Source of the DNA: Methanothrix sp. | GTDB taxonomy: Archaea > Halobacteriota > Methanosarcinia > Methanotrichales > Methanotrichaceae | Direction of reading: 5' to 3' | Length of the DNA: 35,090 nucleotides | NCBI GenBank assembly: GCA_003162615.1 | Contig: PMNG01000174.1 | Coordinates: 1,458 to 36,547 of the forward strand | Shown: positions 1 through 35,090 of the stretch, one piece after another | Layout of the letters: each line of letters opens with the position of its first letter | Position numbering within the stretch: position 1 is the first letter of the stretch | The notes under the pieces: generated by a model | Told to the model about the DNA's origin: nothing | Databases searched by the model: none | What the model saw: the letters and a program-made list of their open reading frames with translations, nothing else | Program-made: the position numbers and the translations under genes

Positions 1-49
1 ACCTTCAGGCCGTTAAACTTATCTCCAGCTACACGAGACATCAAGATGG

Positions 50-676
50 TTATTTGATCGGAAGCTGCTTATATAGCCAGTCCACGGCCTCCTTCGATCT
101 TTTGTCGTACTCTTTGCCCAACTCTCCCTGGACAGGGCTCAGTAGATCCCTTGCTGCGATCTCCAGCCGATTTATGGCCTGGGTGCTGTCGTTATATCCC
201 GGTCCCGTACTTGAAGACCTGGACCACCAGTCTGCTGGATTGAACTCGTTGTCCTTGGAGTCATTAACCGTAGCCAAGCCTGAATCGACCAGTATTCTGT
301 TGTAGCAGGGCGACAGAAGAGGCTGACCGTAATAGCCGCTGAGATACACAACGCATACAAGCCTTCCCTGAGAGTCGCGTCCGCTTCCCAGGTTGTTTAT
401 GTCAAGGAATACCCGCCTGTTGAGGAGCACTGCTGCGGCCAAGTCCCTTGCTGCAAGGCCCTCCGAAGTGTTCAGGTCTAGACTCTTGATATCTGCGAGG
501 GTAATACGTTCTGTGTTGTAGAAGATCCTCGGGTCGGACTTTTCAATGACTATGTTGAAGGTGCAGCCGTCTATTATTTTGCTTACAACTCCGTAAGACT
601 CATCTGGGTCACACATTGTTATATTAAACAGCACCAGGATTAGGATCGCAGTTGAGCTAAGAAACCCAATCCTCAT
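50..676 (-). CDS. Secreted/lipoprotein-like staphylococcal nuclease (SNase/thermonuclease)-fold protein, catalytically atypical
   Basis: ORF track 50..688; likely start at internal MRIGFLSS (676). Hydrophobic N-terminus; SNase-like pattern IDGCTFNIVI...RITLADIKS...DSQGRLVCVVYL...NRILVDSGLATV. Confidence 0.7.
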   Translation of the reverse strand: MRIGFLSSTAILILVLFNITMCDPDESYGVVSKIIDGCTFNIVIEKSDPRIFYNTERITLADIKSLDLNTSEGLAARDLAAAVLLNRRVFLDINNLGSGRDSQGRLVCVVYLSGYYGQPLLSPCYNRILVDSGLATVNDSKDNEFNPADWWSRSSSTGPGYNDSTQAINRLEIAARDLLSPVQGELGKEYDKRSKEAVDWLYKQLPIK

Positions 677-782
677 CTCTCCGAGCAATCGTCAGACCTC
701 CTCGTCGTTCATTCGTTTCAACTCACTTATTGTTCTATCTCCGGGATTTGATTCTATCGATGCTCTTGGAGTAACAAAACTA

Positions 783-1772
783 TCAAGGACCAAAAGGAAG
801 CTGGCCAACATTGGCGCTATTGCTGTAGCCTCTCGACTCCCAGTAGCCCTGGATGTCCTTGTCCGTTACCTCTATGCTTGTTATCCACTTGGCCCACTTG
901 TAGCCGTATTTGTTCTTGGCCACTAGTTGCAAAGGAAAGCCACGGTCGGGGGGCAGCGTGAGGTCGTTGAGACCATAGGCCAGGAGGATACGGTTCTGCC
1001 GTAGATAGTCCAAAGGCAGTGTTGTGGAGTAGCCGTCTGCCGATGAGAAAAGGACATAGCTTGCTCCCGGCCTTAGTCCGGAGCTGTTCAAGAGATCCGT
1101 TACCCGGAAACCGGTCCACTTGGCATAAAAACCCCACCCTTCAACGCACGGCATGTAGACAACCTCTGAGTAAGCAGGGAGCACCAGCATCTGATCGTAG
1201 CTCATAGACAAATCCCGCCCCACTAAGCCCGTCACTTGCAAACGGTAAGAACCTCTGTCTAAATTCTGCGTCCCTTTAATTGCATTGTTTCCCTGGCTGC
1301 TCAGGGGCATGAGCTTTGTGCCTTGATACTCGGCCGCCTCCACCTCAGGAAGATGGCTAGATGTCAGCTCCTGAGTACTGTTCGATGCAGACACTGCTGT
1401 AGTTTCTGTAGGCACCAGGCCCAAAAGCATCACGAGGCCCATGAACAGGGTGATCGCTGCCAACAAGGCCGCCAGCTTCCCGAGCCGGCAGTGCTTTTCT
1501 GGCGTCGTCTGGTGAAGGAGAATCTTATCGACAAACAGAAAAACTGAGAGCGTTAGCGTGGCAAGACCTACCCAGGCATGAAAGGTGTGGAAGTCTATGG
1601 GAAAAAAGCGAATGTTTCCGCCGGAGATGTAGCCGAATAAACCCAGGAGAGCTAACAGTAGTGTGGCTGCGCCCAAGGCTCTGTGCGGCTTTCCATAGGC
1701 ATTGACCGCAAGGGCGAAGGTCAGAAGTGCTGCCAGGGCTGAAGGTACCCAATGTAGCGGCAAAAAGACCAT
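783..1772 (-). CDS. Membrane-anchored molybdopterin-dependent oxidoreductase (sulfite oxidase/YedY-like domain fused to N-terminal His-containing TM domain)
   Basis: N-terminal ~130 aa with about four hydrophobic helices and several His (LHW, KPHRALG, FHTFHAWVG, LLHQ); C-terminal Oxidored_molyb-like segment with YMPCVEGWGFYAKWTGFRVTDLL and GYSTTLPLDYL...LAYGLND..LPPDRGFPLQLV...YGYKWAKWITSIEV. Confidence 0.85.
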   Translation of the reverse strand: MVFLPLHWVPSALAALLTFALAVNAYGKPHRALGAATLLLALLGLFGYISGGNIRFFPIDFHTFHAWVGLATLTLSVFLFVDKILLHQTTPEKHCRLGKLAALLAAITLFMGLVMLLGLVPTETTAVSASNSTQELTSSHLPEVEAAEYQGTKLMPLSSQGNNAIKGTQNLDRGSYRLQVTGLVGRDLSMSYDQMLVLPAYSEVVYMPCVEGWGFYAKWTGFRVTDLLNSSGLRPGASYVLFSSADGYSTTLPLDYLRQNRILLAYGLNDLTLPPDRGFPLQLVAKNKYGYKWAKWITSIEVTDKDIQGYWESRGYSNSANVGQLPFGP

Positions 1773-1838
1773 ATTCTATGTATTGGCTTTCAATCTCTTA
1801 ATAAGTTTTTGAGCTATAGCTCGTGATTCAACTTCTGT

Positions 1839-2762
1839 TCATCCGGATCCGGGAAGACTTTCCCTCACCTTCGCCAGCCTGGCTTTGGTGGCTTTTATCG
1901 TTCCTGCCAAGGTTGTCGGAGCTGGTTCAGACGCACTGTTAGAGCATGCCTGGCATACGTTGCCGTTGGGAGCAGTGACGTTTTGCAGGAGCCCGGCTTC
2001 GGGATCTATATTCAAGACTATTGAGCTTGTATTCGAGCACTTGTAAACCAATTTGGCTGGCCTGCTGAGCGTGGACATTGAGCCGAAGCTGACCTTTATC
2101 CTGGCCGTTTCATTTGGCTTCAACTCCCTATTCGCGAAGCCGTTGTTTGTGTAGCTATCGTGCTCAAGGCTGGCGTACTTCCAGCCCCACTGATCGGTTA
2201 GGCTGAAGTTCTTCGGGCTTACGGGCATCTTTACTGTACCATTATTGGTAATTCCCACGTCGAAGTCGATGGACTTGATGTTCGAGTTGATCTTCGAGTT
2301 TAGTATGCCGTAGTACAAAAGGGTCACATTTCCATTTGTGGCATTGGTAAGCTCGCCGAAGTTGATCGCGAATCTGTTTCCTTCAGATGGATAATCGGAG
2401 GGGTCCACAATCAGAGTCTTGGGGATAGTCTCTTCAGGGACAGCAAAGCCCAAAAGCTGCCGTCCTGGCTGAAGGGACCGGGTGAACTCGCCTCCTGTGG
2501 AGTAGGTCCTATCGTTGCCGTCAACTAGAGAATATACGGCCTGGGCAGGAGAGACGCTGGTTGAGTTGTTCTCGATCAGGGCCACATCGACGTTGAGGAC
2601 TATGCTCCGCTCACCGTTCGGTTCAACTATGGTATAAGGGTCCTTGAACTCCCCAAACACCGTGCAGTTTACTGCCCCATTGCCAGCGTGTATCGGGTAG
2701 CCGGATGCTATGCCAAGGGCGATTACAAGCAGCAACAGCAAGACCGTTTCCCGCAATTTCAT
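1839..2762 (-). CDS. Secreted hypothetical protein (DUF4352-like domain), paralog of the 2952..4082 product
   Basis: ORF track start 2816; signal peptide starts at internal MKLRETVLLLLLVIALG (2762). Shares AVNCTxFG...VLxVDVxL..., ..YYGxxxxxxNxxxxxxxxxVGIxNNGT..., SRPxxLxxxxxxSxxIVxxxD and a C-terminal TKARLxK motif with its neighbour. Confidence 0.65.
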   Translation of the reverse strand: MKLRETVLLLLLVIALGIASGYPIHAGNGAVNCTVFGEFKDPYTIVEPNGERSIVLNVDVALIENNSTSVSPAQAVYSLVDGNDRTYSTGGEFTRSLQPGRQLLGFAVPEETIPKTLIVDPSDYPSEGNRFAINFGELTNATNGNVTLLYYGILNSKINSNIKSIDFDVGITNNGTVKMPVSPKNFSLTDQWGWKYASLEHDSYTNNGFANRELKPNETARIKVSFGSMSTLSRPAKLVYKCSNTSSIVLNIDPEAGLLQNVTAPNGNVCQACSNSASEPAPTTLAGTIKATKARLAKVRESLPGSG

Positions 2763-2951
2763 AGGCAGTGTTCCTCCAATACCATTTGGCTCTGGGAGTT
2801 CAATTAAGAGCGACAACCGGACTACTCATGTTACTCCATAAATATATTTGCCCAATACGCTCTAACCATATCAAGATATCGCCCCGCATGTATTCTGCAT
2901 AAAAAATTAATTGTAAATTAAATATAGCGCAATAAGCCATGGACTATTGGC

Positions 2952-4082
2952 CTACGCAATTGCAGGGGACCCTGGGGCCCCCGTGCTTTGGCTGGCATTC
3001 TGGTCATGTGGAAGCCCTTCCTTCATCTTCTCCAACCTGGCTTTTGTATCGTTCACGCTTTGGCTTATCTGCCCACCAACGGAGCCCGATGTTCCGGGTC
3101 TGCCCATGTTCGCATTCCTCTCCTTAGTTGCATTTAGCTGATCCATAAAGGACTGCATACTACCGGAGGTTGACTGGAAAGCTGCTGGGCTGGCGCTTGC
3201 GATGTTGGCCAGAGGCGCAACCTGAGGCACTGCCTGAGGCGTAGCCTGGACTGTTGGTGCAGCCACAACTGCGGCCGGAGGAGCTACTGTGCTAGTTGCT
3301 GTCGTTGCTGTGCTCGGCACGTTGGTTCCATAAACTTGAGCATCAGTGAGAGGTCCAGTGTCCTTGTCCAGGTCAAAGACGATCTGGTTGCTGGTGAGAT
3401 AGTCGAACGCTAAGGCAACCGGCCTGCTAAGGTATGAAAGAGAGCTGAAGTTCACCTTCACCTTTGTCGAATTCTTTGGAGCCAGATAACTTTCACCGAA
3501 CCCATACATAGTGTAGTATTCCCAGCCCGACTGGTCCAATAGTGTGAAGTTCAAAGGATTTATGACCGTACTTTTTGTGCCGTTGTTCTGAATCCCAACC
3601 TCATAGGTCACCGATTGCTCGTTTGGATTCGTTCGGGTGTCAACCACGCCGTAGTACCGAAGAATGATGTCTCCTTGACTTTTCTTTGGCGTCTTCCACC
3701 ACTTGATGGCAAAAGGATCGCCTACGGATGGCGATACTTTGAAGAGCTTAAACAGGGCATCACTCGGAACCACGAAAGCCAGAAGCTGACGTATATACGA
3801 CTCTGAGATGGGCTGGAATGTCCAGGACATAGATGGGTCGGGACTGTAGACCTTATCTTTGCTGTCCACCAGCTCAAAGGTTGCATTGCGGGTCCCTAAT
3901 AATCCAACATCCACCTTGAGTACATAATTCTGAACTGTGGCATTAGGATCTGTCCCAGGGACAGGAACCTTGGTGGCTCCGAACAGGGTGCAGTTGACCG
4001 CTGCGGTTCCGCCGCTCAGAGGATAGGCCTGTGCAAAGCCCAGCGCCAGCACCAGCGCAAAAGCCAGAGCAATAAGTCTCAT
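2952..4082 (-). CDS. Secreted hypothetical protein (DUF4352-like domain) with Ala/Pro/Thr-rich linker and C-terminal TKARLEKMKEGLP motif
   Basis: Signal peptide MRLIALAFALVLALGFAQAYP; long ORF; paralogous to the adjacent 1839..2762 gene on the same strand. Confidence 0.65.
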   Translation of the reverse strand: MRLIALAFALVLALGFAQAYPLSGGTAAVNCTLFGATKVPVPGTDPNATVQNYVLKVDVGLLGTRNATFELVDSKDKVYSPDPSMSWTFQPISESYIRQLLAFVVPSDALFKLFKVSPSVGDPFAIKWWKTPKKSQGDIILRYYGVVDTRTNPNEQSVTYEVGIQNNGTKSTVINPLNFTLLDQSGWEYYTMYGFGESYLAPKNSTKVKVNFSSLSYLSRPVALAFDYLTSNQIVFDLDKDTGPLTDAQVYGTNVPSTATTATSTVAPPAAVVAAPTVQATPQAVPQVAPLANIASASPAAFQSTSGSMQSFMDQLNATKERNANMGRPGTSGSVGGQISQSVNDTKARLEKMKEGLPHDQNASQSTGAPGSPAIA

Positions 4083-4265
4083 ATTTTACCCCCTAATTAT
4101 CGACATTCTCTTTAAATATTTGCTATCTTAGAATACACTAACGGTTATATAGGTTTTATCTTCGAGATGGGGTTTAAGCGGTAGTTTCGGATAGCATTTA
4201 GCATTATCTGTCACATCAAACTATATTAGTAATAACTGACCACACCCCTATGTGAGGCAATATCC

Positions 4266-4930
4266 GTGGGTAACCCGACCAAGTACAGCTTCGTAAATCT
4301 GCTGAAGGATGCCCGAGTCGATCTGGAGAAAATATAGCCGCATTCCTTCAGAGCAGGACATCGCCGCCAGCGTCGCTGCACTTGAGAGGACAACGTCGTA
4401 GCGTTCAGGGTTAAAGATGGCATTGCAGCTCTTGAGAAGATCAAGGAGCTTATACCTCCGGGGTCTGAGGTCATGAACGGCTCTTCCACGACCCTGATAG
4501 AGATCGGTTATGAAGACCTCATGAACGGCCAGCACAACTGGTTGGACCTACGTAAAACCATCATCTCTGAGAACGACGAACGAATGAGAAATGATCTAAG
4601 ACATAGGTCGATAACTTCAGAGTACTTCCTCTTAGGCGTCAATGCCATGGCACAGACCGGCCAGATTCTGACCTGCGACGCCACCGGCAGTCGCGTCTGT
4701 GCCTGGCCCTTCGGAGCCCAGAACCTGGTACTGGTTTCAGGTGTGAACAAGTTCTAACGCTGCAGGATGCCCTGAAGAGGATCTGGGATTACGCCTACCC
4801 TTTGGAGGACGCCAGAGCCAGGAAGGTCTACGGAACTCCCAGCCTGATAGGAAAGTGTGTAATTCTGCCCAAGGAAAGACGGCCTGGAAGGACGACCTTG
4901 ATACTGATCGATGAAGTCCTAGGATATTGA
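4266..4930 (+). pseudogene. Frameshifted remnant of a LUD-domain (LutC/YkgG, DUF162-like) protein
   Basis: Manual three-frame reading: VGNPTKYSFVNLLKDARVDLEKI (4266 frame) -> IPSEQDIAASVAALERTTS (+1 frame from 4342) -> VVAFRVKDGIAALEKIKELIPPGSEVMNGSSTTLIEIGYEDLM...ITSEYFLLGVNAMAQTGQILTCDATGSRVCAWPFGAQNLVLVSGVNKF (back to original frame) -> LTLQDALKRIWDYAYPLEDARARKVYG...LILIDEVLGY* (frame +2 from 4754). At least three frame changes. Confidence 0.8.
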
Positions 4931-5055
4931 TCCGATGGCAAATCGGGGTAGAAGGTCGCCGATACAATGAGATGAGACGATATAGTAATATAATGTACGG
5001 CGATGTAGAGCGGCCACTAAAACATGTGTAGAATATACTTCCAGATTGAGGTATC

Positions 5056-5523
5056 TTGATGACAAATTCAATTTTGCTATATTTGATAGTGGGGATGGCG
5101 GCCTCGGCAGTTGCTGCCAGCGGCAGCATAGTTATAAACGAAATGGAGCTCAATCCGCCCCAGGGAGGGGCAGACTGGGTAGAGCTCTTCAACTCAGGCA
5201 ACCAGAGCGTGGACATAAGCGACTGGACTGCGAGCATCACAGACGGAGGCTGGATAGGAAAGATGTCCGTGCCCAAAGGAACGATCATCCCGGCAAACGG
5301 TTTCTACGTTGCAGATGGCAACTCGCTATGGAACCACAACAACGGCGGGTATGCTACGCTCTATTCGGACTCGGGAGAGAAGGTGGACGAGACCCCCTAC
5401 CGGGTGGATAACCTCAACAACGACTTCACCTGGGGCCGTCGTCCGGACGGGTACGATACAAACACCAACGGCGACTGGGGATTCGGCTATGCCACCAAGG
5501 GCAGATCCAATGTTGTGGGATGA
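5056..5523 (+). CDS. Secreted lamin-tail-domain (LTD) protein
   Basis: Signal peptide plus IVINEMELNPPQGGADWVELFNSGNQSVDISDWTASITDGGWIGKMSVPKGTIIPANGFYVADG, typical LTD pattern. Confidence 0.85.
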   Translation: MMTNSILLYLIVGMAASAVAASGSIVINEMELNPPQGGADWVELFNSGNQSVDISDWTASITDGGWIGKMSVPKGTIIPANGFYVADGNSLWNHNNGGYATLYSDSGEKVDETPYRVDNLNNDFTWGRRPDGYDTNTNGDWGFGYATKGRSNVVG

Positions 5524-5622
5524 TTCTCAGGACTCCAGAAAAATATAATTAACAATGAAGAAAACAGGCCCCCGTTAGTGCTCAAGAAAGATACAGATCT
5601 TATCACGATAGGAATTCAGATC

Positions 5623-6111
5623 ATGAAATTGATTAATGGAGCGTGGCTGGCGTTGATCGCCTTGACAGCATGCTTGATTGCAGTTTGCGGAACAAGTTTA
5701 GGCGACGTCTTGATTAACGAAGTAGATTTCAGCCCGTCGGATAATAGTTCTATGTGGGTGGAGCTTTACAACTCGGGCGATCAGGCAGTGGACATAGGTA
5801 ACTGGAAAGTCTCCATAATCTCCACGCCCTGGGTGGGACCGATCATCGTTCCGAATGGTACCGAGATTCTTTCCAAGAAGTTCTACGTGGCAGAAGGAGA
5901 TCCTAAATGGATTGCTGTCGATAGCGCTATGGTTCTCCTGACAGATGGTCATGGCAAAAATGTCAACGAGACGCCACTGCTTACAGATACAGCTCACAAC
6001 GATTTTACTCAGTCCAGGATAGAAGATGGCAGGAACACCGACACACGAAGCGATTGGGCCTGGACTCGTGCTACCAAAGGAAGTTCCAACATCGGATCCA
6101 GGATCGCTTAA
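5623..6111 (+). CDS. Secreted lamin-tail-domain (LTD) protein, paralog of 5056..5523
   Basis: Internal ATG at 5623 gives a signal peptide (MKLINGAWLALIALTACLIAVC); DVLINEVDFSPSDNSSMWVELYNSGDQAVDIGNWKVSI...; co-linear with the preceding LTD protein. Confidence 0.82.
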   Translation: MKLINGAWLALIALTACLIAVCGTSLGDVLINEVDFSPSDNSSMWVELYNSGDQAVDIGNWKVSIISTPWVGPIIVPNGTEILSKKFYVAEGDPKWIAVDSAMVLLTDGHGKNVNETPLLTDTAHNDFTQSRIEDGRNTDTRSDWAWTRATKGSSNIGSRIA

Positions 6112-6270
6112 TTCTGAGGCGGTAGTGATTCCAATCTCTCTTTTTCTACATTGTTAATCGCAATACTCGAAGATAGTTCTTGAAAGGACTGGTTATATAA
6201 TTGCCTAAATAGACGGACAATCTTTACAATCATATTTTGGATTTATATCTATACGTCTATATCTGTGTAT

Positions 6271-7088
6271 TTATATCTTAAGTAGATAGTGGTAACCGCT
6301 CTGAAAGCTCTTGGTGTGTTCGCTACTGTATTCCGGCGTGCCAAAGGTCCCTCCCTTGGAGATGGTTATAGTGTGAATGCCGTTCCCTCCAACACGGAAG
6401 TTGGCGGTTCCGTCAAGTACCCCGTCTGCGATGTCGCTGCTATAGAAGACGCCGTCCATGTAAACATCGTAGCCCTTGATCCTGTCCGAAGTTATGGTCA
6501 CTAGGGCATAGCCCGGAGAGAACTGCTCGATGTCTCTGGGACCCTTTGCTTCTTCAATCGGAGGGAGAACATCTGTCACGAGGGCGTTGCTTGGCTGGTT
6601 TTCCACTGTCAAAACGATCATCATCCTGCCGACCTTATCAGCCCTGATGGTGACATTGCTGTACCCTGGATTGTAGATGGCATCCCTTGTGTAAGATTGA
6701 GCTGTTGGAATAATCAATCAGGTAAAGGTCGCCGTCGCCTCCTGACGGAGTGTATGCTACAAGCTTCAGGCTCTGGCCCTGACGGATCTCCGAGTATTGC
6801 GTCCAGTTTGCTCCGGACTCCAGCCATAGCTCTGTGGATCTCACGCTGGACTGATATTTCCGGAACTGCACCCTCATCTTGCCCAGGATTACCTTGGACG
6901 GTTTGTGCCCCGAGAGGTTGAAGTCTGACAGACTAATGCGGACTGATTGGTCGATGGATGGCTGTTGTTAGATAAATCGCCCTTAACCCATGGAGTGACA
7001 GTCCATTGAGGGCCCGATTCTTCCACATAAGCTGATCCAAATGCTAGCGGAAGAAGCAGAAGAAGAACCGATGTCAGGGCTTCGCCAT
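6271..7088 (-). pseudogene. Frameshifted secreted surface-protein gene
   Basis: Minus-strand reading: signal-peptide-like ALTSVLLLLLPLAFGSAYVEESGPQWTVTPWVKGDLSNN (no in-frame ATG; ATG at 7088 is in another frame), then IDQSVRISLSDFNLSGHKPSKVILGKMRVQFRKYQSSV...DLYLIDYSNSS in another frame, then SYTRDAIYNPGYSNVTIRADKVGRMMIVL...FQSGYHYLLKI* in a third segment. Confidence 0.72.
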
Positions 7089-7103
7089 GATCCTACTTTT
7101 GTT

Positions 7104-8795
7104 CTACATCGTTTCGAGTGCCGGTATGCCCAGAGTCTCCAGAGTCTCCCTCAGCGCGTTTCTCGAGGCGTTGACCAGGGCCAGCCGTGAAGCCTTTAGC
7201 TCCTGCGGGGCATCGAGCACCGGGCTGAACCTGTAGAAGAGGTTAAAGCTCTCCGCAAGCTCTCTTGCATAAGTGGTAAGTTGGTGGGGCTTGAGCTCCC
7301 TGCCAGCTCGGTCTATCACCTGGTCGAACTCGGCGATCTTCTTTATCATGGCTACCTCGTTCTCCCCGGTCAGGAGGCCGGGATCAAATTGGCCGATCTC
7401 TCCGACTTTGCGCAGGATGCTGCAGGCACGGGCGTGGGAGTATTGGATGAAGGGTGCAGACAGCTTCTCGAAGTCCAGGGCAGCCTTCCAGTCGAACATG
7501 GTGGCTTTGTCTGCGGATACCTTCACAACATCGTACCGTACAGCTCCAACGGCTACGTCTGCTGCAATGCTGCGCCGCAGCTCCTCGCTCTCCTCCGGCC
7601 TGCGAGCAGTCACTTCCTCAAAGGCTTGCTTCTCAACCTCGTCCAGAAGCTCATCCGCCGAGATGAACTTGCCCCTCCTGGTGCTCATTGAGCCCGAAGG
7701 CAGGGATACGAACTCGAATATGACCACCTCGGGCTCGGGTATCTTCATAAGCCGCAGGGCAGTGCGAAGCTGGGAGGATATCAGTTTGTGGTCAGCCCCG
7801 AGGATGTCCACCATCCTCTCGGCCTGTGTTGACTTCCACCTGTGATAGGCAAGGTCGCGAGTGGTGTATAGGCTTGTGCCGTCGGCCCTCCGGAGTACCA
7901 GCTTCTTCTCAAAGCCAAAGGCGCTCAGGTCCAGTTGGAGCGCTCCATCCTCCATCTCTGCCAGGCCGGTCTTCTGCAGATCCTGGATGACCCTGTCCAC
8001 GTCGCCGTTCCGAACGAAGGTTGACTCCCAGTGGTAGCTGTCGTGGCGGATGTTCATCCGGTGAAGGGTCTGCTCGATGCCCATGATGGCGTACTTGGCG
8101 GCGCACTTGATCTTGGCCTCTTGCTCCTGGTCGCCCGCCTCGTAGCGCTGGATGATATGGTCGACCTCTGCTTTCAGCTCCGGCGTTTCGGTCACGGCCT
8201 TGTTGGCGGCGATGTAGACCTTGGCGATGGCGTGGTCTGCCTTGGAGTCATCTAGCTTGTAGTGGTCGCAGCCCCAGACAACCATCGCCTCCTGGCGGCC
8301 CATGTCGTTGACGTAGTATTGGGCGTCCACGGTGCAACCAGCTTTGCGGAGGATGCGCACAAGCGTGTCCCCAATCACTGAGTTCCTGATGTGGCCAACG
8401 TGCAGCGGACCGTCGGGGTTGGCGGAAGTGTGCTCGACTATCACCTTCTGGCTCATCTTGCCTTTCCAGCACTCTGTGCCCTGGGCCTGGATGACGATGG
8501 AATCCAAAAAGTCCCTGTTCATGAAGAAGTTGAGGTAGGGACCCGCTAGCTCAACTCTATCGACAGAGCTTGCAGAGCCGGGCGAAAAGGCCATCGATTT
8601 ATGAATTTCAGCGGCTATCAAGGCGGGGCTGCGTCTGAGCACGGGGGCCAGCCTGAAGCCCACCGAAGAGGCCAGATCGGAATGTGGGCTGCTCTCCAGG
8701 GAGAGGCTGTTTACTCCCACTTCAACCTTGAAACCGCACTTTTCAAGCGCGCTATGCAACAGCGACTCTACCTCGCTCTTGAAATCGAGAAACAT
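7104..8795 (-). CDS. argS: Arginyl-tRNA synthetase
   Basis: VEHTSANPDGPLHVGHIRNSVIGDTLVRILRKAG, RRADGTSLYTTRDLAYH, SAPFIQYSHARACSIL and the DALR-type C-terminus are ArgRS signatures. Confidence 0.97.
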   Translation of the reverse strand: MFLDFKSEVESLLHSALEKCGFKVEVGVNSLSLESSPHSDLASSVGFRLAPVLRRSPALIAAEIHKSMAFSPGSASSVDRVELAGPYLNFFMNRDFLDSIVIQAQGTECWKGKMSQKVIVEHTSANPDGPLHVGHIRNSVIGDTLVRILRKAGCTVDAQYYVNDMGRQEAMVVWGCDHYKLDDSKADHAIAKVYIAANKAVTETPELKAEVDHIIQRYEAGDQEQEAKIKCAAKYAIMGIEQTLHRMNIRHDSYHWESTFVRNGDVDRVIQDLQKTGLAEMEDGALQLDLSAFGFEKKLVLRRADGTSLYTTRDLAYHRWKSTQAERMVDILGADHKLISSQLRTALRLMKIPEPEVVIFEFVSLPSGSMSTRRGKFISADELLDEVEKQAFEEVTARRPEESEELRRSIAADVAVGAVRYDVVKVSADKATMFDWKAALDFEKLSAPFIQYSHARACSILRKVGEIGQFDPGLLTGENEVAMIKKIAEFDQVIDRAGRELKPHQLTTYARELAESFNLFYRFSPVLDAPQELKASRLALVNASRNALRETLETLGIPALETM

Positions 8796-8908
8796 CTGAA
8801 CACCAGTATGATCAATCTACATATCTGAACTGGGCGAGGCGATATAAGCATTGCGTCGGACGGCTATCCATCCGTCAACTCAAGTAAAATTTATACTCTT
8901 GAGCATCA

Positions 8909-10177
8909 ATGTTAGCCGGGGGAATCCAAACGAAATTATTCATAGCTCTACTGGTGCTATCGCTCTGCCTGCCGGCGGCGCTGGCATCGGGCAATAGCTC
9001 GCAATCGATCGAGGCAACAACTTCCATAAGCCTGCCCGTCGACTCCGTCACCATCTACCCTGACGGCATGATGTCAGTCAAGCGAATGGGTAGCCTCGAC
9101 GTGACCGAGGGCCAGCACAAGTTCGTCCTGGACGTTCCGGACGCTGCAGACAAGGACACAGTGCTCCTGTCGGTGACCAACGCCACAGTCGAGAGGATCG
9201 TCTACCAGGGCAACCCGGTCTACACCCTGAACGTCTCCAAGACTGGGCAGCAGAAGTTCGTGGAAAGCTACCTGATGTACAACGCAGGCTCCTGGGAGCC
9301 GAGGTACGATCTACAGCTCTCCAACGACTCGCTGAAGATCGCAGCTAATGCGGTAGTTCAGAACAATGGCGGACAAGATCTATTGAACATAAAGCTCAAG
9401 CTCGTAGCGGGTCTGCCATCTCTGGTTCAGCCATACCTGGCTAAAAGTGTAGCGGCGGACCGAAGTTTTGCTGGTGTTGCCGAAGCTGCAGCGCTTGCGC
9501 CAGCGGCTGCACCCTCGCCCTACATATCCGGCGCAGGCAGCACAGGCCAGCTTGAGACGCTGTACATCTTCGAGCTGGAGGGCCGAAAGGACCTGGAGAT
9601 GGGCAAAAAGATAGGCCTGCCACTCTTCGAGAAGACAGCACCCATCGTCAGGACATACACATGGGATGCCTACAACGACCTGAACGGTCCCGCTATAGAG
9701 GAGATCAGAGCCAACAACACCATGAAGCTTCCCTGGCCTGCTGGAAATGCACTGCTATACAGGGACGGCGAGTTCGTCTCCAGCATATCAATGCCCTACA
9801 CAGCCAACGGCACGAACGCATCGATCGAGGTGGGCTCAACACCCGACCTGAAGGTAGCTAAGAGCCTGAAGGACTACAACATATCCGAGAAGATCAAAAC
9901 TGTAAAGTCGGCTGACAACCAGAACCACACAGTCAAGGAGACCACTGAGAACTGGACCTACCAGCTCAAGATAGACAGCAGCATGGACACAAAGGCAAAC
10001 TTAGAGGTCACCGATGCTCGCCCGAAGGAGGCCAAGATACTGGCCATTTCGCCAAAGCCCTTCGAGGTGACCGCCACAGGCCTCAAGTGGAAGCTACTGA
10101 TGGAGCCGAGCCTGAAGATAGCTATAAACTACACCTATCGGGTGGTCAACACCGAGCGCATGGACGCCTCGAGCTGA
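8909..10177 (+). CDS. Secreted DUF4139 domain-containing protein
   Basis: Signal peptide; VDSVTIYPDGMMSVKR...; YLMYNAGSWEPRYDLQLSNDSLKIAANAVVQNNGGQDLLNIKLKLVAGLP matches the DUF4139 pattern. Confidence 0.8.
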   Translation: MLAGGIQTKLFIALLVLSLCLPAALASGNSSQSIEATTSISLPVDSVTIYPDGMMSVKRMGSLDVTEGQHKFVLDVPDAADKDTVLLSVTNATVERIVYQGNPVYTLNVSKTGQQKFVESYLMYNAGSWEPRYDLQLSNDSLKIAANAVVQNNGGQDLLNIKLKLVAGLPSLVQPYLAKSVAADRSFAGVAEAAALAPAAAPSPYISGAGSTGQLETLYIFELEGRKDLEMGKKIGLPLFEKTAPIVRTYTWDAYNDLNGPAIEEIRANNTMKLPWPAGNALLYRDGEFVSSISMPYTANGTNASIEVGSTPDLKVAKSLKDYNISEKIKTVKSADNQNHTVKETTENWTYQLKIDSSMDTKANLEVTDARPKEAKILAISPKPFEVTATGLKWKLLMEPSLKIAINYTYRVVNTERMDASS

Positions 10178-10387
10178 CCGCCAATAACTTTTTTTTACAG
10201 CTTATTGAGCTGCTGTTCTCAGCTTGTCTGATGATTCATTGCCTCCATCAACCATTCCACCTCAACAGGCAGCTTGTCCGTTCCGCTCATGTAAGCCTTG
10301 TAAACCAGACAGTTGACAATGAGGTAATTGCCGCTCGGTTAGTAAGGAGAGTTAGAACAATTTTTCAATAACTCGATCAAAGTAGAT

Positions 10388-11155
10388 TCATAATTCAAAC
10401 CCTGGCTCCTCAGCGACGACCTTTAGCAGTTTCTCGGCCGCTCCGATCTGCTCCTCGCTCCCGCTTACCGCCAGCCAAATGCTGCCCTCCGCACCGCCTA
10501 CGCCGCCCGCAGCGACCAGCTCTGCCTCTGCGCCAGTCAGGAGCTTGATGGCATCGATTTCTGTGAACACCTCTCCGGGAACAGGCAGCAGGCGCGGTCC
10601 TTTGGCCCAGGGCGCATTCAGCCGGACCGCCAGTTCATTCATATCACCAGGAACACGTTTCTCCAGGCCTACGGGCAGGATCAACCGTACGCGACGTCCC
10701 ACAACCGCCTGTAGGGCTGCACCGATGGTGCCAGCCTTTGGATGGCCGATGAAGATAGCAGCTTGACGGCGCACCAGGTCTAGGGCATTGGCGCCCTTCA
10801 GGATAACGTCGCCTTCCAACAGGACATCCACGACATCGAAGATGGTCTTTCCCTTCTGACAGACGCCGTTGACAATTACCGCATCGCCGGGAAACCCGCT
10901 CTGGTCCGGGAGCATTCCAATCTCGGTCGTGGGATGCCCCGGAGGTAGAATAATCCCACGAAAGAAGCGCCTTCGCGAGAAGCCCTCTGACTGACCAATG
11001 CTGGCGAGGATCTCCTCAGCCACATAGCCGTTAGTCGTTCCTGCGATGATGGCGACTGTGCCTGACTTGAGAGCTGTCTGGATGGCTGGATGAGCTACCA
11101 GGGCCTTGGCGATTAGACGCTTGCCGGCGGCGGGAGTTAAGACGAACTGTCTCAT
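10388..11155 (-). CDS. Conserved hypothetical protein
   Basis: Long ORF with coherent Gly/Val-rich composition ([50 protein letters not shown]...). No family named with confidence. Confidence 0.75.
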
Positions 11156-11339
11156 GATGGCGATTCATCTCCTTGACTGAACGAAGACTTCTGCCTAAAT
11201 TCTTAAGTACTTTTTTCCCTAAGAACACTGAGTTGAACGAATCAGTGGCAATGATAATATCTGAATCGCTTGAACCCTCTGCTGGAGTGGGATAGAAAAT
11301 AAAGAATATCTTTTGCCCCGAAATAACCGATGGAGGAAA

Positions 11340-12050
11340 ATGGAGACCGATGTTCTTGAGGCGGTAAGAGAAGAGCTAGTGCAAAGCGTAGACGAGAAGA
11401 CACGAGATGGCGTCCAACGATTCTTCAAAGAAGAGGTGAAATTTCACGGAGTAAAGTCCGCGGCGGTCAAAAAAATCGCTCAGAAGCATCTGCGAGCCAT
11501 AAAAGGAAAAGATAAGCAAGATATCCTTGCTCTATGCGAAAACCTCTTACAGTCAGGCTACGGCGAAGAGGCTTTCATCGCCTTCGAATGGGCTTATTCC
11601 CTTAGGAAAGAATACGAAGCCGCAGATTTTCAGTTATTTGAAGGATGGGTCCAAAAATACGTTGACAACTGGGCCAAATGCGATACTCTCTGCAACCACA
11701 CCATCGGGGCTTTCGTAGAGAAATACCCCAGTTTCATAGAAAACCTCAAAGGCTGGGCGAGGTCAGAGAGCAGATGGCTCAAGCGTGCCTCGGCAGTGAC
11801 CCTTATCCTTCCGGCCAGAAAAGGAGATTTCCTGAAAGACGTTCTGGAGATCTCCGACATACTGCTGAAAGACAAAGACGATCTGGTGCAGAAAGGCTAC
11901 GGCTGGATGCTGAAAGAGGCGAGCAGAAAACACCGAGAAGAGGTCTATGAATACATCATGAGAAGAAAGTCAGAGATGCCCAGGACTGCGCTACGGTACG
12001 CCATTGAAAAAATGCCTGAGGATCTGAGAAGAAAGGCTATGGAGAGATAA
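11340..12050 (+). CDS. DNA alkylation repair enzyme, AlkD-like HEAT-repeat protein
   Basis: ATG at 11340 preceded by GGAGG; FFKEEVKFHGVKSAAVKKIAQKHL...AFEWAYSLRKEY...FEGWVQKYVDNWAKCDTLCNHTIGAFVEKYP...WLKRASAVTLILPARKG is the AlkD-family pattern. Confidence 0.88.
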   Translation: METDVLEAVREELVQSVDEKTRDGVQRFFKEEVKFHGVKSAAVKKIAQKHLRAIKGKDKQDILALCENLLQSGYGEEAFIAFEWAYSLRKEYEAADFQLFEGWVQKYVDNWAKCDTLCNHTIGAFVEKYPSFIENLKGWARSESRWLKRASAVTLILPARKGDFLKDVLEISDILLKDKDDLVQKGYGWMLKEASRKHREEVYEYIMRRKSEMPRTALRYAIEKMPEDLRRKAMER

Positions 12051-12129
12051 GCGGTCATTTGTCGCTTTTCTGTGAGGAGCAGAGCAGCGAATGATCGTTT
12101 CTAGGGACCCTTTGCCCACGCCAGCGGCC

Positions 12130-12318
12130 TTACATCCTCCATCCCACATCATACCTCGCTCCGCAATCCGGGCAGATTAGAATAATCCTATAGCCCTTCT
12201 CCGATCTCAAAAAGGAGCTGTGAAATCCAAGTTCATAGCTGCACTGAGGGCAGACTCTGAACTCCTCGTCCAGGTTTATCTTCTTGATATCCTCGGAAAC
12301 TTTCATGACTTTGACCAT
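12130..12318 (-). CDS. Small zinc-ribbon protein
   Basis: 62 aa with CPQC...CPDC. Confidence 0.65.
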   Translation of the reverse strand: MVKVMKVSEDIKKINLDEEFRVCPQCSYELGFHSSFLRSEKGYRIILICPDCGARYDVGWRM

Positions 12319-12370
12319 CCTTGAATTGAGACTGCTTCGTCTTATCTATTAATGAGCTGAGACTGGCTCT

Positions 12371-13060
12371 TTAAGGCCCATCTTCTTCCTCTGAGTGCTT
12401 TTCTTCTCTCTTCCTTTGAAGCTCGTCCACGAACCCTGATGTCAGTATAGAGGTCGGAAGAGCGAAGGTGGCCACGCCCAGTATTATTATCAGTCCTCCG
12501 ATCACTTTCCCAAGCGGAGTCTCGGGATACACATTCATGCCGATTGTTGTCATAGTCAGCACTGCCCACCACATTGTAGCAGGAATGTTAGGGAAATTTT
12601 GAGGTTGAACGTCATGCTCCAGAAAGTAGATCGTAGTCGAGGACAGGACCATGAAGAAGATTATGGCAGTGAAGCTCATGGCCAGCTCGCGTTCCTGGGC
12701 TTTTATTACGTCTATTATGGTCTGAAGCGATTCAGAGTACCGATGGAGCTTGAGCAACCGTAAAGTCCAAAGCACCCGAAGACTGCGTAGAAACCTGTGA
12801 TCTGCTGCAAATGCAAGGTCCAGATAGAATGGCAGGATCACCATGAGATCTATTATTGCTAGAGGCGTCAGGCAGTACCTCAGCCTTCCCAAGACGGGAT
12901 TCCTATAATTGGGGTCCACATCGCAGGACCAGACGCGCAAAAAGTACTCGACGGTGAATACTATCAAGGAGACAGATGAGATGTAGTAGAAGATGTCTTT
13001 ATGCACGAGATAAAGGCTCTCCACCGTCTCCAGGACCACGGCAGCGACGTTTAGGACCAC
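12371..13060 (-). CDS. Voltage-gated potassium-channel-family ion transport protein with atypical selectivity filter
   Basis: S4-like RFLRSLRVLWTLRLLKLHR; pore region NIPATMWWAVLTMTTIGMNVYPETPLGK. Homology-like coding (YKLRVYEILEATDPEDKIAERVNIFLLAL) continues upstream of the GTG at 13060 to about 13195 without ATG/GTG/TTG, so the true start is uncertain. Confidence 0.8.
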   Translation of the reverse strand: MVLNVAAVVLETVESLYLVHKDIFYYISSVSLIVFTVEYFLRVWSCDVDPNYRNPVLGRLRYCLTPLAIIDLMVILPFYLDLAFAADHRFLRSLRVLWTLRLLKLHRYSESLQTIIDVIKAQERELAMSFTAIIFFMVLSSTTIYFLEHDVQPQNFPNIPATMWWAVLTMTTIGMNVYPETPLGKVIGGLIIILGVATFALPTSILTSGFVDELQRKREEKHSEEEDGP

Positions 13061-13209
13061 CAGGGCCAGAAGAAAGATGTTTACCCTCTCAGCTATCTTG
13101 TCCTCAGGGTCTGTAGCCTCCAGGATCTCGTATACCCGAAGCTTATAGCTTTTGCCATCTAATTTTGATGTATCTATCTTAATATATACGAACTTGCCCT
13201 CTTTTTATC

Positions 13210-13929
13210 ATGCGTGCCGCCTGCCTTCAGCTCAGTGTAGATCTCTGCCAACGCCAGGGGAACATTACTAGAGCGCTGAAGATGGCCGAACTTGCCATGG
13301 ATCGCGGCGCGGATATTCTAGTGTTCCCTGAGATGTTCATCACAAGCTTTTGCTATGATCAGATTCCAGAGGACCCGCCCTATCCCTCGCTGGACCCTTT
13401 CAGGGCCTTTGCACGGGATCACGACTGCCTGATCATCGGCTCTCTCATGGGCGGCAAGTACAACCTTGGCTTCTGCCTTGAGCCCGAAGGCATCCAGTTC
13501 CAGCCCAAGATCCATCCCTTCGACCAGGAGAGGCTGCACTTCTTAGGCGGCGGCCGTATCTCGCCCATGAATACGAAATGGGGCAAGGTGGGCCTTGAGA
13601 TCTGCTACGACCTGCGCTTTCCTGAGGTGGCTCGCTCCCTGGCGCGGCAGGGTGCCGACTTTCTGGTTACCATAGGTCAGTTCCCCGCCGCCCGGAGGAC
13701 GCACTGGCGCATCCTCTGCTTTGCTAGGGCCATCGAGAACCAGCTCCCCCACGTGGCCTGCAACTGGGCAAATGCTGGTGGCTCCCTGATCATCGATGCT
13801 CGCGGCCAGGTCCAGGCTGAAGCGAGCCAGAAGGAGGAGGTAATCTTCGCTGAAATTGATCTGGAGGAGCGAGACAAATGGAGAAAGGAGATTTTCTACC
13901 TGGGCGATAGAAGGCCGGAGATATACTGA
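13210..13929 (+). CDS. Carbon-nitrogen hydrolase (nitrilase superfamily)
   Basis: ILVFPEMF, FQPKIHPFDQ and VGLEICYDLRFPEVAR match the Glu-Lys-Cys triad contexts. Confidence 0.93.
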   Translation: MRAACLQLSVDLCQRQGNITRALKMAELAMDRGADILVFPEMFITSFCYDQIPEDPPYPSLDPFRAFARDHDCLIIGSLMGGKYNLGFCLEPEGIQFQPKIHPFDQERLHFLGGGRISPMNTKWGKVGLEICYDLRFPEVARSLARQGADFLVTIGQFPAARRTHWRILCFARAIENQLPHVACNWANAGGSLIIDARGQVQAEASQKEEVIFAEIDLEERDKWRKEIFYLGDRRPEIY

Positions 13930-13938
13930 GGTGATCTA

Positions 13939-15153
13939 TTGAATACCCTCACCAGGAACTATCTGCGGTCAAAGTTCAGGGAGTACTACCTCCAGGCCGC
14001 TCTAGACACGCCACCGAGCCTGGAGTCCCGAGAGTGGGGTTTCATCCTCTTCGACGATGTGGGAATGCGCCGCCACAAGTCCTACCTCGGCCGTGGCGAG
14101 CTGGTCGATTACATCAGGTCCATGGTTCCGGCTCACCTCTACCATTCAGCCGCCTACTACCAGCGACCCGGCGCGCCCACCATGAAGGAGAAAGGCTGGC
14201 AGGGTGCTGATCTGATCTTTGACCTGGACGCGGATCATCTGCGAAAGGCTCCCAAATCATACAGTGATATGCTGGACCTGGTCAAGAAAGAGACCCTAAA
14301 GCTGCTGAATTTCCTCCTGGCGGATTTCGGGTTCTCGGAGAAGAACATAAGCGTAGTATTCTCCGGAGGCCGCGGGTATCACATTCATGTCAGAGACCCA
14401 AAAGTCCTGGCTCTTGGAAGCGACGAGCGAAGGGAGATCGTCGACTACCTCACAGGCAGAGGGCTGGACGTAGAACGGTTCATCAACGAGTCTTACATCG
14501 GTGGAGACAGCAGAGGAGGGGAACGCGCATTCAAGCTCAGAGCTCCTGTGGAGGGAGCGCCCGGCTGGGGAAGCAGAATAAACCGATCTCTAATCTCTTT
14601 CGTGGTCCGAACTCGCGATCTCGATGAGAATGATGCTGTAAAAGTACTGTCACTGACCAAGGGCATCGGACCAAAAAAGGCTGCGGCCTTTTACAAAGGC
14701 CTTGTGGAGCGCGACGCCCTGGACAAAGTTCGCCAGGGAAACCTGGATCTATTTCGAGGCAGCTCTCAGATATGGAAGAAGCTTCTTGCGGAGTTCCTGG
14801 AAGGAGAGAGCGTAAAGGTGGGATGGAGCCTCGATGATGAGAGAGGCGAAACCGACGAGCCGGTCACTGCAGACATCCGCAGGCTGATTCGGTGCCCCAC
14901 AAGCCTTCACGGCGGCTCAGGGTTTAGAGTAACGCCTTTGACCATCCAAAGCCTGGAGGAGTTCGAGCCTCTGTGGGATGCGGTGGTCTTTGGAGATGAG
15001 CCAGTTGCAATCGATGTTGTGAAGCCCTTCAAGACTGAGATTCAGGGCGAAAGCTACGATTTGGAGGAAGGGCACTCTGAGCTTCCCGCATGCGCGGCAA
15101 TCTTCCTAATGGCCAGAGGAGCGGCTGAGCTGGGCAAAGCTTTAGAGGGATGA
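13939..15153 (+). CDS. priS: DNA primase small subunit PriS
   Basis: ADLIFDLDADHL (catalytic DxD), VFSGGRGYHIHV, and C-terminal LIRCPTSLHGGSGFRVTPL are characteristic. Confidence 0.96.
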   Translation: MNTLTRNYLRSKFREYYLQAALDTPPSLESREWGFILFDDVGMRRHKSYLGRGELVDYIRSMVPAHLYHSAAYYQRPGAPTMKEKGWQGADLIFDLDADHLRKAPKSYSDMLDLVKKETLKLLNFLLADFGFSEKNISVVFSGGRGYHIHVRDPKVLALGSDERREIVDYLTGRGLDVERFINESYIGGDSRGGERAFKLRAPVEGAPGWGSRINRSLISFVVRTRDLDENDAVKVLSLTKGIGPKKAAAFYKGLVERDALDKVRQGNLDLFRGSSQIWKKLLAEFLEGESVKVGWSLDDERGETDEPVTADIRRLIRCPTSLHGGSGFRVTPLTIQSLEEFEPLWDAVVFGDEPVAIDVVKPFKTEIQGESYDLEEGHSELPACAAIFLMARGAAELGKALEG

Positions 15154-15228
15154 GAATCATTGATATGCGTCTAATTTGGGTCTCTAATCGCCAGCCTATG
15201 CTTAAGGGCAGGCGCAACGGACACCGGG

Positions 15229-15804
15229 ATGGAAAAAGTGGATCTGTCCAACACCCTACGTGATGAGAGGAAGACCGCCGAATTCCAGAAGCTCGACAAG
15301 AACTTTTATGAACAGGTGGGTCTGTATCTGGCTGGCCTTGAGCAGGAGCTGTTCAAGATCACGGACCCTTACTCAGTTGAGGCCCAGATCATCCAGGATA
15401 CCCTGAAGGGAGAACGGAACAGCGTTAACAAGCTGATCGACCAGCGGATGAGGAAGATGGTCCGCCGGGTGGTGAAGAACGCTCGCTCCGCTTCTCGGGA
15501 AGACGTGCTCCTTGATTTGACCAGCGAGGAGGAGCAGATCTATACCCAGATGCTCTCAGCGGTCGTGACAGGCAGGGAGACAATTCAGGCTCATATAGCT
15601 CATACCGAAAGGCCTTTAACAGGTAAGAAAGATATACCCCAGGGTTACGAGATTGTGCGGTTACTGGACAGTGTTCCAATGTTTGTAGGCGTGGATGGGA
15701 AGAACTACCTTCTCACCGCGGACGATGTAGTCATGCTTCCAGGCGTTCACGCCAAGAACCTGCGCACCAAGAATCTAGCCGTCGAAGTGAAGATTGAGCA
15801 ATAA
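15229..15804 (+). CDS. Archaeal GINS complex subunit (Gins15/51-type)
   Basis: FYEQVGLYLAGLEQEL...; C-terminal VRLLDSVPMFVGVDGKNYLLTADDVVMLPGVHAKNL; lies between priS and rpl44e, as is common in archaea. Confidence 0.88.
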   Translation: MEKVDLSNTLRDERKTAEFQKLDKNFYEQVGLYLAGLEQELFKITDPYSVEAQIIQDTLKGERNSVNKLIDQRMRKMVRRVVKNARSASREDVLLDLTSEEEQIYTQMLSAVVTGRETIQAHIAHTERPLTGKKDIPQGYEIVRLLDSVPMFVGVDGKNYLLTADDVVMLPGVHAKNLRTKNLAVEVKIEQ

Positions 15805-15840
15805 AGTATAGTAAAGAACAGTGAAGTGATAAAAGTGAAG

Positions 15841-16116
15841 ATGCCAAAACAGTCTAAAGCTCATTGCCCTTTCTGCAATAAGCATACCTTGCAGACCGTG
15901 GAAAGGGTTAGGAAAGGCCGGGCCTCCTCTCTGACCCACATAGCTAGGCAGAAGTTGAGAGCCAACGGAATAGGAAACCAGGGCAAGTTCTCCAAGGTTC
16001 CCGGCGGAGACAAGCCCACCAAGAGATTGAACCTACGCTACCGCTGCACAGTATGCAAGAAGGCCCACAACCGCGCCGGATTCCGAGCGGGCAAGTTCGA
16101 TCTGGTGGAGGGATAA
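15841..16116 (+). CDS. rpl44e: 50S ribosomal protein L44e
   Basis: [27 protein letters not shown]...[26 protein letters not shown]. Confidence 0.96.
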
Positions 16117-16118
16117 AC

Positions 16119-16286
16119 CTGCCGGCCAAGTTCATCAAAGTGAAGTGCAACGACTGCGAGAACGTGCAAATTATCTTCGGCAACGCCTCTACAGTGGTCA
16201 AGTGCCTGGTCTGCGGAAGAACTCTGGCCGAGCCCAGAGGCGGACGGGCGGAAATCAAGACCACGATAGTAGAAGCGCTAGAGTGA
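16119..16286 (+). CDS. rps27e: 30S ribosomal protein S27e (start uncertain; possible CTG start)
   Basis: [45 protein letters not shown]; no ATG/GTG/TTG near the expected start. GGAGG at 16107-16111 sits 7 nt before CTG 16119. The ORF-track ATG at 16053 overlaps rpl44e by 64 nt. Confidence 0.88.
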
Positions 16287-16292
16287 TCCCTG

Positions 16293-17066
16293 ATGGAACG
16301 CGAGGGTTGGCCTGAGCCTGGGGACTTGCTGGTCTGCACGGTCACCCAGGTAGTGGACTTTGGGGCGTTCGTCACCCTGGACGAGTATCCAGGCAAACAG
16401 GGCCTGATCCACATATCCGAGGTGGCGAGTGGATGGATAAAGTACATTCGAGACCACGTCCGCGAGGGCCAGAAGATCGTCTGCAAGGTCCTGAACGTGG
16501 ATCGGTCGCGGCACCACATTGACCTCTCCCTGAAGGACGTGAACGAGCACCAAAGAAGAGAGAAGATCCAGGAGTGGAAGGCGGACCAGAAGTCCTGGAA
16601 GTGGCTTCAGATGTCGTATGACGGTCGTCCCGATGACCTGAAGAGGGTTACCGACTCTCTGATCAAGGCTTTCAACGGCCTTTACCTTGCCTTTGAGGAG
16701 ACCTCTCTCTCCGGGGTGGAGGCCCTCGCCGATGCCGACCTTACTGAGGATGACGTTAAGATAATCGAAAAGCTGGCCAAGGATAACGTCAAGATACCCT
16801 CGGTGGAGATCAGCGGGTTTGTAGATCTTACATCCCCAGCACCGGACGGAGTAGAGATCATAAAAAAGGCGCTGAAGCAGGCCAAACGAGTGAAGGACAA
16901 GAACGTTGCCCTGGATATCACCTATGTTGGCGCGCCCAGGTATCGTATACACGTAAAAGCTCCTGATTACAAGCTGGCTGAGTCTGTTCTCAAGAAGGCA
17001 GCTCAGTCCGCGGTTAAGCACATCGAGCAGCACGGCGGAGAGGGCACCTTCCACAGAGAAGCATGA
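16293..17066 (+). CDS. Translation initiation factor aIF2 alpha subunit
   Basis: S1 domain WPEPGDLLVCTVTQVVDFGAFVTLDEYPGKQGLIHISEVASGWIKYIRDHVREGQKIVCKVLNVD and C-terminal aIF2-alpha fold. Confidence 0.97.
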   Translation: MEREGWPEPGDLLVCTVTQVVDFGAFVTLDEYPGKQGLIHISEVASGWIKYIRDHVREGQKIVCKVLNVDRSRHHIDLSLKDVNEHQRREKIQEWKADQKSWKWLQMSYDGRPDDLKRVTDSLIKAFNGLYLAFEETSLSGVEALADADLTEDDVKIIEKLAKDNVKIPSVEISGFVDLTSPAPDGVEIIKKALKQAKRVKDKNVALDITYVGAPRYRIHVKAPDYKLAESVLKKAAQSAVKHIEQHGGEGTFHREA

Positions 17067-17224
17067 GATCGAAGATACTGAAATGCTCCGTCTGTGGCCG
17101 GTATACTCTTGAGGCCATATGCCCTGTGTGTGGGGAGCCAACCTTAATCACTAAACCTGCCAGGTTCTCCCCGGAAGACCCGTATGGCAAATACAGGAGA
17201 GCCTTAAACCGGGAGGCTATATGA
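17063..17224 (+). CDS. nop10: RNA-protein complex protein Nop10 (H/ACA RNP)
   Basis: Not in supplied ORF track. Hand translation MRSKILKCSVCGRYTLEACPVCGEPTLITKPARFSPEDPYGKYRRALNREAI*; ATGA overlap with aIF2-alpha and 4-nt overlap with the next gene. Confidence 0.93.
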   Translation: MRSKILKCSVCGRYTLEAICPVCGEPTLITKPARFSPEDPYGKYRRALNREAI

Positions 17225-17991
17225 AAGAGACTTTGGTTCGAAGAGTAAAGGAAGCAACCCTGAAGGACCCTATTCTGATTGAAGGCCTTCCCGGCGTAGG
17301 CCATGTAGGAAAGCTCGTGGCAGAACACCTGGTAGAGGAGCTGAAAGCTGAGAAGATCATCGAGATCTATTCTCCCCATTTCCCACCTCAGGTCATGGTG
17401 CAGGAGGACGGAACCATCAAGCAGGTCAGGAATGAGGTATATGCCTTCAGCGGGCAGGATGGTCAACCGGATCTACTGCTGGTAGTGGGAGATTATCAGA
17501 GCGCCACCAACGAGGGCCACTACGAGTTAACCGGAATATTCTTGGACATAGCCCAGGAGTTCGGAGTCAAGAGGATATACGCCCTAGGCGGTTATGGCAC
17601 GGGCCAATTTGTTGACAAGCCCACGGTCCTCGGGGCTGCAAACAATGCTGCTTTAGTAGAGGAGATGAAGCAGTACGACGTAGTCTTTCACGAGAACGAG
17701 CCGGGCGGCGGCATAATAGGTGTCTCTGGTCTTCTGTTGGGCCTGGGAGAGTTGCGCGGAATAGACGCAGTCTGTCTAATGGGAGTAACCAGCGGATACC
17801 TTGTGGACCCCAAGTCCGCTCAGGAAGTGCTGAGAGTTCTGTGCAAGGCCCTCAACATAGAGGTGGATATGCAAGCCCTACAGGAACGAGCGAAGGAGAT
17901 GGAGAAGATCGTGGGCAAGCTACAGGAGATGGAGAAGGCTCAGATGCCTTACGAGTGCGGAGGCGACGAGGATCTCAGATATATCGGATAG
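17221..17991 (+). CDS. PAC2-family protein (proteasome assembly chaperone family)
   Basis: DPILIEGLPGVGHVGKLVAEHLVEELKAEKIIEIYSPHFPPQV...GGIIGVSGLLLGLGELRGI. Confidence 0.9.
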   Translation: MKETLVRRVKEATLKDPILIEGLPGVGHVGKLVAEHLVEELKAEKIIEIYSPHFPPQVMVQEDGTIKQVRNEVYAFSGQDGQPDLLLVVGDYQSATNEGHYELTGIFLDIAQEFGVKRIYALGGYGTGQFVDKPTVLGAANNAALVEEMKQYDVVFHENEPGGGIIGVSGLLLGLGELRGIDAVCLMGVTSGYLVDPKSAQEVLRVLCKALNIEVDMQALQERAKEMEKIVGKLQEMEKAQMPYECGGDEDLRYIG

Positions 17992-18016
17992 CCTGATTGA
18001 ACACGCCCACAGGCTA

Positions 18017-19300
18017 TTGGCCTTGGCGGAGAGGGCGGGGGCAAAAGAAGCGGAGGTCTTCGGGACGGCCGGAAGGGCCGTGGACGTGGACTTGCGCAAG
18101 GACCAGATTGAGCTGGTCAGTGAAAGCTTCCATCAGGGTCTGGGACTAAGGGCCGTTGTCCGTGGAGCTGTTGGATTCTCCAGCACCAGCGACATGACCA
18201 AGCTGGAGTCTGTGGCCGAGGCTGCAGTCAGGTCAGCCAGGGCCCGAGGCAGCGATGAATCCTGGCGATCCCTTCCCCTGCCTGAGACGGTTCAGACTCC
18301 ACGCAACATCTTCGATGTAACTATCGATCGTATCGTCCCAGAGGATTGCTTAGACCTTGCCCGCCAGATGCTGAGTGGCTGCCAAGAGGTCAAGAGCGCC
18401 GAACCTGCATCCGGAGGAGTGGCTTGCGTCTCTGGCATGGAATTCGTGGTTAACTCGTGGGGAATCGAGCTCTCCGAGAAAGGCACATCCATGCATGCCT
18501 CAATGGAAGCCATCGCAAAAGGCAACGATGTCGCGACGGGCACTGAGTTTCACAACTCCCGACTCTTGGATGAAGATCTCTATGGTGTGGGCAAGGCCGC
18601 TGCAGAGATGGCGATTAGCTCTATCAACGGATCGAAAGCCGAAGGCGGCATTTACGATGTCATCCTTAAGCCTGTTGCCTTCGTGGAGCTTCTGGAGTAT
18701 GCCTTTGTGCCATCGATTTTTGCCGACAACGTTCAGAAAGGACGTTCACACCTGGCCAGTCGTTTGGGAGATGAGATCGGGTCAGATCACCTCTGCATAA
18801 TCGATGATGGGCTGCTTTCCGGGGGGATGGGCACAACGGCTTTCGATGGGGAGGGCGTAGCGTCCAAGAGTAACGCCGTAATCGAAAATGGCGTGCTAAA
18901 GAGATTCCTTTACGACAGCTACACCGCGGGAAAGGATGGGCTAAAGTCCACGGGCAATGCGGTTCGCTCGGGCTACTCGGACGTGCCCCGATTGGGATTG
19001 AGAAACCTAATCGTTGGCTCTGAACATGCCTTCGACCTTCAGGATGAGACCAAGGGCATGCTGGTAAACGGTTTCATCGGTGCTCACACAGCCAACCCCA
19101 TCTCAGGCGACTTCTCTGTGGAGGCCAGAAATTCGTTCTTTGTCGCTCCGAACGAGGCACCGAGGCCTATAAGCTCCATGATGCTGGCTGGGAACATCTT
19201 CGAGCTTCTGAATGATATGGATGTGGGCACCGATGTGCGCGCAGTGGATGCCGTGGTGACTCCCAGCGTCAGGGCGAGGATGAAAGTTGTAGGCAGCTAA
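18017..19300 (+). CDS. TldD/PmbA family protein, PmbA/TldE-type
   Basis: AGAKEAEVFGTAGRAVDVDLRKDQIELVSES...; C-terminal ANPISGDFSVEARNSFFV; no HExxxH seen. In-frame coding-like sequence (SDSLIEHAHRLL) precedes the TTG start, so the start is uncertain. Confidence 0.88.
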   Translation: MALAERAGAKEAEVFGTAGRAVDVDLRKDQIELVSESFHQGLGLRAVVRGAVGFSSTSDMTKLESVAEAAVRSARARGSDESWRSLPLPETVQTPRNIFDVTIDRIVPEDCLDLARQMLSGCQEVKSAEPASGGVACVSGMEFVVNSWGIELSEKGTSMHASMEAIAKGNDVATGTEFHNSRLLDEDLYGVGKAAAEMAISSINGSKAEGGIYDVILKPVAFVELLEYAFVPSIFADNVQKGRSHLASRLGDEIGSDHLCIIDDGLLSGGMGTTAFDGEGVASKSNAVIENGVLKRFLYDSYTAGKDGLKSTGNAVRSGYSDVPRLGLRNLIVGSEHAFDLQDETKGMLVNGFIGAHTANPISGDFSVEARNSFFVAPNEAPRPISSMMLAGNIFELLNDMDVGTDVRAVDAVVTPSVRARMKVVGS

Positions 19301-19310
19301 GGTGGTTTTT

Positions 19311-20171
19311 ATGATCATCGGAGGACCGTCATCCCAGCTTCTGGCCGGGAAGATAGCAACGATTCTCGGCCAAGAGCTCGCCCTGTGCGAGTACAAGACC
19401 TTTCCGGACGGAGAAGCATACTCACAAGTAGCGAGCGAGCTAGAGGATGAGGTTACCATAATCCAGTCCACGCCAAAGGACAGCGATATAATCTACCTCA
19501 TGCAGCTCCTGGACGCCTGCCGGGAAAAGAAGATAACTCTTGTCATTCCCTATTTCGGTTACGCCCGCCAGGACAAAATCTTCAAGCCAGGCGAGCCCAT
19601 GACTGCCAGGGCCATTGCCTCTGCCCTCAATCCTCTCTTAGGCGAAGAGGGCAACGTCTACACCGTTAACATACACGCTCGATCGGTCCTATCCCATTTC
19701 CGCTGCCCAGCAGAGAACCTCGATGCAACACCCCTTTTGGCTGAGAAGGTACGAACCCTCGCGCTCCACGATCCGGTCGTGATATCACCCGATAAAGGAG
19801 CGATGGAAATGGCAAAGAATGCAGCTATGCACCTGGGGGCCAAGTGCGATTACCTGGAGAAGACCAGGTTGAGCGGAACAGAGGTCTCCATGACTCCCAA
19901 GGAGATCGATGTCGTTGGAAGGGACGTAGTCATCTTCGACGACATGATTGCCACAGGCGGAACTATGGCTACGGCAATAACACTTCTCCGAAAGCAGGGC
20001 GCAAAGAGGGTATTCCTCGCCGCGGTCCATCCCGTGTTAACGGGAAATGCGATTCTGAAGCTCTACCGTTCAGGAGTCGAAGCGGTCATCGCTGCAGACA
20101 CGCTGGATAGATCGGTGAGCACTGTGTCTGTGGCTCCGCTGATCGCTGAGGCGATAAGAGGTATTAGATAA
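19311..20171 (+). CDS. prs: Ribose-phosphate pyrophosphokinase
   Basis: MIIGGPSSQLLAGKIA...YKTFPDGEAYSQV...IPYFGYARQDKIFKPGEPMTARAIA...VVIFDDMIATGGTMATAI (PRPP loop). Confidence 0.96.
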   Translation: MIIGGPSSQLLAGKIATILGQELALCEYKTFPDGEAYSQVASELEDEVTIIQSTPKDSDIIYLMQLLDACREKKITLVIPYFGYARQDKIFKPGEPMTARAIASALNPLLGEEGNVYTVNIHARSVLSHFRCPAENLDATPLLAEKVRTLALHDPVVISPDKGAMEMAKNAAMHLGAKCDYLEKTRLSGTEVSMTPKEIDVVGRDVVIFDDMIATGGTMATAITLLRKQGAKRVFLAAVHPVLTGNAILKLYRSGVEAVIAADTLDRSVSTVSVAPLIAEAIRGIR

Positions 20172-20229
20172 ACGTCTCGCCTATAGAATTAGTTTATCAA
20201 ATTCGCGTTGTCGTTCCGGTATAATTCCA

Positions 20230-21945
20230 TTATTTTTCCAACGCCGCCCTCAGCTCCCGGAGGCCAAAGGTGTTCAGCACATCCTTCTTCTCCAGCCATG
20301 CCCTTCTGGCGACCCTGATGCCGTACCTCATAACCTTCAGCTGGCCCGCTTGATGTGCATCGGTGTTAATGGCCAGTCTGACTCCCATATCCTTGGCAGT
20401 CCTTGACCAGACATCGTTCAAATCCAGCCTTGTGGGATAAGCATTGATTTCCATGGCGGTCCCTGCCCTGGCGGCAGCCGCCAAAACTGAATGCATGTCC
20501 ACCTCGTAGGGGTCACGCTGGCCGATTATCCTGCCCGTGGGGTGGGCGATTATGTCCACGTTCTTGTTCTCGATGGCCGTGATTAGCCTGCCGGTGATGG
20601 TTCTCTCTTTCTGCTGTTGGGCCATGTGAACCGATGCGACGACAACATCGCACTTGGCCAAGAGATCATCTGGATAATCCAGCTCACCGTCAGCCCTGAT
20701 GTCCACTTCGGCACCCACCAGGACTGTGAACCCTTTGAGCTCATCGTTCAGCGCCGAGATGGCCTCGATCTTTTTATCAAGCTGCTCGGGAGTTAGGCCC
20801 CCGGCAATGCCGATAGCAGGAGAATGATCGCTCAGAGCGATATACTCGTATCCCAGCTTTCGGGCAGCTCTGGCCATCTCCTCTATGGAGTCCCTGCCGT
20901 CAGACCAGGAGCTGTGGACGTGCAGATCGCCTTTGATATCGGACAGTTCGATCAGATTGGGGAGCCTTCCTTCCATGGCCGCCTCTATCTCCCCTGTGTC
21001 CTCCCGCATCTCTGGCGGTATGTACTGCATTCGAAGGGTTTTGTAGATGTCCTCTTCCCGGTCGAAGAAAAGGTCAACTCCGTCTCTAATCCTCTTGAGG
21101 GAGTACTCGCTGAGGGAATAACCTTGACCTAGGGCAATCTGCCTGAGCTTGACGTTGTGATCCTTTGAGCCTGTGAAGTACTGGAGAACTGTCCCGTAGG
21201 ACCTGTGCTCCACTATCCTCAGGTCGACCTGAATGGTCTCCTTCACTATTATACTGGCTTTAGTTGGACCTTTGCCCAGCACTTCCTCGACCATGGGCAT
21301 GCGAACGAATGCTGAAATGACATCACCAGGTCGAGTGGAGGTGGCCAGGATGTCGATATCTCCGACCGTCTCTTTGCCCCGTCGGTAGCTTCCAGCGGGA
21401 GTGATGTGCTCCAGTCCCTCAATACCCTGGAGATAGCCGACGATCTCCTCCACGACCGGCTCGGCAACGTCCAGAGAAATCCTGGTGCTACGCTTTTTGT
21501 ACCTCTCGATGGACTTGACGATGTTCTTTTCGCTCGTTGGGCCCATTCTGGGAAGTCGCCTGATGCGATGCTCTCGGGCAGCCTTCTCCAGATCTTCCAT
21601 GTTGTTTACGTTCAGCTTCTCGTGAAGCAGGGAGATCGTCTTGGGGCCCAATCCGGAGACATTGAGTAGCTCAGCCAGGCCTTGGGGGGTCTGGGCAACC
21701 AGATCTTCGTAGACCTGGAGCTTTCCCGTTCTAAGGTATTCCTCGACCTTCTGAGCAATGGCCTTCCCTACGCCAGGAACTGATTCGAGGCGCTTCTCTT
21801 TGCAGACTTGCTCAAAGTCCTCCTTCAGGGACTCTATGGCTCTGGCAGCCTTTCCATAGGCTATAATCTTGAAGCGGTTCTCGCCCTTGAGCTCCAGAAG
21901 CTCTCCCATATCGTAAAGGACCTTGGCAATCTCCTTGTTCTTCAC
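20230..21945 (-). CDS. polX: Family X DNA polymerase with C-terminal PHP domain (PolX)
   Basis: HhH repeats (VPGVGKAIAQKV, VSGLGPKTISLL), GSYRRGKETVGDIDIL catalytic region, IQVDLRIV, and PHP motif DLHVHSSWSDGRDSIEEM. Confidence 0.96.
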   Translation of the reverse strand: MKNKEIAKVLYDMGELLELKGENRFKIIAYGKAARAIESLKEDFEQVCKEKRLESVPGVGKAIAQKVEEYLRTGKLQVYEDLVAQTPQGLAELLNVSGLGPKTISLLHEKLNVNNMEDLEKAAREHRIRRLPRMGPTSEKNIVKSIERYKKRSTRISLDVAEPVVEEIVGYLQGIEGLEHITPAGSYRRGKETVGDIDILATSTRPGDVISAFVRMPMVEEVLGKGPTKASIIVKETIQVDLRIVEHRSYGTVLQYFTGSKDHNVKLRQIALGQGYSLSEYSLKRIRDGVDLFFDREEDIYKTLRMQYIPPEMREDTGEIEAAMEGRLPNLIELSDIKGDLHVHSSWSDGRDSIEEMARAARKLGYEYIALSDHSPAIGIAGGLTPEQLDKKIEAISALNDELKGFTVLVGAEVDIRADGELDYPDDLLAKCDVVVASVHMAQQQKERTITGRLITAIENKNVDIIAHPTGRIIGQRDPYEVDMHSVLAAAARAGTAMEINAYPTRLDLNDVWSRTAKDMGVRLAINTDAHQAGQLKVMRYGIRVARRAWLEKKDVLNTFGLRELRAALEK

Positions 21946-22452
21946 GAGAAAGTGGTGGATTCGATAGAGTATAATGATTTCGTGAGTCGAGCATTCAATT
22001 GCATTGGGAAGATGTCAATCTCTTGATCAAATCAGAAGTTTTATTGATCCAATTGGAGTGTTAAATGATCCTGATGAGAAATGTAGAACCTATAGGGCTG
22101 TACGTTAGGTTCACCTATTTCGAAGAACTAGATGTCCGTAACATTCAAAAAACAGCGAAGATTCCTAGCTTGCTATTTTTTGAGCCTGTTTCGTTGATGA
22201 CCGAAGGTAACATCGACCGGCGCAGTTATTTTGGCCTAAGTCGAATAACGGATCAAAAAAAAATATCAGGACTAATCAACCATTTATGTTGCATTAGAGC
22301 ATTATTAAGTTTCGAAATACCCCTTATTAGTGCCTATAACTTCCTTTTTGGTGCTTGTTTTTGCATTCGTAAATAAGCAAAAGGAATAAATGGTATAACC
22401 TCATCCTCGGGAGAAAAGAGGCACATTAAATGCCTTTATTGAATGGAGGTTC

Positions 22453-22857
22453 ATGATGAAAACAATTCTCACAATCACCGTGGTTTTAGTGCTCTTTGCC
22501 GGAGTAATAACAGCGGCAGCTGCTGATGGCGTATTGGACCTCAGCACCCTGACCAAAAAGCCTGTTTCAACGATTGTCCTTCCACAGTCAACATCGACCA
22601 TAAACTATGCAGCCGCCAACTATCTGGGATCGAAGACCACCAAGGAAGTTCTAGACCTAAGCACCATGGGAAAGAAGTTAACCTCAACAGTAGCAGCCAC
22701 GCTCATAAAGGGCCCAACCCCAGTAATCATTACCCCTAGCTTCACCATAAGGAGCAATAACGTAACTTCTGTGGCGAACGATATCATCACCCAGCCTCAG
22801 GCTGTTACAAAAAACACGACCATATACACTCCGCCAATAGCGATTGGCTTGCCATAA
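22453..22857 (+). CDS. Small secreted hypothetical protein with an internal repeat
   Basis: GGAGGT SD upstream; signal peptide MKTILTITVVLVLFAGVITAAAA; repeated GVLDLSTLTKKPVSTIV / EVLDLSTMGKKLTSTVA. Confidence 0.7.
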   Translation: MMKTILTITVVLVLFAGVITAAAADGVLDLSTLTKKPVSTIVLPQSTSTINYAAANYLGSKTTKEVLDLSTMGKKLTSTVAATLIKGPTPVIITPSFTIRSNNVTSVANDIITQPQAVTKNTTIYTPPIAIGLP

Positions 22858-22865
22858 AAGGATTA

Positions 22866-22937
22866 ATGGCCATAAACAGGACAATTAACCTAAAAGAAGA
22901 GCTGGATAAGGAAATACTATCTTGGAGTTGGATATGA
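22866..22937 (+). CDS. Possible 23-aa ORF overlapping the next gene by ATGA
   Basis: Hand translation MAINRTINLKEELDKEILSWSWI*; overlaps the start of 22934..23086. Confidence 0.25.
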   Translation: MAINRTINLKEELDKEILSWSWI

Positions 22938-23086
22938 AGGTGGAGTTGACAGTAGACGGCAAGGCCATTCCTTTAAATGACTTTACACAAGCAATAATAG
23001 GAAACGTAGCTACCGCCATAGCTGATTCCCTACGCGGAGTGGCGGCTGGCGAGAAGGATATAGTCATCAAAGTGAAGAGAGAATGA
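22934..23086 (+). CDS. Small conserved-looking protein (50 aa)
   Basis: Not in ORF track. Hand translation MKVELTVDGKAIPLNDFTQAIIGNVATAIADSLRGVAAGEKDIVIKVKRE*; GGAG 6 nt upstream; ends 3 nt before the convergent neighbour. Confidence 0.6.
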   Translation: MKVELTVDGKAIPLNDFTQAIIGNVATAIADSLRGVAAGEKDIVIKVKRE

Positions 23087-23089
23087 ACT

Positions 23090-23569
23090 CTATTCCTTCT
23101 TGCTTTTCCGGAAAGCCGAAGTCAGGTCTATGAGATAAGTTCCTTCCTTGACAGCCATTATCAGTTCCTCTCTTTCGAAGAGAGAGGGGAGGTTGAGTTC
23201 ATAGGTTCCTGGCGCGGTTATCCTTATGCTCTCCACCTTGCCTTCATCTTTGGCTTTGGGGTTCGCTTGATCTAGCAGGGATAACGGCTTTATCTCTTCT
23301 TTTTGGACCCGTTCATCGGGATTGGCTTGTTGTGCGATTGCTCGTCTTTTGGCTTCTCCTATTTTGCCATCGTTCACGATCAGCTCTGCTCTGGGAGGCA
23401 TCCTTACTCCCATGGCTCTGGTTATTGTAGTCTCCTGAGCCAATACATCCGCGTCTTCTGAGTCCTTCCTGGTGAATAGAAACTTCTTCCATCCACAGAC
23501 AGGGCAGCCTTTGAGGATGTCCTCTCCTTTGTGAAAGACGTTGTTGCACCTGGTACATATGTGCGGCAT
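23090..23569 (-). CDS. Zn-ribbon-containing protein (DUF2072-like, OapC-type)
   Basis: MPHICTRCNNVFHKGEDILKGCPVCGWKKFLF...; third gene of a GTPase/DUF2073/DUF2072-type cluster. Confidence 0.8.
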   Translation of the reverse strand: MPHICTRCNNVFHKGEDILKGCPVCGWKKFLFTRKDSEDADVLAQETTITRAMGVRMPPRAELIVNDGKIGEAKRRAIAQQANPDERVQKEEIKPLSLLDQANPKAKDEGKVESIRITAPGTYELNLPSLFEREELIMAVKEGTYLIDLTSAFRKSKKE

Positions 23570-23932
23570 CTAATCCCCGACTGAGACCTTTGTGCTGATC
23601 TGGTACTGATCCTTCTCGATGGTCCGAAGCTGATTGGCAGGGCCTATGACCGTCATCCTTCCTTTAAGGCTCCTCCCGAAGATCTTGTCCAAGAACGAGC
23701 CTTCCTTCTTGGATGGATAGCTCTCAATCTCTATACCGGAGAACTCATCCACCCTTATCTCCGTCATAGTCATCTCTATCAGGCGCACTTCTTCATCCGG
23801 TGTAAGACCGCTCTCTAAAACTACTATTTTGCCTGTCTTAACTTTGTCAAGGATGAGCCTGATCTTCTCCATCGAGGTCATCTTAGCGAGTTTCTCTCCG
23901 GAGATGAGGTCCATCTGAACTTCCCGCATCAT
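23570..23932 (-). CDS. DUF2073-like protein
   Basis: MDLISGEKLAKMTSMEKIRLILDKVKTGKIVVLESGLTPDEEVRLIEMTMTEI...; between the Era-like GTPase and the Zn-ribbon gene. Confidence 0.78.
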   Translation of the reverse strand: MMREVQMDLISGEKLAKMTSMEKIRLILDKVKTGKIVVLESGLTPDEEVRLIEMTMTEIRVDEFSGIEIESYPSKKEGSFLDKIFGRSLKGRMTVIGPANQLRTIEKDQYQISTKVSVGD

Positions 23933-23933
23933 A

Positions 23934-24569
23934 TCACCCGAAATGGTTGGCTATGGCCTGGTAGAGTTCATCTATGTTCGTTCCTTCCAGAGCGGATACG
24001 GGCACCATAGAATGTTGAGGGAAAGCTGCTTTGATCCGCGCTGGGGATGCCTCGGGTAGGTCCATTTTGTTGGCCACGATGAGCAGGGGGAGCTTCCTGG
24101 CCTCCATGTTACCTATAACTGTTACGTTGACCTGGGTGTACGGATCCTCTGTGGAGTCCATTATCAGCAGCACTCCATCCAGGTCGTCCAACCATTTAAT
24201 CGCCTCGATAACCCCCTCAGTTGCCTCTTTGGCCCTCTTCTTAGCCTCAGCTTCATCTAGCCCGAAGGCCATGAACTCCTTGAAGTCGATTTTGGTAGCC
24301 ATTCCTGGAGTATCGACTATGTCCAGCTCTATGCTTGAGCCGTTGGCGTTGATCTGGACGCCCTCCTTTCTGACCGCTCTTCTAGTCTCGTGAGGAATAG
24401 GGGACACCGTACCAACTACCCCGCCGCTCCAGTCTTTGACTATTCTGTTTGCCAGGGTTGTCTTCCCCGAGTTTGGAGGTCCGTACAGACCTATCTTCGC
24501 CCTCTTCTTCCCGAAGATCCTGTTTATCCAGGCCCCCAGGCTTCCTCGAAAGCCGCTGAAAAAACCCAT
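23934..24569 (-). CDS. Era/Obg-like GTP-binding protein
   Basis: [14 protein letters not shown] (G1), DIVDTPG (G3), NKMD (G4). Confidence 0.92.
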
Positions 24570-24774
24570 TTACATCCTCGGTGTTGCTTAGGACCATATC
24601 AATACTAATAATTTTCCATACTTTTATTGAAACCTCGGAGCAGAGTATTTGAAGTCATCTGCTGATGATGTATATTAACTGTATGAGTTTAAACAATTTG
24701 TTGCATCCAAGGCGGATCTTTCGGAATAAAAGGAAATAAGGCAGGGAAGCTTGCCGAAAAGGCTAGCTTGAAAT

Positions 24775-25881
24775 CTACTGAGGGGAGCCTAATGTCTCCT
24801 GCGCGGGACAGGAACAGACAAACCCTTTGAACTCTCCCGAGTCTCTGACTGCCTTCCATATCTCCCCAAGTGAGCTTTCCATGACGCTGCCGTAGCCTCC
24901 ACGCAAATATGGACAGGCTCGGACATTGCCATCCACGCCCACGTGCAGCCAGCGACGCCCTGCCATACACCCCAGCATCTGACCCTCGAAATAGGTGCTG
25001 GCGAAGATCCTCGGTCCGCCTGGTGTAGAGTTAATCTTTCTGTAGAGGGTTAGGATCTTCTCTCGTTCTATCTGGGTCAGCTTCTCCTCCGGGCTTTGAG
25101 GCAAGCCCTCCCAGATGGAGAGCTCCTGAACTCCCATGTCGGTTGCTAACTTGTACAGCTCGGGTATTCTGTCCACCTGGCCCGATTTTATGTGCGTGGT
25201 CATAGTAACCATGAGCCCTGCTTTCAGGGCTACTTCGATGGCTTCGATTGCCTTGGAGTGGGCCCCTGGCAGGCCGCGCAATTGGTCGTGGTACTCTGAA
25301 TCCGCACTGTAGACCCCTATGAGTAGGTTGTAGAGGCCTGCATCCCTTAGCTGCTCAGCCTTCAGCATTGTCAGCTCCAGACCAGGAGTGAAGAGGTTGA
25401 CGACGGCTTTTTCCGGATCGACATGCCTGATCAACTCGAAGATGTCATCCCGCAACAACGGATCGCCCTCTGTGAAAGTTATTATGCAGGCCCCCATCTC
25501 AAGAGCCTGATCTATTACGCGAAAGATTTCCTCTTTGGACAGCTCCCCTTCGCCATCTTTTTTTACGAGGCAATGGTCGCAATTGCAGCCGCAGCTACGC
25601 GTCACTTCAATGGATACTGTTTGGGGTACCGGTCGACCCATAGCCATCTTTGCCTCGTTCAAAAGGAGTCTCTTGAACGGGCCGCTTGGAATAGGGGGCA
25701 ACCAGGTCGTTGCAACAATATCTTTCTCCCGGATTAGGGCCGGCTTCTCCTCATTCAGCCTTTGGTTTATACTCTTCAAGATCGGCTGGACCATCAGTGC
25801 CAGAGCGCCTCGGGCCTCCAGTGCCCGCCGCTCCAAATTGAAATCCACTGTCAAGGCGGCCGTCTTAAGTAGCTGGGTCAT
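24775..25881 (-). CDS. Radical SAM protein with Cys-containing C-terminal extension
   Basis: CX3CX2C in [14 protein letters not shown]-terminal [40 protein letters not shown]...CSCP is SPASM-like. Likely start MTQLLK at 25881 rather than 25944. Confidence 0.88.
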
Positions 25882-25981
25882 TAAACCCCCATTTTTCGGG
25901 GCGGTTATAGAGTTATCGGCCAGAACCGCAAGAACAGATAACATTAAGACAAGATGGTCCTTCTACGAAGGCGGTGATAGA

Positions 25982-27157
25982 GTGACTGAAGTCGTGCTGG
26001 CCTATTCGGGAGGCCTGGATACCTCTGTATGCATACCGCTCTTGAAGGAGCGCTACGGCTTTGACAGAGTCGTAACCGTCCTGGTCGACGTTGGCCAACC
26101 CATTGAGGATATAGAGCGGGGGAATAAGCGTGCCAAGCAGCTTGCAGATGAACATTACGTCATTGATGCCAAGAAAGAATTCGTGGAAAAGTACTTGTTC
26201 CCGCTCATAAAGGCCAACGGCTCTTACGAGGGGTACGTCCTGGGAACGGCCATAGCTAGGCCTCTGATCGCCAAGAAGGCAGTGGAGATCGCCGAACAAA
26301 AGGACATAAAGAACCTTGCTCACGGCTGCACAGGTCGGGGTAACGACCAGCTAAGGTTCGAGGCGGTCTTTAGGTGCACCCCATGCCGGGTGATTGCTCC
26401 CATGAGGGAGTTGGATCTTGCAAGGGAGTGGGAGATAGAGTACGCGAGAGAGCACGGGATCGACGTTCCTGTCTCCAAAGAGAGGCCTTGGTCTATCGAT
26501 GAAAACCTGTGGTCCAGGTCCATAGAGGGCGGAAAGCTGGAGGACCCCTATTTTGAGCCTCCTGAGGAGATCTATGCCTGGACCAAGAGGCCGGATGCGA
26601 GCAAGCCACCTGTGGTTATAGAGATAGGATTCGAGCAGGGCGTTCCAGAAACCCTCGATGGCGCGCAGATGGATGGCGTCGAGCTGATCCGCGAGTTGAA
26701 CAGGGTTGCGGGCGAACAGGGCGTAGGCAGGACGGACATGGTGGAGGACAGGGTCCTAGGGCTCAAGGCGAGGGAGAACTATGAGCACCCCGCGGCAACA
26801 GTCCTTCTTGCCGCTCACAAGGATCTGGAGCATCTTGTCCTATCCCGAGCTGAGCTGCGGTTCAAGACAGCAGTTGACGATGCCTGGTCAGAGATGGCCT
26901 ACATGGGCCTAGTGGACGACCCGCTGTACTCCGACTTGAACGCCTTCATCGACCAGAGCCAGCAGAGGATGAACGGCTCAGTCAGGATGAAGCTATTCTG
27001 CGGCAGCGCCATTCCCGTTGGCAGACGGTCTCCGGACGCACTATACTCCCAGGAGATGGTCTCCTTTGACTCACAAACGCTGAGCCAGCGCGATGCAGAG
27101 GGCTTTGCCAAGTACCACGGGTTCCAGGCCCGGCTCCTAAAACGAAAATGCAGTTGA
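25982..27157 (+). CDS. argG: Argininosuccinate synthase
   Basis: GTG start [54 protein letters not shown]. The ORF-track start (25535) is antisense read-through. Confidence 0.96.
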
Positions 27158-27199
27158 AAGGGCAGGATTTATTTGACATCACGCCCTTAATAATTTAAT

Positions 27200-27577
27200 A
27201 TGGCCAGGCTCGTAATATCCGAGGACGCCAGGTCGGAAGACCTGGCTCCACTAGCTCTGGCGGTCAACGAGATCGTCAGGCTGCCCATTACACTTCGAAG
27301 TGCGGATTATCCAGGAGTTAGAGTAGAGAAGGGCAAAGTACTTGACGCCAGCTACAGCGGCCCGATTTTGGAGGAGGTGCTGCAGACCGGAAGGTCGGTG
27401 CATACCATTCCGGAAAGAGGAGCCTACAAGGGAGTTCCAGTTTCAGTCGCTCCAATTGTCGTAGAAGGTAAGACCGTTGCAGCCATTGGAGTGGTGGATG
27501 TCGTGGGGACTATCGACCTACCAAAGGTCTTTGGCGCTTATGCGAACATAGTTCGACAGGTCTCAGAGAATAAATGA
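27200..27577 (+). CDS. DUF2111 domain protein (methanogen-associated)
   Basis: ALAVNEIVRLPITLRSADYPGVRVEKGKVLDASYSGPILEEVL...VVEGKTVAAIGVVDVVGTIDLP. Confidence 0.8.
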   Translation: MARLVISEDARSEDLAPLALAVNEIVRLPITLRSADYPGVRVEKGKVLDASYSGPILEEVLQTGRSVHTIPERGAYKGVPVSVAPIVVEGKTVAAIGVVDVVGTIDLPKVFGAYANIVRQVSENK

Positions 27578-28032
27578 AGATCAGGAGAGCCGAGCCAAAG
27601 GATCTTTCCTCCATCGTGGAGATCGAAGGGCTTTGCTTTCCGAAGGAAACTGCTTTCCCTGCAGGGATGTTCGTCTACTTGATCACGTACTCTGTTTCCT
27701 TGGTCGCCTGTGAGCCTGAGGACAGAGTCCTAGGATTCATAATTGGATACACCTCAGGTCGTGGCGGGGCAGTCTACACTCTGGACGTTCATCCGGCCCA
27801 CAGGAAGAAGGGTGTTGGCAGCAAGCTCGTCCGCGCCATGGAGGAGGAGCTGCAGGCCCAGGGAGCCAGAGCCATCCGGCTGGAGGCCGCTCTAGAGAAT
27901 CCCGAGGCGAGGGAGCTTTACCGTAAGGCGGGCTACCGCGAGCGGGAGCTGGTCAGGAACTACTACGGTAGGGGGAAGGATGCAGTGAGGATGTGGAAAG
28001 CGCTGGACGCGAATGGGACTGATATAAATTAA
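27574..28032 (+). CDS. GNAT family N-acetyltransferase (RimI-like)
   Basis: ATGA overlap with the upstream gene; VYTLDVHPAHRKKGVGSKLVRAMEEELQAQGARAIRLEAALENPEARELYRKAGYRERELVRNYY. Confidence 0.92.
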   Translation: MKIRRAEPKDLSSIVEIEGLCFPKETAFPAGMFVYLITYSVSLVACEPEDRVLGFIIGYTSGRGGAVYTLDVHPAHRKKGVGSKLVRAMEEELQAQGARAIRLEAALENPEARELYRKAGYRERELVRNYYGRGKDAVRMWKALDANGTDIN

Positions 28033-28078
28033 CCGCAAGGTTTATCTAACTTTAGGTTACTATCTTGGAGTTTATTAA

Positions 28079-28702
28079 GTGATGATCTTGGACCCTGTCG
28101 AGCTTCTGGATATATTGGGAAACGAGAACCGGAGACGAATTCTTCAGCTACTCTCTTTCCGGCCCTTCTACTTCAACGAGATGGCAAAACGCCTGGATGT
28201 TGGGCCGAAAGCGGTTATAGACCACCTGGAGATGCTGGAGCGAGCTGGCCTGATCGAATGCTACCACGACCAGAGCCGAAGGAAGTACTTCAGGATTGCC
28301 AGGAAGACTGTGGTGGAGATTGCCGTATCCCCCCACTCCTACGGCGTCAGGGCCTACCGATCGGAGAGTACATCTGGCATGGACTCCTCGGAGCCCAAAG
28401 ATCTTCGGGTGCTGCAGGAAGAGCTGGGCCGGATTGAGGACCAACGCTGCAACCTGAGAAAGCAGCTCGAGGAGATCGAGGCCAGGGATATGGAGATAAA
28501 GCGCCATGCTGCCGCTGAAATCCAGATCTACGCCCATGACAATCTGGAAGCGGAGATATTGGTTGCCCTCCTATCTGGAGGATCAAGCACTGAATATTTG
28601 GCCGAAAGGTTGGAGGTCCCTGCGGTCTTGGTGGAGGAGAGCCTGAAAGGAATGTTGTCTCGTGGCGCTGTTAAGCTCACCGGTGGGGTATGGAGCATTT
28701 GA
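28079..28702 (+). CDS. ArsR-like transcriptional regulator with second C-terminal winged-helix-like segment
   Basis: N-terminal [52 protein letters not shown]; coiled coil; C-terminal [44 protein letters not shown]. Confidence 0.85.
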
Positions 28703-30903
28703 CAACAACTCGAGGTAAGTCTCCGGTGGATGCGATTGAGCCTGCCCGGCTTAAGGTGGCAGAAGCCTATCATAGAGATGCGGGAAAGGGAATAGCCAGG
28801 CTAGGCCTAGATGCATTGAACCGTCTAGGGGCAGAAAACGGCGACGTTTTGGAGATAACAGGCAAAGAGAGAATATGCACCGTTGCCTGGCCTGGAAATC
28901 CTGAGGACTCGCCTGACATAATAAGAATAGATGGAAACACCAGGGCCAACCTGGGAGTAGGAATAGATGCCTGGGTACAGGTGACCAAGATTGAGGCCAG
29001 GCCCGCCAGGAAGATAGTCCTGGCCCCCACCCGCCAGATAAGGCTCATTGGCGGCCCTCAGTACCTGCTCCGTATGCTGGAAGGCCGGCCAGTGGTCAAG
29101 GGCGAACAGATCCGGGTGGAGATGATAAACAACTCCCTGTCTCTGGTTGTGGTAAGCACCGTGCCCTCTGGTCCGGTTATAATAACCAACGACACCATCA
29201 TAAGCATAACAAGGGAGACTCTGGATGAGCTGTCACTGCATGTGCGGGAGATCTCCTATGAGGACATCGGCGGTCTCTCTCGAGAGATTCGGGATATCAG
29301 AGAGATGATCGAGGTGCCCTTGCGGCACCCGGAGCTTTTCGCAAAGCTAGGCATAAATCCGCCGAGGGGAGTCCTGCTTCACGGCCCTCCCGGCACTGGC
29401 AAGACATTGATCGCGAGAGCAGTGGCCAGCGAGACCGATGCCAACTTCATCTCCATATCCGGCCCGGAGGTAGTATCCAAGTTCTATGGAGAGTCAGAGG
29501 AGCGGCTCCGCCAAATCTTTGAGGAGGCCCAGAAGGCTGCACCGTCCATAGTTTTCATCGACGAGATCGACTCCATAGCACCCAAGCGCGAGGAGGTCTC
29601 AGGCGACATGGAAAGAAGGGTTGTAGCTCAGCTTCTGGCCCTGATGGACGGTCTGTCATCAAGGGGAGAGCTGATCGTCATTGCCGCTACCAACAGGCCC
29701 AATGCGCTGGACCCGGCAATAAGAAGAGGCGGGCGTTTCGACCGAGAGATCGAGATAGGAATACCCGACAAGAACGGACGGCTAGAGATTCTATACGTCC
29801 ACACCAGAGGGATGCCCCTGGACGACAACCTGGACCTCAAAGAGATCGCCGAGATCACCCACGGCTTCGTTGGGGCCGACCTCTCATCCCTGTGCAAAGA
29901 GGCGGCAATGCGAACGCTGAAGAGGGCGCTGCCCGACCTGGACGTCAAGGAGGATATACCTGCGGAGGTCTTGGAGAACCTGCGAGTTACAAAGGACGAC
30001 TTCTACGCGGCACTGAAGAAGATCGAGCCCAGCGCTCTGCGAGAGGTCTTTGTAGAGATCAGCGAGGTGCACTGGCGAGACGTGGGCGGCCTCGATGACG
30101 CCCAGCAGGCCCTTACCGAATCTGTGGAGTGGCCCATCAAGTACCCAGAGGCGTTCGAGTCCACAGGGATAAGACCACCCAGAGGGATTCTTCTGTATGG
30201 GCCACCTGGAACTGGCAAGACTCTGCTTGTTCGGGCCCTGGCAACGGAGAGCGAGATGAACTTCATAAGCATAAAGGGGCCAGAGCTTCTGTCCAAGTGG
30301 GTTGGCGAGTCGGAGCGAGCGGTCCGGGAGATCTTCAGGAAGGCCAGGCAGGCCTCACCATCCCTGATATTCTTCGACGAGCTGGACTCTGTAGTTCCTG
30401 CTCGCGGCAGCGGCACAGAGACGCACGTGACAGAGAGGGTAGTCAGTCAGTTCCTGACCGAACTTGACGGCCTCGTGGAGCTGAAGGACGTTGTCGTCCT
30501 GGCGGCTACAAACAGGCCCGACCTGGTGGACAGATCCCTGCTTCGGCCTGGACGGTTCGATCGACTAATTTATATTCCCCTGCCGGACATAGTTTCCCGG
30601 AAGGAGATACTCAAGATTCACCTCTCCAAGATGCCCATTTCAGAGAATGTAACCGTTGAATGGCTTGCCGAGATCACCGAGAATTACAGCGGGGCTGATA
30701 TAGAGAACCTGTGTAGAGAGGCAGGAATGCTGGCCCTGAGAGAGCACATAAAACCGGGCATGAGCAAAGAAGAGCTCATACTGGATGATATTACGATTAA
30801 CAAAGACCATTTCGAGAAAGCTTTAGAGCGGATTAAGCCGCACCTTTCCAGAGAGATGCTGGAAGAGTATACCCAGATGATAAGGGATTTCGAGGTGTTA
30901 TAG
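28690..30903 (+). CDS. Cdc48/VCP-family AAA ATPase (two AAA domains)
   Basis: Two GPPGTGKT Walker A motifs, [13 protein letters not shown] and [13 protein letters not shown] Walker B regions, N-terminal CDC48_N-like domain. Confidence 0.96.
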
Positions 30904-30907
30904 GGCT

Positions 30908-32950
30908 TTGATAAAAAAGTTGACGAATTTAAAGCCTGATCCAGGGCACCAGATATATAGTCCAGAAGGATCAAACAAAGACGGATTAAAAGAATACGGG
31001 TTAAAAGAAGATGGATCAAAAGAAGTTAAGAAGGCCGAAAGCTTGACAACAGACGATACCAAAGAGTTCCTGGGAGATATCGAATTCGAGGACACGAGCA
31101 GCATCAAAGTGCCCGATAATCTCATAGACCAGGTGATCGGCCAGGATGAAGCAGTAGAAGTCATAAAGAAGGCTGCCCACCAGAGGCGCCACGTCATGCT
31201 CATCGGCTCCCCGGGAACGGGAAAATCAATGCTAGGAAAGGCCATGAGCGAACTGCTTCCGGTCGAGGAGCTTCAGGATGTCCTGGTATACCACAACCAG
31301 GAGGACAATAATGCTCCGCGGGTACGAGTTGTGCCGGCAGGCAGGGGCAAACAGATAGTTGATGCCCAGAAGATGGAGGCAAGGAAGAAGGTCCAGACCC
31401 GAAACATGTTCTTCATGCTCATAGTTATGGGCCTTTTAGTCTACGCCTACTACACTGGCCAGCTACTCTTCGGCGTCATAGCTGCAGCGCTGATCTTCCT
31501 TTCCATGCGATACATGATGCCGAAAGAAGACGCACTGATACCTAAGCTCCTCGTGGACAACAACGGAAAGAAGAAGGCCCCATATGTTGATGCCACTGGT
31601 GCTCACGCTGGCGCACTCTTGGGCGACGTTCGGCATGATCCGTTCCAGTCCGGCGGATTAGAGACGCCTTCGCACGAGAGAGTTGAGTGCGGAGCCATTC
31701 ACAAGGCCCACAAGGGAGTCTTGTTCATCGACGAGGTCAACACTCTGAGGCTCGAGGCTCAACAGAGCCTATTGACTGCGCTTCAAGAGGGCGAGTACCC
31801 CATAACTGGACAGAGCGAACGCAGCTCAGGCGCGCTTGTCAGGACTGAGCCGGTACCCTGCAACTTCATCATGATCGTAGCAGGAAATCTGGATGCAGTC
31901 CAGGGCATGCACCCAGCCTTGAGGTCACGCATAAAAGGTTACGGTTACGAGATCTACATGCGAGACAGCATGGACGACACCCTGGAGAACCGCAATAAGC
32001 TGATCAGGTTCGTGGCTCAGGAGATCATCCGGGATGGAAAGATACCCCACTTCACTAACGATGCCGTGGTGGAGATCATCCGGGAGGCCAAGAGGAGAGC
32101 AGGCAGGAAAGGCCACCTGACTCTCATGCTCCGTGACCTCGGAGGCCTGATAAGGGTTGCAGGCGATGTGGCCAGAGCTGAGGGGACGACCCTCGCCGAT
32201 GCCCGACACGTTCTACAGGCTAAGAAGATGGCCAGGTCAGTGGAGCAGCAGCTTGCCGACAGGTACCTTGAAAGACGCAAGGACTACAGCATGTTCAGGT
32301 CTTCCGGAGACGAGATTGGCAGAGTCAACGGGCTGGCAGTCATGGCCGACTCGGGAATTGTTCTGCCCATAATGGCGGAGGTCACACCCGCCCAGTCAAA
32401 GGAAGAGGGCAGGGTCATAGCTACGGGCCGATTGCAAGAGATCGCCAAGGAGGCGGTCACCAACGTCTCTGCCCTGATCAAGAAGTTCCAGGGAGACGAC
32501 ATAACCAACAAGGACGTCCACATTCAGTTCATTGGGACATATGAGGGCGTGGAAGGCGACAGTGCCTCTATATCCATAGCCACAGCGGTCATCTCAGCCC
32601 TCGAGGGCATACCTGTCAAACAGAATGTTGCAATGACAGGCTCCCTGTCTGTCCGGGGCGACGTCCTGCCGGTCGGCGGCGTCACCCAGAAGATCGAGGC
32701 GGCGGCTCAGGCGGGAATCAAGACCGTTCTGATACCCAGGTCCAACATGGGCGACGTCCTTTTGGACGATTCCTACAAGGACAAGATCGAGATAATCCCC
32801 GTCTCTACCATTGGGGAGGTCTTCGAGTACGCCATGGGTGGCCAGAAGACCAAGCTGATAGAGAAGCTCAAGAAGTTCGCTACGGAGAAGAAGATAGGCA
32901 TCAGCCTCCCTGAGCCTATCGTTCCTCCATTGCCATCCCGGAGCCTGTAA
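30908..32950 (+). CDS. lonB: Archaeal membrane-bound Lon protease (LonB); start uncertain
   Basis: GSPGTGKS Walker A, TM pair MFFMLIVMGLLVYAYY/LLFGVIAAALIFLSM, catalytic GDSASISIA and downstream SLSVRGDVLPVGGVTQKIEAAAQAG. Confidence 0.94.
   Translation: MIKKLTNLKPDPGHQIYSPEGSNKDGLKEYGLKEDGSKEVKKAESLTTDDTKEFLGDIEFEDTSSIKVPDNLIDQVIGQDEAVEVIKKAAHQRRHVMLIGSPGTGKSMLGKAMSELLPVEELQDVLVYHNQEDNNAPRVRVVPAGRGKQIVDAQKMEARKKVQTRNMFFMLIVMGLLVYAYYTGQLLFGVIAAALIFLSMRYMMPKEDALIPKLLVDNNGKKKAPYVDATGAHAGALLGDVRHDPFQSGGLETPSHERVECGAIHKAHKGVLFIDEVNTLRLEAQQSLLTALQEGEYPITGQSERSSGALVRTEPVPCNFIMIVAGNLDAVQGMHPALRSRIKGYGYEIYMRDSMDDTLENRNKLIRFVAQEIIRDGKIPHFTNDAVVEIIREAKRRAGRKGHLTLMLRDLGGLIRVAGDVARAEGTTLADARHVLQAKKMARSVEQQLADRYLERRKDYSMFRSSGDEIGRVNGLAVMADSGIVLPIMAEVTPAQSKEEGRVIATGRLQEIAKEAVTNVSALIKKFQGDDITNKDVHIQFIGTYEGVEGDSASISIATAVISALEGIPVKQNVAMTGSLSVRGDVLPVGGVTQKIEAAAQAGIKTVLIPRSNMGDVLLDDSYKDKIEIIPVSTIGEVFEYAMGGQKTKLIEKLKKFATEKKIGISLPEPIVPPLPSRSL
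30968..31027 (+). repeat. Four imperfect 15-nt tandem repeats inside the lonB N-terminal coding region
   Basis: ggatcaaacaaagac / ggattaaaagaatac / gggttaaaagaagat / ggatcaaaagaagtt, encoding GSNKD-GLKEY-GLKED-GSKEV. Confidence 0.85.
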
Positions 32951-32954
32951 TGAG

Positions 32955-34271
32955 ATGTCGGAATTCTATGACCTTCGCATCCTGAAGGGCAGCCGAACCA
33001 GGATCGTCTTGGACAATGGCAAATTGGAGGAGATCTCCGAGGCCCCTTTCCAGGGTGCAGCGGTTCGTGCCCTGTCTGGGGGAGCCTGGGGCTTTGTAAC
33101 CACCGATGCAGTCGAGGGGCTGGAGGACAAGATCGAGCTGGCCAAGAGGATCGCCAGGAAAATCGATCGTCATGAGGACCTGAGACTGGCCGAGGCTCCA
33201 GCAGGCAAGAGCGTTAACGTCCCTGTAAAGAAGAATCCGCGAGACTTGTCCCTGGAAGAAAAAGTTGAGCTTCTGAAGGAGATCGAGAACGCCGCGAAAG
33301 TCAAGGGCGTCTCGTCAACCCAGGCGGTTTATTCCGAAGTCGAGCTGACCACCGGCTACCGGAGCTCGGAAGGTCTGGACCTGGAGTCGAAGATGACCAG
33401 GATGGCTTTTTTCATAAGCGCTATTGCCAGCAGGAACGGCCTGATCCAGGGAAGCGGCGAGGGGCGTTCAGGCATAGGCGGACTGGAGATCTTCGAGCGG
33501 GAGAACCCGGTTGAGCTTGCCAGGTCAGTTGGCCAGACGGCTGTTTCCCTTCTGGACGCCACAGTGCCCAAAGGCGGATCTTTCCCTGTTATTCTCGACC
33601 AGGAGCTGGCCGGGGTATTCGTCCATGAGGCTGTCGGCCACGCCACAGAGGCTGACATAATCCTGGAAGGCGGTTCCTGTCTTGAGGGCAAGCTTGGCCA
33701 GCAGATCGGCTCGCAGATGGTCACCGTCAAGGACGATCCGAGCCTGATGCAAAACGGCTACTACCCCTTCGACGACGAGGGCAGCGTCTCCCAGGAGACT
33801 GTTCTAGTCAAGGAGGGCATCCTGAACTCCTACCTCCACAGCCGGGAAACCGCAGGACGGATGGGCGGCGTGCCCAGGAACGCAAGGGCGCAGGGAATCG
33901 ATAGACCAGTTGTACGCATGTCCAACACCTACATCGCCAACGGCGACCGTAAGGTGGACGAGATCTTCGAGGAGCTTGGCGACGGCGTGTACCTCATGGG
34001 AAGCCGGGGCGGCCAGGTCAACACAGCCGAGGGCGTGTTCCAGTTCAATGCCAAGCGCGGCTACCTGGTGGAGAAGAGCGAAAAGACCAAGCTTCTCAGG
34101 GACGTTTCGCTAACCGGAAAGATCCTGGAGATCATGAAGGACATCCGGGCGGTGGGCAACGACCTGAAGTTCAACTCCGGGAGATGCGGAAAGGCAGGAC
34201 AGCTAGTTCCCGTAAGCGACGGATCGCCGCACCTGCTGATCGAGAAGGCGACGGTGGGCGGGGCAGGATAA
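32955..34271 (+). CDS. TldD-type metallopeptidase family protein
   Basis: HExxxH motif in VFVHEAVGHATEADIILEGGS; GRMGGVPRNARAQG...RMSNTYIANGDRKVDEI. Confidence 0.93.
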   Translation: MSEFYDLRILKGSRTRIVLDNGKLEEISEAPFQGAAVRALSGGAWGFVTTDAVEGLEDKIELAKRIARKIDRHEDLRLAEAPAGKSVNVPVKKNPRDLSLEEKVELLKEIENAAKVKGVSSTQAVYSEVELTTGYRSSEGLDLESKMTRMAFFISAIASRNGLIQGSGEGRSGIGGLEIFERENPVELARSVGQTAVSLLDATVPKGGSFPVILDQELAGVFVHEAVGHATEADIILEGGSCLEGKLGQQIGSQMVTVKDDPSLMQNGYYPFDDEGSVSQETVLVKEGILNSYLHSRETAGRMGGVPRNARAQGIDRPVVRMSNTYIANGDRKVDEIFEELGDGVYLMGSRGGQVNTAEGVFQFNAKRGYLVEKSEKTKLLRDVSLTGKILEIMKDIRAVGNDLKFNSGRCGKAGQLVPVSDGSPHLLIEKATVGGAG

Positions 34272-34452
34272 GAGCTTTTGGTCAACTGCGATTGAACTCA
34301 ATTTTTTAAATATTGTTCTGAGAAAATCTGAGCTTTGGCAGCCGCGGGCGTTAGGGCAATATAGTCAACGCTAGGTGCATATTTGCATCGTCATAGTGAT
34401 TACGCCTAAACTTCGTAGACAAGTGGGAAAAAATATATACGATATCAATGAT

Positions 34453-34728
34453 ATGAGGAGAAGTATGAGCGATAACATTGACGAAGTCGATTTGAAAATC
34501 CTGGAAGCCATTGCAGAATTAAAGGTTTCTTACCCAAATGCTGACAAGATCAAAGCGGTGGTTAGAATAGATCCAGAAGAGCTTGGAGCGCGCTTGGGAG
34601 GACTAGAATCAGAGGGACTCGTCAAAGCTCTGAAGGGGGCCCACATGCCGGGGGTCAGTCTTCCTAACGGTACATATGCAGCAGGCCTAACCGATATGGG
34701 ACGACTAAGGCTGATAAAAAGTAAGTAG
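34453..34728 (+). CDS. Small winged-helix-like hypothetical protein
   Basis: MRRSMSDNIDEVDLKILEAIAELKVSYPNADKIKAVVRIDPEELGARLGGLESEGLVKAL...; AGGAG just upstream of the internal ATG at 34465 (start 34453 or 34465). Confidence 0.5.
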   Translation: MRRSMSDNIDEVDLKILEAIAELKVSYPNADKIKAVVRIDPEELGARLGGLESEGLVKALKGAHMPGVSLPNGTYAAGLTDMGRLRLIKSK

Positions 34729-34812
34729 TAAATCTTCGCCGGGGACTATATCAAAAAATAAATTACTCGGTTTCATTTCTTCACAATTATAGGAAAACTT
34801 AGGAGGAGCATA

Positions 34813-35090
34813 ATGCCTGATGCTCTGAGAAATGTCGGCTCTGAAGAAATCCTTGATGCAATCAGGGCGAACTTGCCCATAAACTACGAACATGTTCGTA
34901 TCCAAGGGAATCTCGACATAAGTGAGTTGGATTTGCCTACGGATCATGCTGAACTAACTTGTCCTAAAGTCTATGGCCTGCTAGAAACCAAAAAAATCGT
35001 AACGTCATCAATAAAAATCAAGGATTCAGTCATTGAGGGAGTTGTAAACTTCGATAATGTAATCTTCCAAGAAACCTTCATGCCCGATTG
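34813..35090 (+). CDS. Pentapeptide-repeat-like protein, truncated by the window end
   Basis: AGGAGG at 34801; hand translation MPDALRNVGSEEILDAIRANLPINYEHVRIQGNLDISELDLP...ITSSIKIKDSVIEGVVNFDNVIFQETF (V/T/S substitutions aside), open to 35090. Confidence 0.6.
   Translation, partial: MPDALRNVGSEEILDAIRANLPINYEHVRIQGNLDISELDLPTDHAELTCPKVYGLLETKKIVTSSIKIKDSVIEGVVNFDNVIFQETFMPD

Follow-up and report, generated by a model that had tools for sequence, protein, structure and literature searches.

The channel gene analysed here belongs to a clade of archaeal Kv-like channels whose selectivity filter is one residue short, and the loss of GYG, which an earlier note on this DNA had flagged as an oddity, is the normal state of that clade. 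The short-filter family is maintained by purifying selection; its members are functional proteins that carry a voltage sensor, and not products of decay. The gene lies in the window, by which we mean the whole stretch of 35,090 nucleotides from Methanothrix sp. that was analysed. A tblastn search of 100 related genomes, together with a scan of genome contigs, recovered orthologs from 14 further species within the family. These are 69-78% identical and all have the short filter, which brings the clade to 15 species including that of the window. We propose, with somewhat better than even confidence, that the protein is a cation channel that opens by voltage, discriminates poorly between cations and has acidic residues in a ring at the mouth of its filter, a reading that leans on sequence and on analogy with known pores.

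The subunit is encoded on the minus strand by an open frame of 277 codons, counted from stop to stop (12371-13204; ORF list and Pfam), whose translation includes PATMWWAVLTMTTIGMNVYPETPLGK; the part homologous to the orthologs starts at 13153 (K-S-Y-K-L-R). A Pfam scan of this ORF found Ion_trans (PF00520, 9.2e-30) and Ion_trans_2 (4.4e-8), and no further Pfam domain, thus no extra signalling domain. The protein ends about 25 residues past S6, and the members of the clade are small, at about 266 residues. The S4 voltage-sensor helix RFLRSLRVLWTLRLLKLHR (12740-12796, minus strand), placed by the KCNQ2 alignment and the conserved columns, shows KCNQ-like charge spacing, and its Arg/Lys residues are conserved together with the counter-charges, Glu in S2 and Asp in S3 (R123, R126, R132, R138, E69 and D102 in alignment A1). 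The S6 inner helix GKVIGGLIIILGVATFALPTSILTSGFVDEL (12419-12511, minus strand), also placed by conserved columns, is helix 213-257 of the predicted model. This model has the expected S1-S6 helices with a pLDDT of 80, and KCNQ and Kv channels are among its best fold matches in Foldseek; in a sequence search of the PDB, KCNQ2 came out best (1e-31), with other Kv channels also close. By domain, S4 and fold, the protein is a Kv-fold, six-helix, KCNQ-like subunit, and as it is without TxGY/FG it is not a demonstrated K+ channel. An MVP-type K+ channel as in Methanocaldococcus was also considered and rejected, since the score against the NCBIfam model K_channel_Meth (MVP-type, hyperpolarization-activated) is 37.4 bits, far below the curated cut-off of 300 bits.

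The selectivity filter of the window copy, TTIGMNVYP, lies at 12524-12550 on the minus strand (TTIGM at 12536-12550, Asn at 12533-12535) within the pore sequence MWWAVLTMTTIGMNVYPETPLGK; compared with TTVGYGDxYP, it lacks one residue. The KCNQ2 alignment runs straight through the pore and sets TTIGYGDKYP against TTIGM-NVYP, with one residue absent and GYG gone; the same one-residue gap appears against the GYGD paralogs. The filters seen across the clade are TTIGEN, TTVGEN, TTVGDN and TTIGTN, with TTIGMN in the window (consensus TT[VI]G-[D/E/T]-N-x-YP); G034 (L005) has TIGEN, for example, and G018 (L008, with its canonical tandem paralog at 641-1402) has TVGDN. At the ring position, 13 of the 15 members carry Asp or Glu, one carries Thr (genome G001), and the window copy carries Met (codon 12536-12538, minus strand), as the ortholog alignment shows. 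Only this Met and a lesion at the 5' end are private to the window genome. The earlier description of a Kv-like channel with a non-canonical filter one residue short thus agrees with Pfam, the KCNQ2 alignment and all 14 orthologs, and the possibility that the orthologs would all carry GYG failed, GYG being present in no ortholog of the short-filter clade. It is conceivable that a sequencing or assembly error altered the filter, as the Met is unique to the window genome and its codon is two bases away from the common Glu codon (GAG to ATG). But the one-residue-short register recurs in 14 independent genomes of other species and the reading frame runs unbroken to either side, so that such an error is rejected for the filter length and is, for the filter as a whole, very improbable.

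The short filter arose once. All short-filter genes fall in one clade of the tree with support of 100/100, and orthology is also supported by position: a divergently oriented carbon-nitrogen hydrolase gene of the nitrilase family (13210-13929, plus strand) flanks an ortholog too, and in the window and in both of the two relatives checked, a nitrilase-like gene and a primase small-subunit gene flank the channel gene. The nearest relatives within the family (L019, L020 and L021, from genomes G032, G009 and G026) carry the full-length filter TTIGYD[DE]IYP, in which the second Gly is replaced by Asp. The canonical TVGYGD proteins are placed outside these GYD[DE] relatives, the short-filter clade is sister of the TVGYGD paralogs, and the GYDD rows resolve into no single group. 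The route of origin plausibly led through a GYDD stage, as deletion of the Tyr and an Asp to Asn change would turn GYDD into GDN, with the order of the steps read from the sequences. The TTIGYD[DE]IYP channels are in themselves a second unusual filter type in the same family.

Between the window copy and its nearest ortholog, dN is 0.129 and dS 1.16; the ratio of about 0.11, similar to that of other ortholog pairs, means that the protein is kept by selection. By Tajima relative-rate tests the window copy has not evolved significantly faster (chi2 at most 3.3). It departs from five columns that are otherwise invariant, and other members show departures to match. A degenerate copy under relaxed selection is therefore rejected by dN/dS and relative rates, and only the 5' lesion is left of that idea. 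Early decay, one of the readings offered in the earlier note, thus fails for the filter, which is clade-wide and under purifying selection, and may still fit the window copy through its 5' lesion. The same note had also considered a non-conducting, sensor-like role. In such a reading, conduction through the pore is lost, and the protein serves as a voltage sensor or signalling subunit. TxGYG is indeed lost, and the Gly of the S6 PxG motif is replaced by Ser throughout the clade. But a dead pore should drift, and here no part of the protein is better conserved than the pore helix and filter (mean identity 0.93 vs 0.86 for the whole protein), with columns that are nearly invariant save the ring and two hydrophobic positions; the acidic residue at the mouth is retained in all but two members, and the extra domain that signalling might use was not found by Pfam. 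We regard a non-conducting pore as rather improbable. Altered ion selectivity is the best supported of the three readings, because the short filter is clade-wide, is under purifying selection and matches the TIGE/TVGD filters of non-selective CNG channels.

The frame, which had been described as open on both sides of the filter, is so around the filter itself, but at the 5' end of the window copy it is disturbed. Orthologs start with ATG GCC AAA AGC TAY AAG, except that L015 starts with GTG. The ATG that matches their start codon (13156-13158, minus strand) begins ATGGC-AAAAGC, one base short of ATGGCCAAAAGC in the relatives, and is in the wrong frame; the frame that it opens stops after 21 codons. 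The first ATG, GTG or TTG in the channel frame is a GTG in mid-S1 (13058-13060, minus strand), and a start there would drop the N-terminus and about half of S1. Further upstream, in a stretch that the upstream alignment shows to be conserved ahead of the orthologs, the TATA-box-like TATATATTA (13180-13188, minus strand) is a candidate promoter element. Behind the base missing after the start codon is a recent inactivation of the gene, an error in the assembly or an unusual mode of initiation, and with this base missing, expression of the window copy is doubtful. Judged from the ORF list, the rest of the genes in the window appear to be full length, which makes a generally poor assembly unlikely. 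We give slightly less than an even chance to the window copy being a recently broken gene, with a one-base deletion near the start, of an otherwise functional family. The absence of any start codon ahead of mid-S1 and the Met at the acidic ring position would fit this, as would the 3' remnant of a short-filter gene on contig 131 of genome G041, which means that gene loss occurs. However, dN/dS is low, the other 260 codons are intact and free of further lesions, and the cause may instead be a single-base assembly error or a species variant; a non-standard start is conceivable, as is, more speculatively, slippage on the run of A that follows the ATG. Even if true, a broken window copy leaves the filter unexplained.

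How could such a filter work? We propose the following for the poorly selective channel. The Kv/KCNQ-like six-helix subunit of this Methanotrichaceae-type clade would form homotetramers, and its filter was remodelled once, from TVGYGD, plausibly via GYD[DE], to T-[VI]-G-[D/E]-N through the loss of one residue. Loss of the Tyr-Gly pair would remove the two outer K+ sites (S1/S2) and leave the inner carbonyl sites of Thr, Val/Ile and Gly beneath a ring of four Asp or Glu side chains. Such a pore would open by voltage and would hardly distinguish Na+ from K+ in conduction; divalents may bind in it or pass through it. For the window copy, the Met ring predicts weaker divalent binding and a smaller inward current, if the protein is made at all. 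This expectation draws on CNGA channels, in which acidic side chains line the mouth and bind Ca2+, and neutralisation of the Glu cuts the inward current and weakens Ca2+ binding; their filter is TIGE (TVGD in human CNGA4), they are non-selective, and Na+ and K+ pass alike (PMC10761061). Cautions apply to this reading. Selectivity is hard to predict from a filter motif: HCN channels have CIGYG and yet are weakly selective (PMC7576140). A Na+ leak would be costly where a Na+ gradient sustains the cell, which speaks against a non-selective pore, and the Met and the 5' lesion of the window copy also count against the reading.

The closest known parallel is with metazoan CNG channels, which share with the clade a T-[VI]-G-[E/D] filter shorter than the K+ filter, an acidic ring and the 6TM tetramer plan; a TIGE/TVGD-type filter is found in 13 of the 15 clade members, with TIGM in the window copy. 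The clade filter is one residue short, whereas that of CNG channels is two residues short, and after the ring residue the clade has N-x-Y-P and CNG channels T-P-P-P; both differences count against a CNG-like pore. CNG channels also have a C-linker and a CNBD, the archaeal clade neither, and unlike CNG channels the clade is nearest to KCNQ/Kv in sequence and fold and keeps a Kv-type charged S4. In a tree built without CNG sequences, it nests within archaeal Kv-like channels, and the closest PDB sequences are KCNQ/Kv. A true CNG homolog is thus rejected. Since there is no cyclic-nucleotide domain and the remainder is Kv-like, the likeness of the filters is convergent, and the clade, although not made up of CNG channels, may function as their pores do. 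With KCNQ (Kv7) and other Kv channels, the clade shares the S4 charge spacing, the WW pore helix and the S6 motif ALP-x-x-IL-x-SGF; it differs in having no TxGYG, a Ser for the PAG-type Gly of S6, and no calmodulin-binding C-terminus. NaK of Bacillus cereus is likewise a K+-channel derivative with Asp/Glu at the Tyr position, and is non-selective, as is predicted for the clade. Of the four K+ sites, only S3/S4 are left in its filter, TVGDGN (PMC9822992), and the TVGD-N of most clade members resembles this filter minus the second Gly. Unlike the clade, NaK is a 2TM protein with a full-length filter, and the NaK2CNG chimeras derived from it are engineered. NirBac (e.g. TTGTD) and NaKTs (LPMGNGPLSP), which with NaK make up the known non-selective variants from prokaryotes, are natural relatives of K+ channels with replaced filters and non-selective conduction (PMC4607889, PMC5052707), but they are 2TM proteins of other families with other filters and few isolated members, whereas the clade comprises 15 species with a voltage sensor.

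The homomeric pore has to be weighed against the presence of a second channel gene. Directly downstream of the short-filter gene, on the same strand, 11 of the 15 species have a canonical TVGYGD paralog that shares about 46% identity with the query short-filter protein, and a mixed tetramer is therefore possible. The short-filter subunit may then be a modulatory partner that co-assembles with the tandem paralog, giving mixed filters and an altered conductance or gating; the voltage-sensor and pore architecture common to both paralogs would allow this. We consider such co-assembly unlikely, given the long independent evolution of the two partners in the tree and their identity of about 46%, and given that the window genome, G034, G024 and G001 have the short-filter gene without the tandem paralog. 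Indeed, G024, which is estimated to be 99% complete, has no other homolog at E<=1e-10 beyond its short-filter gene, which means that the short-filter protein can exist without a canonical partner. In G041, the 3' remnant (L063, contig 131, about 100-250) comprises the last ~43 codons of a short-filter gene, is 78% identical and sits directly upstream of a canonical TVGYGD paralog. This truncated copy shows that some lineages lose the short-filter gene.

How far does this filter extend? The pattern W..[LIVMF]TxTT[VI]G[DE]xxxP, broad enough to cover the CNGA pore as well, was found in 13 of 50 genomes of the family, all in the short-filter clade. It matched none of 146 cyanobacterial genomes, a limited survey that leaves absence elsewhere unproven, and in a viral collection it matched no channel, the five matches being an unrelated viral protein. 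When 394 genomes from the phylum were scanned with a strict filter pattern, the window was the single match; that sample was without most of the family carriers, and the pattern is too strict to speak for absence. A literature search, including Methanosaeta with K+ channel filter and necessarily incomplete in coverage, found no report of an archaeal short-filter clade.

According to a survey that covered Kv and CNBD channels of eukaryotes, strong filter deviations occur in single channels, and the TIGE of metazoan CNG channels is the sole exception at the level of a clade (PMC7576140). The archaeal clade shows the same kind of filter change, made once and kept in 15 species. The chances are evenly balanced that it is a second, independently evolved CNG-type short-filter clade (TIGE/TVGD plus N) that is archaeal and gated by voltage and not by ligand, that arose stepwise from GYGD through GYD[DE] to G[DE]N, that has a natural control in the tandem canonical paralog, and whose acidic ring was secondarily neutralised in two lineages (Met in the window, Thr in G001). 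The intermediate filter and the canonical tandem sister in the same family form a natural series in which to study how a K+ filter may turn non-selective, and proteins of this size suit expression and structure work. The clade also raises the question of why an aceticlastic methanogen would retain a possible Na+/K+ pore.

A separate observation concerns another voltage-sensor-like sequence in the window's own genome. In ORFs 1078-1854 and 480-1283 of L002 (G000 contig 45, about 38052-38357), an S1-S4 domain resembling a voltage sensor (Ion_trans positions 7-102, 9e-13) seems to be continuous, through an N gap, with a Mg2+ transporter domain of the CorA type (2.5e-22), possibly as a voltage-sensor/CorA fusion, or as two genes joined at a scaffold gap.
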